Positions 1 to 64,000 of a stretch of 64,000 nucleotides of DNA are shown here, in pieces. The DNA lies in the NCBI RefSeq assembly GCF_000263195.1, contig NC_018748.1, positions 558,001-622,000 of the forward strand, written 5' to 3'. Each line of letters opens with the position of its first letter. The first letter of the stretch is position 1. Below the pieces are notes generated by a model, which saw nothing but the letters and a program-made list of their open reading frames with translations, was not told the DNA's origin and ran no database searches. The stretch is from Emticicia oligotrophica DSM 17448. GTDB lineage: Bacteria > Bacteroidota > Bacteroidia > Cytophagales > Spirosomataceae. A program made the translations under genes and the position numbers.

Positions 1-155
1 AAATTGCAATGTGCCACTGCAAAATTTAGTTTCGACCGACAAAAAAGTTCAAACATTACCACTGAATCTTTACCTCCACTTACTGTAAGCAAGACCTTAT
101 CGGTGACTTCAAATAATTTTTGCTCGTTAATATATGTTAAGAAGGCATGAAGCAT
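1..155 (-). CDS. tilS: tRNA(Ile)-lysidine synthase, 5' end only (cut by window edge)
   Basis: TilS uses ATP to attach lysine to C34 of the AUA-reading tRNA-Ile. I read the minus strand from an ATG at 153-155; an in-frame stop at 186-188 lies upstream. The 51 visible residues include the PP-loop ATP-binding motif SGGKDS at residues 26-31, followed by a short hydrophobic stretch and an AHCN segment, as at the start of TilS. The rest lies beyond position 1, so the C-terminal domains cannot be checked. The gene is divergent from the OstA-like gene with about 50 bases between the two starts. Identification rests on the PP-loop and its distance from the N-terminus; other PP-loop enzymes are possible but fit less well. 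Confidence 0.85.
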   Translation of the reverse strand, partial: MLHAFLTYINEQKLFEVTDKVLLTVSGGKDSVVMFELFCRSKLNFAVAHCN

Positions 156-204
156 CAAAGCAATTACGTAATTTTGCAAGCAAATTTAGAATTTTCAATT
201 GAAG

Positions 205-1920
205 ATGATTAATAATATTATAAAAAATATAGCTCAGTCTCAAAGAACAGCACTTAAAAACGTGTTCTCTTCTTTTGGGAAATGTATTAGCTTAGTAATT
301 GTACTATTGATTCCACTTTTTTCGTTCGGACAAAAACCTCTTAATCCACCACCAGCGGCCACCCCTAATACAAAAATCAATTTATTAAGTGCAGATAGCT
401 TAATAGGTGTTAATCAACAACCTTTTTATACAAGACAATTCTTAGGTAATGTTTCTTTTGCCCACCGTGGAGCCGTTTTATATTGCCAAACTGCTACACA
501 AAATGAAACAACAAATACCTTAGAGGCTTTCGGGAAAATTAGAATTGTGCAAGGCGATACGCTTACAATTACTGGTGATACGCTCTATTATGATGGGAAC
601 ACACGTTTTGCCAGAGTATTAGGAAAAAAAGTAGTTCTAACAGATAAAAAAGTAAGTCTTACAACACGTGTAGTAGAATATGATATTCAGAAAAACCGTG
701 CTTATTATCCAGTTCGAGGAGTAATTGTGCAAGATTCGAGTATTTTAAAAAGTGAAAAAGGTTTTTATAATACTCGAAGCAAGATTTTTAATTACAAGGA
801 AAACGTAGAAATTACAAATCCTAAATACACCATTACATCAGACAGTTTGCAGTACAATGCACGCACCAAAATGGCACTTTTCAAAGCTCCTACGCTCATT
901 AAAAGCAAAGATGGAGATATCATAGCAAATGCTGGAAGTACCTATAATACTCAAACCCAACAATCTAATTTTAAGGGTCGTTCTAAAATTGTCAATGAAG
1001 ATTATACACTTACTGGCGATACTTTAAGTTTCGACCAAAAAACCGAGTCGGGTTTTGCCAAAGGAAACGTAGAATTGGTCTCTAAGAAGGATAAAGTTAT
1101 CTTAAACGGGCTAATGGGTGTGCGTGATGGCAAAGCAGGTTTTACTAAAATAATGGGCAATGCCCTTATGCGAAATACCTCTGAAAGAGATACGCTTTTC
1201 CTAAGAGCCGATACCCTTTATGCCTATGAGCGAAAGGATTCATTAATAGTAAAAACTGATTCCTTGAAACTAGGCAAAAAGGAGGAGAAAAGTAACGCAT
1301 CGAAAATGGAGAAACTATTAGCGTTCGGGCACGTAAAAGTGTTTCGTACAGATATTCAAAGTCGCTGTGATTCACTGCTTTATGACTTGAAAGATTCGGT
1401 AATTCATTTTTTTAGCAAGCCGATTATTTGGAATGATAAAAATCAATCCGAGGCCGATACAATTCACGTATATATGAAAAATAACAAAGTAAATCGCATG
1501 TATATGATTAATAAAGGCTTTGTTATTGCGAAGGATACGGTTCAGAATTTTAATCAAATTAAGGGTAGAAAGATTTCGGCAACTTTCAACGCCCAAAACC
1601 GAATAGAAAATGTGGTAGTTGAAGGAAACGGTGAAAGTATCTATTATGCACTTGATGATAAAAATAAACTTATCGGTGTAAATAGAGTCGAATGTAGCAA
1701 AATGAATATGAAGTTTAAAGAAAATCAAATAAACCGAATAGCATTTTTAGGAAAGCCCGACGCCAAGCTTGTTCCACCAACCGAGTTGACTAATGATAGT
1801 AATCGCTTAGATGGATTTGAGTGGCGTGAAAAAGAAAAACCAACCAAAGAAGAAGTGCTGGGCATGAAAATTGTATTAAAAAAAGAAGAGCCCAAAAACC
1901 AAAAAGAGCCTCAAAAATAG
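205..1920 (+). CDS. OstA-like protein, LPS transport (LptA/LptD N-terminal type)
   Basis: Probable periplasmic or outer-membrane component of LPS export. The N-terminus has a hydrophobic signal segment (about residues 26-41) ending at FSFGQ. The body is rich in short beta-strand repeats of the type 'ITGDTLYYDGNTRFARVLG' and 'GKGNVEL', typical of the OstA-like jellyroll shared by LptA and the LptD N-terminus. The C-terminus is charged (KKEEPKNQKEPQK). About 570 residues is normal for the Bacteroidota OstA-like protein and longer than proteobacterial LptA. The frame can also open at a TTG at 199, but the ATG at 205 is the more likely start. tilS is its divergent neighbour. Family assignment is good; the exact role in Lpt is inferred. 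Confidence 0.8.
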   Translation: MINNIIKNIAQSQRTALKNVFSSFGKCISLVIVLLIPLFSFGQKPLNPPPAATPNTKINLLSADSLIGVNQQPFYTRQFLGNVSFAHRGAVLYCQTATQNETTNTLEAFGKIRIVQGDTLTITGDTLYYDGNTRFARVLGKKVVLTDKKVSLTTRVVEYDIQKNRAYYPVRGVIVQDSSILKSEKGFYNTRSKIFNYKENVEITNPKYTITSDSLQYNARTKMALFKAPTLIKSKDGDIIANAGSTYNTQTQQSNFKGRSKIVNEDYTLTGDTLSFDQKTESGFAKGNVELVSKKDKVILNGLMGVRDGKAGFTKIMGNALMRNTSERDTLFLRADTLYAYERKDSLIVKTDSLKLGKKEEKSNASKMEKLLAFGHVKVFRTDIQSRCDSLLYDLKDSVIHFFSKPIIWNDKNQSEADTIHVYMKNNKVNRMYMINKGFVIAKDTVQNFNQIKGRKISATFNAQNRIENVVVEGNGESIYYALDDKNKLIGVNRVECSKMNMKFKENQINRIAFLGKPDAKLVPPTELTNDSNRLDGFEWREKEKPTKEEVLGMKIVLKKEEPKNQKEPQK

Positions 1921-2015
1921 CCAAACGAAAAAAAGTTTCCTTTTATTGCAACCTTTTGGCTTAAAAATGAGTCTTATACATAAAATCCTTTTTTTAATTT
2001 TCAACAACTTTTACG

Positions 2016-2023
2016 TATATTTG
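2016..2023 (+). promoter_or_regulatory. Bacteroidota -7 box candidate (TATATTTG)
   Basis: TATATTTG matches the TAnnTTTG -7 consensus of Bacteroidota and lies 48 bases before the ATG of the T9SS-sorted protein. The -33 region is only a T-rich run without a clear TTTG. Confidence 0.45.
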
Positions 2024-2071
2024 TAATAGCCCCCATAATATACGTGCTTATAACAACTTAGAAGAGTTTCT

Positions 2072-2674
2072 ATGGCAAAAAATTTACAAAAATATTTAAC
2101 AGTACTAATTGGAATCGTTGTCTTATCCAACGTTGCTCTTGCTCAAGTTGAGAAAGGCAAATCTCGTTTGGATATCGGCAAGAAACCAACTACCACTGCT
2201 AAATCTTCACTTCAAAAAATGGCTTTTGTGAGTAAAACAATGCCATCAGAAGTAAGATTAAACAAGCCTTCTGTGGTAAACCAGTACTTCCGTGATGCCC
2301 TATTGAATGGTTCTACAAGAACTGCTACCGCAAAAACATCAAATGTTGAAATTCCAGCTACAAACGATAAAAGTGTAGGAACAGAAAGTAATGATAAGCT
2401 ATTTTTTAACGATAAACTATCAGTTTCAAACATTTATCCAAATCCAGCCAACGATTACGCTACAATTGATTATGTGATTACCGGTAATGTAAACGACGCC
2501 AGTATGGCATTTTATAATTTGCTCGGACACGAAGTAGCTAATTATGAATTAGATAAATTTGACCGCCGATTAAAAGTTCAAACAGCAAATTGGGAGTCAG
2601 GTATCTATTTATATCAATTAGTGGTTGACGGAAAAAAAGTAGCTACCAAAAAACTATTAGTAAGACATAACTAA
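2072..2674 (+). CDS. T9SS type A sorting domain-containing secreted protein
   Basis: A secreted or surface-attached protein of unknown function. It has a signal peptide (residues 1-24, ending ALA-Q), a low-complexity Ser/Thr/Lys middle of about 90 residues without a recognisable domain, and a type A C-terminal sorting domain from about residue 118 to 200. That domain starts with SNIYPNPANDYATIDY and ends with GIYLYQLVVDGKKVATKKLLV. The domain is cleaved during export by the type IX secretion system. The cargo portion is very short, so the protein may be little more than an anchor or adhesin. A good terminator follows. The sorting domain is certain; the function is unknown. Confidence 0.85.
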   Translation: MAKNLQKYLTVLIGIVVLSNVALAQVEKGKSRLDIGKKPTTTAKSSLQKMAFVSKTMPSEVRLNKPSVVNQYFRDALLNGSTRTATAKTSNVEIPATNDKSVGTESNDKLFFNDKLSVSNIYPNPANDYATIDYVITGNVNDASMAFYNLLGHEVANYELDKFDRRLKVQTANWESGIYLYQLVVDGKKVATKKLLVRHN

Positions 2675-2697
2675 GAATATTAATTCGATTACTGAGA

Positions 2698-2735
2698 GGC
2701 CAAACAAGTTGAATTTGTTTGGCCTTTTGCTTTTT
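2698..2735 (+). terminator. Rho-independent terminator of the T9SS-sorted gene
   Basis: Perfect 10-bp stem (GGCCAAACAA / TTGTTTGGCC) with a short loop, followed by TTTTGCTTTTT. Confidence 0.85.
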
Positions 2736-2912
2736 AATATATTTACTTTTAGAAATATTTCTATTTTTCAGTTATTGCTACATTTTTTCAAATATCTCCA
2801 ACGCTAAAAATTTTATCCTTTGAAATAAGTTTAATTCAAAAACAACTCTTTTCATCGTTACTTAATTACTTTGAAACAGTACAAATCTATTATCATTTTA
2901 AACCCATTAATT

Positions 2913-3371
2913 ATGGCTCTTCCAAACATTTTTTCCGAAAACGTAACCGAACAAATAATCAACAGAATTAATCAACTTAGCACTACGACTCAACCCAAAT
3001 GGGGAAAAATGAGCGTTGACCAAATGTTGGCACATTGCTGTGTTTCTTACGAACTTGTTTATGAAAACAAACATCCAAAACCAAATGCATTTGTAAGGTT
3101 TATGTTGAAACTTTTTGTCAAAAATAAAGTAGTGAATGAAGCCCCTTATCAACATAATAGTCAGACTGCCCCATATTTTGTAATGAAAGGTGATAAAGAT
3201 TTTGAAGCAGAAAAGAATCGATTGATAAACTTTATTAGAAAAACGCAAGAATTAGGTGAAGCATACTTCGATGGGAAGGAATCTCATTCATTTGGCGTAT
3301 TAAACAAAACCGAATGGAGCAATATGTTTTACAAGCACTTGGAACATCATCTTACCCAATTTGGCGTTTGA
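2913..3371 (+). CDS. DUF1569 / DinB-like small protein
   Basis: A cytoplasmic protein of about 152 residues. It has the DUF1569 hallmark near the N-terminus (PKWGKMSVDQMLAHC) and a C-terminal HLEHHLTQFG, which together give the three-His pattern of DinB-like four-helix metal-binding folds. The frame also opens at a TTG at 2871, but MALPNIF at 2913 is preferred because the extra 14 residues resemble no family member. No enzymatic activity is established for the family. It stands alone between a terminator and the convergent AraC-type gene. Confidence 0.75.
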   Translation: MALPNIFSENVTEQIINRINQLSTTTQPKWGKMSVDQMLAHCCVSYELVYENKHPKPNAFVRFMLKLFVKNKVVNEAPYQHNSQTAPYFVMKGDKDFEAEKNRLINFIRKTQELGEAYFDGKESHSFGVLNKTEWSNMFYKHLEHHLTQFGV

Positions 3372-3375
3372 GTAT

Positions 3376-4245
3376 TTAGCTTTTTAATCCTTGACGCTCT
3401 TTTCTGTAATTCATGGGTGTAGTGTGCATCACTTCTTTAAATACTCTATTAAAAAATGATTGATTATTATAGCCAGTTTCGTAGGCGATGTTTTCTATAC
3501 TTTTATCTGTAAATGAGAGTAGTTTGCACGCCTGCGTAACTCGGTATTCATTTAATACTTGCTTAAATGTTTTTTGCGTATGTTTTTGAAAAAACCTACA
3601 AAATGAAGTATCGGTCAGATGAAGTAAATTGGCAATTGTTTGGCTGCTGATATTTTCTGTGTAATGTTGTTCGATAAACTCAAATACTTTTTCTACACGT
3701 TCGGCTTGTTGTGAATTTATATTTCCTGAGGTTACACCCAAAACCTCATAATTTGCTCTTGAAAGTTCATCTAAAACCTCCACAAAAATGAGCCATTGTC
3801 TCAAGGAATGGCTTTCAAGAAGAGCTTGAAACTTCTCTCTAAAAACTTTTTCATGAGCAGTAAGAGGCAAAACCAGTGCTTCTTGAGATACTTTGATTAA
3901 TTGCTTAATTTTTTCAAATTCTGGGAAGTGGGTAAATAAAATTTCCAGTTGATTGGGCGTAATTTGCAGAACATACTCTTCATAAAGTTCGCTTTCAAAA
4001 CCTAGATCAAAACTTTTATGCGGAATATTAGAGTTAAGTAAAATTACTGCACCATTTTCGTAAGAATATTGACGATTTCCTATGTAGAGTTGTCCTTTGC
4101 CATGAGGAACACATACAAGTTCAATTTCAGGATGAAAATGCCAAGATTTCATCGAACAAGTACGGGTTTGAATATTATGATAAACCCGCAAGGATAAACC
4201 CTGATTAGGTTGAATAACCTCTAAAAATGGCTTTTTAGACTTCAT
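3376..4245 (-). CDS. AraC family transcriptional regulator
   Basis: Ligand-responsive transcription factor. The N-terminal part (about residues 15-95) is a cupin-like sensing domain with HPEIELVCVPHGKGQLYIG. The C-terminal hundred residues hold the double helix-turn-helix of the AraC family: first helix pair around SQTIANLLHLTDTSFCRFF, second around SIENIAYETGYNNQSFFNRVFK, closing with TTPMNYRKER. The gene is divergent from the MFS transporter, with 117 bp between starts, so it probably controls that transporter and itself. The ligand is probably a sugar or small metabolite, by analogy only. Confidence 0.9.
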   Translation of the reverse strand: MKSKKPFLEVIQPNQGLSLRVYHNIQTRTCSMKSWHFHPEIELVCVPHGKGQLYIGNRQYSYENGAVILLNSNIPHKSFDLGFESELYEEYVLQITPNQLEILFTHFPEFEKIKQLIKVSQEALVLPLTAHEKVFREKFQALLESHSLRQWLIFVEVLDELSRANYEVLGVTSGNINSQQAERVEKVFEFIEQHYTENISSQTIANLLHLTDTSFCRFFQKHTQKTFKQVLNEYRVTQACKLLSFTDKSIENIAYETGYNNQSFFNRVFKEVMHTTPMNYRKERQGLKS

Positions 4246-4335
4246 TTTCTCTATTATCTTATTGAATCATAAAAATAAGACAATTTGGTGTTAGATTTAG
4301 AAAATTTAAGTAAATTTTAGTTTGAAGAATAAAGT

Positions 4336-4343
4336 TATTTTTG
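4336..4343 (+). promoter_or_regulatory. -7 box candidate for the MFS transporter (TATTTTTG)
   Basis: TATTTTTG fits TAnnTTTG and ends 20 bases before the ATG at 4363. No -33 TTTG sits at proper distance (the nearest, 4321-4324, is too close), which would suit an activator-dependent promoter under the divergent AraC-type regulator. Confidence 0.4.
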
Positions 4344-4362
4344 TATTAAATAATCTATAATT

Positions 4363-5532
4363 ATGCCTAATAAAACTTTACTCATTAATCGAATCGCGGT
4401 TTCGTTATTTTTCTTCACCAATGGTTTTTTATACGCCAATTGGACGGCCCGACTTCCCGAATTACAAAAATACTTTGGTCTTAATAATAGTGAATTAGGC
4501 AATGTTTTGTTTTGTATTGCCTTAGGGTCGATGATTGCCATGCCATTGGCAGGTTGGCTAGGAAATAAATTTGGTTCTGATAAAGTTGTTAGAATAGTTT
4601 CTTTGTTGTTCTGTGTATCTATTCCTTTGGTAGCCATTTCTCAAAATGAATGGATAATTCGCTTGTGCTTTTTGTTTTTGGGAGCTGCATCAGGCTCGAT
4701 GGATGTAACTATGAATGGACAAGCCGTTTTGGTAGAACGCCTCTGGGGTAAAGTCATTTTTTCATCGTTTCATGCAGTATTTAGCATCGGAATGGCCATC
4801 GGAGCCGCAATTGGTGGGCTATTTTCCAATTTTCAAATTCCATTACAAACCCATCTGACCATTCTAGCGATTTTGGGCACTTTGCCCATATTTTGGGCTT
4901 CCACTAAATTGCTCAAAGATTCGCCAATCACTGAATCGAAAACTTTTGAAGAAAAAGGTAATAACAATAAGTTTTTAGCATTAAAAACCATTTTACCGTT
5001 TGGCATTATTGCCTTTTGTTGCATGACAGGTGAAGGTTCTATGGTTGATTGGTCAGCCATTTTTATGAATAAAGTTGTTGGGCAAAATGAAACCATTTCA
5101 GCTTGGGCTTTTGGAACTTTTGGTGTAGCCATGACAATCGGGCGAGTTTTTGGTGATTACTTTACGGTAAAATTAGGCAAAGAAAAAATCATGTTGATTG
5201 ATGCATGTCTAGCCGCCGTAGGGTTAGGAATTGCCCTTGCGTTTACATCAATTTGGAGTACATTTCTAGGTTTTTTCTTAGTTGGTTTAGGGCTTTCTAC
5301 CATAGTTCCGATTGTTTTTTCATCAGCAGGCAATTTAAAAAATATTAGTCCGTCAGCAGGAATTTCAATGGCTACCTCCATTGGTTACACAGGATTCTTT
5401 GTCGGACCGCCAACGATTGGGTATTTAGCAGAAGCATTTGGTTTACGAATAGGGTTGAGTTTTGTCTTTGCATTATTTATTTTGATGGCCCTCATAATTG
5501 CGATTTTATTAGGTAAAATGAAGTCAAATTAA
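4363..5532 (+). CDS. MFS transporter (YbjJ/fucose-permease-like)
   Basis: Inner-membrane secondary transporter of 389 residues with about 12 hydrophobic segments. It opens with NWTARLPELQKYFGL and shows the loop 2-3 signature region GWLGNKFGSDKVVR. This layout resembles the YbjJ/FucP-type branch of the major facilitator superfamily rather than drug exporters. It is divergent from an AraC-type regulator, the usual arrangement for an inducible uptake or efflux gene. The substrate cannot be read from the sequence. Confidence 0.85.
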   Translation: MPNKTLLINRIAVSLFFFTNGFLYANWTARLPELQKYFGLNNSELGNVLFCIALGSMIAMPLAGWLGNKFGSDKVVRIVSLLFCVSIPLVAISQNEWIIRLCFLFLGAASGSMDVTMNGQAVLVERLWGKVIFSSFHAVFSIGMAIGAAIGGLFSNFQIPLQTHLTILAILGTLPIFWASTKLLKDSPITESKTFEEKGNNNKFLALKTILPFGIIAFCCMTGEGSMVDWSAIFMNKVVGQNETISAWAFGTFGVAMTIGRVFGDYFTVKLGKEKIMLIDACLAAVGLGIALAFTSIWSTFLGFFLVGLGLSTIVPIVFSSAGNLKNISPSAGISMATSIGYTGFFVGPPTIGYLAEAFGLRIGLSFVFALFILMALIIAILLGKMKSN

Positions 5533-5654
5533 AGAATAATCTATTATTTAGCGTGAGTTGTGAATAGGAATAACACATAAAGTTCTCGTAGTCGGTATTG
5601 AAAAACTAAAAAACCAACTAACTTGGTAAAAATTAATATTCATCCAAAAGTCGT

Positions 5655-6224
5655 ATGACGGAAGTTATCATAAGTCTAGCTGTTGGTATAGCATTAAGTG
5701 CTTGCTCTGGTTTTAGGGTGTTTATACCAATGTTGGTTGCAAATTTGGCAACTCGATTCCATATTTTTGACCTATCAACGGGTTTCGAATGGCTGGGTAG
5801 TGCCACCGCAACTTATATTTTAGGTGCGGCCACTATTGCTGAAATCATGGCTTTTTACATTCCAGTAGTTGATAATTTACTCGATACAATTACTACTCCG
5901 GCTTCGTTTATTGCAGGAACAATTTTGACAACTTCTTTTTTGAAAATAGATTCGCCTGAACTACAATGGACGCTCGGAATTTTGGCAGGTGGTGGCTTAG
6001 CAGGTACGATTCAAGCAGGTACTGGACTGCTTCGATTAACTTCTACCAAATTTACAGGAGGCTTTGGCAATCCATTTCTTGCAACTTTAGAAAACATCAT
6101 TTCTATCTTTTTCTCTATTCTTACGCTCTGGTTGCCTATTTTAGTAGCAATTCTTGGGATTTTACTCTTTATTTGGCTTTTGAAAAACATCCTCAAAAGG
6201 TTCAAGAAAAAGAAACAGAATTGA
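5655..6224 (+). CDS. DUF4126 domain membrane protein
   Basis: An integral membrane protein of 189 residues with four to five hydrophobic segments, glycine-rich turns (GILAGGGLAGTIQAGTG) and a basic tail (LKRFKKKKQN). The N-terminal SACSGFRVFIPMLVANL is typical of DUF4126. No function is established for the family. It is followed after 86 bp by a small zinc-ribbon protein on the same strand. Confidence 0.75.
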   Translation: MTEVIISLAVGIALSACSGFRVFIPMLVANLATRFHIFDLSTGFEWLGSATATYILGAATIAEIMAFYIPVVDNLLDTITTPASFIAGTILTTSFLKIDSPELQWTLGILAGGGLAGTIQAGTGLLRLTSTKFTGGFGNPFLATLENIISIFFSILTLWLPILVAILGILLFIWLLKNILKRFKKKKQN

Positions 6225-6310
6225 TTATTTTTTGATTCTTTCAAACTAAAATCGACTGTTTTATGTTCAAAAAGCTGATGGTCATTCAAAAAAAATAGTC
6301 TGTTGAGAAA

Positions 6311-6580
6311 ATGAGTGAAATAAAAATTTGTTGTCCAAAATGTAAATGGGAACCTGATGGTGGCGAATATTGGCAATGCGATTGTGGCCATATATGGGAT
6401 ACATTCAAAACGATTGCCAGATGCCCTAAATGCCATAAACAACACGAATACACTTCGTGTGTACCAGCGGCTGGTGGCTGCCCAAGTTCATCGCCTCACC
6501 TTGATTGGTATGAAGGATTAGACCAAATAATTGAAGATTTGAAAGAAGAGGTATTAGAATCACAAGAGGTTTTTATTTAA
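6311..6580 (+). CDS. Small zinc-ribbon protein, unknown function
   Basis: An 89-residue cytoplasmic protein with three Cys knuckles in its first half: CCPKC, CDCGHIWDTF and CPKCHKQHEYTSC. The spacing suggests one or two bound zinc ions. The C-terminal third is an acidic helix (IIEDLKEEVLESQEV). There is no DNA-binding or enzymatic signature. It sits after the DUF4126 gene and ends at a strong bidirectional hairpin, so the two may be co-transcribed. I do not recognise a named family. Confidence 0.7.
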   Translation: MSEIKICCPKCKWEPDGGEYWQCDCGHIWDTFKTIARCPKCHKQHEYTSCVPAAGGCPSSSPHLDWYEGLDQIIEDLKEEVLESQEVFI

Positions 6581-6581
6581 A

Positions 6582-6619
6582 AAAAGAGGATAAATCTGCA
6601 AGTAGATTTATCCTCTTTT
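6582..6619. terminator. Bidirectional terminator between convergent genes
   Basis: 16-bp stem AAAAGAGGATAAATCT / AGATTTATCCTCTTTT with loop GCAAGT. Runs of A and T on either side let it serve both the zinc-ribbon gene (+) and the glycosyltransferase gene (-). Confidence 0.85.
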
Positions 6620-6647
6620 CAATAACTAATATTTACGAATAACCGCT

Positions 6648-7613
6648 TTAGTTCTTCTTTTCTCCCCAAAATTTTTCTTGCATAAAGCCAAATCCGTAGC
6701 CCATTAATTGAATGAAGCAGGCAATTACACTCAAAAGTCCAATTTTTAGGCTTTTGTTATGAACTGCTGAATCAATTACAATCATCATCATATAAAGTGA
6801 TAGTAAAAACAAAGCTATGAAGAAAAGAATCTTATCAATGAAAAAAGTAATGGGTATTGACAAGACGCCAAGCGTAAAAATCATTGGGAAATAGTGCACC
6901 AATTTGAGTTCTGAAGGAAAAATTCGTGCAAGATTGATTCGTCCACGCCCAAAAAAGTGTAATTGTTTGAAGAATTGTCCAAAATCTGTTCTTCTCTTAT
7001 GATAGATATAAGCATCTTCAATTAGACCAACTTTGAAGCCCTTCGATAAAATTCTAATGCTAAATTCAATATCTTCGGCCATGCGAGTCATGGTATAACC
7101 GCCCGTTTCTTCCCAAACCTTCCGAGAAATACCAAAATTAAAGCTTCGTGGGTGAAATTGCCCCCCTGCGTTCTTCTTTTTTCCTCTAATGCCACCAGTA
7201 GTAAAAACTGAAGTCATCGAATAATTAATGGCTTTTTGTACATCTGTAAAACTTTCGTGTGCGGCATCTGGTCCTCCGTAAGCATCTAACCAGTTGTTTT
7301 TCAAATGATTGTCAACAACTTCAAAGTAGCGTTCGGGAATAATCGCATCAGAATCAAGCTGCACAAAATAATCGCCTAAAGCACGTTCGAAGCCATAGTT
7401 TCGAGAAAAACCTTGTCCAGAGTTTGGCTTGAAAAAGTATTTCAAATCAAGTTTTTCTTGGAAACCTTTACAAACTTCTTCACAAATCAAAGTAGAACCA
7501 TCTTCAATGATGATGACTTCAAAATTTTTATAGGTTTGTTTTGTAAGGCTTTCGAGCAATTCTCTGACTTCCTCAGGCCGGTTATATACAGGGGTTATTA
7601 CAGAATATTTCAT
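6648..7613 (-). CDS. Family 2 glycosyltransferase, membrane-associated
   Basis: Transfers a sugar from a nucleotide-sugar donor to an envelope or secreted glycan. The GT-A domain starts at once with SVITPVYNRPEEVRELLESL, then VIIIEDGST, and the metal-binding DSD motif at residues 87-89. The acceptor-side ED motif lies in TRMAEDIEFSIRI. The last 90 residues contain about three hydrophobic segments, so the enzyme is held at the inner membrane. The frame extends upstream to 7697, but MKYSVITP at 7613 is the natural GT2 start and the extra 28 residues lack family similarity. The acceptor is unknown. Confidence 0.85.
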   Translation of the reverse strand: MKYSVITPVYNRPEEVRELLESLTKQTYKNFEVIIIEDGSTLICEEVCKGFQEKLDLKYFFKPNSGQGFSRNYGFERALGDYFVQLDSDAIIPERYFEVVDNHLKNNWLDAYGGPDAAHESFTDVQKAINYSMTSVFTTGGIRGKKKNAGGQFHPRSFNFGISRKVWEETGGYTMTRMAEDIEFSIRILSKGFKVGLIEDAYIYHKRRTDFGQFFKQLHFFGRGRINLARIFPSELKLVHYFPMIFTLGVLSIPITFFIDKILFFIALFLLSLYMMMIVIDSAVHNKSLKIGLLSVIACFIQLMGYGFGFMQEKFWGEKKN

Positions 7614-7768
7614 TTTATAAAAACTCATTACCGCCAACAAAAGCAGACCGTAAAAAGCGTAATTTTCTCTTAAATGGCCATAGCCTAATCTATACAAAAA
7701 TCATTTAGGCTAAAGCCAAGAATATCTATCCTTCAACTAGTGCAGATGGTAATCAAAAATTTACATTA

Positions 7769-9055
7769 TCAAATTCCTTTCAAAACTGCTTCATTAGCAG
7801 CCAAAATAGCAGCAATATTTTCTTGTGAAAGAGCAGTTGAGAGGAATAAAGCCTCGTATTGCGAAGGGGCAAGATAAATTCCGCTATCTAGCATACCATG
7901 AAAGTATTTACCAAATTTTGCAGTATCAGAGGTCTTGGCCGTTTCGAAATCTACCACTTGGGTTTCAGTAAAGAATAAACTATACATCGAACCAATGTGA
8001 TTAATTTGGTATTTGAGGTTTAGTTTATCTAATATTTGGCGAATCCCTCCTACTATCTGATTACCTGTTTCTTCAAGTTGCGTATATACTCCTGGGTTCT
8101 CGTTTAGATAAGTCAACATTGCCTTACCCGCCGCCATTGCAATCGGATTGCCAGAAAGTGTTCCAGCTTGATAAACAGGTCCTTGCGGTGAAACACAATC
8201 CATGATTTCTTTACGACCACCATAAGCTCCAACTGGCATTCCACCACCGATAATTTTACCTAAAGTAGTCATATCTGGCATTACACCAAAACGCTCTTGT
8301 GCCCCCCCTTTCGACAAACGGAAGCCTGTCATCACCTCATCAAAAATCAATACAATTCCTTCTTTGGTACAAATATCACGTAGGCCTTGTAAATATCCTT
8401 CTTGTGGCAAAACACAACCCATATTACCAACAACTGGCTCAAGAATCAAAGCAGCGATTTGCCCCTTATTAGCATCACAAAGTGCTTGAACGGCCTCTAA
8501 ATTATTGTATGGAGCGGTAAGTGTATCATTTGCTACCCCTTTGGTTACACCCGGACTATCAGGCACACCCATGGTTACAGCTCCACTTCCTGCAGCAATC
8601 AAAAAAGAATCACCATGTCCATGATAACAGCCTTCAAACTTAATAATCTTATCACGCCCAGTATAACCACGAGCAACTCTAATTGCTGCCATCGTAGCTT
8701 CTGTACCAGAATTAACCATTCTCACTTTTTCAATTGATGGCACCATTGAAATAATCAATTCGGCCATTTCTACCTCACGGCGTGTTGGGGCTCCAAATGA
8801 AAATGAATTTTTAATGGCTTCGCTCACAGCTTGCTCAACTGGCTCAAAAGCATGGCCTAAAATCATTGGCCCCCACGAGTTTATCAACTCAATATATTGA
8901 TTATCATCTTCATCGAAGATATAAGCACCTTTGGCTTTTTTTATGAAAATCGGATTTCCACCTACCGAACGAAACGCTCTTACTGGCGAGTTCACGCCTC
9001 CTGGAATAGACTTTTTGGCTTGTGCGAATAAGGATTCGCTTGTATTTGTGGTCAT
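7769..9055 (-). CDS. hemL: Glutamate-1-semialdehyde 2,1-aminomutase
   Basis: PLP-dependent enzyme that converts glutamate-1-semialdehyde to 5-aminolevulinate in the C5 route to haem and cobamides. It is 428 residues, the normal length. It has the N-terminal SIPGGVNSPVRAF, the PLP-phosphate region NSGTEATMAAIRVARG, FEGCYHGHGD, the pyridine-N aspartate in IFDEVMTGFR, and the Schiff-base lysine in TTLGKIIGGGMPVGAYGG (Lys267). It stands alone on the minus strand with a long empty upstream region. Its product feeds haem for the cytochrome c encoded nearby and is a precursor of the B12 needed by the methylmalonyl-CoA mutase at 11.4-13.5 kb, although B12 may be salvaged. Confidence 0.95.
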   Translation of the reverse strand: MTTNTSESLFAQAKKSIPGGVNSPVRAFRSVGGNPIFIKKAKGAYIFDEDDNQYIELINSWGPMILGHAFEPVEQAVSEAIKNSFSFGAPTRREVEMAELIISMVPSIEKVRMVNSGTEATMAAIRVARGYTGRDKIIKFEGCYHGHGDSFLIAAGSGAVTMGVPDSPGVTKGVANDTLTAPYNNLEAVQALCDANKGQIAALILEPVVGNMGCVLPQEGYLQGLRDICTKEGIVLIFDEVMTGFRLSKGGAQERFGVMPDMTTLGKIIGGGMPVGAYGGRKEIMDCVSPQGPVYQAGTLSGNPIAMAAGKAMLTYLNENPGVYTQLEETGNQIVGGIRQILDKLNLKYQINHIGSMYSLFFTETQVVDFETAKTSDTAKFGKYFHGMLDSGIYLAPSQYEALFLSTALSQENIAAILAANEAVLKGI

Positions 9056-9611
9056 GAATATTAGAACTTTATCTTAAAATGAAGAAATATGAATTTTACA
9101 ACTCATATATATAACAAATTCTAAAAGTTATTGTATCAAGAAAATGCAATTTTCTTTGATTGAATTACCCTTAATTTTGCATCAAAGTTAAAGATAAATG
9201 TTCTTTCTAACAATCAATACCAAAATTGAGTCACGAATAGGTTAATTCCCCTCTATATTTTATTGCTCAATCAAGCATAAATCTTATTTATGTGATAATT
9301 ATTTCCTGCATGAGGATTTTTTGTGGAATTCGATTAGGCATATTATCTAGAAATTATAGTATTGTGGTAAACCCAGAAAGAACCTGAAAGAGATTTTAGG
9401 TCTAATTAGATACGCTCCGAAAATTATTCTCTACACAATAGACAATAAATATAAAAAGTACCATACAAGTACTATTTAGTCCTAAAGACTATTCAAGAAT
9501 ATTACGTAGGTTTGTTTCATCATTTCCAAAAATCTGCCCTTAGGTTTTAAAAGAGTATTTCAAATCATAAGTCAGTAAAGTCAATTATTCCAATATTTCA
9601 GAAATAACTCT
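9056..9611. other. 556-bp intergenic region without a recognisable gene
   Basis: AT-rich spacer between the divergent hemL and cytochrome c genes. I find no ORF with coding character, no tRNA and no strong hairpin. A TAGGTTTG at 9507-9514 matches the -7 consensus and could belong to the cytochrome/flavoprotein operon about 100 bases downstream, without a clear -33 partner. Confidence 0.5.
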
Positions 9612-9992
9612 ATGAACTCACTATCTTCCAAAAATACAAGAAGTATTATATTATCTGTTGGTCTGTTGGCGGCAACTATTGTAGCTTGCCGTAGTGAAAT
9701 CGAACAAACTCCGCCAACACCAATCGTTAACTCTATAACTTCTGATGAGCGTTCTTTAAAGGTTGGGGTTGTTAATCATCCAGGACAACTACTAGCCTCC
9801 AACTGTTTTCAATGCCACGGTACCAATGGTACTGGATTAGAACATTTAGCTGGTAAAAGTGCCAATGAAATTGTTAACGAATTGAGAGAAATGTCGGCTA
9901 AAAATCCTCGTGCTGAAATTATGAATGTCCATGCCAAAGCATATACTACAGATGAAATGAAATTAATTGGGGACTTTTTTTCAAAACAATAA
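9612..9992 (+). CDS. Lipoprotein c-type cytochrome, probable sulfide dehydrogenase haem subunit (FccA-like)
   Basis: Electron acceptor for the flavoprotein encoded 3 bp downstream. The N-terminus is a lipoprotein signal with Cys26 (TIVAC), so the protein should be tethered to a membrane facing the periplasm. It has one haem site, CFQCH (Cys65, Cys68, His69), followed by GTNGTG. A likely distal ligand is Met104 in AEIMNVHAKAY. At 126 residues it is a mono-haem class I cytochrome, close in pattern (FQCHG..G) to the haem subunit of flavocytochrome c sulfide dehydrogenase. Its position directly before the FccB-like gene is the main reason for the functional call. Confidence 0.8.
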   Translation: MNSLSSKNTRSIILSVGLLAATIVACRSEIEQTPPTPIVNSITSDERSLKVGVVNHPGQLLASNCFQCHGTNGTGLEHLAGKSANEIVNELREMSAKNPRAEIMNVHAKAYTTDEMKLIGDFFSKQ

Positions 9993-9995
9993 GAT

Positions 9996-11318
9996 ATGAA
10001 ACGTAGAAGTTTTTTAAATAATCTTGGAGCATCGGCTTTAGGGTTAGGCATTATAGAAAATTCATTTGGACAAGAAACGAAGAATGTTGTTAATGATATT
10101 CATTCTTTGATTCAAGTGCCAAGTAATATAGTTGCCACAGGACGTGTGATTGTAATTGGTGGAGGCATGGCAGGTACAACAGCAGCTAAATATCTGAAAC
10201 TATGGGGAGGAACCGGAGTTGAAGTAACTTTAATAGAACCTAATGCTAGCTATTACTCTAATATCTTTAGTAATATGGTATTAGTAGGAGAACGGACATT
10301 AGAACAATTGACATTTAATTATAATTTGCTGAGGACAAAATATGGAGTTTCGGTTTTACAAAATTCTGTAACAGGCATCAATCCTTCAGGAAAAAGTGTA
10401 ACACTAAATAGCGGAAAGGTATTGCCTTACGACAAATTAGTTATAGCACCGGGAATTGATTTCGAACCAATACAACTTTCGGGCACAGCAGCTAATCAGG
10501 CCAAAATTGTTCATGCGTGGAAAGCAGGTCAACAAACAACCTCTTTGAAAAACCAAGTTCAAGCCATGACCAAAAAGGATACATTTATCATCACGATACC
10601 GCCCAAACCCTACCGTTGCCCGCCCGGGCCCTACGAAAGAGCCTGTGTCGTAGCCGACTATTTAAAGAGAATTAAAGGTGGAGGAAAAGTAATCATTTTA
10701 GATGCAAATCCAAGTATTCAGGCAGAACCAGAAAACTTTACAAACGCATTTAACAATACACACAAAGGTATAATTACCTATGTACCAAATGCAACGGTAA
10801 TCAGCATTGATGCCGATAAGGGTACTGTCAATACAAATCAGGGGACTTTCACAGGTAAGGTTATTAATGCAATACCCACACACAAAGCAGGCAGTTTAAT
10901 TACAAATTCTGGAATTGGTCTTGCTAATGCAGGTAATGGCAAGTGGGCAGGTGTAAATGTACTTACTTACGAATCAACAGTTCACCAAAATATTCACATC
11001 ATTGGCGATGCATCTTCTACAACTCAACCTAAAGCAGGGCATATTGCGAATGCTGAAGCTAAAGTTTGTGCTGATGCTATTATACATATGTTAAAAGGTG
11101 AGGCGGTAAATCCAAGTCCGATGACGAATTCAGCTTGTTTTACACCAATAACAAAATCTACTGCTTCTTGGCTATCGGTAGTATTTAGATATGACCCTGT
11201 CAGTAAAACAATGGTTCCTACTGGCAATGGCGTAACTGAATCTTTGGGAGCCACCAAAGACAACTATGAAGATATGATAAAATGGTTTAATAATTTAATG
11301 TCTGATACATTTTCATAG
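9996..11318 (+). CDS. Tat-exported FAD flavoprotein, sulfide dehydrogenase type (FccB-like)
   Basis: Probable periplasmic flavoprotein oxidising sulfide and passing electrons to the adjacent cytochrome. Residues 1-26 form a twin-arginine signal (KRRSFLNNLGASALGLG). The FAD-binding fold begins at VIVIGGGMAGTTAAKYL (about residues 51-67). The FccB hallmark RCPPGPYERA carries Cys208; Cys381 in the C-terminal NSACFTP should be its redox-active disulfide partner by analogy with flavocytochrome c. GDAS near residue 337 is the second FAD contact. At 440 residues it fits FccB. It is co-transcribed with the cytochrome, and a terminator follows. A sulfide:quinone reductase is less likely because of the Tat signal and the cytochrome partner. 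The physiological substrate is inferred. Confidence 0.82.
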   Translation: MKRRSFLNNLGASALGLGIIENSFGQETKNVVNDIHSLIQVPSNIVATGRVIVIGGGMAGTTAAKYLKLWGGTGVEVTLIEPNASYYSNIFSNMVLVGERTLEQLTFNYNLLRTKYGVSVLQNSVTGINPSGKSVTLNSGKVLPYDKLVIAPGIDFEPIQLSGTAANQAKIVHAWKAGQQTTSLKNQVQAMTKKDTFIITIPPKPYRCPPGPYERACVVADYLKRIKGGGKVIILDANPSIQAEPENFTNAFNNTHKGIITYVPNATVISIDADKGTVNTNQGTFTGKVINAIPTHKAGSLITNSGIGLANAGNGKWAGVNVLTYESTVHQNIHIIGDASSTTQPKAGHIANAEAKVCADAIIHMLKGEAVNPSPMTNSACFTPITKSTASWLSVVFRYDPVSKTMVPTGNGVTESLGATKDNYEDMIKWFNNLMSDTFS

Positions 11319-11325
11319 AATGAAT

Positions 11326-11357
11326 AACAAAAGAGCCTTTAAAAAGGCTCTTTTGTT
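11326..11357. terminator. Bidirectional terminator between fccB-like gene and methylmalonyl-CoA mutase
   Basis: 12-bp stem AACAAAAGAGCC / GGCTCTTTTGTT around a TTTAAAAA loop, between two convergent genes. Confidence 0.8.
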
Positions 11358-11380
11358 ATAAAAACATTACTGTTTTATTC

Positions 11381-13516
11381 CTAAATACTTTCATTCATCA
11401 ATTCATGTAAAATTTTCTGTGCAGCAACAGAAATAACCGTACCCGGCCCAAATACGCCTTTCACGCCTGCATCATAAAGGTATTGATAATCTTGTGCAGG
11501 AATCACACCTCCAGCAATTACCATAATATCTTCACGACCTAATTTCTTTAATTCTTCGATAAGTTGAGGTATGAGAGTCTTATGACCAGCCGCTAAGCTA
11601 GAAGCTCCAACTATATGTACATCATTTTCTGCCGCCTGACGAGCCGTTTCTTCTGGCGTTTGGAAAAGCGGACCTATATCTACATCGAAGCCTAAATCAG
11701 CAAAACTAGTAGCGATTACTTTTGCTCCACGGTCATGGCCATCTTGACCCATTTTGGCCACCATAATTCTTGGTCGACGGCCCTCTATTTCTGCAAATTT
11801 ATCGGCCAATGATTTTGCAAGCTGAAAATTCTCATCATCAGAAACTTCGGCTTGGTAAACCCCCGAAATCGAACGAATGGTGGCTTTGTGGCGGCCTGCT
11901 ACTTTTTCCATGGCATACGATATTTCTCCTAATGTAGCTCTTTTTCGTGCTGCTTCAACAGCAAGAGCAAGTAGATTCTCTCCTGTTGAAGATGAACCAG
12001 CCGTAATTTTCTCTAAAATCGCCTGTACTTCTGCTTCATTTCGTTTAGCTTTAACTTCTGTTAATTTGGTAATTTGCTTACGTCTTACCTCCTGATTATC
12101 AACTTCCAATAGTTCTATTTCAGTCGCATCATCAGCTTTATATTTATTCACACCAACAATAACATCTTTCCCTGAATCAATCCTTGCTTGCTTTCTGGCC
12201 GCTGCTTCTTCAATTCTCATTTTAGGCAAGCCCGTCTCGATTGCCTTTGTCATTCCTCCTAAATCTTCTACTTCTTCAATTAAAGCCCAAGCTTTCTCGA
12301 CCAATTCTTTAGTCAAATATTCAACGTAATAAGACCCACCCCAAGGGTCAACAACTCGACAGATTTCAGTTTCGTGTTGAATGTATAATTGGGTATTTCG
12401 GGCAATTCTTGCTGAAAAATCAGTGGGAAGAGCAATGGCCTCATCAAGTGAATTGGTATGTAAAGATTGTGTATGCCCCAAAGCAGCAGCCATTGCTTCA
12501 ATGGCGGTTCGAGTTACATTATTAAAAGGGTCTTGTTCGGTAAGCGACCACCCAGAGGTCTGGCAGTGAGTACGCAAAGCAAGAGATTTTGAATTTTTAG
12601 GATTAAATTTCTTTACAATTTTCGACCAAAGTAGCCTTCCTGCTCTCATTTTGGCGATTTCCATGAAATGATTCATGCCTATTCCCCAAAAAAAAGAAAG
12701 TCGAGGAGCAAAATCATCAATATCCATTCCAGCCGCAATACCCGTACGAATATATTCTAAGCCATCGGCCAAAGTATAGGCTAATTCGATGTGAGCAGGA
12801 GCTCCAGCTTCGTGTATATGATAACCCGATATTGAAATCGAATTGAATTTTGGCATATATTTAGAAGTATAGGCAAAAATATCACCCACAATTCGCATCG
12901 AAAACTCAGGTGGATAAATGTAAGTATTTCGTACCATAAATTCTTTCAGAATATCATTTTGGATAGTTCCTGAAAGTTTATCTGGCGAAACCCCTTGTTC
13001 TTCGGCAGCAATGATATAAAAAGCCATAATGGGCAAAACCGCTCCATTCATGGTCATGGAAACCGACATTTGGTCGAGTGGAATTTGGTCAAATAATATT
13101 TTCATATCTTCAACCGTATCAATCGCCACACCCGCTTTTCCTACATCACCTGTCACACGTGGATGGTCAGAATCATAACCTCGATGCGTAGCTAAGTCAA
13201 AAGCTACTGAAAGCCCCTTCTGGCCTGCCGCTAAGTTTCTACGGTAAAATGCATTGGATTCTTCAGCGGTAGAAAAGCCCGCATATTGACGAATTGTCCA
13301 AGGTTGCATAACATACATCGTACTGTATGGCCCACGTAAAAAGGGGGGAATACCCGCCGAAAAATGCAAATGTTCTGCCGATTCAATATCTTTGGCAGTA
13401 AACCTTGGCTTAATATTAATACCCTCAGCCGTACGAAAGGAAGTCGATGAGGAAGCAGTAGCTTCAATACCAGCAACATTTGTATCTAAAGATATTTTAG
13501 AAAAATCTGGTTTCAT
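11381..13516 (-). CDS. scpA: Methylmalonyl-CoA mutase, large (catalytic) subunit
   Basis: Adenosylcobalamin enzyme that interconverts (R)-methylmalonyl-CoA and succinyl-CoA in propionate and branched-chain catabolism. It is 711 residues from the preferred ATG at 13516. The N-terminal TIM barrel carries the substrate segments [19 protein letters not shown] and [15 protein letters not shown]. The C-terminal B12 domain has DGHDRG with the cobalt-binding His594, then [24 protein letters not shown] and VIAGGVIP. The frame opens earlier at 13576, but a TAAATTTG -7 box at 13579-13586 would place the transcript start near there, supporting the internal start. The small subunit gene, often adjacent, is not in this window. 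Confidence 0.95.
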
Positions 13517-13578
13517 TGATGAAAGGGAATAAAGATTTAGCAAATAAGCTAGAAATACTTGCTGCAAATAATTCAAAC

Positions 13579-13586
13579 AAATTTAC
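13579..13586 (-). promoter_or_regulatory. -7 box candidate for methylmalonyl-CoA mutase (TAAATTTG on minus strand)
   Basis: TAAATTTG read on the minus strand matches TAnnTTTG and lies about 63 bases before the preferred start at 13516. No clear -33 TTTG. Confidence 0.4.
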
Positions 13587-13660
13587 CCAAGAAATCAGAT
13601 TAGTCTAAGTTTTTCTTGCTAAATTAAAATAGTTATATTTTTGTAATTGCATGACCTACA

Positions 13661-13691
13661 AAAAAAGCCTACCACTAATCAGCAGCAGACT
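13661..13691 (-). terminator. Possible terminator after the transposase remnant
   Basis: On the minus strand, AGTCTGCTGCT and AGTGGTAGGCT pair over 11 positions if G-U pairs are allowed, with loop GATT, and a short T run follows. It lies between the remnant and the mutase promoter. Confidence 0.4.
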
Positions 13692-13725
13692 TTCCGAATA
13701 AAAAAAGTAGATTTGTTTCAAAAGT

Positions 13726-13742
13726 TTTAGTTATAAACTAAA
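13726..13742. repeat. 17-bp palindrome at the end of the transposase remnant
   Basis: Perfect inverted repeat TTTAGTT-ATA-AACTAAA spanning the stop codon of the IS630-type fragment. It may be the scar or terminal structure of the former element; with AT-rich sequence it could be chance. Confidence 0.4.
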
Positions 13743-14002
13743 GTTTTTTGGTTGATTGAATTATTATTCATCTTAGGTAAATCTTTCAATCCGAAAATAC
13801 CCCTTTCTTCCCAAGCATCAAGCCAATTGGTAATTGTACCTCGGCTCACTTCAAAAATATCAGATAATACAGTTACGTTGTAACCCTTGTAGCTCAATAA
13901 AATAGCCTTAGCCCGCTCTCGTTCACGATAATTACGGCTATGACGCGACACTTCTCGTAAGTACTCAACTTGTTCTTCGGTTATTTTTCTAACGTAACGC
14001 AT
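13727..14002 (-). pseudogene. IS630-type transposase remnant (N-terminal helix-turn-helix only)
   Basis: A 91-residue reading frame equivalent to the DNA-binding N-terminus of IS630/Tc1-type transposases. It has RERERAKAILLSYKGYNVTVLSDIFEVS, then the recognition helix RGTITNWLDAWEERGIFGLKDLPK. In complete elements this is followed by a Gly/Arg-Pro linker and the DDE catalytic domain. Here it breaks off into NNNSINQKTLVYN and stops, and the 150 bp downstream contain no DDE remnant. A palindrome TTTAGTT-ATA-AACTAAA overlaps the stop codon. It could be a decayed insertion sequence or a captured stand-alone HTH protein; decay is more likely. Confidence 0.65.
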
Positions 14003-14233
14003 TTTTCATCAAGTTTTTATAATCTAAGATTAATTCTATCTGTACTAATCGTCTAAATAGTAAGACGATAAAATGTTTTTAAACGCTGTGAAAAAATAAA
14101 TTTTATTTAATTACGTAGAAACACTATTGATTAGTTGCGTATAGTTATGTCAATTAAGTTATAATTCATAGATATTATTAGTTTAATTTGAAAATTTATC
14201 AGATACATTAAATCCAAATTAACAATCATGGCA

Positions 14234-14596
14234 TTAATTACAATAGCCTTTTTTATCGGTTGCCATGTGTTCTCTGCCCCATTGATACATACTATCTATA
14301 ATCGGTAATAAACTGCTACCATAGGGGGTAATTTTGTACTCTACTCTTGGTGGAATTTCGGGGTAAATGATTCTCTCGATAATACCATCGGCCTCTAACT
14401 CTCTTAACTGATTGGTTAAAGTTTGCTTACTGATTTCTGTAATATTTTTCAGTAAAATACTATATCTATTTCTATCGGTTCGTATCATGTGAATAATGCT
14501 GGGTTTCCATTTTCCACCAATAATATTCATGCAATACACCACCGGACAATTCCCTGGTGTAAAGTCTTTTGTCTTTCTAAGTGCTATATTTTCCAT
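14234..14596 (-). CDS. HxlR family transcriptional regulator
   Basis: A winged-helix DNA-binding protein of 120 residues. The HxlR signature is present in order: CPVVYCMNIIGGKWKPSIIHMI, ISKQTLTNQLRELEADGIIER, then YPEIPPRVEYKITPYGSSLLPIID. A Cys near residue 18 (GNCPV) is in the position sometimes redox-sensitive in this family. It is divergent from the small dimeric-barrel gene at 14698, with 101 bp between starts that contain two inverted repeats. It probably represses that gene and itself. The inducer is unknown; aldehydes, quinones and disulfide stress are known signals elsewhere in the family. Confidence 0.9.
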   Translation of the reverse strand: MENIALRKTKDFTPGNCPVVYCMNIIGGKWKPSIIHMIRTDRNRYSILLKNITEISKQTLTNQLRELEADGIIERIIYPEIPPRVEYKITPYGSSLLPIIDSMYQWGREHMATDKKGYCN

Positions 14597-14613
14597 TAGT
14601 CTAAAATTTTAGC

Positions 14614-14636
14614 CTATATACATATTTATTATATAG
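14614..14636. promoter_or_regulatory. Inverted repeat, candidate HxlR operator 1
   Basis: CTATATA (14614-14620) and TATATAG (14630-14636) flank a 9-bp spacer in the HxlR intergenic region, near the HxlR start. It touches the second palindrome. Confidence 0.4.
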
Positions 14637-14651
14637 ACTATATTAATAGTC
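14636..14651. promoter_or_regulatory. Palindrome GACTAT-ATTA-ATAGTC, candidate HxlR operator 2
   Basis: Perfect 6-bp arms with a 4-bp spacer. It covers the place where the -33 element of the 14698 gene should be, given its -7 box at 14660-14667, so binding here would block that promoter. Confidence 0.5.
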
Positions 14652-14659
14652 AAAGATAA

Positions 14660-14667
14660 TAATTTTG
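14660..14667 (+). promoter_or_regulatory. -7 box TAATTTTG for the dimeric-barrel gene
   Basis: TAATTTTG matches TAnnTTTG, 30 bases before the ATG at 14698 and 8 bases after the operator palindrome. Confidence 0.5.
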
Positions 14668-14697
14668 TGCAAACATTAATTTTAAACGACTAAGAAT

Positions 14698-14964
14698 ATG
14701 AAAAGAATTACAGTATTGATTACGATGCACTTCGATAATTCAAAAGGAAATTTTGAAGAATTAAGAAAGCAAGAAATGGCTCATATTATGCAGTGGAAAG
14801 AAGCTGGTATTTTAGAGAATTTTTACATCAAATCTGAAAAAGATGGAGCAATGCTTATTTTTAAAGATATAGAAATGCAAGAGGTTGTAAATAATATCGA
14901 ACATTTGCCTTTCTTTCCTTACATGGAAAAAGTAGAGTGCCTAAGTTTGGATAAAATGTTTTAA
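14698..14964 (+). CDS. Small dimeric alpha/beta-barrel protein (muconolactone isomerase/YCII-like)
   Basis: An 88-residue cytoplasmic protein. The pattern VLITMHFDNSKGNFEELRKQEMAHIMQWKEAGILENFYIKSEKDGAMLIF is the beta-alpha-beta start of a ferredoxin-like dimeric barrel similar to muconolactone isomerase and YCII-type proteins. It ends with LPFFPYMEKVECLSL, a typical last strand. No catalytic residue is certain. It is probably the main target of the divergent HxlR repressor, which would suit a role in handling a reactive small molecule. That role is inference from position only. Confidence 0.7.
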   Translation: MKRITVLITMHFDNSKGNFEELRKQEMAHIMQWKEAGILENFYIKSEKDGAMLIFKDIEMQEVVNNIEHLPFFPYMEKVECLSLDKMF

Positions 14965-15062
14965 TAAAAAATACAGCTTGAATGCAGTAAAAATATCTGG
15001 TTTAACATTCATTTTGCTGCTTTCAAGCTGTAGGAATCTACTTGAATTAATTAAGTTTAAAA

Positions 15063-15611
15063 TCAATGTCCATCAACTGGGATACAGCTTTTCACTGAAA
15101 CTACCCCATAAATTCTCTTATCTTTGATAACATAATTTGAAATCAACTTACTGTTTTCATCCCAAACCTTTTGTGTACCTTCTTTTTCTCCCAACTGATA
15201 ATTGCTTTCTTCTCTGACTTTCCCATTCGGAAAATACACTAATTGTTTTCCATCAAACTGGTCGTGTTTATATTGAAACAAATACCTTAACTTTCCGTTT
15301 GGCCACCATTGCTTAAAAACGCCTTCTTTTTGACCATTAATGAAAATACGTTCTAACAACTTTTCTCCTGAATTATACCAGCCTTTTGCCAAACCTTGCT
15401 CTCTTCCTTCGGCAATCGGTAATTGATAAACCACTCTATTTTCTTCTTTTTCAATCATATAACCCGAAAAAGGCTGCCCTTTGTAAAGCCAGCCTCTATC
15501 CGTTTTTTTTAGGTTAATATCAACGTTTAAAACACTACTTTTTGCTTTTCTTTCATGGCATGCCAATACGAGAAAAGCAAAAAATAAAGTCGCTATATGC
15601 TTAAATTTCAA
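15063..15611 (-). CDS. MORN-repeat lipoprotein
   Basis: A secreted lipoprotein of 182 residues with five or so MORN-like repeats, e.g. LAKGWYNSGEKLLERIFING, FKQWWPNGKLRYLFQYKHD and LVYFPNGKVREESNYQLG. The frame extends upstream to an ATG at 15683 inside the multicopper oxidase gene, but a TTG at 15609-15611 gives a clean lipoprotein signal (KFKHIATLFFAFLVLAC) and starts 12 bp after the oxidase stop, so I use it. MORN proteins often act as membrane-linked scaffolds; in Bacteroidota many are uncharacterised lipoproteins related to the YwqK group. It is co-transcribed with the oxidase, suggesting a shared extracytoplasmic role. Confidence 0.75.
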   Translation of the reverse strand: MKFKHIATLFFAFLVLACHERKAKSSVLNVDINLKKTDRGWLYKGQPFSGYMIEKEENRVVYQLPIAEGREQGLAKGWYNSGEKLLERIFINGQKEGVFKQWWPNGKLRYLFQYKHDQFDGKQLVYFPNGKVREESNYQLGEKEGTQKVWDENSKLISNYVIKDKRIYGVVSVKSCIPVDGH

Positions 15612-15622
15612 AATCTTAGTAT

Positions 15623-17092
15623 TTATTGGGTTACTAAAAACTGTCCCATTAACCCTGCATCTTCGTGGTTCGGGAAATGGCAATGGTACATAAATGGATT
15701 GGTGCTGCTCGCAAAATCGTCGTATTTTGCTACTACGGATACTGTTTCACCAGTTCGGATATAAAAAGTATCTTTCCAACCCGATTCATAATTGGCAATC
15801 GGACCTGAACTTCGAGAAACAATCTTAAATTGAATATCATGGATGTGAAAAGAATGCCCGAAAATATTATTATTCACTATCGTCCATTTCTCGACAGCAT
15901 TTAGTTTTACGTTTTGGTTGATGGTTGTAAAACCATAAGTATTATTATCAAATGTAAAAGCCGACCCCGCCTGTCCACCAGTTATCTTGATGGTACGAGT
16001 ATTAGTAGCATCTGATTCTTTCCAATACGTATTTGTGGTCAATTTTGCAGGCACGGTTGTAATTGCATTTGCAGTTGCAGCTTTCACCTTGATATGCAAA
16101 ACATTGAAATCTTTATTATTTAATAAACTACCAAATTGACCAGTAGTTTGTGGTTCGCTCCCGCCAAAACCAAATTCTTGATTGGCATTGTAGGCTTTCA
16201 TATCTAAACTTGCTCCAACGGCATCTTTACTTAAATCAACCAAAATTTCAACACGTTCACCTACAGCTAATTTCACTCGTGTTACTTCAACTGGAGCATC
16301 GAGCAAGCCCCCATCATTGGTGATGACATAAAAATTACGATTATCGCTAAAGCCAAGGTTATATCCTCGTTCGGTTTCGGCATTCAAAATTCTGAAACGA
16401 ACAAATTGTTTCGGTAAACTAATCTGAGCATCATGCGTGCCATTGGCCATGGCATAATCACCATAAGCATGTTCAGTAACTGTAAATGAGTTATCAGAAT
16501 TATATCTTCTGCTAGTTAATACCAAGGGAATATCGTCAGTTCCGTAAGTTCGTGGCAATGCCAAAGCCGACTCAACTGGGTCTTTTATGATGATGAGTCC
16601 ACCAGCACCATAGGTTAATTGCTGAAATGTTTTTTCGTGTAAGTGTGGGTGATACCAATAAGTACCTGCATTATTTTTTATTTCAAAAGAGGGCTTCCAA
16701 GTGGTATTGGGTTCAATCATCTGATGAGGGCCACCATCCATAATGGCAGGGATATGAAAACCATGCCAATGCGTAGTAGTAGTTTCGGAAAGATTATTGG
16801 TAACATTCATCTGAACAAAATCGCCTTTGTTCATTATCAAGGTTGGTCCCCAAAACTCTGCACCATTATAGCCATAAGTAGCAGTTTTAGCTCCTGTACG
16901 CAGTTGTTTACTTGATTTTGCTAATGTTAAATCAAAGGTTTTACCCGTTATTGTTGGCGGAATCCAGAGTTCATTGTAGGTTGAGCTCGTGGTAGTTGTG
17001 GTGCTTGGCGTAACTGTTATATCATCTGTTTTACTGCAACCGTAAGTAACAATAAAAATAAGAGAGGCTAAGAAAAGTGCTACTTTTGTCAT
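15623..17092 (-). CDS. Multicopper oxidase (lipoprotein, CueO/CotA-type)
   Basis: Oxidises a substrate (copper(I), a phenol or another small molecule) with reduction of O2 to water, outside the cytoplasm. The N-terminus is a lipoprotein signal (LIFIVTYGC, Cys19). All four copper motifs are present: HWHGFHIP (His108, His110), WYHPHLHE (His148, His150), GHSFHIHD (about 415-422) and HCHFPNHEDAGLM at the C-terminus (His470, Cys471, His472, type-1 ligands His476 and Met482). At 489 residues it is a three-cupredoxin-domain enzyme. There is no Met-rich copper-sensing loop, so cuprous oxidase is not certain. The MORN lipoprotein follows directly. Confidence 0.92.
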   Translation of the reverse strand: MTKVALFLASLIFIVTYGCSKTDDITVTPSTTTTTSSTYNELWIPPTITGKTFDLTLAKSSKQLRTGAKTATYGYNGAEFWGPTLIMNKGDFVQMNVTNNLSETTTTHWHGFHIPAIMDGGPHQMIEPNTTWKPSFEIKNNAGTYWYHPHLHEKTFQQLTYGAGGLIIIKDPVESALALPRTYGTDDIPLVLTSRRYNSDNSFTVTEHAYGDYAMANGTHDAQISLPKQFVRFRILNAETERGYNLGFSDNRNFYVITNDGGLLDAPVEVTRVKLAVGERVEILVDLSKDAVGASLDMKAYNANQEFGFGGSEPQTTGQFGSLLNNKDFNVLHIKVKAATANAITTVPAKLTTNTYWKESDATNTRTIKITGGQAGSAFTFDNNTYGFTTINQNVKLNAVEKWTIVNNNIFGHSFHIHDIQFKIVSRSSGPIANYESGWKDTFYIRTGETVSVVAKYDDFASSTNPFMYHCHFPNHEDAGLMGQFLVTQ

Positions 17093-17160
17093 AAAGTTTC
17101 TTTAAAGTTATTTAGCATTTTAGATGCCAAAAACTTCAGAAACTTGCACTGTTATTCAAA

Positions 17161-18045
17161 TTATTTTACTGATTCATAAATCATCTCTGAAACTTCGGCC
17201 AAAACCTTCACTCCTGCATCGGCATTTTTAAGTTTTTTAGAAAGTAATACCAACACATATTTTCGTCCATCTGGCAAATAAACAATACCTGAATCGTGCT
17301 GAACGCCCGTAATTGAGCCAGTCTTATGAGCCACTTTAACAGTTTTTGGTAGTTTTTCGGGAATGATTTCATTAAACTTTTGGTCGAACAAAATCTTACG
17401 CATTTCTTCACAAGATTTTTTATCAATTACCTTATTTTCGGCAATTTTCTCAAAAATCAACATCAAATCATAAGCAGTAGTTGTATTACTAAGACCTTTA
17501 TCGAAAGCTTTTTGGTCTTCCACACCACGTAATACTTGAATATCTTTTGCCCCCAATGCTCTCATGCTTTGATTAGCATTTTTTGCATCGACCAAATCAA
17601 TCAGAATATTGGTTGCCAAATTACTACTTACAATAATCATTTGGTAAGTGAGGTCATAGATTGTCATTTTTTTACCAATCTGCTTATACATGCCATCGCC
17701 ACTATCATCGGCAATATCCATGCTATATGGGCTTCCATCAACAATACTTTTAAACTCATTTTTTACCAAAATTGAATCAGTAAGTTTGAATTTACCTGCT
17801 TTTGCTTGCTTGAAAACTTCAATCATCACAGGCGTTTTCATGGTACTAGCCGCATGAAAATTCTCTTTTTCGTTGATAAACAAAGTCTTTCCAGTTTGTA
17901 AATCTTTGAAAGCAACCGCAAACACACCATCTACGGCTTTTAGTTTTGCTTCTATGGCAGTTTTTGTAGCATCAAAGTTTTGTTTCTGAGCAGAAATATC
18001 CAGTAGCATAACAGAGAAAATGAGCGTAAAAATTAGTTTTTTCAT
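17161..18045 (-). CDS. Class A beta-lactamase-like serine hydrolase
   Basis: Periplasmic serine hydrolase of 294 residues with a signal peptide (1-20, ISAQ). It has the three penicillin-recognising motifs of class A enzymes: STMK (Ser67, Lys70), SSN (Ser140-Asn142) and KTG (241-243). The omega-loop region RGVEDQKAFDKGLSNTTTA lacks the usual ExxLN form, so the deacylating glutamate is unclear; Glu176 is the only candidate there. It may be a weak beta-lactamase or a housekeeping peptidoglycan-type or ester hydrolase. It stands alone. Resistance cannot be inferred. Confidence 0.85.
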   Translation of the reverse strand: MKKLIFTLIFSVMLLDISAQKQNFDATKTAIEAKLKAVDGVFAVAFKDLQTGKTLFINEKENFHAASTMKTPVMIEVFKQAKAGKFKLTDSILVKNEFKSIVDGSPYSMDIADDSGDGMYKQIGKKMTIYDLTYQMIIVSSNLATNILIDLVDAKNANQSMRALGAKDIQVLRGVEDQKAFDKGLSNTTTAYDLMLIFEKIAENKVIDKKSCEEMRKILFDQKFNEIIPEKLPKTVKVAHKTGSITGVQHDSGIVYLPDGRKYVLVLLSKKLKNADAGVKVLAEVSEMIYESVK

Positions 18046-18220
18046 TTATAATTTGATGAAATTTATAGTTTTTCAATACTCTTTAGCATTACTATCGAAT
18101 AAATTCAAGAGTTAATAAAACAAAGGAAAGTATTTTAGAGAAAACTGAATAAATTCAGTTTGAGTTTTTACCAATACTAACTCGCCAAAAATCATTTATA
18201 CATAAAAAAATAGCAAGCCT

Positions 18221-19936
18221 TCAAAACCTGCTCCCTACAACAACCTTTCCTTTATAATGTTTTTTCTCGCCATTAACATCAAAAAGTTCGGCTAATAAAA
18301 TGTAATAACCCACCGGAACAACCTCATTATTGGTCGTTTTACCATCCCATTCAATACTATTATTCACACCAAGTAATTGATTTTGAGCAAGTTGACGAAC
18401 TAATCGCCCATTGGCATCAAAAACTTGAATATTGGCGACATAAGCACCTTGGTCAAGTTGAAAGCTGAATTTTGTTGCTTCATCTTGGCCATCACCATCA
18501 GGCGAAAATACTTCGGGTTCGATTTTAAAAATGTTTTCCCGACTATCAACCAAAGACTGAGAATTGGCATATCCTGGCGTAGCAAAACCTTCGGACGAAG
18601 CAGCTGACTGCCAATTATTTGGGTCGGCAGAAGATTTATTATAATCAATTTTTTCGAGCGAAACCCCTTCTTTGATATCAATTAAAGGGTGATGCATCTT
18701 TTCTGAATAATCGAATCGGTCGAAAACCTTTTGAGTTTCATTAAGTAAAATAACTGAACCATCATCATCTGGAAAAGAAGGCATTGACGCCACTTCCAAA
18801 AAGTTTGCGTTCACTGATTTATAATATTGATTTTGAACATTAACGGCAGTCCGACAAAGTACCAAAAACTGTTTAGGCTGAATGACAATAGCTGATGTGG
18901 CAATAGTTTTAATATTTGCCATTTTCCCTTTGTCATCAATATTTGCTAAAGACCAGTTTTTGAGAGAAATCAATTTCTCAGTTCTGTTGTAAATTTCTAC
19001 AAAATCTTCTCCCCCACTTCTTGGATTAAATAAAACTTCATTCAAAACAACATCGCCAGAATCTGCTAGTTTTAAATTTCCTACCACTGCTTGAGTAGAA
19101 AGCATGACATTTCCCGAGCAATCGGCAAGATTTTTTATGGTAAGCGTATAAAGCGTATTATCTTGTAAAGCCGTAGTTAAACCAAGATTCACGCTCTTAT
19201 TTTGTGGAGATTCTAGCTTTAAAGTACTTATTTGCAAGTCTTTATCAAAACTATAGGCATTCATACTAACAGCCGATAGACTGTCTAGTTTTTCTGAAAA
19301 AATCAGTTTGATAGTATTACTTCCCACCATTTCAAAACGACTTAAACTTGGAGGCGTTAGGTCTGGTTTTGAAGCTTTTACAGAATTTTCTTTAGCGGGA
19401 GTTCCTTGCAGAGTTGCCAAACACGAACTCCAATTACCATCCTCAACACAAGGGAAAGAAGTATCTATCATTTCGAGCGAAAACCCTTGTTCTTTACCTT
19501 TTTCATACCATTTATCAGAGTATGTCACCGAAAAGATTGTCTTATTCTGAGAGTTCTTGAGGGTGAGTGTTGTACCTGTATTTAATAAAGATAAACTTGA
19601 AAGTGCAACTACATTGCCATAAGGTTTAAAATCTGCTTCATTAGCACGGCTTGTCACAATCACATAACTCTTAGGCTGAAGTAAAAAACTTGGAAATGTA
19701 ACAGTAGTAGTTTGATAGGAAAGTCTGAATCGATTTAGGTCAATTACTTTATCGGTGCGATTATAAAGTTCGATATATTCTTTTTCGGGCAAACCCTTTG
19801 TAGGCGTTGGGTCAGCCATAATTTCACTTATTATCAAATCATTGACATTCTGAGCCAGTAATACTGGTGAAAGTAAAATGGTGCAAGCCAATAAGCAAAT
19901 AAAACTCAAAATTCTAGACTTGCACCATTTTTTCAT
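18221..19936 (-). CDS. Lamin-tail-domain secreted protein with FlgD/gliding-type C-terminus
   Basis: A secreted surface protein of 571 residues. After a signal peptide (about 1-28, LLAQ) there are two lamin tail domains: the first from NDLIISEIMADPTPTKGLPE (about 29-145) and the second from DVVLNEVLFNPRSGGEDFVE (about 293-405). Between them lies an Ig-like segment (PPSLSRFEMVGSNTIKLIFS). The end, from VFSPDGDGQDEATKFSFQL (about 475), is a FlgD-Ig/gliding-motility C-terminal domain finishing YKGKVVVGSRF, probably acting in type IX export or attachment. It ends the two-gene unit that begins with the lysine-rich protein 6 bp upstream. Confidence 0.85.
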   Translation of the reverse strand: MKKWCKSRILSFICLLACTILLSPVLLAQNVNDLIISEIMADPTPTKGLPEKEYIELYNRTDKVIDLNRFRLSYQTTTVTFPSFLLQPKSYVIVTSRANEADFKPYGNVVALSSLSLLNTGTTLTLKNSQNKTIFSVTYSDKWYEKGKEQGFSLEMIDTSFPCVEDGNWSSCLATLQGTPAKENSVKASKPDLTPPSLSRFEMVGSNTIKLIFSEKLDSLSAVSMNAYSFDKDLQISTLKLESPQNKSVNLGLTTALQDNTLYTLTIKNLADCSGNVMLSTQAVVGNLKLADSGDVVLNEVLFNPRSGGEDFVEIYNRTEKLISLKNWSLANIDDKGKMANIKTIATSAIVIQPKQFLVLCRTAVNVQNQYYKSVNANFLEVASMPSFPDDDGSVILLNETQKVFDRFDYSEKMHHPLIDIKEGVSLEKIDYNKSSADPNNWQSAASSEGFATPGYANSQSLVDSRENIFKIEPEVFSPDGDGQDEATKFSFQLDQGAYVANIQVFDANGRLVRQLAQNQLLGVNNSIEWDGKTTNNEVVPVGYYILLAELFDVNGEKKHYKGKVVVGSRF

Positions 19937-19942
19937 AGATTA

Positions 19943-20452
19943 TTATTTTGTTTCGGCAGCCTTCACAACCTTTGCTGGAGCAACAGGTTTTGGTTTTTGT
20001 ACAGCAGGTTTGGTAGGTGCTTGGGGTTTAGTAACAGTTGGTTTTGGAGTAGGAGCTACTTCGGGTGCTTTTACCACTTTTTCATCCTTTTTTTCAGCTT
20101 TTTTCTCGGCTTTTTTTCCAGTCTTTTTTTCAACCTTTTTCCCAGCTTTTTTCTCCAGTTTTTTGCTTACTTTCTCAGTTGCTTTTTTTGCTTCCTTTTT
20201 TGCTTTTTTTATTTCTTTTTCGGCCTTCTTTTCAGCTTTCTTTAGTATCTTCTTTACATCTTCCTCTGCTTTTTTTGCCGCTTTTTTCTCTTTCTTTTCA
20301 GCATCTTTTTTTATTTCAGCAATTTCTTTTGCTAACTTCTCAGCCGATTTTTCAACAGCTTTCTTAATTTTTTTATCAGCTACTTCACTCCCTATAACTA
20401 CAGTAAGTGCAGCAGCAATATCAGAAGCTTTTTGTTTAATTTCGGATTTCAT
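19943..20452 (-). CDS. Lysine-rich coiled-coil protein with Pro/Ala tail, unknown function
   Basis: A 169-residue protein in which about a third of residues are lysine (56 Lys). Residues about 25-125 are a charged helix of short KKAEKK-type units, compatible with a long single helix or coiled coil. Residues about 128-165 are a Pro/Lys/Ala tail (APTPKPTVTKP, KPKPVAPAK) like those of bacterial histone H1-like proteins. No signal peptide is visible. The first 24 residues (ASDIAAALTVVIGSEVADKK) are less biased and may be a small folded part. A long antisense frame of Phe/Ser codons is the mirror of the Lys/Glu codons and is not a gene. Nucleoid or RNA binding is a reasonable guess, no more. Confidence 0.7.
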   Translation of the reverse strand: MKSEIKQKASDIAAALTVVIGSEVADKKIKKAVEKSAEKLAKEIAEIKKDAEKKEKKAAKKAEEDVKKILKKAEKKAEKEIKKAKKEAKKATEKVSKKLEKKAGKKVEKKTGKKAEKKAEKKDEKVVKAPEVAPTPKPTVTKPQAPTKPAVQKPKPVAPAKVVKAAETK

Positions 20453-20634
20453 ATTTGAAAATGTTTAGTATTAACTTATCGTTAATTTATCATTAAGTAA
20501 TTATAACGCAAATACACTAAACATTATACAAAAAAACAAAAATTTTGTATTAAGTTTTCGGCAAGATACAAAAAACTTAATATTGCCACGAAATGTTATG
20601 TTTGAAAGTACTTTTATAAAAACCAATCATATTT

Positions 20635-21276
20635 ATGCATTTTATTACTGAAGATATTATAAAATTGGTTATTTCAGCGGGTACTGGTGCAATTATCGGC
20701 CTCGAACGAGAATATCATAGCAAATCAGCGGGTTTACGAACTATGATTTTGATTTGTTTAGGTTCGACCCTATTTACCATTATTTCAATGAAACTTGGCT
20801 CCGACCCTTCCAGAATTGCAGCTAATATCGTAACTGGCATTGGTTTTGTCGGTGGAGGTATCATATTTCGTGATAATTCAAACGGACAAATTACGGGTAT
20901 TACCACCGCAGCAGCAGCATGGGTAACTTCAGCCTTGGGAATGTGCGTAGGTTTTGGTGATGGACTTTATGAAACGGGGTTCGTTTCAATGATTTTTGTT
21001 GTATGTGCGTTATACTTACTAGTTCCGTTTCAACAAGTAATCAAGCATAAAAACTCTATCAGAACTTACAGAATTGTGTGTAAATTCAAGAGTAAATCCT
21101 TGAAGCATTATGAAGATAAGTTTGAACAGTTTGGCTTAACTGCCGAACGTGGGAAACAAAGTAAAAACGATGAAACCATAAGTGGAGTTTGGATTGTGAA
21201 GGGTCCTGAAAAAAACCATGAAAAAGCCATTAAACACTTAATGAACGACCCTGAAATTGTAGAATTTGATTTCTAA
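20635..21276 (+). CDS. MgtC/SapB family membrane protein
   Basis: An inner-membrane protein of 213 residues. The MgtC/SapB core is clear: AGTGAIIGLEREYHSKSAGLRT, ICLGSTLFTIIS and TGIGFVGGGIIFRD, with four to five membrane segments up to about residue 130. The last 75 residues are soluble and ACT-like (TYRIVCKFKSKSLKHYEDKF). Members are linked to growth in low Mg2+ and to ATP-synthase control in some bacteria, but transport has not been shown generally. It stands alone. A link with mgtE far downstream is not implied. Confidence 0.9.
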   Translation: MHFITEDIIKLVISAGTGAIIGLEREYHSKSAGLRTMILICLGSTLFTIISMKLGSDPSRIAANIVTGIGFVGGGIIFRDNSNGQITGITTAAAAWVTSALGMCVGFGDGLYETGFVSMIFVVCALYLLVPFQQVIKHKNSIRTYRIVCKFKSKSLKHYEDKFEQFGLTAERGKQSKNDETISGVWIVKGPEKNHEKAIKHLMNDPEIVEFDF

Positions 21277-21345
21277 TTCCAACCTTTCTTTCTTCATTAG
21301 AATCATTTTAAAAATAGACTATGATTGAAAATTAATAAAAATAAT

Positions 21346-21786
21346 ATGAAAGCCTTAATTGTATCTTTTCTTTTATTGGCACTAAGTGCTTGTGCAATAA
21401 CAAATGAAAACCTTGAGCCACAGAACGATTCATTTAGTAAAATAAATGGCCAATGGAAGTATAAAAAAACAGGTGTTGGCTACCCAGTAGTCAATGGTCC
21501 AACTGAAATAATCAATGAGAAAATTGAAATCCTTACTTTTGATTCGGTCAATAAGACCTTCACAAGGAGTATTAATGGACAAGTCACAGAAACTACTTCT
21601 TTTGATATACAAAAAGTAAACTATGTAGGAATTGAACCAAGAGAAGCAATTATTTTTCAGAAAAGCGAAACTTATTCATTTCTAACTTTTGATGATGCCA
21701 ATTCTTGTATTATTCTTTACGAAAAAACGCCAGTTGGAGTAGTTTTAGCCGATGGCAATAGTTATTATTATCAGAAAGTGAAATAG
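21346..21786 (+). CDS. Small lipoprotein, lipocalin-like size, unknown function
   Basis: A lipoprotein of about 146 residues starting at the ATG at 21346 (MKALIVSFLLLALSAC); Cys16 is the lipidation site. An upstream TTG at 21325 would add seven residues before the signal and is unlikely. The mature part reads as beta-rich (INGQWKYKKTGVGYP, TFTRSINGQVTETTSFDIQK) and resembles the small lipocalin-like or copper-resistance-type domains common in Bacteroidota lipoproteins. No specific family is recognised. Confidence 0.65.
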   Translation: MKALIVSFLLLALSACAITNENLEPQNDSFSKINGQWKYKKTGVGYPVVNGPTEIINEKIEILTFDSVNKTFTRSINGQVTETTSFDIQKVNYVGIEPREAIIFQKSETYSFLTFDDANSCIILYEKTPVGVVLADGNSYYYQKVK

Positions 21787-21847
21787 AATTTTATAATTTG
21801 AGGCATATTTAATAACTTGCATACAGAATCAAAAAATACAATATATC

Positions 21848-22030
21848 ATGGCAAATCATTCAAATCCAAGTCGCCTTTCTGATGGAGTTATGGTTCTTAT
21901 GTACTTATTAATCTTGACGGTTCTTTGGTTTTTTGGCGACCTATTCACATTCATCGTTGGTTTACTTGTTATCTCTGGCGTTTTTGCTAGTGGCTATAAC
22001 AATAACCCTGCAAACCACGAGCATCACTAA
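21848..22030 (+). CDS. Small membrane protein, unknown function
   Basis: A 60-residue protein with two close hydrophobic segments (about 14-30 and 32-47) and a His/Asn-rich tail (NNNPANHEHH). It has a proper ATG start and is closed by a terminator. I recognise no family. The short length lowers certainty, but the hydrophobic pattern and the position between a gene and a terminator suggest a real gene. Confidence 0.55.
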   Translation: MANHSNPSRLSDGVMVLMYLLILTVLWFFGDLFTFIVGLLVISGVFASGYNNNPANHEHH

Positions 22031-22057
22031 GATTAAGATATTTCAAAATCTTCGAGG

Positions 22058-22089
22058 GCACATTCGTTTTTTAACGGATGTGCTTTTTT
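22058..22089. terminator. Terminator between convergent small membrane protein genes
   Basis: 11-bp stem GCACATTCGTT / AACGGATGTGC (one G-T pair), TTTT loop, then TTTTTT on the plus strand. Confidence 0.85.
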
Positions 22090-22090
22090 G

Positions 22091-22294
22091 TTAGGCCTTC
22101 ATTTGGCTTTCTCGTGGAATAATGAAAGTCATGATGATATAAATCAAAATTGGTGTACCAATACCAAAAATTGTGAGAATTGCCCATAGAATTCTGATGA
22201 GGGCAGCATCTACACCAATATATTTTGCAATACCACCACAAACACCAAAGACCATTTTTTCGCTGCCTTCGGTTCTATATAGTTTCTTAACCAT
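22091..22294 (-). CDS. PspC domain small membrane protein
   Basis: A 67-residue inner-membrane protein with the PspC domain: KKLYRTEGSEKMVFGVCGGIAKYIGVDAALIRILWAI then a second hydrophobic stretch TPILIYIIMTFIIP. In enterobacteria PspC takes part in the phage-shock envelope response; stand-alone small PspC proteins are common in Bacteroidota. No other psp gene is nearby. Confidence 0.9.
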   Translation of the reverse strand: MVKKLYRTEGSEKMVFGVCGGIAKYIGVDAALIRILWAILTIFGIGTPILIYIIMTFIIPRESQMKA

Positions 22295-22321
22295 TATTTT
22301 TTTGTTTATATATCAAAAATA

Positions 22322-22351
22322 AAAACCATCTGTAGTAAAACAGATGGTTTT
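22322..22351 (-). terminator. Terminator of the IscA-like gene
   Basis: 11-bp perfect stem AAAACCATCTG / CAGATGGTTTT with an 8-base loop; on the minus strand it is followed by TTTTTATTTTT. Confidence 0.8.
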
Positions 22352-22390
22352 AGGATAAATATTTTTTAAAAATTATTCAACCAGTTAAAA

Positions 22391-22717
22391 TCATACCGAA
22401 AAGCTTTCTCCACAACCACAAGTACGAGTTGCATTTGGATTTTTAAACTGGAATCCCTTACCATTCAACCCATCAGAGAAGTCAAGTTCTGTACCAATCA
22501 GATATAGAAGGCTTTTTTTATCAACAAAGACTTTTATGCCATTATCTTCAAAAACGTGGTCAGTCGGACGTTGTTCTCCATCAAACTGCAAATCATACAT
22601 CAAACCTGAGCAACCACCACCTTCAACTGCCACCCTAATTCCGTGATTTTCAGTAATACCTTCTTTAGATTTTAGTTCAATGATTTTATTTTTTGCTATT
22701 TCTGTTACAGTTATCAT
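22391..22717 (-). CDS. HesB/IscA family iron-sulfur cluster assembly protein
   Basis: A-type carrier of 108 residues that delivers Fe-S clusters to target enzymes. The three conserved cysteines are present: GGGCSGLMYDL (one Cys) and the C-terminal TCGCGESF (two Cys). The pattern fits SufA/ErpA/IscA; assignment to one of them is not possible from the sequence. It stands alone and not in a suf or isc operon. Confidence 0.93.
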   Translation of the reverse strand: MITVTEIAKNKIIELKSKEGITENHGIRVAVEGGGCSGLMYDLQFDGEQRPTDHVFEDNGIKVFVDKKSLLYLIGTELDFSDGLNGKGFQFKNPNATRTCGCGESFSV

Positions 22718-23112
22718 AATTTTAATTCAATCTATCTATGCGTATAATGGTTACGAAGGCAACAATATTTTGCTTCTTTTCAATAGCTAAACGATTATTA
22801 TTTCCCAAAAGTTTCATGGTCATTTCAATAAGCAAACTAAATATTTCAGAAGAAATTTTTCGGAAGAACGGTTTTCGAGAAAACTCAGAAACTTAGCTTA
22901 AGCATATACGTTAAACATTTACCCAAGCCAGAATACATTTAAAAATACCTAAACGATGACTTTATTTTATTTATCAAAAGCAAGAAATCAAACCCGAAAA
23001 GATACTTATTTAAGTTTTTTGTCTATTTTTTTATTGCACGAATCTATTCTAAGCTGGCTGGCATGTTTTTTTAACTTACCTTTGTCAAGTTTTCCATTCT
23101 ACCAAGCACAAC
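22718..23112. other. 395-bp intergenic region without a supported gene
   Basis: AT-rich spacer between the divergent IscA-like and mlaE-like genes. A 64-codon frame at 22956-23150 overlaps the mlaE start in another frame and looks incidental. I see no tRNA or strong hairpin. Confidence 0.5.
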
Positions 23113-23892
23113 ATGGGTTCAAGGCAAAATTTATTCTCTCCCAAAATTGATAAGTGGCTGATTAACTTCAAAGATGGATTCGATTTCGTAGTGTTGTTTT
23201 TTAAAGAAACTTTCAGTCGAGATTTCGAATTCAAGGAGTTTATCAATCAATGTTACCGAATCGGCAATAGTTCTCTTTTGCTTATTTCTCTAACAGGCTT
23301 CGTGACTGGCTTCGTATTTACTAAGCAGTCTCGTCCTTCACTCGAATCTTTTGGAGCTACTTCTTGGTTACCATCATTAGTTACGATTGCTATCATTCGA
23401 GCTCTAGCCCCACTCGTTACCTCATTGATTTGTGCAGGCAAAGTAGGTTCAAGTATAGGGGCCGAATTAGGTTCTATGAAAGTTACCGAGCAAATTGATG
23501 CCATGGAAGTCTCGGCCGTAAATCCTATTAGATTTTTAGTAGTAACCAGAGTTTTAGCTTCAACCGTTACGATTCCACTCCTATCGTTTTATTGTGCATT
23601 GATGTCAATGACGGGAGCTTTTCTAAACGTAACCACCAACGAAGACACGAATTTATCGGCTTTTCTTGAACAAGCTTTTAATAATATTGTATTTCTCGAC
23701 TTCTGGACCGCCATCATCAAAGCAGTTTCTTATGGTTTTACTATTGGCATCGTTGGCTGCTATAAAGGCTATAACGCCACAAATGGTACTTTGGGTGTTG
23801 GAAAAGCAGCCAATGCTTCGGTGGTTATGTCGATGTTTTTGATATTTATTGAAGAGGTTTTCATTGTTCAAGTAACCAATTGGTTTAGATAA
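23113..23892 (+). CDS. mlaE: MlaE family ABC transporter permease
   Basis: Inner-membrane permease of the MCE-type phospholipid transporter that maintains outer-membrane lipid asymmetry. It is 259 residues with about five hydrophobic segments. Hallmarks are LVTSLICAGKVGSSIGAELGSMKVTEQIDAMEV and NPIRFLVVTRVLA, present in all MlaE proteins. It is the first gene of an mlaE-mlaF-mlaD unit; gaps are 57 and 15 bp. Confidence 0.93.
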   Translation: MGSRQNLFSPKIDKWLINFKDGFDFVVLFFKETFSRDFEFKEFINQCYRIGNSSLLLISLTGFVTGFVFTKQSRPSLESFGATSWLPSLVTIAIIRALAPLVTSLICAGKVGSSIGAELGSMKVTEQIDAMEVSAVNPIRFLVVTRVLASTVTIPLLSFYCALMSMTGAFLNVTTNEDTNLSAFLEQAFNNIVFLDFWTAIIKAVSYGFTIGIVGCYKGYNATNGTLGVGKAANASVVMSMFLIFIEEVFIVQVTNWFR

Positions 23893-23949
23893 TTAGTTTG
23901 CGATTAACCCATAACAATTAACAAATAGCCCATTCTCAGCTTACTAATT

Positions 23950-24696
23950 ATGAATAAGGTTATAGAAATAGAGCATTTATATAAATCATTCGGCGATAGA
24001 GATATTCTGATTGATGCCACCATCGACCTTTATCAAGGAGAAAACTTGGTTGTTTTGGGGCGTTCGGGTACAGGGAAGTCAGTTTTAATAAAAATCATCG
24101 CTGGTTTACTTACAGCAGACCAAGGGAAAGTAAATGTTTTGGGTAGAGATGTCAATAAATTGAATATCAAACAGCTCAATGAGCTTCGCCTAAAAATTGG
24201 CTTTTCGTTTCAGAATAGTGCTTTGTATGATAGTATGACGGTACGAGAAAATTTGGAATTTCCTTTAGTGAGAAACATCAGAAATATGACTCGCTCCGAA
24301 ATAGATAAATCGGTGCAAGAAGTACTAGAATCGGTGGGTTTATTACAAGCGATTGACCAAATGCCTTCGGAACTTTCGGGCGGGCAGAAAAAACGCATCG
24401 GGATTGCTCGCACACTTATCATGAATCCTGAAATTATGCTTTATGATGAACCAACGGCAGGTTTAGACCCCATTACATGTATTGAAATCAACCAACTTAT
24501 CAATGAAGTAAAAGAAAATTATCATACAAGTTCAATTATCATCACCCATGACCTCACCTGTGCAAAAGCCGTTGGCGACCGAGTGGCGGTTTTGTTCGAT
24601 GGTAATTTCAAGATTCAAGGTACTTTCGATGAAGTATTTAAGAATCAAGACCCAAGAATTAAAAGTTTTTACGATTACAATTTTATAGAGAATTAA
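23950..24696 (+). CDS. mlaF: MlaF-type ABC transporter ATP-binding protein
   Basis: ATPase that drives the MlaE permease. It is 248 residues, with Walker A GRSGTGKSVLIKII, Q-loop SFQNSALYDSMTVREN, ABC signature LSGGQKKRIGIART, Walker B IMLYDEPTAGLDP and the switch His in SIIITHD. The YDSMTVREN segment is typical of MlaF rather than sugar importers. It lies between mlaE and the MCE-domain gene. Confidence 0.93.
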   Translation: MNKVIEIEHLYKSFGDRDILIDATIDLYQGENLVVLGRSGTGKSVLIKIIAGLLTADQGKVNVLGRDVNKLNIKQLNELRLKIGFSFQNSALYDSMTVRENLEFPLVRNIRNMTRSEIDKSVQEVLESVGLLQAIDQMPSELSGGQKKRIGIARTLIMNPEIMLYDEPTAGLDPITCIEINQLINEVKENYHTSSIIITHDLTCAKAVGDRVAVLFDGNFKIQGTFDEVFKNQDPRIKSFYDYNFIEN

Positions 24697-24711
24697 TAGC
24701 AAAGATATTTT

Positions 24712-25728
24712 ATGGCAAACCCACAAGCTTCAGAGAAAACTTCCGCCAAAGTTGGGCTTTTTATTTTAATCGGTATCCTTATATTGGCAGCAGGAATTCT
24801 TACACTCGGCACCATGCGAAAAACTTTTATCACACGCATTGATGCCACGGCAACTTTTGAAAGTGTCAATGGTCTTACAAAGGGCAATAACGTTTGGTTT
24901 GCTGGGGTAAAAGTAGGCACAGTTCGAAGTATAACATTTACACCAGACTCTAAAGTTAAAGTAGATTTTAGTATTGAAGAAGAGTCACAGAAGTTTATCA
25001 AGCAAGATGCGATGGTACGCGTGAGTTCAGATGGACTGATTGGGAATCCGATTATTTTAATTTCTGGTGGTTCTGCCGATGCTCCAATGATTGACAAAGG
25101 ACATCAATTTAAAGTAGAAAAAGAAGAATCTACCCAAGAAATGATGAAAACCTTGCAGGCAAACAACAAGAATATTCTTTCAATTACCGAAGATTTGAAA
25201 CATTTAGTAGCTGATATTCGAGCAGGACAAGGTTCGATTGGTAAATTGATGAAAGATGAAGCCATGTATGCCAATCTAACCAAATCGTTGGCTACGGTAG
25301 AAGCAGCCACTCGTGAATTGAAACAAGGAGCCGAAGGTCTGGCTTCTCTTTCGACCAAACTCAATACACAGGGCAATTTGGTAAATTCTATTGCAACAGA
25401 TAAAGAGATTTATCCTTCCATTAAACAAACCATTACTACCCTACAAGTAGCTTCTGATAATCTTAAGCAAACATCATTAGCAGCTAAACAGATGGTTGAT
25501 AATTTAGAACAAACCTCTAAAACAATCAACAAAATGACCAGCAATACGACATCACCTGTTGGCGTACTTTTGCACGATGAAAAAACTGCTAATGATATTA
25601 AAGGAACCATTAGTAATTTGGAAAGTAGCAGTGAGAAACTCAATCAAAACTTAGAAGCACTCAAACATAATATTCTCTTTAGAAGATATTTTAAAAAGCA
25701 AGCCAAAGAGCAGGATGTGAAGAAATAG
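24712..25728 (+). CDS. mlaD: MlaD family protein (MCE domain)
   Basis: Membrane-anchored, periplasm-facing lipid-binding subunit. It has one N-terminal membrane helix (VGLFILIGILILAAGILTLG) and an MCE domain at about 35-130 (ATFESVNGLTKGNNVWFAGVKVG, DGLIGNPIILISGG). A long helical, Thr/Ser/Asn-rich C-terminal region of about 200 residues could form a needle-like or coiled-coil extension. At 338 residues it is longer than the proteobacterial protein (about 180). No MlaB or MlaC follows; a terminator does. Confidence 0.92.
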   Translation: MANPQASEKTSAKVGLFILIGILILAAGILTLGTMRKTFITRIDATATFESVNGLTKGNNVWFAGVKVGTVRSITFTPDSKVKVDFSIEEESQKFIKQDAMVRVSSDGLIGNPIILISGGSADAPMIDKGHQFKVEKEESTQEMMKTLQANNKNILSITEDLKHLVADIRAGQGSIGKLMKDEAMYANLTKSLATVEAATRELKQGAEGLASLSTKLNTQGNLVNSIATDKEIYPSIKQTITTLQVASDNLKQTSLAAKQMVDNLEQTSKTINKMTSNTTSPVGVLLHDEKTANDIKGTISNLESSSEKLNQNLEALKHNILFRRYFKKQAKEQDVKK

Positions 25729-25744
25729 TAACAGCATATTCAGT

Positions 25745-25786
25745 ATAAGACAAAGGCCTCACCCAAAGGTGAGGCTTTTGTCTTAT
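25745..25786. terminator. Bidirectional terminator after mlaD
   Basis: Long stem: ATAAGACAAA + GGCCTCACC pairs with GGTGAGGC + TTTTGTCTTAT around CAAA, with one bulge. It separates mlaD (+) from the convergent coiled-coil gene (-). Confidence 0.85.
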
Positions 25787-25792
25787 AAATTA

Positions 25793-26176
25793 TTATAGAT
25801 TGCCTGCAGCAAATCTTGTAAAGTCTTCTTTCAAGGAATCGAAAATTGGCTCAAAAACCTGCATTTTATCTCGTAATTCTGTATCATCTTCCAGTTTACG
25901 GTGGGTATAAGCCACTGGATTTTGCTTCAAATTAGCCGTTATTTGGTCTTCACCGATATTAATGGCATGTTTTAGAGAATCAATTTCATTCTTTTGAATT
26001 ACAAAACGATTTTGAAATTGCTCCACTTTAACTTTTATATCACTATCGGTATTTTTTGCACTTACCTCAGCCAAGCGATTCGACATAATTTTCAATTCAT
26101 CTTCATAAAATGCCAATTTTTTATCCCATTCTTGATGGTCTTGGTGCAAGTCGGTAATATACTTTTGATTATCCAT
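25793..26176 (-). CDS. Coiled-coil hypothetical protein
   Basis: A soluble protein of 127 residues from the ATG at 26176 (MDNQKYITDLHQDHQEWDKKL). The frame extends upstream to 26248, but those 24 residues are hydrophobic-poor filler without a signal peptide. It is predicted almost wholly helical, with a heptad-like pattern through LAFYEDELKIMSNRLAEVSAK and a conserved-looking early His pair (LHQDHQEW). It has no recognised family. Confidence 0.65.
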   Translation of the reverse strand: MDNQKYITDLHQDHQEWDKKLAFYEDELKIMSNRLAEVSAKNTDSDIKVKVEQFQNRFVIQKNEIDSLKHAINIGEDQITANLKQNPVAYTHRKLEDDTELRDKMQVFEPIFDSLKEDFTRFAAGNL

Positions 26177-26436
26177 AGGTAAACTTATTGTGTTTTTGTT
26201 TACCCAAAATTCAAGCATTTTCTTGAACTCAATTATGACAATAGTCAAGTTTTGGCGTGTTAAAAATCAGTCAGAAATAAATTGATTTATGCCTAATGAC
26301 TTTTATTGAACAACATTCCTAAATTAATTTATAATTTGTCAGTGTTTCAGTATATTTTTTTATTAGTTTAGCTATCTCAAACCCAATCGGTTTGATTCAA
26401 AAGCAAATTATTCAATCCTAAAATTTTTATTTAAAA

Positions 26437-27891
26437 ATGACAAAAAAGACCAATGAATCTCGGAGAGAGTTCATTAAGAAAGGAGCTATGGCCTCATCTT
26501 TCTTTATTGTTCCGAGAAACGTTCTTGGTGGTGTAGGGTTTATTGCCCCAAGCGACCAACTTAACTTGGCAGCCATCGGAGCAGGTGGTAAGGGCCGAAG
26601 CGATATTAAAAATGCTTCAGTAAATGGCAGAGAAAGAGTGGTAGCTCTATGCGATGTTGATTTTTCGGGCTCAGCTAAGGATTCAGTAAAACAATTTCCT
26701 ACCGCCAAACTTTATGCCGACTACCGAGAGATGTTGGATAAAGAAAAAGATATTGATGCCGTTACGATTTCTACCCCCGACCACGTACACGGACCTGCGG
26801 CAGCATTTGCCATGGAGCGTGGAAAACACGTTTATGTACAAAAACCAATGACCCATAATATTCGTGAAGCACGTTTATTAACCGAAATGGCTAGAAAATA
26901 TAAAATTGTTAGCCAAATGGGTAATCAAGGAGCATCGAATCCATTATTAAATACAGTGAAAGCTTGGGTAGATTCAGGCAAATTAGGTAAAATATCGAAA
27001 GTTCAGATTTGGACAAATCGACCAGTTTGGCCCCAAGGAGGGCCTATGCCAAAACCAGATGATAGCCTAAAGCCAAAAGATTTAGATTGGAATCTTTGGC
27101 TCGGACCAAGCGAATACAAACCATATACACCAAATATGCACCCATTTAACTGGCGTGGTTGGTGGGATTACGGCACTGGTGCTTTGGGTGATGTAGGTTG
27201 CCATTTAATTGATATTCCATTCAGAACTTTGGGCTTAAAATACCCAACTGACGCTGAATGTAGTGTGGCATCGGTTTATTCTAAAATGTGGACAGCAGAT
27301 TACAATCCAGAGGGTTGCCCTGCATCTTCTTTCATTACACTTCATTTTGCGGCTACTGCCAAAAGTAAGTCTCCAATTGAAATGACTTGGAGTGATGGTG
27401 GAATCAGACCTTCTCACCCTGATATTATTCCTGCTAATGACGACATCGGTGGTGCTAACAGTGCCAATGGTGTTTTGATAATTGGTGAAAAAGGAATTAT
27501 CTCAACCAATATCAACGATAGCTCTCCTCTAATGCCAAAATTGTACTTAAATGATGGCACAAAAGAAGTTGGCCCAGAATTACCAAAAGATATTGAGCCA
27601 GAATACGGACACCAACGTCGTTGGGTAGATGCTTGTAAAGCAGGTTTTAACAGCAAAGAACACCAAGGTCTGACATCTTCATTTGATTACGCTGGCCCAA
27701 TGACTGAAACTGTTTTAATGGGTAACTTAGCCATTAGAAGCTATTTACTTAGAAAAGAAAATAGTAAAGGCCAAATGGAGTTTTATGCAAGAAAGAAACT
27801 CTTATGGGATGGTGAAAATATGAGAATTACGAATTTAGAAGAAGCCAATCAATTCGTTGGCCGTACGTATCGTGAAGGTTGGAAGGTATAG
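26437..27891 (+). CDS. Gfo/Idh/MocA family oxidoreductase, Tat-type signal
   Basis: NAD(P)-dependent sugar or inositol dehydrogenase family member of 484 residues. The N-terminus has a twin-arginine-like leader (ESRREFIKKGAMASSFF), suggesting export already folded with cofactor. The Rossmann part starts at LNLAAIGAGGKGRSDI; the catalytic-lysine motif is YVQKPMTHNIREARLL. The C-terminal domain holds WWDYGTGALGDVGCHLIDI, typical of the large Bacteroidota and Planctomycete branch often found with sugar catabolism genes. It stands alone with its own terminator. The substrate is unknown. Confidence 0.9.
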   Translation: MTKKTNESRREFIKKGAMASSFFIVPRNVLGGVGFIAPSDQLNLAAIGAGGKGRSDIKNASVNGRERVVALCDVDFSGSAKDSVKQFPTAKLYADYREMLDKEKDIDAVTISTPDHVHGPAAAFAMERGKHVYVQKPMTHNIREARLLTEMARKYKIVSQMGNQGASNPLLNTVKAWVDSGKLGKISKVQIWTNRPVWPQGGPMPKPDDSLKPKDLDWNLWLGPSEYKPYTPNMHPFNWRGWWDYGTGALGDVGCHLIDIPFRTLGLKYPTDAECSVASVYSKMWTADYNPEGCPASSFITLHFAATAKSKSPIEMTWSDGGIRPSHPDIIPANDDIGGANSANGVLIIGEKGIISTNINDSSPLMPKLYLNDGTKEVGPELPKDIEPEYGHQRRWVDACKAGFNSKEHQGLTSSFDYAGPMTETVLMGNLAIRSYLLRKENSKGQMEFYARKKLLWDGENMRITNLEEANQFVGRTYREGWKV

Positions 27892-27916
27892 TTTATACCA
27901 ACTTTTGAATAAAAAT

Positions 27917-27947
27917 AAAAAGACGAGCACCGAATGCTCGTCTTTTT
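27917..27947 (+). terminator. Terminator of the Gfo/Idh/MocA gene
   Basis: 13-bp perfect stem AAAAAGACGAGCA / TGCTCGTCTTTTT with a 5-base loop, ending in a T run. Confidence 0.9.
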
Positions 27948-28012
27948 TATGGTAAACTTGACTAAAGGTTTAAACATTATTGGGATGTACGTCCTTCAGT
28001 CTCAAAGTTTTC

Positions 28013-28663
28013 TTATTTTCCAAATAATCTACTCCAAAAACCTTTAGCTTTTTGAGTTGCTTCGTTTACGGCTTCGCTTGCTTCTGCAGCAATTTCTTGA
28101 GCTTTTGCCTTGGCCGCAGCTGCTGCTTCGGCAGCTTCTTCTTTCAAATCTTCAAGTTTCTCAGCAGCTTCAGCTTTTACTGCTTCTACTTTTTCAGAAC
28201 TAACAAATTCTTGTGCTTTTGCTTTCAGCTCATCAATGGTAGCCGACGCTTCCGCGGCAATTTCTTGAGCTTTTGCTTTAGCAGCAGCAGCAGCTTCAGC
28301 AGCCTCTTCTTTCAAATCAGCTAATTTTTCCGAAGCATCGGCGGCAACTGCTTGTGCCTTTGCTTTAGCGGCGGCAGCAGCTTCAGTTGCTTCTTCTTTC
28401 AAGTCAGCTAGTTTCTCAGTTGCATCAGCGGCAACTTCCTGTGCCTTTACTTTTGCAGCTTCCACTACTTCAGCAGCATCTTCTTTCAAATCAGCCAGTT
28501 TTTCAGTAGCATCAGCAGCAACTGCTTGTGCTTTTACTTTTGCGGCCTCTACTGCTTCAGTAGCCTCTTCTTTCAAATCTGTGAGTGTTTCTGTTGCTAC
28601 CGCTTTTGCTTCATCAGCCATTTCTACTGCTTTATCTGCAATGTTTTTTTTGTTCTCTGCCAT
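28013..28663 (-). CDS. LEA-like / apolipoprotein-like repeat protein
   Basis: A 216-residue Ala/Lys/Glu-rich helical protein. From residue 27 to 198 it consists of six tandem units of 29 residues, e.g. LADLKEEATEAAAAAKAKA followed by QAVAADASEK. The fifth unit (143-169) is divergent and two residues shorter. The last 18 residues leave the repeat and end GFWSRLFGK, a short amphipathic anchor-like tail. There is no signal peptide. The 11-residue periodicity and composition resemble group 3 LEA proteins and YtxH-type stress proteins, which protect membranes or proteins under drying or osmotic stress. Function is by analogy. Confidence 0.8.
   Translation of the reverse strand: MAENKKNIADKAVEMADEAKAVATETLTDLKEEATEAVEAAKVKAQAVAADATEKLADLKEDAAEVVEAAKVKAQEVAADATEKLADLKEEATEAAAAAKAKAQAVAADASEKLADLKEEAAEAAAAAKAKAQEIAAEASATIDELKAKAQEFVSSEKVEAVKAEAAEKLEDLKEEAAEAAAAAKAKAQEIAAEASEAVNEATQKAKGFWSRLFGK
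28070..28585 (-). repeat. Tandem 87-bp coding repeats (six units) in the LEA-like gene
   Basis: Six head-to-tail copies of an 87-bp unit (the fifth is 81 bp) encode the 29-residue repeats. Neighbouring copies are similar at DNA level, so unit number may vary between strains by slippage or recombination. Confidence 0.8.
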
Positions 28664-28847
28664 TTTTAGTTTATAAGTAAGTTACAATCAATAATTTAAT
28701 AAATGTAAATTTCACAAATAGAATTAAAAAATAAAAGTTAAAGCATTGATTTTTAGTGGTATTACCAATTAAATAATAAAACATTAACATTAGTTTTTTG
28801 AAATTACCTTAAGAGTGCGATAGTATCTTTTATTTTTGAATAAATAT

Positions 28848-28883
28848 AAAATGGCTACGCTTCTCTCGAAACGTAGCCATTTT
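28848..28883 (-). terminator. Terminator of the susC-susD unit
   Basis: 12-bp perfect stem AAAATGGCTACG / CGTAGCCATTTT with a 12-base loop, just downstream of the SusD stop on the minus strand. Confidence 0.8.
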
Positions 28884-28904
28884 GGCAATTGAATTAGCCT
28901 AAAA

Positions 28905-30761
28905 TCAATATCCTGGGTTCTGCACCAATTTATTATTACGATTCATTTCATCACGATGAATTGGTAAATAGTACATTTTATCTAACCATGCACGATTTTC
29001 TTTACCAGGGTCAATTTCAAATACTTTATAAGTATAATCGTAGCTTGTTGGGTCATATTTATAAAGCGACATCGTTTTACCAGTTTTCAACTTTCCAATT
29101 ACAGTTATACCATTGGCCTTTCTCGCAAGTGTTTTGTCAGCAATCATCCATCGGCGAGTATCGTGGAAGCGTTGTTCTTCTAAGAACATCTCTATACGTC
29201 GTTCATTGCGATATCTTTCTCGAAGAGCATCACCCGACTCTGTCAGTGCAGGCATACCCGAACGGAAACGGATTTTATTCAACCACGTGCGAGCTTCTGC
29301 ATCTTGCCCAAGCTCAATACAAGCTTCAGCATAGTTAAAGATAGCTTCAGTATAACGTAAGAATGGCCAAGGGATTTGTTGCCAAGAATTTTGGTCAACA
29401 ATTGAAGGATTTGGGTCTATGAACTTTCGAACATAATATCCAGTATAACTCCCATTCCAGTCTTCAACTGATGATTGACGAGTGTCAAGGCCAAAGTACT
29501 GCACTTTTGCTCCTGAAGCATTGGTTACTTCATAAGAGCCTGTTTGAATTTGGTTAGCTGGATCTTTTGTAGCAACATCAGCCGTACGAGGTTTCCAGTT
29601 TGCTCCATCATATAAAATAGAGGCATACATACGTGGATCACGATTTTGATAAGGATTAGCAGCATGTTCTGGCTTATTCCAATCGAACTTAGTACCATCC
29701 ATCATTTCATAATCATCAACCATTAACTGTATTGGTGTATTTCCTGCCCAGTTATGATAGCCATTTGGCCCATTAAATAGACCTTGGCGGCCTCCATTTT
29801 CTTGTTTAGCATTAATAAAATAACGGCCTAAGATTAAATCCTTCTCTCCACCATTTCTTGCTAATGCAATATTCATATAATTATTTGTTGCATCTTCTTT
29901 GGTTGCTGGAGCGGTTAAACTTACCTGATAGCCCAATCCTGCTAAATCTAAAACTGCTTTCGCAGCATCTTTTGCTTTTTGCCAACGCTCCGAACGATTT
30001 CCACTTGTATAGCCTAAAATTTCAGCTTTAGCATATGCCGCTAAAGTTGGCGATTTGGCCTTTGCGGTTGTCATATCATGCAAATCACTTGCCGCATACA
30101 ATAAATTACGTGCCTTTAATGCCAAAGCTGCTGCCTTTGTTGCACGCCCTGCTGCCATTGTTCTACCATCAAGAAGCTTAGCTGCTTCATCGCAATCTTT
30201 CACTATAAAATTGATACATTCTTCGTAAGATTTACGTTCAGCTAAAAGGTCTGGGTCATCAAGGGTATAAGCTTTATCTACAATCGGTACACCACCATAA
30301 TATCTTACCAATTGGTGATAATAATAAGCACGCATAAACTTGGCTTCACCCATTAATCTATTCACTAAAGTTGGGTCATTGAATTGAGGTTTTTCAAGGT
30401 TTTGAATCGCTAAATTACATGCACGAATACGAGAATACATGTTTGCCCAAGCAAGTGTACCATTTATCCAACCGTTATCTGCAGGATTTGAACGAGCCTC
30501 AGTAATTGTCGTAATTCCTCGGCCTGGGTGAGTAAACATGGTTTCATCAGTAAGAGAAGCCAACATTTGTTCATCAAACCCACCATTACCAAAGCCTCCA
30601 TAAAGGTTAGTAACAAAGGCATCAGTAAGGGCGGCATCAGACCAAACTGCCGATTCTGATACTGCATCTAAAGGTTTAGTATTGACGAAGTCATCATTAC
30701 AGCTCGTCATTGTAAAGCCAGCTGTAAAGAAACTTATTGCTAATATTTTTATTCTTTTCAT
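28905..30761 (-). CDS. RagB/SusD family nutrient-binding outer-membrane lipoprotein
   Basis: Surface lipoprotein that captures a ligand and forms the lid of the SusC channel. It is 618 residues. Lipoprotein signal: KRIKILAISFFTAGFTMTSC, Cys21. The mature start NDDFVNTKPLDAVSESAVWSD is the usual SusD beginning, and MGEAKFMRAYYYHQLVRYYGGVPIV is the TPR-like helical signature. The C-terminal WPFLRYTEAIFNYAEACIELG followed by LNKIRFRSGMP and RYRNERRIEMFLEEQRFHDTRRW is diagnostic. It lies 25 bp after the SusC gene. The ligand is not predictable from sequence alone. Confidence 0.97.
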   Translation of the reverse strand: MKRIKILAISFFTAGFTMTSCNDDFVNTKPLDAVSESAVWSDAALTDAFVTNLYGGFGNGGFDEQMLASLTDETMFTHPGRGITTITEARSNPADNGWINGTLAWANMYSRIRACNLAIQNLEKPQFNDPTLVNRLMGEAKFMRAYYYHQLVRYYGGVPIVDKAYTLDDPDLLAERKSYEECINFIVKDCDEAAKLLDGRTMAAGRATKAAALALKARNLLYAASDLHDMTTAKAKSPTLAAYAKAEILGYTSGNRSERWQKAKDAAKAVLDLAGLGYQVSLTAPATKEDATNNYMNIALARNGGEKDLILGRYFINAKQENGGRQGLFNGPNGYHNWAGNTPIQLMVDDYEMMDGTKFDWNKPEHAANPYQNRDPRMYASILYDGANWKPRTADVATKDPANQIQTGSYEVTNASGAKVQYFGLDTRQSSVEDWNGSYTGYYVRKFIDPNPSIVDQNSWQQIPWPFLRYTEAIFNYAEACIELGQDAEARTWLNKIRFRSGMPALTESGDALRERYRNERRIEMFLEEQRFHDTRRWMIADKTLARKANGITVIGKLKTGKTMSLYKYDPTSYDYTYKVFEIDPGKENRAWLDKMYYLPIHRDEMNRNNKLVQNPGY

Positions 30762-30786
30762 AGTATTTTTTCGATTTAGTAAGGAA

Positions 30787-33700
30787 TTAGAATGTAACCG
30801 TTAACCCACCATTAATAATTCTTTGTTGTGGATAGTATTGACCCGTCGAACTACTTGATTCTGGGTCAAACGAATCGAATTTCGTAATGGTGAATAAGTT
30901 CAAACCGTTTACATAGAGTCTTAAGGCACTCATACCTGCTTTTCTAGTAAGTTTTTCCGGAATAGTATAACCAACCTCAAAGTTTTTCAAACGAATATAA
31001 TCTGTACTTCTAAACCAATAGGTATTGTTTGCCGAGAAGTATTGGTCACTACGATTGGCAATACGTGGATGTACACTGCTCGGATTTTCAACAGTCCAGC
31101 GGTCACGATACATACTATAAAGGAAGTTACCAATATTACCCATTTCACCTGGGCTCACGTATTGTTTCGCACCTGCTGCTCCTTGGAATAACACATTCAA
31201 ATCGAAGTTTTTATAACTAGCAATAAAGCTCATACCACCTTGGAACATCGGGATATTATTGAAGTCAGTACGTACTTGGTCGTCTGGTGTAATTTTTCCA
31301 TCTCCATTATAATCAAGGTATTTCATATCGCCCGGGCGAAGGGTGTTTACGATAGATTTGTAGTCAATCTTATTAGCATCAATTTCTGCTTGGTCTTTAA
31401 ATACACCATCATAAATATATGCCTGTACAGTATTCATTGGGCGGCCTGTAGTTCTTTGCCACTCAGGAGCACCAGGTGCTTCATCCCAGAACAAAATTTT
31501 ATTTTTCGCATAACCACCATTCACACTTATACTATATTTCAAGCCATTTTTCTCTCCTCGGTATCCAATTTGAGCATCAAAACCACGGTTTGCTACTTCT
31601 CCAAAGTTTTGTGGCGGAAGTGTCATACCAGTTGATTGTGGAATGGAAGCATTTTTAGGCCAAAGAATGTTTGTACGCTTGTTATAGAAGTAATCAAATT
31701 CGAAACTAACTTTACTATTGAATAATTGGCCTTCTAAACCAATGTTGGCATTATTGGCAACCTCCCAAGTAATATTGTTATTCGGCACACGTGTCTCAAA
31801 CAAAGTTTTGGTTTCTGTATTATTAATAATGTAGCTATTAAAGCCATAAACCGAAAGATATTGATAATTATAATTTACCCCGTTAATTTGGATATTATCA
31901 TTACCCATTTGACCGTATGAACCTCTAAGTTTCAAATAATTGATTGCAGGAATTTCTTTCATGAATTTTTCTTCAGAAAGTAACCAACCTGCCATTACAC
32001 CAGGGAAAAAGCCATAACGAGTATTTTTTGGGAAATTATATGAGCCGTCATAACGCCATAAAAATTCTAGTAAATATTTCTCTTTGAAATTGTATGCAGC
32101 ACGACCAAAATAATTTAAACGAGCTGTTTCAAAGGCACCGCCACCATTGTTTTTTTCTAAATCACCACCCGCAAACATTTGGTCGAGTGCAGAAGAAATA
32201 AAGTAACGACGATATGCATTTAGGTTATCTCCTTGGACTGTCTCACGGTTAGAACCCGCTAAGAGTGTAAGTCCGTGGTCTTTAAATTTACGTTCGTAAG
32301 AAATCACTCCACCTAATAAAATATTAAGCGTATTTTCAACTCCTTGATTTAAGTTTGGCTCGGCAGGGCCACGCTTACTTGCAATTAATTTTGGCGTTAC
32401 GCCATCTGCCTCGAAACCTACCCCTCTTTCATAGAGAATCCATGGGGTAGTCCATCTTTTTGTATTACGAATTAATTTATCAACCGAGGCTGTAGCTGTA
32501 AATTTCAAGCCATCAATGCCAGGAATTTTGATATCTAATTGCCCGTTTGTTTGTAAGTAATCTCTTTTGTCACGGTCATACCCAGTAGCATTGGTAGTAA
32601 TCACCACAGGGTTTTGTCCGTTCTCAATATCAGGGCCCGGTAAGCCATTTGGCCAATAAGCTGGTTGCTGTGGTTTTCCACGCATCAACATTCTGAAGAT
32701 AGCTCCTGCACTTTGAGTTGGGAAGAAACGGTACTCTTCACGACCAAGCATACCTAAGTTCAAATCAATATATTTATTAACTTTTGCATTCAAATTGATA
32801 CGTAAATCATATTGCTGATAGCCCGTAGCTGAGTTTTTATAGTAAGCATCTTGATTTTGGTATCCTAATGAAGCCAAATACTTAAGATTTGATGAGCCAC
32901 CCGTTAACTGTAAATTATGACGAGACTGTGGTGACCAGTCCTTTAAGGTTGCTGCATACCAATCTGTATCAGGGTGTCCCCATGGGTCTGAGCCATCTTT
33001 ATATTTTTGCATATCATCAGGCGTAAACGGTGCTTTTCTAACTGTACCGTTTGGTCTTGTATAAGAACCAGCCGATTTATAAGCTTGTGTTGCAGCAGAC
33101 CATTCACTTGCTGGAAGGCCATAAATATCCAAATCATTTAACATTTCGGTATATTGAGCGGCATTAGCTAGTTTTGGCAGTTTAGTTGGCTGAGAATAAC
33201 CTTGATTATATGAATAAGATAATTCTGGCTTACTTTCTTTACCTTTTTTGGTTGTAATCAAGATTACACCATTGGCAGCTCTAGCACCGTAAATTGCAGC
33301 AGATGCATCTTTCAATACTGAAATTGTTTCAATATCAGCTGGATTTAAACGGTCGAAACCACCGGCACGAGCAGGAATCCCATCAATTACAATAAGGGCA
33401 TCATTATTACCAAGTGTATTCGAACCTCTAATTCTGATACCAGAACCGTCATATCCGGGCTCGCCACTACGGTTTACTGCCACTACACCAGGCATACGAC
33501 CTGCTATTGAGTTTGATAAATTGACGGCAGGTGATTTAACTAATTCTGCACCCTTAACTGTAGTAACAGAACCAGTAACAGTCTCCTTCTTTTGTACACC
33601 ATAACCTACCACAATCACTTCACCAAGTGTTTGTTCATCAGGCTGAAGGCTAACATTGAGAATCGAACGGCCATTGGTAGCAATCTCTTGTGCAAGATAA

Positions 33701-33951
33701 CCAATGTAAGTAAACACGAGTGTAGCGTTTTTATCGATAGAAACTGAGTAATCTCCGTTTGAGTCAGAGATACTTCCTTTGCTTGTACCCTTTACTACGA
33801 TACTAACTCCGGGTAAAGCTTGCCCTTGGGCATCGGTCACTTTACCTTTAATTGTTTGTGCAAACGCACTTGCAGACAATAGAAAAATAGCCATCAACAG
33901 TGTTATAGTAAAACTCCTGTTGAGGGGAGGTTTTTGAGTAAAAATTTTCAT
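30787..33951 (-). CDS. SusC/RagA family TonB-linked outer-membrane protein
   Basis: TonB-dependent channel that imports an oligomer bound by the partner SusD. It is 1054 residues. Signal peptide to about residue 31 (ASAFAQ), then a carboxypeptidase-regulatory-like domain (TIKGKVTDAQGQALPGVSI, residues about 33-110). The plug domain begins at LGEVIVVGYGVQKKETVTGS and includes IRIRGSNTLGNNDALIVIDG and TISVLKDASAAIYGARAANG. The beta-barrel ends GLNLFTITKFDSFDPES ... INGGLTVTF. It is the first gene of a two-gene unit. No hydrolase or ECF sigma/anti-sigma gene is next to it. Confidence 0.97.
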   Translation of the reverse strand: MKIFTQKPPLNRSFTITLLMAIFLLSASAFAQTIKGKVTDAQGQALPGVSIVVKGTSKGSISDSNGDYSVSIDKNATLVFTYIGYLAQEIATNGRSILNVSLQPDEQTLGEVIVVGYGVQKKETVTGSVTTVKGAELVKSPAVNLSNSIAGRMPGVVAVNRSGEPGYDGSGIRIRGSNTLGNNDALIVIDGIPARAGGFDRLNPADIETISVLKDASAAIYGARAANGVILITTKKGKESKPELSYSYNQGYSQPTKLPKLANAAQYTEMLNDLDIYGLPASEWSAATQAYKSAGSYTRPNGTVRKAPFTPDDMQKYKDGSDPWGHPDTDWYAATLKDWSPQSRHNLQLTGGSSNLKYLASLGYQNQDAYYKNSATGYQQYDLRINLNAKVNKYIDLNLGMLGREEYRFFPTQSAGAIFRMLMRGKPQQPAYWPNGLPGPDIENGQNPVVITTNATGYDRDKRDYLQTNGQLDIKIPGIDGLKFTATASVDKLIRNTKRWTTPWILYERGVGFEADGVTPKLIASKRGPAEPNLNQGVENTLNILLGGVISYERKFKDHGLTLLAGSNRETVQGDNLNAYRRYFISSALDQMFAGGDLEKNNGGGAFETARLNYFGRAAYNFKEKYLLEFLWRYDGSYNFPKNTRYGFFPGVMAGWLLSEEKFMKEIPAINYLKLRGSYGQMGNDNIQINGVNYNYQYLSVYGFNSYIINNTETKTLFETRVPNNNITWEVANNANIGLEGQLFNSKVSFEFDYFYNKRTNILWPKNASIPQSTGMTLPPQNFGEVANRGFDAQIGYRGEKNGLKYSISVNGGYAKNKILFWDEAPGAPEWQRTTGRPMNTVQAYIYDGVFKDQAEIDANKIDYKSIVNTLRPGDMKYLDYNGDGKITPDDQVRTDFNNIPMFQGGMSFIASYKNFDLNVLFQGAAGAKQYVSPGEMGNIGNFLYSMYRDRWTVENPSSVHPRIANRSDQYFSANNTYWFRSTDYIRLKNFEVGYTIPEKLTRKAGMSALRLYVNGLNLFTITKFDSFDPESSSSTGQYYPQQRIINGGLTVTF

Positions 33952-34469
33952 AAAAGTTTAGATAGAATGGGTTGAATTCAATTGTGTTTATTCATTAATG
34001 ACCAGCTATATGCTGTAAAAAAGGCTATCGTTTAAAAAATTAAAAATTACCATAAAAACTGCTAAGCAGTAGGACCAAGCAAAATCGAATAATGCAACAC
34101 ATTATTACCAAAAAAACAATACCGTTTCGGGAATGATGTCGAATTAACACATTCCTTATCGAGACAGCTTTATTTTTTTGGGTTTCTCAAAAATAGTAAT
34201 TTTTTAATCAAATCTTAATCTTTTAATATAATTTTTTCAAGAAATTATTAAACTAATAAATTGAATAAAAAAATATATGATTTTTTGAGGATTTATTAAT
34301 AAAAATATTTAAAAATAAATAATGTTTTATACACACATAAAGAAGAATATCGAAGTCATAAAGATTAACAAAAGCATGGGAGGGTTTTTATTTGAATTTT
34401 CCGCTTGAATAATTCGAGCTTATTTCTAAGGCAAAGAAAAGATTCTGAAACTAATATTAGACAAAAAAA
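33952..34469. other. 518-bp non-coding region upstream of susC
   Basis: Very AT-rich, holds no ORF of coding character and no tRNA. It must contain the susC promoter; TATTTTTG on the minus strand at 34188-34195 fits the -7 consensus and would give a leader of about 230 bases, long enough for regulation at RNA level. No -33 partner at normal spacing is visible. Confidence 0.4.
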
Positions 34470-34503
34470 ATACCCCCACTAGATAGAAATCTGGCGGGGG
34501 TAT
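34470..34503 (-). terminator. Terminator of the GMC oxidoreductase gene
   Basis: 15-bp stem with ATACCCCC / GGGGGTAT ends and one mismatch, AGAA loop; on the minus strand it runs into TTTTTTTT. Confidence 0.85.
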
Positions 34504-34519
34504 CTGAATAAAACCTTTT

Positions 34520-36238
34520 TTATAAATTTCCTTTCTTGAACTCTTTCACTGCATAATCGGCAGCACGAGCGGTAATTGCCATAAAGGTAAGCGATGGGTT
34601 TTGTGTTGAATTAGTGGTCATACATGCACCATCAGTCACAAATACATTCTTACAATTATGAAATTGATTCCATTTATTGAGCATCGAAGTTTTAGGGTCT
34701 TTTCCCATTCTAACACCACCCATTTCGTGAATATCTAAACCAGGGGCCTTATTTGGATTATCATGTGTTTTGATATTTGTGAAACCAGCCAAAGTGTACA
34801 TCTCGGTTAATTGCTCATGAAAATCTTTAATCATTTTCTCATCGTTATCATCATAAGCAACCGAAACCTTTAGCTGTGGAATTCCCCAAGGATCAACCAA
34901 AGTTTTATCAAGAGCCACATAATTACTTTCCTTCGGAATTGTTTCACCCATCATGTGAGAGCCTACACGCCAATTACCATATTTCTTTTGATTGAGACTA
35001 TCTTTTAAACTTTCACCAATACCTGTAGTATCATTGTAAGTCATACGGCTTGCACTAAAACCAGCGGCATATCCACGCAAGAAATCAGTTTCTTGCTTAA
35101 AAACATTTCTAAAGCGTGGGATATAACTTCCGTTTGGTCTGATACCTTCGGTTGTCATATCAAGCATGCCTTCATACTCACCCGAAATAGTCGTACGGAA
35201 ATTGTGGAAAGCAATATATTTACCCAATAGTCCATTGTCATTACCAAAACCATTCGGGAAACGATTTGAAATTGAGTTAAGCAAAATCAAGTTAGTATTT
35301 AGCGTAGCCGCATTCAAGAAAATCACACGAGCATAATATTCAGTCATTTGCTTGGTATGTGCATCAATTACACGCACGCCCGTAGCCTTACCTTTTTTCT
35401 CATCATAAATAATAGAGTGTACAACCGAATCTGTTTTTAGCGTAAGTTTACCTGTACGCATTGCCCACGGAATGGTAGATGAATTACTACTAAAATAACC
35501 GCCATACGGACACCCTCTTTGACACAAATTACGATGCTGACATTTTGCTCTACCTTGCTGAAAATGAATAGGTTGCGGGTCAGTAAGATGGGCACAACGG
35601 CCGATAATAATCGGTCGAGCACCTTTATAATGCTTGGCCATTTGTTGTGTAAAGTGTTTTTCTACACATGATTGCTCATGCGGAGGTAGAAATTCTCCAT
35701 CTGGTAATTGCGGAAGTCCATCTTTATTTCCAGAAATTCCGGCAAACTTCTCAACATAACTATACCAAGGTGCAATATCGGCATAACCAATCGGCCATTC
35801 TACGGCATAACCATCACGTGCAGGGCCATCAAAATCATATTGCGACCAACGTTGTGTACCTCTTGCCCACATCAAAGATTTTCCCCCAACCTGATAGCCA
35901 CGAATCCAATCAAATGGTTTTTCTTGTACATAAGGATGTTCGGCATCTTTCACGAAAAAATGAGCAGCATCTTCATTAAAGGCATAACAACGGCTAGCAA
36001 TTGGGTTAGCATCTTTTAATGCTTTAGGAATTTGCCCTAAATGCTCAAACTCCCAAGGGTTCATCATCGTTGTTGGATAATCTGTCACGTGTTTCACGTC
36101 ACGTCCACGCTCCAACAAAAGCGTACGTAAACCTTTACCAGTCAACTCTTTAGCTGACCAACCTCCACTAATACCAGAGCCAACAACAATGGCATCAAAA
36201 GTGCGTTCTTTTACTGAATCTATATTAAAATTTGGCAT
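34520..36238 (-). CDS. GMC family oxidoreductase (FAD, sugar/alcohol dehydrogenase)
   Basis: FAD-dependent dehydrogenase oxidising a sugar, sugar acid or alcohol. It is 572 residues. The FAD fold starts at FDAIVVGSGISGGWSAKEL; MWARGTQRWSQYDFDGPA follows the flavin-contacting GGKSLMW. A Cys cluster, CQHRNLCQRGCPYGG (about 235-250), is characteristic of the membrane-bound gluconate/fructose dehydrogenase branch. The catalytic end has DIHEMGGVRMG and NSTQNPSLTFMAITARAADYA. No signal peptide is visible; export may rely on the partner subunit, encoded 50 bp upstream, which has a Tat-like leader. It ends that two-gene unit. Confidence 0.92.
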   Translation of the reverse strand: MPNFNIDSVKERTFDAIVVGSGISGGWSAKELTGKGLRTLLLERGRDVKHVTDYPTTMMNPWEFEHLGQIPKALKDANPIASRCYAFNEDAAHFFVKDAEHPYVQEKPFDWIRGYQVGGKSLMWARGTQRWSQYDFDGPARDGYAVEWPIGYADIAPWYSYVEKFAGISGNKDGLPQLPDGEFLPPHEQSCVEKHFTQQMAKHYKGARPIIIGRCAHLTDPQPIHFQQGRAKCQHRNLCQRGCPYGGYFSSNSSTIPWAMRTGKLTLKTDSVVHSIIYDEKKGKATGVRVIDAHTKQMTEYYARVIFLNAATLNTNLILLNSISNRFPNGFGNDNGLLGKYIAFHNFRTTISGEYEGMLDMTTEGIRPNGSYIPRFRNVFKQETDFLRGYAAGFSASRMTYNDTTGIGESLKDSLNQKKYGNWRVGSHMMGETIPKESNYVALDKTLVDPWGIPQLKVSVAYDDNDEKMIKDFHEQLTEMYTLAGFTNIKTHDNPNKAPGLDIHEMGGVRMGKDPKTSMLNKWNQFHNCKNVFVTDGACMTTNSTQNPSLTFMAITARAADYAVKEFKKGNL

Positions 36239-36288
36239 GATTTCTTTTCAAAATATTGGATTGAAACAATTTGTAAATTGGATGTGTG

Positions 36289-36804
36289 TTATTGCTTCAC
36301 AGGAACACACCCATGATAAAATCCTGGGGCAATGTTGTAGTTCAAGACATTGACCATATAGTATTCGGAATTCGTATAACCACGAATCGTCAGACTTTTT
36401 ATCATATCTACAAAAGCTTTACCTTCTTGGCTAGCAGCACTCATTTTGAGTAATACATCGGGGCGTTGTTTAGCATCGCAGACCACAAACGATTTACTAT
36501 AATTTTGATTAGCCACTTCTTCGATTTTCACCAAACCTTGTCGGAGGTTTTTCTGAGCAGTTTCTCCATAACAATCATTAATCATTCGTAGAGCAAATTG
36601 ATGAACTTTTAGTGATTTTGCTCCGGGAGTTTTTGTTTCTGGAATGATTGTTTCTACGATTTCGGCTAAAAGAGACTCGTCATTGGCAGATAAGGAATCA
36701 TCATGTCCTATTGAATCGGGTGTCCAGCTTGAAGCCCATGAGGGCATAGCCACCAAGCCGCCTAAAGCCATAGATAGGCTCTTGATTGCGGAGCGTCGTT
36801 GCAT
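36289..36804 (-). CDS. Gluconate 2-dehydrogenase subunit 3 family protein
   Basis: Small subunit of a membrane-linked GMC dehydrogenase, 171 residues. It has a twin-arginine-like leader (MQRRSAIKSLSMALGGLVA) and the family pattern LLAEIVETIIPETKTPGAKSLKVHQFALRMINDC in the mature part. In characterised enzymes this subunit carries the exported complex through Tat; that explains why the downstream flavoprotein lacks its own signal. No cytochrome c subunit follows, so the electron acceptor is unknown. Confidence 0.9.
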   Translation of the reverse strand: MQRRSAIKSLSMALGGLVAMPSWASSWTPDSIGHDDSLSANDESLLAEIVETIIPETKTPGAKSLKVHQFALRMINDCYGETAQKNLRQGLVKIEEVANQNYSKSFVVCDAKQRPDVLLKMSAASQEGKAFVDMIKSLTIRGYTNSEYYMVNVLNYNIAPGFYHGCVPVKQ

Positions 36805-36901
36805 AGTTTTGTTGATTTTAGGTTGAATAATTATATTGTCGTGTTATAAAAAGCTGCGGAGGCTTGATAATGTTGTAAAGTTAGAAATGAATGATGAAAA
36901 A

Positions 36902-36950
36902 AAGTTTTTCTGCCAAGTAAATTTTTATTGGATACTTAACGGAAAAACTT
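36902..36950 (-). terminator. Possible terminator of the DUF5916 gene
   Basis: On the minus strand AAGTTTTTC and GAAAAACTT pair around an inner AAGTA/TACTT helix, and a TTTTTTT run follows. The stem has internal loops, so certainty is limited. Confidence 0.45.
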
Positions 36951-36983
36951 CTTTGATTATCATTTTAGAAGGAATTGCTTAAA

Positions 36984-39200
36984 TTAAAACTGCTTCAAAT
37001 AGCTAATTTTAGCAATTATGTGGTTTTCCTTTTCGTATCGAATATCTTTTGGGTCGCTTATATTATCGAAACCTCTACGATTGAAGACTACATAAATGTA
37101 TGATAATGGTTGGTATTCCCAAGAAAGACGAATATTATAGTTTTTCGAATTATATTCGGAGTTTTGTTGATAAAAACCAATTAATTGCACACGTGGATTC
37201 AGTGCCAAACGCCCTTCTATTGAATATAAATCGACTTTTTTATGGCCATCTACGTCACCAACATCTTTGAAATTGTTTCGATTATAACGTCCCGTGAGCG
37301 ATACATGTGGAATTGGAGCAAATTGTACCTTTACATCAGTTGAGTTTAATTTTCCATCAAAATATGTTCCCCAACTATGGTCGAGTAAAACGTTAACAAC
37401 TTTTGAAGGGTCAGAACTTGCATAAATCTGATGACGCACATAATTATAGTCTCCCAAACCAATCGTAACTCCAAGTGGCTCGAATGGCTCGGTGAGGCGT
37501 TGGAAAGTAGGATTAACCAAATAACCCATAAAGCCTCCATTCTGAAAATTAAACCAAATTGGATTGATATTGATTTGTCTTTCAATGAGCTGGCCTGTTG
37601 ATGCTTGGTGATAAAACTCAGTCATCACACCTGGCTCAAACGCACGGATATACTTTTTCGGCAACCATTTACCTCTATTATAAATAAAGATTCCGGGAGT
37701 TGTTCCGATGACGTCATTTCTTGAAACAAAACCCATTTCTGGATTAAAATCTTTGGTAACAACCGATTGTGTCCACCAAACTTTAAATTGATTATTCGTG
37801 TAATAATATTGAGCAAATCCCGAAAATCCTTGTTGACTAGTATTGGTTGTTTTTGAATAAACAGCCATTGTATTGAGCGAATGTTTTTGCCCTAAACGAA
37901 AGAAACCATCTAAAGCACCAACTACATTTGAACCCTCTGGCCTATTTTTGACAGTAACAAGACCTCCAATACGATTTTGTTCGCCAAAGTTTTCAGAAAA
38001 GCGACCCACAAAGAAATTCGTGGCAGGCGTATCTCCCACCCCACGCTGACGCATCGCAATTACTCCAAAATTTCTTTTTATTGAACGATATACGAATCTT
38101 CCTCCAGCATCAATCGGAATCGGGTTTCCTCTATCATCCAAACCAATTCTTCTACTAAAAAACGGTTGGACACGCATCGTACCACCTGCCATATCTTCAC
38201 TTGGCCCTACCCCAACGCCAAAAAGTGAGGCATTTTCAAGAAAAAACTGTCGTCTTTCTGGGAAAAACACCGAAAAACGAGTCACATTATTTACTTGGCG
38301 GTCGGCATCTGCTTGGGCGAAATCAGTATTGGTTGTAAGGTCAAGTACTGCATTTGAATTGATAGCCCACTTTAATTCACCTCCTAATTTAAAATTTGTA
38401 TCGGTTGGTTTAGGTACTTTCTGGCCGCTATACTGGTCGTAAGAAGTCAAAAAATAAGGCTGAATACGAATATTTGTTGATGGCGGAGGGGGTTGTAAAT
38501 TTTTCAACTCACCCGCATACGTCATACGGAGGTTTGTAAAAATGCGAGGATATGGCGAAAAAGCCGTTTGCTCATTGCTCATTCTTCGACTACGAAAAAC
38601 ATTGATTCCCCAAGTTTGAGTACTATCAGTTAAATTAGGATAACGCAATGTTTGCCAAGGGATAGCCATTTCGGCCACCCAGCCCGAATCCGTTCGAGAA
38701 GTACGCACTCGCCAAAGTCCATCCCAATCTACATCATAATATAGGTCATCGAACGATAACAAATCTCTTTGTACACCATAAGGATTGGTTACCAAAACCA
38801 TAGCATTACGTTTATCCTTGAAGCCATCAAAGGATAAAGCTACCATGTCGTGCTGACGAAAACTAAAATCACGCTTAAAATCAGTAGCACGTATTGCCTT
38901 TTTCCCTAATGAATCTTTAGCAAAGATTCCGAAATACAAATAATGCTTATTAAAAAGTACTTTTACTTCAGTATCATTTGTAGCTTTTCTACCTTGAAAT
39001 GGTTCGATTTGTGTAAAACCTGAAATGGCTTTAGTTTTTTTCCATTCAGAATCATTCATTACTCCATCAACTCTAAGTGAAGAAGAAATTTGTGTGGCTT
39101 CAATTTTTCTTTTGACTGAATCTGGTTCAAAAATGGTGGCATCTTGGCCAAAAGATACAGTGGTGGACGCTACTAAAAAGAGGAGTAGTTTTTTTATCAT
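36984..39200 (-). CDS. DUF5916 outer-membrane protein with CBM9-like N-terminal domain
   Basis: A 738-residue envelope protein. Signal peptide 1-18 (TVSFGQ). Residues about 30-230 form a carbohydrate-binding family 9-like beta-sandwich (LRVDGVMNDSEWKKTKAIS, EVKVLFNKHYLYFGIFAKDS, WGINVFRSRR). The rest is DUF5916, a predicted beta-barrel with NATDFAQADADRQ-type and FPERRQFFLENASLFGVG segments common in Bacteroidota. It ends in alternating strands (YIYVVFNRRGFDN ... IIAKISYLKQF). The role may be outer-membrane transport or glycan binding; nothing specific is known. It stands alone. Confidence 0.85.
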   Translation of the reverse strand: MIKKLLLFLVASTTVSFGQDATIFEPDSVKRKIEATQISSSLRVDGVMNDSEWKKTKAISGFTQIEPFQGRKATNDTEVKVLFNKHYLYFGIFAKDSLGKKAIRATDFKRDFSFRQHDMVALSFDGFKDKRNAMVLVTNPYGVQRDLLSFDDLYYDVDWDGLWRVRTSRTDSGWVAEMAIPWQTLRYPNLTDSTQTWGINVFRSRRMSNEQTAFSPYPRIFTNLRMTYAGELKNLQPPPPSTNIRIQPYFLTSYDQYSGQKVPKPTDTNFKLGGELKWAINSNAVLDLTTNTDFAQADADRQVNNVTRFSVFFPERRQFFLENASLFGVGVGPSEDMAGGTMRVQPFFSRRIGLDDRGNPIPIDAGGRFVYRSIKRNFGVIAMRQRGVGDTPATNFFVGRFSENFGEQNRIGGLVTVKNRPEGSNVVGALDGFFRLGQKHSLNTMAVYSKTTNTSQQGFSGFAQYYYTNNQFKVWWTQSVVTKDFNPEMGFVSRNDVIGTTPGIFIYNRGKWLPKKYIRAFEPGVMTEFYHQASTGQLIERQININPIWFNFQNGGFMGYLVNPTFQRLTEPFEPLGVTIGLGDYNYVRHQIYASSDPSKVVNVLLDHSWGTYFDGKLNSTDVKVQFAPIPHVSLTGRYNRNNFKDVGDVDGHKKVDLYSIEGRLALNPRVQLIGFYQQNSEYNSKNYNIRLSWEYQPLSYIYVVFNRRGFDNISDPKDIRYEKENHIIAKISYLKQF

Positions 39201-39270
39201 TTGTAATGAGCTTTTTCGAATGCAAAACTAATTAAAATTTTTAATCTGAATTTTATTGTCACACTAAATG

Positions 39271-39299
39271 TTTGTTTCATAAGCAATTTTATAATTTTG
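39271..39299 (+). promoter_or_regulatory. panD promoter with full Bacteroidota consensus
   Basis: TTTG (39271-39274) and TAATTTTG (39292-39299) separated by 17 bases match the -33/-7 consensus of the Bacteroidota housekeeping sigma factor. The start codon is 45 bases downstream. Confidence 0.7.
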
Positions 39300-39344
39300 C
39301 AGGCCGTTAATTCTTGTTCATTTGCAATTCTTAATTAGATTAAA

Positions 39345-39695
39345 ATGTTAGTTAATATCTTCAAATCAAAAATCCACCGAGTGAAAGTCACTCAAGCAGA
39401 ATTAAATTACGTTGGTAGTATCACAATTGATGAAGACCTTTTAGATGCAGCGGGTATCATGGAAAATGAGCGTGTACAAGTTGTAAATAACAACAATGGC
39501 GAGCGATTAGAAACCTACGCCATTAAAGGGAAAAGAGGCTCTGGAATTATTTGTTTGAATGGAGCTGCTGCACGAAAAGCCGAAGTGGGCGATATTGTGA
39601 TTATTATTTCTTATGCTTGGATGACCCAAGAAGAGGCAAAAAACCATAAGCCTTTGGTTGTTTTTCCTGATGAAAATAACTTAGTCATCAAATAA
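39345..39695 (+). CDS. panD: Aspartate 1-decarboxylase
   Basis: Pyruvoyl enzyme that makes beta-alanine from L-aspartate for pantothenate and CoA synthesis. It is 116 residues, the usual size. The self-cleavage site Gly24-Ser25 sits in [20 protein letters not shown]; Ser25 becomes the pyruvoyl group. Also present are [19 protein letters not shown], with the catalytic Tyr, and [19 protein letters not shown]. It is not next to panB or panC. A consensus promoter lies directly upstream, and the flippase-like gene follows after 97 bp. Confidence 0.97.
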
Positions 39696-39792
39696 TTTGT
39701 AACACAATTCTCCAGAATTGTGCAAATTGAGTGAGTTAGTTATCAAAACTTGTTAAATTCAATGCTTTAAAAGCTATACTACCTATTTAAAA

Positions 39793-40779
39793 ATGAAGAA
39801 AGCACTTCAATACCTCATCTCCCTGGCAGTTGCCAGTGTTTTAGTTTGGTTTACGTTTAAAAACATTGACCTACATACACTTTGGGAAAAAATCAAACAA
39901 GCCGATTATCGGTGGGTAGCACTTTCTGCTGTTTTAGCATTAGTTGCACATTGGAGTAGAGCATATCGATGGGTATTAATGCTCGAACCCATGGGCTATC
40001 GACCATCGGTTTTTCGTACGACTTTAGCGGTTTTGGTTGGGTATGGAGCTAATCTCATTTTCCCAAGAGCTGGGGAAGTTGCTCGTTGCGGTACGCTCAA
40101 TAAATTAGAGGGTATTCCATTCGAAAAATCTTTCGGAGCTGTAATTGCCGAGCGTTTGATTGATGTTTTGGTACTTTTAGTACTTATTTTCTTAAATCTC
40201 ATCCTTGAATTCGATCGACTCAAAGAAGTGTTTTTTAATTTCTTTGGTGAAAAATTTAAAAATCCACTCTTAATAGGTGCTTATGCGGTAATTGGTATCT
40301 TGCTACTAATTACTGCCTATTTTGTCTTCAAGAAAAATCAAACTAAAATTGAGCAAAATGCTTTCTATCAAAAAATAGCTAAGGTAATTGGAGGTTTTGC
40401 CAGTGGATTTCTGAGCGTTAGAAATTTAAAAAATCCAACTGCATTTTTATTTCATACCGCACTTATTTGGGTGATGTACTTCATCATGACCTATGTGTTA
40501 TTCTTTGCCTTGCCCGAAACGGCGAATCTTTCGCCAATCGCCGCATTAACTATTTTTGTTATGGGAACCATTGGCATGGCAGCACCTACGCAAGGAGGAA
40601 TTGGGAGCTACCACTTTTTAGTAGGAAGCATTGTGGTACTTTATGGCTTATCGCAACAAGACGGCATTACTCTTGCCACATTCTTACACGCTATGCAGGG
40701 AATGGTATTTGTAGCCATATTTGGTATTATTGCCTTTCTTTTAACATTGATTTTGCCTAACAGGGGAATTAATACATAA
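39793..40779 (+). CDS. Flippase-like / LPG synthase-type membrane protein (UPF0104, YbhN-like)
   Basis: An inner-membrane protein of 328 residues with about eight hydrophobic segments. It matches the lysylphosphatidylglycerol-synthase membrane domain: HWSRAYRWVLMLEPMGYRPS, VGYGANLIFPRAGEVARCGTLNKLEGIPFEKSFGAVIAERLIDV, and the later AAPTQGGIGSYHFLVG. Members lacking the soluble synthase domain are thought to move lipids or lipid-linked intermediates across the membrane. The following perfect palindrome and rfaE2 (79 bp away) make an envelope-lipid context, which is suggestive only. Confidence 0.85.
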   Translation: MKKALQYLISLAVASVLVWFTFKNIDLHTLWEKIKQADYRWVALSAVLALVAHWSRAYRWVLMLEPMGYRPSVFRTTLAVLVGYGANLIFPRAGEVARCGTLNKLEGIPFEKSFGAVIAERLIDVLVLLVLIFLNLILEFDRLKEVFFNFFGEKFKNPLLIGAYAVIGILLLITAYFVFKKNQTKIEQNAFYQKIAKVIGGFASGFLSVRNLKNPTAFLFHTALIWVMYFIMTYVLFFALPETANLSPIAALTIFVMGTIGMAAPTQGGIGSYHFLVGSIVVLYGLSQQDGITLATFLHAMQGMVFVAIFGIIAFLLTLILPNRGINT

Positions 40780-40788
40780 AAGATTTCC

Positions 40789-40816
40789 GTAGAGACGTTG
40801 CATGCAACGTCTCTAC
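40789..40816. repeat. Perfect 28-bp palindrome (dispersed palindromic repeat, copy A)
   Basis: Each arm reads GTAGAGACGTTGCA and is followed at once by its exact complement, with no loop. It starts 10 bp after the flippase stop and lies 43 bp before rfaE2. A related palindrome lies at 54030-54055, sharing the TAGAGAC ends and GCATGC centre. No T-run follows, so it is not a plain terminator. Confidence 0.85.
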
Positions 40817-40858
40817 AAATAACCAAAAATCAATTTTTTTATATTATTTCACAAAAGA

Positions 40859-41341
40859 ATGACCGAATCGAAAATATTAAGTCTAACAGAGACAAAAAAT
40901 CAAATTAAGCAATGGCAATCTGAAGGCAAAAAAATCGTTTTTACGAATGGATGCTTCGATATTGTACATTTAGGGCATATTGATTACCTAGAAAAAGCAC
41001 GTAATTTGGGTGATAAACTGGTTCTAGGTTTAAATACTGATGCATCGGTGAGTAGATTAAAAGGTGAAACTCGACCTGTTATCAATGAATATGCACGAGC
41101 AAGAATGATGGCAGCTATGAGTTTTGTCGATGCTGTCATTTTGTTTGATGAACCCACCCCCAAAGAGTTAATTGAGACACTTTGTCCGAATATTTTGGTT
41201 AAAGGTGATGATTATTCAATAGAAAACATCGTTGGTGCAGATTTTGTGCTAGCCAATGGAGGCGAGGTAAAAACCATTTCATTAGTAAAAGGATATTCAA
41301 CAACCTCAATTATTCAGAAAATAAAAGCAATTTCAGAATGA
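40859..41341 (+). CDS. rfaE2: D-glycero-beta-D-manno-heptose 1-phosphate adenylyltransferase
   Basis: Transfers AMP from ATP to heptose-1-phosphate, making ADP-heptose for the LPS inner core. It is 160 residues, equal to the C-terminal (RfaE2) domain of HldE. The nucleotidyltransferase motif is [20 protein letters not shown] with HxGH; later signatures are [34 protein letters not shown] and the ISTSSI-like [12 protein letters not shown]. The kinase domain (RfaE1) must be encoded elsewhere. With the OstA-like gene, it shows that LPS with heptose is likely. Confidence 0.95.
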
Positions 41342-41407
41342 TTAGATGATGGAAATAAAAGGTAGAAGAATTGTATTCTGTCATCAAAAATTAACAACAC
41401 AAAGATT

Positions 41408-42109
41408 ATGATAATTATTATTGGTGTGGTCTTTATGATACTTGGGATGATAGTATCAGGACGTTTAAAAAGTAAATTTGCCGAATATTCTCAAATTCGT
41501 TTGCGTAATGGCATGTCAGGAGCGGAAATTGCTCAACGGATGCTACACGACAACGGAATTTATGATGTTCGAATCATACAAGTAGATGGTCAATTAACAG
41601 ACCACTACAACCCACTCGACAAAACTGTCAATCTTAGCTACGATGTGTATCATGGCACAAGTGCGGCTTCGGCGGCAGTAGCAGCCCATGAGTGTGGACA
41701 CGCCGTTCAACACGCCGTTGCTTACGCTCCACTTAAGATGCGTTCGTCATTAGTTCCAGCGGTAAACGTAGCTACCAATGTGATGAATTTTGCCAATATG
41801 TTTTTGATGTTTGGTGGCATTTATATGCTCTCACGTGGTAGTGCCTTCGGAAATATGCTCCTTTTAGTTTTAGTATTAGCCAATGCTGCTTTAGCTATTT
41901 TCTCGCTAATTACATTACCAGTAGAATATGATGCCAGCAACCGTGCTTTGAAATGGATGGAAGCCCGTGCGATTGTAACGACTGGCGAACATGACATGGC
42001 AAAAGATGCTCTTAAATGGGCCGCCCTAACGTATGTAGTGGCTGCGGCCGGTGCGGTAGCAAACTTACTTTATTATTTAAGTATTTTCTTAGGAAGAAGA
42101 GACGATTAA
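41408..42109 (+). CDS. Zinc metallopeptidase, YugP/Zn_peptidase_2 family
   Basis: A membrane protein of 233 residues with the zinc-binding motif HECGH in SAAVAAHECGHAVQHAVAYAPL (about residues 92-113). It has an N-terminal membrane anchor (IIIIGVVFMILGMIVSG) and three further hydrophobic segments. Other family marks are LRNGMSGAEIAQRMLHDNGI, DHYNPLDKTVNLS and LPVEYDASNRALKWM. The physiological substrate is unknown. It follows rfaE2 after 66 bp and is closed by a terminator. Confidence 0.92.
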   Translation: MIIIIGVVFMILGMIVSGRLKSKFAEYSQIRLRNGMSGAEIAQRMLHDNGIYDVRIIQVDGQLTDHYNPLDKTVNLSYDVYHGTSAASAAVAAHECGHAVQHAVAYAPLKMRSSLVPAVNVATNVMNFANMFLMFGGIYMLSRGSAFGNMLLLVLVLANAALAIFSLITLPVEYDASNRALKWMEARAIVTTGEHDMAKDALKWAALTYVVAAAGAVANLLYYLSIFLGRRDD

Positions 42110-42144
42110 TACTTCCTAACAATTCAGGAGAATTGTTCTACAAG

Positions 42145-42188
42145 ACCACGAATTTAACAGGCTATTTTGTTGAATTCGTGGTTTTTTG
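42145..42188 (+). terminator. Terminator after the zinc metallopeptidase
   Basis: 14-bp stem CCACGAATTTAACA / TGTTGAATTCGTGG (one G-T pair), then TTTTTTGTT. Confidence 0.85.
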
Positions 42189-42295
42189 TTGTATTTTCGT
42201 GAAAGTATGTATAAAAGGTTCGGTAGTCCGATTTTAGATTGCAATTATTAAACAATTTCAAGAATTGTTCAACACAATTATTTTGAATAAACCCT

Positions 42296-43444
42296 ATGAA
42301 TTTCAACAGTATTTCTCAATTCAATTTTCCTACTAAAATCCGATTTGGTGCAGGTGTAGTAGTTGAACTACCTGCTTATCTGAAAGACAATAACCTTTCA
42401 AAACCCTTAGTTGTAACCGACCCAAACGTGGCGAATTTGCCTTTTTTCAAGCAAATCATTCAAGACCTCAACAACAAAGGAATTAGCACCGAAGTTTTTT
42501 GTGATATTCACAAAAACCCAGTAAAATCGGACGTTTACAAAGGAGATGAAGCCTATTATGGTACCGAACGTGATAGCATTATTGGTATTGGTGGAGGTGC
42601 TGCGATTGACGTAGCAAGGGCCATTTTATTGAGAATTAATCATAGAGAAGATTTATTCAAATACGATGATTTAATCGGTGGCGATATCTATGTAACCAAC
42701 GAGGTACCGCATTTTATTACGATACCAACAACCGCGGGAACAGGTAGTGAAGTAGGTAGAAGTGCCATTATTGCCGATGACGAAACACATCAGAAAAAAA
42801 TTCTTTTTTCACCTAAACTTTTGGCTAAAGTAATTTTTGCAGACCCATTACTCACGATGGATTTACCACCATTCATTACGGCAGCAACGGGAATGGATGC
42901 CCTTACACATAACATGGAAGCATATATTGCAAAAATGTGGCATCCGATGTGCGAAGGTATAGCTTTGGAAGGAATTTCTTTAATTCATGAATCATTGGAA
43001 AAAGCGGTTAATAAGCCTGACTTAGAATCGCGTAGCAAAATGTTAATTGCCTCTTTGATGGGAGCAGTTGCTTTTCAAAAAGGCTTAGGTGTTGTACACT
43101 CGTTGGCACACCCATTGTCCTCTTTACTCGACACCCACCACGGTTTAGCCAATGCTGTAAACATTCCTTATGGCATGAAGTTTAATATTGCAGGTTTTGA
43201 AGATAAATTCCGAAGAATAGCTCGCACTTTAGCGTTGAAAGAAGAATCGGGAGAAGCTGTTGTTAAATATTTATTTGATTTGAATTCAAAAATTAATATT
43301 CCACATCGTTTACGCGATATTGGGGTTGAAGAAAAGCATATTGAAACTTTGGCTGATTTAGCAATAGCCGATTTTGCTCACCCAAACAATCCTAAACCTG
43401 TTTCTAGAGAAGATTTCAAAGCCTTGTATTTAGAGGCTTTATAA
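42296..43444 (+). CDS. Iron-containing alcohol dehydrogenase
   Basis: NAD(P)-dependent group III alcohol dehydrogenase of 382 residues. N-terminal nucleotide-binding part: KPLVVTDPNVANLP, IIGIGGGAAIDVARAI and TTAGTGSEVGRSAII. The metal-binding half has AATGMDALTHNMEAYI and LGVVHSLAHPLSSLLDTHHG, providing the Asp and three His ligands. It is closest in style to the broad 1,3-propanediol/butanol dehydrogenase type; the true substrate is unknown. It stands alone, 66 bp before a secreted-protein gene. Confidence 0.93.
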   Translation: MNFNSISQFNFPTKIRFGAGVVVELPAYLKDNNLSKPLVVTDPNVANLPFFKQIIQDLNNKGISTEVFCDIHKNPVKSDVYKGDEAYYGTERDSIIGIGGGAAIDVARAILLRINHREDLFKYDDLIGGDIYVTNEVPHFITIPTTAGTGSEVGRSAIIADDETHQKKILFSPKLLAKVIFADPLLTMDLPPFITAATGMDALTHNMEAYIAKMWHPMCEGIALEGISLIHESLEKAVNKPDLESRSKMLIASLMGAVAFQKGLGVVHSLAHPLSSLLDTHHGLANAVNIPYGMKFNIAGFEDKFRRIARTLALKEESGEAVVKYLFDLNSKINIPHRLRDIGVEEKHIETLADLAIADFAHPNNPKPVSREDFKALYLEAL

Positions 43445-43509
43445 GAAAATACAGGTTGGCATTTTGTAGTGGAATAGTATATACTTTTTAAAAATAAACA
43501 TTATTTATT

Positions 43510-44256
43510 ATGAGACGTTTTACTACTTTCATTGTATTTCTATTATTGTCGAATATTGTTATTGCCCAAATCAGCAATAATAAATACGACTATTTCCTAC
43601 GAAATGCCAAAGTTGCCGATAACAGTAATAGCCGCATTATTATTAACAAAGCCACTGGTGATACTACTTTTCAGGCATTTTATAATATCAAAGATATTGT
43701 AAATAATACTAATCAGGATTTTAGTAAAATCTACAAAGGGACGCCTTTCTTTAAAAATGGTTGGTATAAAGGTACATTCAATACTGAAAGTGGGAAAAAG
43801 ATGGAGTTCGTCATGGCTTTTAATGTTCAAAAAAGTGAACTTTATATAGTAGAAGACGCCAACAAAGAAGCCATTGCCATTCGCCCTGATGCATTTACAA
43901 TTATGGGACACCACTTTAGCAAATTTGAAAAAGCCTATTATGAAGTGGTTTACATTGGAAAAAATACATTATTGAAAGAATATAATTGCAATTTTCATAG
44001 TAATAATAGTGGTGAAAAAACAGGCTATGAAGCATCTGGTCAATATGATGGTGAATTCGTAAAATCATCAAAGTTATTATTACTAAAAGATGAACAAGTA
44101 ACGCAAATGCCCAAGGGTAAAAACTTTTATGCCCTTTTTGGCGATAAAAAAACTTTGATTGAAGAATACGTAAAAACGAATAATATTAGTTTAAAATCAG
44201 AAAATGGTATCGTAAGTACACTCAAATACTACGATTCGTTAGAAAGACCTCAATGA
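43510..44256 (+). CDS. Secreted protein of unknown function
   Basis: A 248-residue protein with a signal peptide (RRFTTFIVFLLLSNIVIAQ). The mature part contains YDYFLRNAKVADNSNSRIIINKATGDTTF and YYEVVYIGKNTLLKEYNC; it reads as mixed beta, without known motifs. Its stop overlaps the start of the amidotransferase-like gene by 4 bp (ATGA), so the two are translationally coupled. The shift from an exported to two cytoplasmic products in one unit is odd. I recognise no family. Confidence 0.7.
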   Translation: MRRFTTFIVFLLLSNIVIAQISNNKYDYFLRNAKVADNSNSRIIINKATGDTTFQAFYNIKDIVNNTNQDFSKIYKGTPFFKNGWYKGTFNTESGKKMEFVMAFNVQKSELYIVEDANKEAIAIRPDAFTIMGHHFSKFEKAYYEVVYIGKNTLLKEYNCNFHSNNSGEKTGYEASGQYDGEFVKSSKLLLLKDEQVTQMPKGKNFYALFGDKKTLIEEYVKTNNISLKSENGIVSTLKYYDSLERPQ

Positions 44257-45074
44257 AAATAGGCATTACAGACTGTGGAGAGAAGCATCCAATCTATGAA
44301 AAATGGATTTTATCGCAAAATGCTTTGGTAAATACTTCGCACATTGAAGTAATTAAGCTTGGCTATAAGTACAATAATCTACACGAAATAGAGCAATGCG
44401 ATGGTATTATTCTATCAGGTGGAGAAGATGTTCATCCAAGATTTTATAACAAACCTGAATTTTTGAGTTTGTGTAATCCCAACTTCATGGACGAAAGAAG
44501 AGATGAATTTGAATGGCAAGTATGTGAATATATCTTCAAAAATCATGTTCCTGTTTTAGGAATTTGCCGAGGTCTGCAATTGGTTAATGTATTTCTTGGC
44601 GGAACACTTATCCCCGATTTACCAACCGCAGGCAAAGAAAATCATTCAAAGTATTTTGAAGGGAAAGACCGCTATCATAACATAGAAATCTTACATGATT
44701 CTGAACTTTCAAAAATCACAAATATTGTTTTCGGCGATGTCAATTCTGCTCATCATCAATCAGCAGATATAATTGCTCCCTCACTCAAAGTAAATGCTTT
44801 CTCTGATGATAAAGTGGTGGAAGGATTGGAGTTCGACTTCGCTCACTCACCCCAGTTAGAACAGTTGAGTGAGCGAAGCCAAACCCACGCTCACTCAACA
44901 GAATCAGCTTCAGTGGCTTCGACTCCGCTCAGCCACCAAAGCCACAACAAACACAGCCACTACCTAATGCTCGTACAGTGGCATCCCGAACGAATTATCA
45001 ATGCCGAACAAAATAGTTTTTCTTATAAAATTCGACAAAATTTTGTCGAAAATATTCAATCAAAAATTCAATAA
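44253..45074 (+). CDS. Gamma-glutamyl-gamma-aminobutyrate hydrolase-like class I glutamine amidotransferase (peptidase C26) with palindromic insert
   Basis: Cytoplasmic hydrolase cleaving gamma-glutamyl bonds, related to PuuD. It is 273 residues. Catalytic Cys105 is in VLGICRGLQLVNVFLGG, and His244/Glu246 in VQWHPE. GIILSGGEDVHPRFY gives the oxyanion side; NSAHHQSADIIAPSLKV follows. Between GLEF and HYLMLVQWHPE the family normally has only a few residues. Here there are about 40 extra (about 195-235, rich in Ser, His, Gln, Thr), encoded by two palindromic DNA modules. The frame is kept, so the protein may still work with a surface loop. It overlaps both neighbours (4 bp and 1 bp). Confidence 0.88.
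   Translation: MKIGITDCGEKHPIYEKWILSQNALVNTSHIEVIKLGYKYNNLHEIEQCDGIILSGGEDVHPRFYNKPEFLSLCNPNFMDERRDEFEWQVCEYIFKNHVPVLGICRGLQLVNVFLGGTLIPDLPTAGKENHSKYFEGKDRYHNIEILHDSELSKITNIVFGDVNSAHHQSADIIAPSLKVNAFSDDKVVEGLEFDFAHSPQLEQLSERSQTHAHSTESASVASTPLSHQSHNKHSHYLMLVQWHPERIINAEQNSFSYKIRQNFVENIQSKIQ
44832..44940. repeat. Compound palindromic insert inside the amidotransferase gene
   Basis: Module 1: CTTCGCTCACTCA (44837-44849) and TGAGTGAGCGAAG (44866-44878), a 13-bp perfect stem with a 16-base loop. Module 2: GTGGCT (44913-44918) and AGCCAC (44931-44936) around TCGACTCCGCTC. Both modules contain TTCGACTyCGCTCA (44832-44845 and 44918-44931; 13 of 14 identical). A third CGCTCACTCA lies at 44888-44897. 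Length and frame leave the host gene open. Confidence 0.8.
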
Positions 45075-45421
45075 TGACACTCGAAGAATTCCTAAAAAAA
45101 TTAAAAGAAACTCCTCAAGAAGTAGCATTTACAGATACCATGGCTGTAGTAGAAGCCAATTACGATTTTACACCTACAGCATTTCAAAACGGTGATTTGA
45201 GTAATGAAGCTGGTCAAAACTCGGGTTCATGCAAATTGTTTTCCTTTGCTAAAATTCAAGGCTTTTCAGTAGAAGATACGCTTGCATGTTTTGGCGATTT
45301 TTACAGAAAAGACGTACTCGAAAACCCCGAAGCGAGTAATCACCAAAATATCAGAAACTTTATGAAAACTGGTTGGGCAGGGATTTCTTTTGAAGGAACA
45401 GCACTTACGGAGAAAAAATAA
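45074..45421 (+). CDS. HopJ type III effector family protein
   Basis: A 115-residue protein that matches the HopJ family end to end: EEFLKKLKETPQEVAFTDTMAVVEANYDFTPTAFQNGD, NEAGQNSGSCKLFSFAKIQG, LACFGDFYRKDVLENPE and HQNIRNFMKTGWAGISFEG. Despite the name, the family is widespread in environmental bacteria without type III secretion, so a cytoplasmic housekeeping role is more likely than host manipulation. Its ATG overlaps the stop of the amidotransferase-like gene (TAATG), indicating coupled translation. Confidence 0.93.
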   Translation: MTLEEFLKKLKETPQEVAFTDTMAVVEANYDFTPTAFQNGDLSNEAGQNSGSCKLFSFAKIQGFSVEDTLACFGDFYRKDVLENPEASNHQNIRNFMKTGWAGISFEGTALTEKK

Positions 45422-45432
45422 AGCACCTAAAA

Positions 45433-45468
45433 TAACTGTGGCTTACCTTCCGAGATATGCCACAGTTA
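45433..45468. terminator. Hairpin between convergent hopJ-like and MutS-like genes
   Basis: 10-bp perfect stem TAACTGTGGC / GCCACAGTTA with a 16-base loop, but no strong T run; likely a shared terminator. Confidence 0.55.
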
Positions 45469-45478
45469 AATCCAAGTC

Positions 45479-47287
45479 TTACAATTTATTGCCAATCGGT
45501 AAACCAATAGATTTCAGTAGTAAAGAAGCATTAAAACTCTTGCAAACGCCTTCTTTTATTAAATAATCGAATAATAATTCGCCATTTTCAGTAGCATATT
45601 CAAAGTAGTAATTCTTTACCACATTAGGATATTTTTCAGAAATTTCGGTCATTCGAAGGTCATGTGTTGCTACCATAGCAAAGGCCTTTGAACTCACAAT
45701 TTTCTCTAATAATGCCATCGACCCAGCCAACTTATCTTCTGAATTTGTACCTCTTAACATTTCATCAATCAAAAACAGGGCATTCTCATTTTGATTAATA
45801 GCTGATAAAACCAATTTTATTCGCTCAATTTCGGCCTTAAATGTTGAAGCATTCTGTTGGATTGAATCTTTGATACGCATATAACACACCAATTTAATGC
45901 CTTTACTAAGCTTCATTTGCTGGGCAAAAACTGGGCATCCTGCGTAAGCCAAAATAATATTAAGGCCCACCGTACGCAGAAAAGTACTCTTGCCCGACAT
46001 ATTTGAGCCAGTGATTAAGGTTAAACGATTGCTTTCATCAAAATCAAAACTATTACATACTACGTGTTTCGTATTAATAAGTGGATGTCCCATTTCTACA
46101 CCATGTAACGTAAAGTTTTCGTATGAATTAATGCTTGGAAAAACCCAGTTTGGCTTATTAAAACTCAAATTACCAATACTTGCGTACAGTTCGAATTGCC
46201 CAATTACATCAAATATTTTTTCAAAGAATGCAGGATTTTCTTCGAGCCATTTACGAAGTTTTATCAACTGTATGGGCTGAAAAGGCGAGGCAAGTGTCAG
46301 AAAAATTGATGCCAACATATTACGACGCATATCAAGCTTTTTGAGAATGATTACAAAATCATCAATCGGATTTTTTGAATTAAGTTTAGAAATTGGTAAA
46401 CGAGCATGAGCATTTTTCAGGATAATAGATTGCCAAGGCTCTTGGGCAATTAAGCCCGTTGCCACGCCAAACTTTTCCATCAGACGCCCAGCCCCAGCAA
46501 CCGTATTAAAGTATTCTTCGGTGTGTTTCTGATTCATACCTGATAATCGAAAATTAACCAAAGCTAATCCACCGACCACATAACCCGCAAAAGAAAGTGA
46601 AACAAAATAGGCCGATGCAAAGGTAGCTAACCATAAAAAAGGCAATACCTTACTGTAAATCTCTATGAGTTTTTCAAGATTTAAAACTGGTGGATGCTCA
46701 ATTTGCTTCAATACTCGACTAACGCCACGCTCTTCATTAGTAATTCGAAACATCGAAGCAAAAAAGCTTAAACGCCAATCGGTTTTTACGGCTATTTCTC
46801 GGGCAGCTTCTTGCTTTTCTTCAATCGTAAAGTTTTCATTTTCGCCCAATAGCTGCTGTGCCAAATAATCATTCCCAGCTTTACTTTTAGTCCGATTAAT
46901 TAGGTGAAACAATGAACCTTCACCGAAAATATCCAAATCTTCAGTAAAAATATGCGTTGGTCGGGCATATTCTTGCCCATTATAATAACCACCCGAAATA
47001 CGTTCTAATGAAGCCAGTTCATTTTTTATTACCTCTAACGTAGTTTCTTTCAATTCTATTTCTGAATCAATTTTTTCATGATATTTAACCAAGTAATAGA
47101 ATCCTACAATTCCAGCAATGATTGATATACCACCTATGGTTTCATTGATTTTGAAAAGTTGATAAATTAAAATCAATAGGCCAATTATCAATAAAAGGCG
47201 ATACATCGAAACTTGGTCGCTTTTCTTTTTTAGTACCCCGATTTCCGTAAGCAGTGTGGTTATTTTTTCTTGATAAGTCTTTTCCAT
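45479..47287 (-). CDS. Membrane-anchored MutS-like ATPase
   Basis: A 602-residue member of the MutS ATPase family without the mismatch-recognition N-terminal domain. Residues about 28-68 form two hydrophobic segments (YRLLLIIGLLILIYQLF, IGGISIIAGIVGFYYLV); another pair lies at about 215-250. The C-terminal ATPase has Walker A TGSNMSGKSTFLRTVGLN, then LFLIDEMLRGTNSEDKLAGS (Walker B and signature) and MVATHDLRMTEI. Family members of this kind occur across Bacteroidota as 'DNA mismatch repair protein MutS' but cannot read mismatches as MutS does. The membrane placement suggests another task. It is divergent from the aldehyde dehydrogenase. Confidence 0.88.
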   Translation of the reverse strand: MEKTYQEKITTLLTEIGVLKKKSDQVSMYRLLLIIGLLILIYQLFKINETIGGISIIAGIVGFYYLVKYHEKIDSEIELKETTLEVIKNELASLERISGGYYNGQEYARPTHIFTEDLDIFGEGSLFHLINRTKSKAGNDYLAQQLLGENENFTIEEKQEAAREIAVKTDWRLSFFASMFRITNEERGVSRVLKQIEHPPVLNLEKLIEIYSKVLPFLWLATFASAYFVSLSFAGYVVGGLALVNFRLSGMNQKHTEEYFNTVAGAGRLMEKFGVATGLIAQEPWQSIILKNAHARLPISKLNSKNPIDDFVIILKKLDMRRNMLASIFLTLASPFQPIQLIKLRKWLEENPAFFEKIFDVIGQFELYASIGNLSFNKPNWVFPSINSYENFTLHGVEMGHPLINTKHVVCNSFDFDESNRLTLITGSNMSGKSTFLRTVGLNIILAYAGCPVFAQQMKLSKGIKLVCYMRIKDSIQQNASTFKAEIERIKLVLSAINQNENALFLIDEMLRGTNSEDKLAGSMALLEKIVSSKAFAMVATHDLRMTEISEKYPNVVKNYYFEYATENGELLFDYLIKEGVCKSFNASLLLKSIGLPIGNKL

Positions 47288-47372
47288 CTAATCATTTTTT
47301 GAATCAGTCGCAAAAATAGGCAACTCTGTCGGAGTTTTAGGAAGAATATAAAAGTTTATCCATCTGATTGCT

Positions 47373-47380
47373 TATTTTTG
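47373..47380 (+). promoter_or_regulatory. -7 box TATTTTTG before the aldehyde dehydrogenase
   Basis: Fits TAnnTTTG; the hairpin at 47394-47426 would lie at the very start of the transcript, 33 bases before the ATG. Confidence 0.45.
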
Positions 47381-47393
47381 TGTTAAAGGCACC

Positions 47394-47426
47394 AACTTTG
47401 GCAAAGCTCAAAGCTTTGTCAAAGTT
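47394..47426. repeat. Inverted repeat in the aldehyde dehydrogenase leader
   Basis: Arms AACTTTGGCAAAGC and GCTTTGTCAAAGTT (13 of 14 pairs, one G-T) around TCAAA. The AACTTTG/CAAAGTT core looks like a dispersed Bacteroidota palindrome; it may also act as an RNA hairpin near the 5' end. Confidence 0.6.
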
Positions 47427-47458
47427 AAACTCATTAGGTATCAAACTTAAAATCTTAT

Positions 47459-48823
47459 ATGCAAATCATCAATCCAGCTACCGAAGAAATCATTACCACC
47501 TTACAAGAAGATTCAGCAGAAAGCCTAAAAACTAAACTAAAAACGCTCCAAAAAGGTCAAAAATCTTGGGCGAAAGTAAATTTAAAAAAGCGTATTTCCA
47601 TCATTGCGAAATTCTCCGAATTATTAGCAGAAAACATTGAAGAATTAGCAACTACACTTAGCTCTGAAATGGGAAAACCTATACAACAAGCCCGCAATGA
47701 GGTGAACGGAGCAAGAGGTAGAATCAAGTTTTTTGTTGAAAACTCACAGAAATACTTGAAAGATGAAGTAATGACTAAGCAAGAGGGGCTTACCGAACGG
47801 ATTTCATACGAACCACTCGGTGTTGTTTGCAATATTTCAGCTTGGAATTATCCATTTTTAGTTGGCGTGAATGTTTTCATCCCAGCACTTATTGGCGGAA
47901 ATGCCGTTTTATACAAACCTTCCGAGTTTTCGACATTGACAGGTTTGAAAATCGAAAAATTTCTGAAAGAAGCAGGTGTTCCCGAAGATGTTTTTGCGGT
48001 AGCAGTTGGAGCAAAAGAAGTGGGTGAACAACTTTTGGCAATGCCACTTGATGGCTATTTCTTTACGGGCTCGTATCGTACTGGGCTTTACATTTATGAG
48101 AAAGTAGCCCCTAAAATGGTGCCTTGTCAGCTCGAATTAGGAGGAAAAGACCCACTATATGTAACCGACGACATTACTGATATTGAAGGGATTGCCGCAG
48201 GAACCGCCGATGGTGCTTTCTACAATAATGGTCAAAGTTGTTGTGCAGTTGAGCGTATTTATGTACACGAAAAAGTATATGAGAAATACGTCGAAGCTTT
48301 TGTGAAAGAAGTAAAGTCATATAAAATTGGTCAACCTACCGAAGATGGCGTTTATATTGGAGCTTTAAGTAGAAAATCACAGTTAGATTTCCTTGAAAAT
48401 CAAGTACAAGATGCTCTTAAGAAAGGAGCTACGCTAATGGCAGGTGGAAAGAGAATAACAGGAAAAGGTTATTATTTTGAACCTACTGTGCTTACCAATG
48501 TAAACCACAAAATGGATGTCATGCAGGCGGAGTCTTTTGGACCAATCATTGGAATCATGAAAGTAAAAGATGACCGTGAAGCTCTTAAGCTTATGCAAGA
48601 TACAGAATATGGACTAACAGCAGCAGTTTATTCAAACGATAAAAAGCGTGCCGAAAAACTTCTGAAACAAGTGAATGCTGGAACTGGTTATTGGAATTGT
48701 TGTGACCGAGTATCTGCACCGCTTCCGTGGAGTGGAAGAAAAAACTCAGGCTTCGGAGCTACTCTTTCACATGCAGGCATTAGAGCATTCGTGAAGCCTA
48801 AAGCGTGGCATTTGAGAGGTTAA
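47459..48823 (+). CDS. NAD(P)-dependent aldehyde dehydrogenase (succinate-semialdehyde type)
   Basis: Oxidises an aldehyde to the acid, cytoplasmic, 454 residues. Catalytic elements in order: NISAWNYPFLVGVNVFIPAL, YKPSEFSTLTGLKI, FTGSYRTGLYIYEK, general base in LELGGKDPLYV, nucleophile Cys in NNGQSCCAVERIYV, and the late ESFGPIIGIMKV. Length and the opening MQIINPATEEIITTL place it near short-chain succinate-semialdehyde dehydrogenases; specificity is not certain. It carries a palindromic leader hairpin. Confidence 0.92.
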   Translation: MQIINPATEEIITTLQEDSAESLKTKLKTLQKGQKSWAKVNLKKRISIIAKFSELLAENIEELATTLSSEMGKPIQQARNEVNGARGRIKFFVENSQKYLKDEVMTKQEGLTERISYEPLGVVCNISAWNYPFLVGVNVFIPALIGGNAVLYKPSEFSTLTGLKIEKFLKEAGVPEDVFAVAVGAKEVGEQLLAMPLDGYFFTGSYRTGLYIYEKVAPKMVPCQLELGGKDPLYVTDDITDIEGIAAGTADGAFYNNGQSCCAVERIYVHEKVYEKYVEAFVKEVKSYKIGQPTEDGVYIGALSRKSQLDFLENQVQDALKKGATLMAGGKRITGKGYYFEPTVLTNVNHKMDVMQAESFGPIIGIMKVKDDREALKLMQDTEYGLTAAVYSNDKKRAEKLLKQVNAGTGYWNCCDRVSAPLPWSGRKNSGFGATLSHAGIRAFVKPKAWHLRG

Positions 48824-48959
48824 TTTTAATTTACGATTTAAGAACCTGAAAGAACTGCACATCAATAAATACAAGCAATACATACAGGAATAAAAATTCA
48901 GATTGTTTAAAACTTTAGACGGGTTTAATATTTTATAACCAATCAACAAATTAATACAA

Positions 48960-50939
48960 ATGAAAAAAACATTACTATGTGTTATTTGGGCGATAACCTT
49001 CAACCTTTTTGCTCAGACTACGCCCACCAAACGCCCACTCAAACCATCTGATGTTTTTCGTCAAGTTAGTTTGGGTGACCCTCAAATTTCACCCGAAGGA
49101 AATTGGGTAGCTTATACATTATCAAATGTAGATTCGGTGAAAAACAAACGTAATTCTGATATTTGGATGCAATCTTGGGATGGAAAAGAAACTATTCAAC
49201 TCACATTTACTCCCGATGGAGAATCAAAACCACGTTGGAGCCCAGACGGGAAATATTTATCTTTTACATCTTCTCGTGGTGGACTTACTGGTAGTCAAAT
49301 CTGGCTCATGGATCGTCGTGGAGGTGAAGCCAAACAATTAACAGATATTAAAAAGGGTGATTTATCAGACTATGCTTGGTCGCCCGATGGCAAAAAAATA
49401 GCATTGGTTATTACGAATGATACTGATACTTCTAAGTCGAAATCTCCAAAGCCAATCGTCATTGACCGCTATCATTTCAAGCAAGATGTAGAAGGGTATT
49501 TGATGAAAAAAACAACGCATTTATATCTTTACAACATTGAAACAAAGAAAATTGATACCCTTACAAAAGGTATTTATGACGAAACATCACCAAAATGGTC
49601 GCCCGATGGTACACAGATTGCTTTTGTTAGTAACCGAACTGTAGACCCAGACCGCAACGAAAATACAGACATTTGGGTAATCGACGCCAAACCAAACGCT
49701 ACCATGAAACAAATCACAACCTTTACTGGTCGTGACTATGCCCCCGAATGGAGTGCTGATGGTAAACAAATTGCCTATTTACGCACAACTTCGGCCGAAA
49801 GTTACATCATGTATGACCAATCTATTTTATGCGTGGTTTCAAAAGAAGGCGGAGAACCCAAATTACTTAGTAAGACTTTAGACCGACCAGTTGGTAGCCC
49901 TAAATGGAACAAAGATGGAAGTTTAATTTATGCAATAGTGAGCGATGACCGCACAAGATACATTGCTCAGTTTTCGGCAATTGATGGTAAAATGACAAAA
50001 GTTTTGGGCGGAAACAGGAGTTTTACAGGCATTGAAAAACATCCATCAGGTAATTGGCTCATGAGTATGAGCGACCCACAAACACCGAGCGAACTTTATG
50101 TTTTTGAGAGTGGCAATCTTCGCCGTTTAACAAATCAACAAGAGGCATTTTTGGCACCACTCGCCTTAGCAAGTGTTGAAGGTTTTACGTCAAAAAGTAA
50201 GGATGGAACGCTTGTTTCAAATCTACTTTACCTTCCAGCCAATGCACAAAAAGGCCAAAAACTACCAACTTTACTATTTATTCATGGTGGGCCAGTGGCA
50301 CAAGATGAGTTTAGTTTTGATATGACACGACAAATGTTGGCGGCTGCTGGCTACTCAGTTGTGGCTGTCAATTATCGTGGTTCGAATGGTCGTGGTTTAG
50401 ATTTCTGCAAGGTCATTTCAGCTGATTGGGGAAATAAAGAGGTCATTGATATATTAGGAGCTACCGATTATGTGGTTCAAAATGGTATCGCTGACCCAGA
50501 AAAATTGGGCATTGGAGGTTGGAGTTACGGTGGTATTCTAACAAATTATACTATTGCAACAGATACTCGCTTTAAAGTTGCTTCAAGTGGTGCAGGAGTT
50601 TCTTTGGTTTCATCGTTATATGGTGTTGACCAATACATACTTCAGTATGAGCATGAATTAGGTGCTCCATGGAAAAATTTTGATAAATACATTGCTCTTT
50701 CTTATCCATTCCTAAAAGCAGACCGCATCAAAACACCAACGCAGTTTATGGTTGGGCAGAGTGATTTTAATGTACCATCGGTGGGAAGTGAACAAATGTA
50801 CCAGGCATTTCGCTCGTTGGGTATACCAACCGAACTCATTATCTATCCTGACCAGTTTCACGGAATTACGAATCCAAGCTACCAAAAAGACCGTTTTGAA
50901 AGATACATTGCTTGGTTTAATAAATATTTGAAAAAGTAA
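48960..50939 (+). CDS. S9 family prolyl oligopeptidase / acylaminoacyl-peptidase, secreted
   Basis: A secreted serine peptidase of 659 residues with signal peptide (1-19, LFAQ). The N-terminal two thirds form a TolB-like beta-propeller with repeated WSPDGK and SFTSSRGG blades. The alpha/beta-hydrolase domain from about residue 415 holds Ser in GIGGWSYGGILTNY, Asp in MVGQSDFNVPSVGS and His in YPDQFHGITNPSY. It cleaves short peptides in the periplasm. It stands alone with a strong terminator. Confidence 0.93.
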   Translation: MKKTLLCVIWAITFNLFAQTTPTKRPLKPSDVFRQVSLGDPQISPEGNWVAYTLSNVDSVKNKRNSDIWMQSWDGKETIQLTFTPDGESKPRWSPDGKYLSFTSSRGGLTGSQIWLMDRRGGEAKQLTDIKKGDLSDYAWSPDGKKIALVITNDTDTSKSKSPKPIVIDRYHFKQDVEGYLMKKTTHLYLYNIETKKIDTLTKGIYDETSPKWSPDGTQIAFVSNRTVDPDRNENTDIWVIDAKPNATMKQITTFTGRDYAPEWSADGKQIAYLRTTSAESYIMYDQSILCVVSKEGGEPKLLSKTLDRPVGSPKWNKDGSLIYAIVSDDRTRYIAQFSAIDGKMTKVLGGNRSFTGIEKHPSGNWLMSMSDPQTPSELYVFESGNLRRLTNQQEAFLAPLALASVEGFTSKSKDGTLVSNLLYLPANAQKGQKLPTLLFIHGGPVAQDEFSFDMTRQMLAAAGYSVVAVNYRGSNGRGLDFCKVISADWGNKEVIDILGATDYVVQNGIADPEKLGIGGWSYGGILTNYTIATDTRFKVASSGAGVSLVSSLYGVDQYILQYEHELGAPWKNFDKYIALSYPFLKADRIKTPTQFMVGQSDFNVPSVGSEQMYQAFRSLGIPTELIIYPDQFHGITNPSYQKDRFERYIAWFNKYLKK

Positions 50940-50957
50940 AATTTAAAAAGATTTTTT

Positions 50958-51001
50958 AAGGAAGACTTCGCTTTGAGCGAAGTCTTCCTTTTTTAATTTT
51001 T
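50958..51001 (+). terminator. Terminator of the S9 peptidase gene
   Basis: 15-bp perfect stem AAGGAAGACTTCGCT / AGCGAAGTCTTCCTT with TTG loop, followed by TTTTTAATTTTT. Confidence 0.92.
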
Positions 51002-51128
51002 GTCTTAATCAGCATTATTGTCCTATTTTTTTAGTGCTATATCTACTTAATTTGCCTTTCTTCGTTTTATAAAATATATTTGAATAATTCTATTCGCATC
51101 TCATTCAATCCTCTATAAAACAAAACTA

Positions 51129-52496
51129 ATGGACAACCTTAATCTCAATCGCCGTGAGTTCATTCAAGGAGTTTCGGCTACTATCGCACTATCTACGCTC
51201 GGTACTCATGCCCAACCTGTTTTTACGCCAGCGAAAACCTATAAAGTTGCATTAATAGGTACTGGCTGGTACGGTAAAAGTGACCTTTTCCGCCTCATTC
51301 AAGTAGCTTCGGTTGAAGTAGTTGCTTTATGCGACCCTGACCAAAATATGCTTAAAGCAGCGGGAAATTTAGTAGCACAACGTCAACAATCGAAGCAAGT
51401 ACCAAAACTTTATGGTGATTATAGAAAACTTTTAGCTGAAAATAAATTAGATATTGTATTAGTTGGTTCACCAGACCATTGGCACGCCTTGCACGCTATC
51501 GAAGCCATGAAATCGGGAGCTCATGTGTATGTACAAAAACCTATTAGCACTGATATTATTGAGGGTGAAGCTATGGTAGCAGCAGCTCGAAAATATAATA
51601 GAGTTGTGCAAGTGGGTACTCAACGCAAAAGCACGCCACATTTAATTGAGGCAAAGAAAAACATCGTTGATGCAGGCCTTTTAGGCAAAGTTTCGCACGT
51701 AGAAATGTGTTGCTATTACCACATGAGAAACAATGGCAATCCACCTGTACAAGCAGTACCAGATTTCTTTGATTATGAAATGTGGACAGGCCCAGCACCA
51801 ATGCGTCCGTACGATGGTTTGCCGCATATTCGTTGGTGGAGAACATTCAACGAATATGGTAATGGAATTATGGGAGATATGTGTATTCACATGTTTGATA
51901 CCGTAAGATGGATGCTAAAACTAGGCTGGCCAAAACGTGTGAGTTCACAAGGTGGAATCTATGTTCAGAAAGAGGGTAAATCAAACATTTCCGATACACA
52001 ATCAGCCGTATTTGAATATGATGAGCTGAACTGTGTTTGGCAGCATCGTTCGTGGGGAACACCTGCAAACCCTGATTATCCGTGGGCGTTTATTTTGTAT
52101 GGCGATAAAGGTACACTTTATGCCAGCACTATGAAATATACGTTTGTACCGCAAGGAAAAGGTGAGAAAATAGATAAAGATGTAGTGTATGAAAAAGAAA
52201 AATACCCAGAGGATTTAACCGAAGAACGCATCGAATTAAACGCTGCTCCTGCCACACGCCTTCACATGCTTGATTTCTTGAAAGCAATAGAAAATAATTC
52301 TCGTCCGATAGCCGATATTGAAGAAGGTCATATTTCAACTGCCAGCTGTATTTTGGCTAATATGTCCATGAAACTGGGTCGTCCGCTTGTTTATGACCCT
52401 AAAAAACGTGAAGTGGTCAATGATAAAGAAGCTAATACGCTTCTCCGCAGACCATACCGTGGGCCTTGGAAGCATCCTGAAGTTGGTACAGTTTAA
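51129..52496 (+). CDS. Gfo/Idh/MocA family oxidoreductase, Tat-type signal (second copy)
   Basis: A 455-residue NAD(P)-dependent oxidoreductase of the same family as the one at 26.4 kb. Leader NRREFIQGVSATIALSTLG suggests Tat export. Rossmann start YKVALIGTGWYGKSDLFRL; catalytic-lysine motif YVQKPISTDIIEGEAMV; then WWRTFNEYGNGIMGDMCIHMFD in the substrate domain. It precedes a sulfatase gene by 80 bp with a terminator between, so the two are probably separate units although they may share a glycan pathway. Confidence 0.9.
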   Translation: MDNLNLNRREFIQGVSATIALSTLGTHAQPVFTPAKTYKVALIGTGWYGKSDLFRLIQVASVEVVALCDPDQNMLKAAGNLVAQRQQSKQVPKLYGDYRKLLAENKLDIVLVGSPDHWHALHAIEAMKSGAHVYVQKPISTDIIEGEAMVAAARKYNRVVQVGTQRKSTPHLIEAKKNIVDAGLLGKVSHVEMCCYYHMRNNGNPPVQAVPDFFDYEMWTGPAPMRPYDGLPHIRWWRTFNEYGNGIMGDMCIHMFDTVRWMLKLGWPKRVSSQGGIYVQKEGKSNISDTQSAVFEYDELNCVWQHRSWGTPANPDYPWAFILYGDKGTLYASTMKYTFVPQGKGEKIDKDVVYEKEKYPEDLTEERIELNAAPATRLHMLDFLKAIENNSRPIADIEEGHISTASCILANMSMKLGRPLVYDPKKREVVNDKEANTLLRRPYRGPWKHPEVGTV

Positions 52497-52516
52497 AATA
52501 TATTGATTTTGTTAAG

Positions 52517-52558
52517 CATCTCGAAACAAATAGTTTTCGGGATGTTATTTTTTTATTC
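52517..52558 (+). terminator. Terminator between Gfo/Idh/MocA and sulfatase genes
   Basis: 10-bp stem CATCTCGAAA / TTTCGGGATG (one wobble), 8-base loop, then TTATTTTTTTATT. The T run touches a TTG at 52559, which argues against that codon as the sulfatase start. Confidence 0.85.
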
Positions 52559-52576
52559 TTGAAAGTCAAATTACTC

Positions 52577-54013
52577 ATGAAAAAAATATTTTTATCTATA
52601 CTGACTATTATATTACTGCAAAGCAGTACTAAAAAAGAACTTTCGCCTAATATCATTTTAATTTTCATGGATGATATGGGTTATGGAGATTTAAGTTGCT
52701 ACGGAGCCATTGATTATCGAACGCCTAATATCGACAAGTTGGCTTCCGAAGGAGTTAGATTTACAAACTTTTTGGCCGCACAAGCCGTTTGTAGTGCTTC
52801 GAGAGCGGCATTGCTTACTGGTTGTTACCCCAATCGCATTGGTATTTCGGGAGCATTGATGCCTACCAGCAAAAACGGCATTAACCCCGAAGAAACTACG
52901 CTTGCCGAAATGCTCAAACAAAAAGGTTATGCAACTGGAATTTTCGGCAAATGGCATCTGGGGCATCATAAAACCTTCTTGCCTCTCCAACATGGTTTTG
53001 ATGAATACGTAGGTTTGCCCTACTCAAACGACATGTGGCCTGTGTATTATGATGGTAAACCTGCCACATCTACACAGCACATGAGTGCATATCCGGTGTT
53101 ACCATTGATACAGAATAATGATAAAAAGGAAGAAATTAAAACACTCGACGACCAAGCTAAACTAACTACGCTTTACACCGAAAAAGCAGTAGAATTCATT
53201 AAAAAGAACAATAAAAAGCCATTTTTCTTGTATTTACCACACTCGATGCCGCACGTACCGATTGCGGTTTCGGATAAATTCAAGGGTAAAAGTAAACAAG
53301 GTTTATATGCCGATTTAATGATGGAAATAGACTGGTCAGTAGGCGAAATCATGAAAACCTTGAAAGAAAATGGCTTGGATAAAAACACTTTGGTCATTTT
53401 TACAAGCGATAATGGCCCTTGGCTCAACTTTGGGAATCATGCAGGTTCGTCTGGTGGATTTCGAGAAGGGAAAGGAACCAGTTTTGAAGGTGGACAAAGA
53501 GTACCTTGCATCATGCGATGGAAAGGCACTACTCCTGAAGGAGTTGTATGCAATCAGTTAGCATCAACGATTGATGTTTTACCAACTATTGCACGTATTA
53601 CAGGTGCTGAACTCCCAAAAAACAAAATTGATGGTGTGAATATCTTATCATTAATCAAAGGTGATTTAAGCCAAAGCCCAAGAAAAACCTTTTACTATTA
53701 TTATCGCAGAAATTCATTAGAGGCTGTCAGAATGGGGCATTGGAAGCTAGTTTTTGAGCATAAAGGCCGTTCGTATATGAATCAGTTGCCAGGCAATGAT
53801 GGCTATGCTGGTAAAGCCCCCGAGGATATTCTTATTCCAATGGCTCTTTATGACCTTCGCAGAGACCCATCAGAACAATATGATGTGCAAAAGCTTTATC
53901 CAGAAGTTATCGCAGAATTACAGAAAATTGCCGAAGAAGCTAGAGAAGACCTCGGCGATGACCTTACCAATAGAAAAGGAAAAAATGTTAGAGCGAGTGG
54001 TTTGGTTGAATGA
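52577..54013 (+). CDS. Sulfatase (formylglycine-dependent, secreted)
   Basis: Hydrolyses a sulfate ester from a glycan or small molecule in the periplasm. It is 478 residues from the ATG at 52577; a TTG at 52559 lies in the preceding terminator and is rejected. Signal peptide KKIFLSILTIILLQSS. Metal site NIILIFMDDMGYGDLSCYG; formylglycine motif VCSASRAALLTGCYPNRIG, of the Cys type (C-S-A-S-R); later GKWHLGHHKTFLPLQHGFD and FTSDNGPWLNFGNHAG. Activation needs an anSME or FGE maturase, not present in the window. Substrate unknown. Confidence 0.93.
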   Translation: MKKIFLSILTIILLQSSTKKELSPNIILIFMDDMGYGDLSCYGAIDYRTPNIDKLASEGVRFTNFLAAQAVCSASRAALLTGCYPNRIGISGALMPTSKNGINPEETTLAEMLKQKGYATGIFGKWHLGHHKTFLPLQHGFDEYVGLPYSNDMWPVYYDGKPATSTQHMSAYPVLPLIQNNDKKEEIKTLDDQAKLTTLYTEKAVEFIKKNNKKPFFLYLPHSMPHVPIAVSDKFKGKSKQGLYADLMMEIDWSVGEIMKTLKENGLDKNTLVIFTSDNGPWLNFGNHAGSSGGFREGKGTSFEGGQRVPCIMRWKGTTPEGVVCNQLASTIDVLPTIARITGAELPKNKIDGVNILSLIKGDLSQSPRKTFYYYYRRNSLEAVRMGHWKLVFEHKGRSYMNQLPGNDGYAGKAPEDILIPMALYDLRRDPSEQYDVQKLYPEVIAELQKIAEEAREDLGDDLTNRKGKNVRASGLVE

Positions 54014-54029
54014 TAGTAATATATATTTT

Positions 54030-54055
54030 TAGAGACAAGGCATGCCTTGTCTCTA
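54030..54055. repeat. Perfect 26-bp palindrome (dispersed palindromic repeat, copy B)
   Basis: Arms TAGAGACAAGGCA and its exact complement meet without a loop, 16 bp after the sulfatase stop and 26 bp before the 3' end of the convergent DPP4-type gene. It shares TAGAGAC ends and a GCATGC centre with the palindrome at 40789-40816. Confidence 0.85.
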
Positions 54056-54081
54056 CTTCTAATGAACCTAATAAATGCCTA

Positions 54082-56250
54082 TCATCTCCCACCCGGAGGG
54101 CAATTTTGCTTCAAATAATTAGTAAAAAGCGTATTCAAGTGCTTACGAGTTCCTTCACCCTCATAAATGCCATGACTACGATTTGGGTATGGCATAAACT
54201 GAAACTGACGATTATGCTTAATCAGCTCATTTACAAGCATTTCAGCATTTTGATAATGCACGTTATCATCGCCCGTTCCGTGAATATACAATAAATTTCC
54301 TACCAAGTTTTTAGCATGTGTAATGGGTGAACCATTTACAAAATCTTCACGATTTTCCTGCGGCAGCCCCATGTAGCGTTCTTGATAAATATTATCATAA
54401 CAAAGTTGGTTTCCTACTGCTGCCACAGCGATTCCTGTCTGATAAAACTGCGGATATTGGAATAATAAATTTAAGGTCGAAGAACCTCCCCCACTCCATC
54501 CATGCACTGCCACACGAGTAGTGTCAACATATTTCCATTTTCTGATTTCCTTCACGGCCATCGCTTGGTCACGGATATTCACAATACCTATTTTTCGGTA
54601 AATGGCTTTTCGCCAAGCACGTCCACGAGGTAGCGGAGTCCCACGATTATCAACCGAAGCATAGATATAGCCATCTTTTGCCATGTCGCCGTTATAAAGT
54701 CCGTTCATGCCTGTACCATACGTATCTTTTACCGTAGCAGAAGCAGGTTCGCCATAAACATTAAACACAATCGGATAACGCTTTGTAGAATCAAAATTAA
54801 AAGGCTTTACCATCCAACCTTCAATCTCAATTCCGTCTTCAGTTTTTACTTTAAAAAACTCTACTCGTTTGTTTACTTTTAAATTAGCCAATTTCGCAGC
54901 AATACTTTCTTTTTCGGAAAGGGGCGAATGATCGGACAAATTTATCCATTCAGTCATTGGCGGAATATTCGCACTTGAAAATGTATGTCGAGCAAATTTT
55001 CCATTCGGTGAAAGCACATAATTGTGCGTTCCTGCGGGAGCATTTGGCAAAACGGCTTGCATTTCAGCACTACCATCTAACTTGATGCGGAAAAGATAAT
55101 TTTGTAAAGCATTTTGTGGCGAACCTGTGAAGTAAACATAACCGTTGGCTTCATCAATCAACGGAATATGCACGATGTCGTAATTACCCTTAGTGAGCAA
55201 GGTTTCTTTACCATTCAAATCCATTTTATAGATATGTCTCCAGCCATCTTTTTCGCTTACCCACAAGAATTCTTTACCACCTTTCAGCCATTCCCAGCCT
55301 TCTTGTGAATCGGACCAACGCTCTTTGGTATCAATCCAAGCCTCATCTGTTTCAGTAGCAATGGTCTTCGTTTTTCCTGTAAGTGCCTGACAGATAATAA
55401 TTTTACTCAGATTTTGCTTACGATTCAATTGTTGAATAATAATATCATTCGTATTCGGCACCCATTCCATACGTGGTACATAAGTTTGCTGAGGGTCGCC
55501 TTCAATATTCATTTGTAATGTTTTTCCAGTTGCCACGTTTGCCACCAAAATTTTATAAGGTGATGGACTCTCCCCTACTTTCGGATACTCCACTGGCACA
55601 TTATATGAATAGATTGAATCGGTATTATTAATCATCAAAAAATCACGAATCTTAGTAGCATCAATTTGCCAGTAAGCAATACTTTTACCATCTGGGCTCC
55701 AACGGAAGCCATCACGACAAGCAAATTCTTCTTCATAAACCCAGTCGAATGTACCGTTAATCATTCGACGAGTGCCATTGGTAGTTAATGCTTTAATTTT
55801 ATGCGTGGCTAAATCTTCCACAAACAAATTATGCTCACTCACATAAGCTACTTTCGAACCATCGGGCGAAAACTTGGCAAACATTAACGATGATGCAGGT
55901 TTGCCTTGCCCCAACTGATATAAAGCATTATTTTTAAGGTCTAAAACCCAATAATCGCCACGGGTATCATATCGCCAAACTTGCTTAGTATTAGTATAAA
56001 TCAATGCTTTTGAATCATCATTACTTAGCGTATAGCTTCTTACATTCAAAGGTTTTTCGGCTCCTTTGGGCGTCAGTTGGGCTTTGGTAATGAGTGTGTT
56101 TTTTTGTTGCGAAGGCAAGGTATAAGCCACTATTTCTCCACCTTCAGTGCGGGTGTAAGCATTGCCATCTTTCGTCCATCTGATTTGCTGGGCTTGGGCT
56201 AGGGTTACAAAAAGTAAAAAATTAACGAATAAAAGAAATCTATTCTTCAT
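54082..56250 (-). CDS. Dipeptidyl-peptidase IV-like S9 peptidase, secreted
   Basis: A 722-residue secreted serine peptidase removing X-Pro dipeptides. Signal peptide 1-20 (TLAQAQ). Beta-propeller part includes the double-Glu motif in GTFDWVYEEEFACRDGFRWS, which anchors the free N-terminus of substrates in DPP4. Catalytic domain: Ser in VHGWSGGGSSTLNLLF, Asp in HGTGDDNVHYQNAEM, His in YPNRSHGIYEG. The C-terminus ends NCPPGGR. It stands alone and is convergent with the sulfatase, a dispersed palindrome lying between. Confidence 0.93.
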   Translation of the reverse strand: MKNRFLLFVNFLLFVTLAQAQQIRWTKDGNAYTRTEGGEIVAYTLPSQQKNTLITKAQLTPKGAEKPLNVRSYTLSNDDSKALIYTNTKQVWRYDTRGDYWVLDLKNNALYQLGQGKPASSLMFAKFSPDGSKVAYVSEHNLFVEDLATHKIKALTTNGTRRMINGTFDWVYEEEFACRDGFRWSPDGKSIAYWQIDATKIRDFLMINNTDSIYSYNVPVEYPKVGESPSPYKILVANVATGKTLQMNIEGDPQQTYVPRMEWVPNTNDIIIQQLNRKQNLSKIIICQALTGKTKTIATETDEAWIDTKERWSDSQEGWEWLKGGKEFLWVSEKDGWRHIYKMDLNGKETLLTKGNYDIVHIPLIDEANGYVYFTGSPQNALQNYLFRIKLDGSAEMQAVLPNAPAGTHNYVLSPNGKFARHTFSSANIPPMTEWINLSDHSPLSEKESIAAKLANLKVNKRVEFFKVKTEDGIEIEGWMVKPFNFDSTKRYPIVFNVYGEPASATVKDTYGTGMNGLYNGDMAKDGYIYASVDNRGTPLPRGRAWRKAIYRKIGIVNIRDQAMAVKEIRKWKYVDTTRVAVHGWSGGGSSTLNLLFQYPQFYQTGIAVAAVGNQLCYDNIYQERYMGLPQENREDFVNGSPITHAKNLVGNLLYIHGTGDDNVHYQNAEMLVNELIKHNRQFQFMPYPNRSHGIYEGEGTRKHLNTLFTNYLKQNCPPGGR

Positions 56251-56352
56251 ACATTTGGGTTGATTGATGAAAGTTTTTTGTCAAAAGTAGTAATTTTTGC
56301 TTGAAACGAATAATCAATGTACTAATTCGTTGTATTAAAAAAACACTACTTT

Positions 56353-57402
56353 ATGAAAACTATCCGACACTTACTTTTAACCTTATTTAGCATCACAATT
56401 TTATGGAGTTGCTGGCTCGATGCCAAACACAACGCAGGAAAATTTATGACCGACGTTGTAAATTTGGCAGAATTTAACTCTGAATTTGATGATTATAATT
56501 CGAACTTACCAGCCAATAAATATGGTGAATCGTATCTAATTTTCTCTTCCAAAAGAGACACCAAAGAGTTTTATAATTTGGTAGGATTCCCTGCAAAAAT
56601 AGAATACGATGAAAAGAAAGATATACCCATACTTACAAGGTCATCTTCAGGTAGTGATGGTTTTTATTCTTCGCTTTTTACTAGTGGTTTCATGGGCAAA
56701 ACTAATGGCAACTTTAATGTTTTAGGGCCTTTTGTATTGAATAAAAATAACTTAATCTCCTATGGAAATTCACCTAATTACCAATTTTTATTTTACGCCG
56801 ACGACCAAAATAAAAATCTTGATATCAAGGTGATTTATAACGATAAAGATGGCAAAGAAATTGGTCCAATAGCAGTAGATTACCTTAACTCAAAGGCAGA
56901 CGATGCTTATCCGTATATTACACATAATGGTGATAAAGTGGTTTATTGCTCAAATAAAGACGGAAATTTTGATATTTATCAGACAACCATAGGGGCAAAC
57001 TATGCCGACAATACCACTCCGATGATTGACCAAATTATAAGTCCGAAAGCTGCTGTTAGTATAAAAATTTCCACTATTTCTGATGCAAAAGCCGATGATA
57101 AATGCCCGTATCTTTGGCAAGATGAAAACCTAATGGTTTTTTCATCAAACCGAGCAGGAGGTTTTGGTGGATACGACATTTATTATTCAGTTTTGGAAAA
57201 TGGGATTTGGGGTGCTCCGATAAATGCAGGACCACGAATAAATACGGCATATGACGAATATCGTCCGATGTTACCAAATTTAGTAAACTTTAGCTACCCA
57301 CTCATGATTTTTTCATCGAACCGCCCCGAAGGAAAAGGTGGTTTTGATTTATACATGACAGGCCTTGTTGAAACAGATAATATGAGAAAAGTGAAAATGT
57401 AG
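56353..57402 (+). CDS. PD40/TolB-like beta-propeller lipoprotein
   Basis: A 349-residue lipoprotein (signal KTIRHLLLTLFSITILWSC, Cys20). The second half has three PD40-type blades: YPYITHNGDKVVYCSNKDG, LWQDENLMVFSSNRAGGFGG and NFSYPLMIFSSNRPEGKGG. The first half lacks clear motifs. Similar proteins accompany OmpA-like or T9SS-linked envelope proteins in Bacteroidota; function unknown. The stop lies 1 bp from the 3' end of the convergent dtd gene. Confidence 0.8.
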   Translation: MKTIRHLLLTLFSITILWSCWLDAKHNAGKFMTDVVNLAEFNSEFDDYNSNLPANKYGESYLIFSSKRDTKEFYNLVGFPAKIEYDEKKDIPILTRSSSGSDGFYSSLFTSGFMGKTNGNFNVLGPFVLNKNNLISYGNSPNYQFLFYADDQNKNLDIKVIYNDKDGKEIGPIAVDYLNSKADDAYPYITHNGDKVVYCSNKDGNFDIYQTTIGANYADNTTPMIDQIISPKAAVSIKISTISDAKADDKCPYLWQDENLMVFSSNRAGGFGGYDIYYSVLENGIWGAPINAGPRINTAYDEYRPMLPNLVNFSYPLMIFSSNRPEGKGGFDLYMTGLVETDNMRKVKM

Positions 57403-57403
57403 G

Positions 57404-57856
57404 TTAAATCCTATTCTTAGAATCAATTATAATAGTTACAGGGCCGTCATTGAGCAGCGAAACCTTCATATCTGCACCAAAAGTACCCGTTTCGATGGTT
57501 TTTCCTAAATCAAGTTCTAATTGAGCAATCATTTTCTCATAAAGAGGAATGGCTATTTCGGGGCGAGCTGCATCAATAAACGAAGGGCGGTTCCCTTTTT
57601 TGGTACTTGCATGAAGCGTGAATTGACTAATCAAGAGGATATTTCCATCAACCGATTTTAGGTCGAGATTCATTTTACCTTCTTCATCGCCAAATACCCG
57701 TAGTCCAACGATTTTCTTTGATAACCACTCAATATCTTCTTGGGTATCGGTGTGCGTAATGCCCAACAAAATCATAAATCCTAAGCCAATTTGGCCTTTT
57801 ATTTGATTATCAATCGTTACAGATGCTTGGGAAACTCTTTGTATTACTGCAATCAT
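57404..57856 (-). CDS. dtd: D-aminoacyl-tRNA deacylase
   Basis: Removes D-amino acids (and glycine from tRNA-Ala) from mischarged tRNA. It is 150 residues, standard length. Family marks: [50 protein letters not shown] (the SQFTL active-site Thr) and [20 protein letters not shown] with the Gly-cisPro-like GP. It is the last of an rsmA-mgtE-dtd run on the minus strand. Confidence 0.97.
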
Positions 57857-57865
57857 AATTTATTA

Positions 57866-57892
57866 GTTGACAGTCTACCGACAACAGTCAAC
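57866..57892. repeat. Short inverted/direct repeat upstream of dtd
   Basis: GTTGAC ... GTCAAC ends (57866-57871, 57887-57892) with further GAC/GTC pieces inside. It resembles low-complexity GTCAAC-type microrepeats but only one copy is in this window. Confidence 0.35.
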
Positions 57893-57947
57893 AATTTTAT
57901 ATTTTAAAAATCTTTTATCTATTGTCTCAATTCTTTTGTCCAAAAGC

Positions 57948-59303
57948 CTACAAATGCAAAAGCAAATTGGCAATCATTAAGTAAGTGCCGATGCCGATGA
58001 TATCATTGGCAGTTGTAATAAATGGGCCCGATGCAATAGCTGGGTTAATACCTAGTTTATCTAATAGTAGCGGTGTGACAGTACCCGTAAATGAGGCTAA
58101 AACCACCACCGAAAGCAAGGAAATACAAACCACAAAAAACAACTGTGTTTCGCCACTTAAATAAACGTAAAGGCCCGCCATTGAACCAATGATAATTCCG
58201 TTGACCAATGCAACTAATATAATTTTAAACAAACGCTGGCCTAAACTTGTAGTAATACCCGATTTTTCGGCCAAACTTTGTACAATCAAAGAAGAAGTTT
58301 GAATACCTACATTTCCACCAGTAGAACCCATGATTGGAATAAAAGCTGCTAAAGCTGCTACTTTCTTGAATTCATCTTCAAATCGACCAATAACGGTTGC
58401 TGCCAAAAGACTTCCAATTACCCCAACAATTAACCATGGTAAACGAGCTTTAGCTAAATCCCAAACACTATCATCTTCTTCGGCTTCACCTGTGATACCC
58501 GCCATCACTTGAATATCTTCTTCAGCTTTATCGGTAATAAAGTCAACTACGTCGTCAATTGTAATTCTTCCTAACAAACGCCCCAACGTATTAACCACGG
58601 GAATAGCCTCTAAGTCATACCTTTGCATGATTTCCGCGACCTCCTCGGCAGGGCGTGTCGTTTCAACGTAAACTATTTCTTCATCAACAATATTTTCAAT
58701 TTTCGTATTTTTTCTAGCTAAAATGATGCGTTTCAATGAAACTATACCTTTTAACTTTTGGTCATCATCAACTACATAAACCGCATAAACTTTCTCTACA
58801 TCTTCAGCCTGACGTCGGATTTCTTCAACACATTCACTTACGGTCCAATTCGTATTCACCTTTATCAACTCTTTCTGCATCAAGCCACCCGCTACGTCTT
58901 CTGGGTAATGCAAGAGGTCAATAATAAATCGAGCTTGTTCTCGGTCTTCAATCAAAGCAATAACTTTCTCTCGCACTTCGATTGTCTGTTCGTTGAGTAA
59001 GTCAACGGCATCATCTGAATCGAACAAGTTTACGTATTTGGCAATTTCTTCCACCGTAAAACGCTCTTTAATAAAGCGTTTTCGATCCTCTGGCTCTATG
59101 TAAGATAAAATCTCGGCACCCGTTTCGGTATCTACAAGTGTAATTAAGTAATGAGCTGGCTCACCATCAAGTTCAAGCAATATACTGGCGATATCGGCAG
59201 GATATAGCTCTTCCATCTCGGCCATGAGCATTTTCTCATCTTTCTGCTCAATGGCTGCCTCTATTTTCTCTACGTACTCTTTGGTTAGCTCAAATGTTGT
59301 CAT
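57948..59303 (-). CDS. mgtE: Magnesium transporter MgtE
   Basis: Mg2+ channel/transporter of 451 residues. MgtE N-terminal superhelical domain with LYPADIASILLELDGEPAHYLI and RFTVEEIAKYVNLFDSDDAVDLLNE; then a CBS pair (about 135-255, YVVDDDQKLKGIVSLKRII, PVVNTLGRLLGRITIDDVVD); then five membrane segments with the pore-lining PIMGSTGGNVGIQTSSLIV and INPAIASGPFITTANDIIG. Cytosolic Mg2+ closes the channel through the CBS/N domains. It lies between rsmA (65 bp) and dtd (91 bp). Confidence 0.96.
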   Translation of the reverse strand: MTTFELTKEYVEKIEAAIEQKDEKMLMAEMEELYPADIASILLELDGEPAHYLITLVDTETGAEILSYIEPEDRKRFIKERFTVEEIAKYVNLFDSDDAVDLLNEQTIEVREKVIALIEDREQARFIIDLLHYPEDVAGGLMQKELIKVNTNWTVSECVEEIRRQAEDVEKVYAVYVVDDDQKLKGIVSLKRIILARKNTKIENIVDEEIVYVETTRPAEEVAEIMQRYDLEAIPVVNTLGRLLGRITIDDVVDFITDKAEEDIQVMAGITGEAEEDDSVWDLAKARLPWLIVGVIGSLLAATVIGRFEDEFKKVAALAAFIPIMGSTGGNVGIQTSSLIVQSLAEKSGITTSLGQRLFKIILVALVNGIIIGSMAGLYVYLSGETQLFFVVCISLLSVVVLASFTGTVTPLLLDKLGINPAIASGPFITTANDIIGIGTYLMIANLLLHL

Positions 59304-59368
59304 TTTTCCAGTTTTCTATTTTTGCCAACTCCGTGGCTCGCCTCTATTCAAGGATTGCCCAAATGTAT

Positions 59369-60148
59369 CTAAGCGTTTTCGGCAAATAAATTAGTAAGCA
59401 ATATAAACTCTTCTACACCTAACTGTTCGGCTCTTTTGTTGAGCAATTCGTGTTCAAAATTCAAGCCAATGGGCTTAAGAGCATTACGCAAGGTTTTGCG
59501 TCTTTGGTTAAAACCTGCTTTCACTACCTGAAAGAATTTCTTTTCACTACAAGGCAAATTTTCAACATTATTTCTTCTAAGACGAATAATACCAGAATCT
59601 ACTTTCGGCGGCGGAATAAATGCACCCGGATATACTGTAAAGCTATATTCAATATCGTAAAAAGCCTGCAAAAGCACACTTAAAATACCATAATCTTTCT
59701 TACCTGGTTTTGAAGCAATGCGTTGTGCTACTTCTTTTTGAAGCATACTTACTACTTCTAGTACCAAATCTTTATGCTCTAAAACTTTAAAGAAAATCTG
59801 AGAAGAAATGTTATACGGCATATTACCAATGATGCCAAACGGCTCACTATCAGTTCCAAAAACTTTACTAAGGTCCATTTTCAAAAAATCTTCTGAAAAA
59901 ATTCTTCCTCTGAGCATTGGAAAATGTTCATTGAGATACACCACGGATTCTTGGTCGATTTCTACTACGTAGGTCTGACAATCTGTTCGTTGGAGTAAAT
60001 ATTGTGTTAGTACTCCCATTCCAGGGCCAATTTCTAGTACTTTACTATAGCCACGGTGCAACGATTGCAGATTGACAATTTTCTGAGCAGCCTCTAAATC
60101 TTTCAAGAAGTGCTGACCCAAATGTTTTTTCGCTTTTACTTTTTCCAT
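59369..60148 (-). CDS. rsmA: 16S rRNA (adenine(1518)-N6/adenine(1519)-N6)-dimethyltransferase
   Basis: Dimethylates two adjacent adenines in the helix 45 loop of 16S rRNA during small-subunit assembly, using S-adenosylmethionine. It is 259 residues. KHLGQHFLKDLEAAQKIV starts the protein as in all RsmA/KsgA; SAM site VLEIGPGMGVLTQYLLQ; catalytic NMPYNISSQIFFKVLE (N-M-P-Y instead of the common N-L-P-Y, a conservative change); C-terminal PPPKVDSGIIRLRR and FNQRRKTLRNALK. It begins the rsmA-mgtE-dtd run. Confidence 0.97.
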   Translation of the reverse strand: MEKVKAKKHLGQHFLKDLEAAQKIVNLQSLHRGYSKVLEIGPGMGVLTQYLLQRTDCQTYVVEIDQESVVYLNEHFPMLRGRIFSEDFLKMDLSKVFGTDSEPFGIIGNMPYNISSQIFFKVLEHKDLVLEVVSMLQKEVAQRIASKPGKKDYGILSVLLQAFYDIEYSFTVYPGAFIPPPKVDSGIIRLRRNNVENLPCSEKKFFQVVKAGFNQRRKTLRNALKPIGLNFEHELLNKRAEQLGVEEFILLTNLFAENA

Positions 60149-60293
60149 AAGCCAAAATTACGTCTTTCTTTTTATACTTACCTCAAATTTTTTATTTAGG
60201 TATTATGAAATTTTAATCTGTTTTCAATTTGTATTTCTCAATTTTAAATTCTCATTGCTTATCTTTAAGGATTATTCAACCTCAAATTTTACA

Positions 60294-61316
60294 ATGAAAA
60301 ATCTTATTTTTATTATTTTATTTTACACCTGTTTTAACGCAATTTCTTTTGCCCAAAACAATGCATCAGGTTCTTTAGCTGCTGCAAAAGCTTTTTTGGC
60401 TACCTTAGATAAAGAACAACTTGCTATCGTCAATTATCCTTATGAATCGGAAGAGCGAAGTAATTGGTATTTTATTCCGAAAGAACGCAATGGTTTATGG
60501 TTAAAATCAATGAATGATGCACAAAAAGCGGCTGCAATGAATTTATTAAAGTCAACTTTAAGTGAGCAAGGTCAAGAAAAAGCCATTGCAATTATACAAC
60601 TAGAAATTATATTGAAAGAACTTGAAAATATACCCAACAGCGACCGTCGAAACCCATTGAAATATTATTTTACGATTTTCGGAAAACCAGATGCTAAAAG
60701 CTTTTGGGGATGGCGTGTAGAAGGACATCATTTATCACTCAATTTTACTTCTGAAAACAATAAAATTGTATCAGGAACACCACTTTTCATGGGAAATAAT
60801 CCTGCGATTGTGCCAAGTGGAGCACAAAAAGGTTATCAAATTTTAAAGAACGAATGTAATTTTGCTTTTGAATTATTAAATTCGTTTGATGAAAAACAAT
60901 TAAAAAAAGCAATTACATCGTCGGTTGCTCCTTATGATATGTTTACGCTCAATAGCAAGCAATTTGGCAGATTACCAGAAGAAGGTATTTTATATACAGA
61001 TATGACCAAAGAGCAACAAATAAAATTAATGCAAATAGTTAGTCTTTATGTAAAAAATTATCCGCTTGGTTTTGCCGATGAATTTATGAATAAAATTGAA
61101 AAAGCGGGCTTAGATAAATTGCGTTTTGTTTGGATGGGCGAAAAACAATATGGAGGCAAAGGGCATTATTATAGAATTCAGAATGATGTACTTTTGATTG
61201 AATATGACAATACACAAAACAATGCTAATCATGTGCATACAGTTGTGCGAGATTTTACAAATGATTTTGGCGAAGATATGCTCAGAAGACACTATGCCTT
61301 GGAGCACAAAAAATAA
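60294..61316 (+). CDS. DUF3500 domain secreted protein
   Basis: A 340-residue exported protein. Start at the ATG at 60294, directly before the signal peptide KNLIFIILFYTCFNAISFAQ; the frame opens at a TTG at 60255 but this would put 13 residues before the signal. DUF3500 marks: SWEERSNWYFIPKERNGL-like EERSNWYFIPKERNGLWL, FGKPDAKSFWGWRVEGHHLSLNFT, GTPLFMGNNPA and the C-terminal YYRIQNDVLLIEYDNTQNNANHVHTVVRDFTNDFGED. The family has no established function. A long hairpin follows. Confidence 0.88.
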   Translation: MKNLIFIILFYTCFNAISFAQNNASGSLAAAKAFLATLDKEQLAIVNYPYESEERSNWYFIPKERNGLWLKSMNDAQKAAAMNLLKSTLSEQGQEKAIAIIQLEIILKELENIPNSDRRNPLKYYFTIFGKPDAKSFWGWRVEGHHLSLNFTSENNKIVSGTPLFMGNNPAIVPSGAQKGYQILKNECNFAFELLNSFDEKQLKKAITSSVAPYDMFTLNSKQFGRLPEEGILYTDMTKEQQIKLMQIVSLYVKNYPLGFADEFMNKIEKAGLDKLRFVWMGEKQYGGKGHYYRIQNDVLLIEYDNTQNNANHVHTVVRDFTNDFGEDMLRRHYALEHKK

Positions 61317-61349
61317 TAAATTAATCTATCAAATATTTAAAAATCAATA

Positions 61350-61399
61350 AATTGGTTAAGAAAAACTAAGCTTATAGGCTTAGCTTTTCTTAACCAATT
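61350..61399. terminator. Long hairpin after the DUF3500 gene
   Basis: 22-nt arms with 21 pairs (AATTGGTTAAGAAAA and TTTTCTTAACCAATT at the base, CTAAGC/GCTTAG at the top) and a 6-base loop. No long T run follows, but it is likely the transcript end; its length also resembles a small inverted-repeat element. Confidence 0.7.
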
Positions 61400-61674
61400 T
61401 TAATTTAATAACAAGCCAATATTCTAGGTAAAAATCAAATCTGCTGACTGAAACTTCTTGCTACATTTACCAAGGAAATACTGATTTAAAGATTTACATA
61501 GAATGAATCGCCCTAAAAATCTTCACAAACTCTCCTGTATATCCGTAATAAACAAAATAGTCGAGTAATTATAGGTATTTATAGTGCTTTGAGTATCAGA
61601 TGTAGATTTATTGATAAAATATTACCTTTGATATATTATTTTGCAATACCTTATCTATTCAAAACTATATTTTA

Positions 61675-64000
61675 ATGAAACACTTTTTACTTTTCTTAAG
61701 TATCATTTTTTTAACAGAAAACCTACTTTTCGCACAAGCTAATAATAAGGCCCAGATAAAAGGCAAAGTAGTAGATGCCACCACCAACGAAGCCCTCAGT
61801 TTTGCCAGTATTCGTGTATCAAATAGTGCAGATAATAAACTAATCACGGGTAATATTACGAATGAAAAAGGTGAGTTTTCAATAGCCGCACCCTACGGAA
61901 ATTATTACATAGAAGTTGAATACATGGGCTATAAAAACACTAAAACTGCCAAAATCTCGCTAACAAAAGAAAATCCTGTAATTGATTTTGGTAATATTAA
62001 AATAGAACCTTCGGCCAATGCCTTAAAAGAAGTTGTTGTACAAGCTGAAAAAAGCTCAATGGAAATGAAACTCGATAAGCGAGTTTTTAATGTGGGTAAA
62101 GATTTGGCCAATGCGGGCGGTTCAGCTTCTGATATTCTTACCAATATTCCTTCAGTTTCGGTTGACCCAGATGGAGGTGTAAAACTCCGCGGTAGTGATA
62201 ACGTAAGAATTCTGATTGATGGCAAACCTTCGGGTTTGGTCAGCTTTAAAGGTGGAAGTGGTTTACAATCATTACAAGCAAGTATGATTGAACGAGTGGA
62301 GGTAATTACCAACCCATCGGCCAGATATGAAGCAGAAGGCATGGCAGGAATTATCAATATTATCTTAAAAAAAGACCAAAAACAAGGTTTTAATGGCTCT
62401 TTTGATGTAATTACAGGTCAACCCGTGAATTATGGCGGTGCAGCAAATATTAATTATCGCCACCGAAAAGTAAACTTTTTTGTCAATTATAGCATTGCTT
62501 ACAACATTCGTCCTAATGTTTCATCGCTTTCTCAAGAACGCCAAAGCAATGATACGACCTTCTTCCTCAAACAAAGAAATAATGGTACACTAACGGGTTT
62601 TAATACTAACATTAGAGGTGGACTCGATTATTTTTTCAACGATAAAAATACCATTACCGCATCATATCTTTACCGCCGCAGCAAGGCTCGTAGAATCACA
62701 AACCTTCGCTACGAAGATTATCTATTTACCAACAATAACCTTACAGGAATTAGCAAGCGTAAACAAGATGAACAAGAAACTGAGCCAAACTCGGAATATG
62801 TATTGAGCTATAAGAAAACTTATGCTCGAAAAGGGCAAGAATTCAATGCTGAAATAAGATTTTTAGATAACTGGGAAAGTTCTGACCAACTTTTTACACA
62901 AGATTATTTTACCCCGAATGAAACAATCATTTCATCGAAGTCATTGGTACAAAACTCGCTTAATGATGAATTTGAGAAACAATGGCTATTTCAGATTGAT
63001 TATGTGCAACCCATCGGAAAAGAAGGTAAATTCGAAACAGGATTAAGGAGTAGTTTCAGAGATATGGTGAATGATTATGTAGTGAATCAAAAGAATGAAC
63101 AGGGTCAATTTGTGGTGGTACCCGGTTTAAAAAACTACTTCATTTATGATGAGAACATTAATGCTGCTTACGCAATTTTGGGGAATAAAACCAAACAATT
63201 TTCGTATCAAGCGGGCCTCCGTGCTGAATGGACTGATGTAAAAACTACACTCCGTGAAACTAACGAGGTTAACCCACGAAAATATGCTAATTTATTTCCA
63301 AGCTTGCATTTAACTTATGCCTTACCTCAAGAAAATTCTATTCAGGTAAGTTATAGTAGAAGGGTTCGTAGGCCTTTTTATAATGATTTGAGTCCGTTTG
63401 CTACTTTCTCCGACAACCGAAATTTCTTTGGTGGAAATCCGAACTTAAATCCTGAGTTTAGCAATGTTTACGAAATTGGTCATATCAAATATTTCGAAAA
63501 AGGCTCGCTTGGCTCATCGGTTTACTACCGCGATACCGACGGAAAAATTGAACGTATTCGCCAAGTCAATGCTCTTGGTTTTGCAACCACACGCCCCGAA
63601 AACCTACTGGGCGAGCAAGCCTACGGTATGGAATTTACGAGCCAATATAATCTTGCCAAATGGTGGAAATTAGATTTTAACTTTAATCTTTTCCATGCAA
63701 CTATTGATGGAAGTAATATCGACAAAACCTATAAAAGAGAAACAAATAGCTGGTTTATTCGCCAAACCTCTCGTTTCAATTTACCTAAAGGTTTAGACCT
63801 TCAAATAAGAGGCAACTACGAAGCCAAGCAAAAGACCGTTCAAGGTACACGTTTACCTTTATATTACTTCGACTTTTCGGCCAGTAAAGATGTTTTCAAG
63901 GGCAACGGCACACTCAATTTTAGCATTCTTGATATTTTCAATACCCGTAAATTCAGAAGTATTACTGAAGGTTCAACATTCCGCACTGAAGGCAGTTCGC
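61675..64000 (+). CDS. Outer-membrane beta-barrel TonB-dependent receptor, partial (right edge)
   Basis: An open frame from the ATG at 61675 runs off the window after 775 full codons. Signal peptide KHFLLFLSIIFLTENLLFAQ. A carboxypeptidase-regulatory-like domain follows (AQIKGKVVDATTNEALSFA, about 27-110), then a plug domain (LKEVVVQAEKSSMEMKLDKR, VKLRGSDNVRILIDGKPSG, RVEVITNPSARYEAEGMAGI). The rest is beta-barrel of the OMP_b-brl_2 type, with SYSRRVRRPFYNDLSPFATF and NFFGGNPNLNPEF as typical repeats. No SusD partner is visible within the window. It probably ends shortly after position 64000; such receptors are commonly about 800 residues. Confidence 0.93.
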   Translation, partial: MKHFLLFLSIIFLTENLLFAQANNKAQIKGKVVDATTNEALSFASIRVSNSADNKLITGNITNEKGEFSIAAPYGNYYIEVEYMGYKNTKTAKISLTKENPVIDFGNIKIEPSANALKEVVVQAEKSSMEMKLDKRVFNVGKDLANAGGSASDILTNIPSVSVDPDGGVKLRGSDNVRILIDGKPSGLVSFKGGSGLQSLQASMIERVEVITNPSARYEAEGMAGIINIILKKDQKQGFNGSFDVITGQPVNYGGAANINYRHRKVNFFVNYSIAYNIRPNVSSLSQERQSNDTTFFLKQRNNGTLTGFNTNIRGGLDYFFNDKNTITASYLYRRSKARRITNLRYEDYLFTNNNLTGISKRKQDEQETEPNSEYVLSYKKTYARKGQEFNAEIRFLDNWESSDQLFTQDYFTPNETIISSKSLVQNSLNDEFEKQWLFQIDYVQPIGKEGKFETGLRSSFRDMVNDYVVNQKNEQGQFVVVPGLKNYFIYDENINAAYAILGNKTKQFSYQAGLRAEWTDVKTTLRETNEVNPRKYANLFPSLHLTYALPQENSIQVSYSRRVRRPFYNDLSPFATFSDNRNFFGGNPNLNPEFSNVYEIGHIKYFEKGSLGSSVYYRDTDGKIERIRQVNALGFATTRPENLLGEQAYGMEFTSQYNLAKWWKLDFNFNLFHATIDGSNIDKTYKRETNSWFIRQTSRFNLPKGLDLQIRGNYEAKQKTVQGTRLPLYYFDFSASKDVFKGNGTLNFSILDIFNTRKFRSITEGSTFRTEGSS

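Follow-up and report, generated by a model that had tools for sequence, protein, structure and literature searches.

Palindromic repeats in bacterial genes

Rickettsia palindromic elements (RPEs) are described as palindromic repeats of about 150 bp that lie both between genes and, in frame, inside them (PMC10969869). The GTAG and CGTC REPs, in turn, are described as palindromes of 20-40 bp that occur in high copy, mostly intergenic and near gene ends, with some in ORFs; more than half of these ORF-internal REPs are reported to form dimers or groups encoding 20-30 residues, the CGTC REPs have stems of 8-9 bp, loops of 4-5 nt and an unpaired tag, and movement by RAYTs has been hypothesised for the GTAG REPs (PMC3733652). 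Inverted repeats may also be altered in place, and template switching between their arms is described as inverting the spacer and homogenising the arms in yeast genes (PMC8604942; see also PMC8794818 for the mechanism). The former report further points to template switching in genes of E. coli and in non-coding repeats of proteobacteria. How palindromic repeats enter protein genes, and what their fate is once there, is the question addressed here.

The window, the whole 64,000-nucleotide stretch of the Emticicia oligotrophica DSM 17448 genome that was analysed, contains a hydrolase gene in which a repeat of this general kind is present in frame. It is likely that a genome-wide hairpin repeat, with three copies in this gene, entered it in the ancestor of one Emticicia clade, has been tolerated as neutral baggage and flips by template switching.

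The host gene and its insert

The host gene (44253-45074, forward strand) encodes 273 amino acids and is identified, from the ORF list together with Pfam and profile matches, as a PuuD-like hydrolase of the Peptidase_C26 or class-I glutamine amidotransferase-like type. The protein matches PF07722 (Peptidase_C26) with an E-value of 2.4e-37 and PF00117 (GATase) with one of 1.3e-10, and the profile of an alignment of 31 proteins (A1) matches the solved structures PDB 3fij (E 9.7e-40) and PuuD, 6vtv (E 1e-23). Cys105 (codon at 44565-44567, forward strand), presumably the nucleophile, and His244-Pro245-Glu246 (44982-44990, forward strand) are invariant in all 31 aligned sequences. A 115-residue ORF (45074-45421) begins on the final base of the host-gene stop codon (TAATG), and this overlap of start and stop suggests that the two probably form one operon.

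Comparison of relatives with and without the extra residues delimits an in-frame insert of 42 amino acids, F194-S235 (44832-44957, forward strand), which contains three motif copies and lies just before the catalytic His244. The frame stays open across the whole insert, and the first-pass annotation, in claiming that both the frame and Cys105, His244 and Glu246 had been retained, was correct. It had also estimated about 40 added residues; the block is slightly longer than the one it had marked, and the net gain in alignment A1 is 33 residues relative to E. aquatica (L119) and 36 relative to Emticicia sp. 21SJ11W-3 (L120). An AF2 model of the host protein has a mean pLDDT of 85.9, with values of at least 90 in 182 of the 273 residues and below 50 at residues 210-233. 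In this structure prediction, proposed earlier as a check, the insert connects strands 189-194 and 238-241 as a low-confidence loop.

Two palindromic modules with a common 14-mer had been described in this block, and both are found, together with a third, inverted copy. Module 1 (44831-44884), identified by inverted-repeat search and DNA folding, consists of two 19-nt arms (44831-44849 and 44866-44884) that are 89% complementary and separated by a 16-nt spacer. Its first arm carries motif copy 1 (TTCGACTTCGCTCA; 44832-44845, forward strand), a motif match from the genome search that is read as FDFAH, and its second arm carries the inverted copy, found by motif search with two mismatches (TTTGGCTTCGCTCA; 44870-44883, reverse strand) and read as SERSQT. 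Module 2 (44913-44936), recognised by sequence comparison and DNA folding, is a GTGGC-TTCGACTCCGCTCA-GCCAC hairpin whose loop is motif copy 2 (TTCGACTCCGCTCA; 44918-44931, forward strand), read as ASTPLS. Copies 1 and 2 are identical at 13 of 14 positions, with the common pattern TTCGACTyCGCTCA. Folded as single-stranded DNA, the module 1 stretch reaches -13.8 kcal/mol (z -6.1, with none of 200 shuffles as good) and the module 2 stretch -4.7 kcal/mol (z -2.3, with 8 of 200 shuffles as good). With up to two mismatches allowed, the window contains three matches to the motif against 0.44 expected, a number reached by one of 100 shuffles.

A dispersed hairpin repeat

The same DNA had been predicted to occur elsewhere in the genome, and rather than being single-copy it is abundant there. 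The 5.22-Mb genome of E. oligotrophica (G000) contains 54 exact copies of TTCGRCTHCGCTCA and 29 of TTCGACTYCGCTCA, while the reversed pattern is found on neither strand. Five other Emticicia genomes are also rich in the motif, with 57 exact copies of TTCGRCTHCGCTCA in G004, 27 in G009, 23 in G005, 21 in G010 and 16 in G006. The five motif-poor Emticicia genomes contain 0-6 copies, and the reversed control is absent from all 11 genomes.

The places examined in the E. oligotrophica genome comprise all 54 exact copies and 25 copies with one mismatch, the latter a non-exhaustive set from the fetched stretches only. Seven of the 54 exact copies sit within five long Pfam-supported genes, namely the window gene and a gene for an Eco57I-type methylase (two each) and genes for a leucyl aminopeptidase of family M17, an AtuA-like protein and an FG-GAP/UnbV protein (one each). 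An eighth encodes part of the C-terminal tail in a GIY-YIG protein of 131 aa. Copies with one mismatch are in frame in the genes for a transketolase, a glycosyltransferase, an altronate/galactarate dehydratase and a Kdo transferase, the last with three tandem 24-bp units. In total, nine genes in this genome carry an in-frame copy inside the coding part. The other exact copies are intergenic, fall in short ORFs or lie right at the beginning of a long frame, where they probably belong to the leader. The 14-mer is translated in varied frames and in both orientations, giving FDFAH or FDFAQ, STSLS or STPLS, LRLRS, LSEVE or LSEAE, and ERSR. Peptide runs in Bacteroidota proteins such as FDFAQ, LSEVE, AERSRS and STPLS may be repeat-derived.

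Two local arrangements accompany these copies. In the GIY-YIG gene (131 aa; L077, 1012-1405, reverse strand), the exact copy (FDFAQ) and a second FAQ-like stretch both follow the GIY-YIG domain, and the repeat may therefore be the source of the protein's C-terminal end. Tandem motif arrays with units of 23 bp and 21 bp lie at positions 1010400-1010528 (L003) and 3491715-3491833 (L080) of G000:C5, each in a single orientation and outside long genes.

Among the 54 exact copies of E. oligotrophica, 26 have a flanking stem of at least four contiguous pairs (G-U allowed), against a mean of 6.8 and a maximum of 14 in 1000 partner shuffles. When the six motif-rich genomes are pooled, such stems of at least 4 bp are found at 99 of 196 exact copies, against a mean of 24.8 and a maximum of 37 in 500 partner shuffles; the pooled set is 196 of the 198 counted copies, after duplicates of context and copies at locus edges dropped out. 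In this set the base at +4 is A in 181 copies and that at +6 is C in 183, and 15 different 5-bp stems occur among the copies with stems of at least 5 bp. Given the strong pairing of the flanks and the fixed A and C, the family is a hairpin repeat with a unit of about 28 bp, in which a constant 14-nt loop, TTCGRCTHCGCTCA, and a 3' nnnAmC are set in a variable stem, although the constancy of the loop is in part a product of the search, as copies were found through the loop. No Rfam family matched at the gathering threshold among the 10 loci searched.

Beyond the genus, at least one exact copy of TTCGRCTHCGCTCA is present in 170 of 395 genomes drawn evenly from the phylum, and at least 20 copies, counted by eye, in 27 of them including that of E. 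oligotrophica. The spread is patchy both between and within genera, and the reversed controls reach at most two copies per orientation. The highest count, 162 exact copies, is found in a 3.9-Mb genome of another family (G059).

Filled and empty sites in Emticicia

Matches to named relatives put the genus as Emticicia, the best of them being to Emticicia aquatilis at 84% identity. A search of 58 genomes with the host protein gave a match in 16. Within Emticicia, the host gene is present in E. oligotrophica and in nine of the ten other genomes, the exception being G005, a draft that is 81% complete. Empty sites were sought in the window gene and in the genes for the aminopeptidase, the AtuA-like protein and the transketolase. 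The insert of the window gene is present in G000, G004, G006, G009 and G010 (a draft of 240 contigs), in variable form, and absent from G007, G008, G002, G003 and G001. Among the 31 proteins of A1 it is restricted to these five from one Emticicia clade, and it is thus no conserved domain of all relatives. That relatives have only a short turn at this place, as the first-pass annotation had stated, holds for those outside the clade; within it, four sister species carry their own inserts. A tree of four proteins, with data missing for several genomes, sets the six motif-rich genomes (16-57 copies) apart from G007 and the rest with a support of 100, while branch support within the motif-rich clade is weak (51-68) except for G006 with G009 (99).

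The genes for leucyl aminopeptidase and the AtuA-like protein show filled and empty states as well. The aminopeptidase block occurs in G000, G010 and G004 but not in G006, G009, G007, G001, G002, G008 or G003; that of G010 is homologous but without any copy within one mismatch of the motif. At this place the best solved match to the aminopeptidase, 3jru, has six residues between the aligned parts, compared with 26 in the query. The AtuA insert is found in G000, G004, G005 and G010 and is absent from G002, G008, G003, G001 and G007; in G006 and G009 the AtuA gene itself was not found. The transketolase motif is confined to G000 among five aligned loci of seven, those of G001 and G008 having been dropped for a pattern mismatch. 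At the same place the transketolase of G005 (L184) contains unrelated extra residues, suggesting that this turn accepts insertions generally. At the corresponding place in the Kdo transferase gene (L085, 1497-1558; L278; L231), G005 has one motif pair, G004 two modules and a partner copy, and G000 three tandem 24-bp units.

Opposite orientations at shared sites

For the comparison of orientation, places common to the six motif-rich genomes were used where sequence had been retrieved for both loci, and masking of the loop kept its orientation from steering the alignment. At some of these places the copies lie in opposite orientations. Inverted pairs were found at six of the 36 shared places where both 60-nt flanks are at least 65% identical, and at four of 21 where they are at least 80% identical. 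Lowering the threshold to 50% gives 13 apparent inversions among 50 places, of which several are, by eye, mispaired neighbouring copies; a stricter count, judged too strict, left three places with none inverted. Greedy selection of independent pairs at 65% gave four inversions among 37. The six flips at the 65% threshold comprise one well inside a gene (AtuA), three at the 5' end of a long frame, which may be leaders, and two that are intergenic. Two further intergenic pairs, L010/L197 and L292/L248, appear inverted by eye and lie outside this count.

The cleanest flip distinguishes L273 of G004 from L232 of G005, where the flanks are identical at 58 of 60 and 59 of 60 positions and the loop is TGAGCGTAGTCGAA in one and TTCGACTACGCTCA in the other. 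In this pair and in G005 L227 and G010 L203, both 60-nt flanks are 88-98% identical with the loop reversed. In AtuA, the peptide RGFDFAQPP of G000, G004 and G005 corresponds to WWLSEAEAP in G010, with FDFAQ replaced by LSEAE. Reverse-complemented, the AtuA core of G010 matches that of G000 with one mismatch in 25 positions (14 if left uninverted), unpaired base included. As this unpaired base is inverted together with the loop, the loop moves by one in reading phase, and the stop codon that it contains when reversed does not come into frame. For module 2 of the window gene, G000 has the forward orientation (VASTPLS), whereas G004, G006, G009 and G010 have the reverse (e.g., VAERSRS). The flanks of this module in G000 are identical to those of G004 at only 38 of 60 and 43 of 60 positions, making this a weaker case in which a flip is only probable and independent replacement is possible.

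Origin and fate of the repeat

The distribution above is consistent with in-frame entry of the repeat, in the common ancestor of one Emticicia clade, at the turn that precedes the catalytic His/Glu strand. The host would tolerate the insert because five of the six readings of the 14-mer are free of stop codons, as translation shows, and because the turn is apparently free to lengthen, as the low-confidence loop of the model suggests. Once inserted, the copy may have been neutral baggage that is still changing, with modules gained and lost. The hairpin would then invert in place when, in replication, the DNA polymerase changes from one arm to the other as its template, a flip that would preserve length and frame and rewrite the encoded peptide. 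Template switching predicts length-preserving flips at unchanged sites, and these are seen (6 of 36 places). It also predicts compensatory changes in the stems between orthologues, and the signal for these is weak: in 37 orthologue pairs, three of 259 positions show them (mean 0.79 and maximum 4 in shuffles), whereas five positions changed on both sides without pairing and 45 changed on one side and were unpaired. The arms pair strongly across copies (99 of 196) while changes match only weakly between orthologues. An extension of this reading, tentative and rather doubtful, is that the loop is the conserved unit of a Bacteroidota-wide class of hairpin repeats that spreads, gains a local stem by template switching and flips, serving as a frame-preserving switch of surface peptides.

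RAYTs are the usual suspects for the dispersal of such repeats. A miniature element of the REP or REPIN kind, moved by a RAYT (Y1 tyrosine) transposase and flipped through excision and reinsertion of single-stranded hairpins, would account for a repeat that is REP-like in its high copy number, its position mainly outside long genes and its patchy spread in the phylum. REPs within ORFs are already published (PMC3733652), and all 11 Emticicia genomes contain Y1_Tnp matches, 57 in total with nine in E. oligotrophica. However, such genes are also present in the motif-poor genomes, and no conserved GTAG or CGTC run lies within 12 nt of the loop in the 196 copies. When 27 of the 57 Y1_Tnp loci were scanned up to about 1.5 kb on each side, an exact copy was found about 1.4 kb away in one (L111, in G010) and one-mismatch copies 0.5-1.3 kb away in three (L055, L059 and L108), with none closer. 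RAYTs were rejected as the mobiliser on the ground that no motif closely flanks any of these 27 loci, and the transposase account is improbable. The earlier suggestion of a small mobile repeat is borne out by the genome-wide copies and the empty and filled sites; no mobiliser was found among these loci, and enzyme-driven transposition is unsupported. Near three of the RAYT-like (Y1_Tnp) genes (L056, L101 and L106) lie other palindromes with stems of 8-18 bp, unrelated to the motif, which may be the true REPs of those genes. Opposite orientations could instead reflect independent insertions, or replacement by other copies through gene conversion, with no inversion at all. Module number and order vary freely at several places, such as the Kdo transferase gene, and the flanks in the window gene have diverged, as this explanation would expect. 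Against it stand the two pairs with reversed loops between nearly identical flanks and the asymmetric bulge of AtuA, inverted together with its loop, and it is considered no more probable than the transposase.

Some copies suggest a different role, in which the repeat would serve chiefly to terminate transcription, with its conserved loop bound by some partner, and its genic copies would be chance strays. A subset has stems of 14-18 bp with runs of A and T, resembling one-way or two-way terminators, and lies between convergent genes (L019, L076 and L080) or past the 3' end of a gene (L012 and L078). At the 3' end of dapA, a terminator-like hairpin is seen by eye in all 10 genomes displayed. 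Nine of these 10 hairpins lack the loop of the repeat, however, which is found there in E. oligotrophica only; in addition, the majority of stems are short, and a terminator role leaves the spread into coding genes unexplained. This role is unlikely as the main one, if somewhat less so than the two preceding accounts. At dapA (L162-L171), the place of the hairpin is fixed while its stem and loop differ among most Emticicia species, a pattern that suggests fast turnover of the terminator. Insertion of the loop into the apex of a pre-existing terminator with its stem retained was also considered there and rejected, as the stem in E. oligotrophica is, by eye, unlike the other nine. A role for the insert as a functional peptide or domain within the hydrolase is highly improbable. 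The insert is retained in five genomes without a frameshift, but its model confidence is low, the same DNA is found in unrelated genes, and between G000 and G004 only 15 of its 42 residues are identical, compared with 214 of 231 elsewhere in the protein. Entry of a hairpin repeat as neutral baggage, with flips by template switching, is the preferred reading.

Comparison with known systems

A search of the open-access literature found no paper that describes this repeat, or similar repeats flipping within bacterial genes. As strings, the 14-mers gave no match there, the 12-mers and RNA forms appeared only under unrelated titles, and a related string returned no title on such repeats. Intragenic REPs are already known from other phyla and RPEs from Rickettsia; the unexpected feature here is that copies of a dispersed bacterial repeat flip in place. 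In conserved enzymes, the same sites are empty, filled, multi-copy or inverted depending on the sister species, and this range allows the steps of insertion and change to be read from sequence.

A parallel with RPEs had been drawn at the outset and is fair as an analogy: in Emticicia, too, copies lie both in and between genes, and insertion is in frame in conserved protein genes, as in the window gene, the aminopeptidase and AtuA with their empty orthologues. By this analogy the repeat would work like an RPE, while membership in a known family is unsupported. The two are set apart by description, RPEs measuring about 150 bp and the Emticicia unit about 28 bp with a conserved loop in another phylum, and by the opposite orientations seen at one site in the Emticicia repeat. 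With REPs the repeat shares a short palindrome, high copy number and a mainly intergenic position. The GTAG and CGTC features of REPs were tested and are absent, as there is no unpaired tag in the 196 copies (12 nt on each side) and GTAG occurs only inside some stems. CGTC REPs differ further in their loops, that of Emticicia being 14 nt and constant while its stem varies (15 different 5-bp stems), and REPs mobilised by RAYTs differ in that no close repeat flanks the 27 scanned Y1_Tnp loci.

Minute hairpin inversions are known from chloroplast DNA, where the loops of short hairpins invert between related species. The inversion of a loop between relatives is common to both; the chloroplast cases concern organelle DNA and are not known to involve a dispersed repeat. 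Coding palindromes described in the mitochondria of Nematomorpha are likewise inverted repeats within functional protein genes, although as described both arms encode conserved protein there, with no inserted repeat (PMC6649704). The template-switch inversions of yeast are similar in that spacers are reported to flip in coding DNA, altering several neighbouring residues together, but the inverted repeats of that account are host sequence, whereas those of Emticicia are a repeat family that entered the gene (PMC8604942). The Emticicia sites would extend template-switch inversion to a dispersed bacterial repeat inside genes and offer a route for testing how proteins gain loops.
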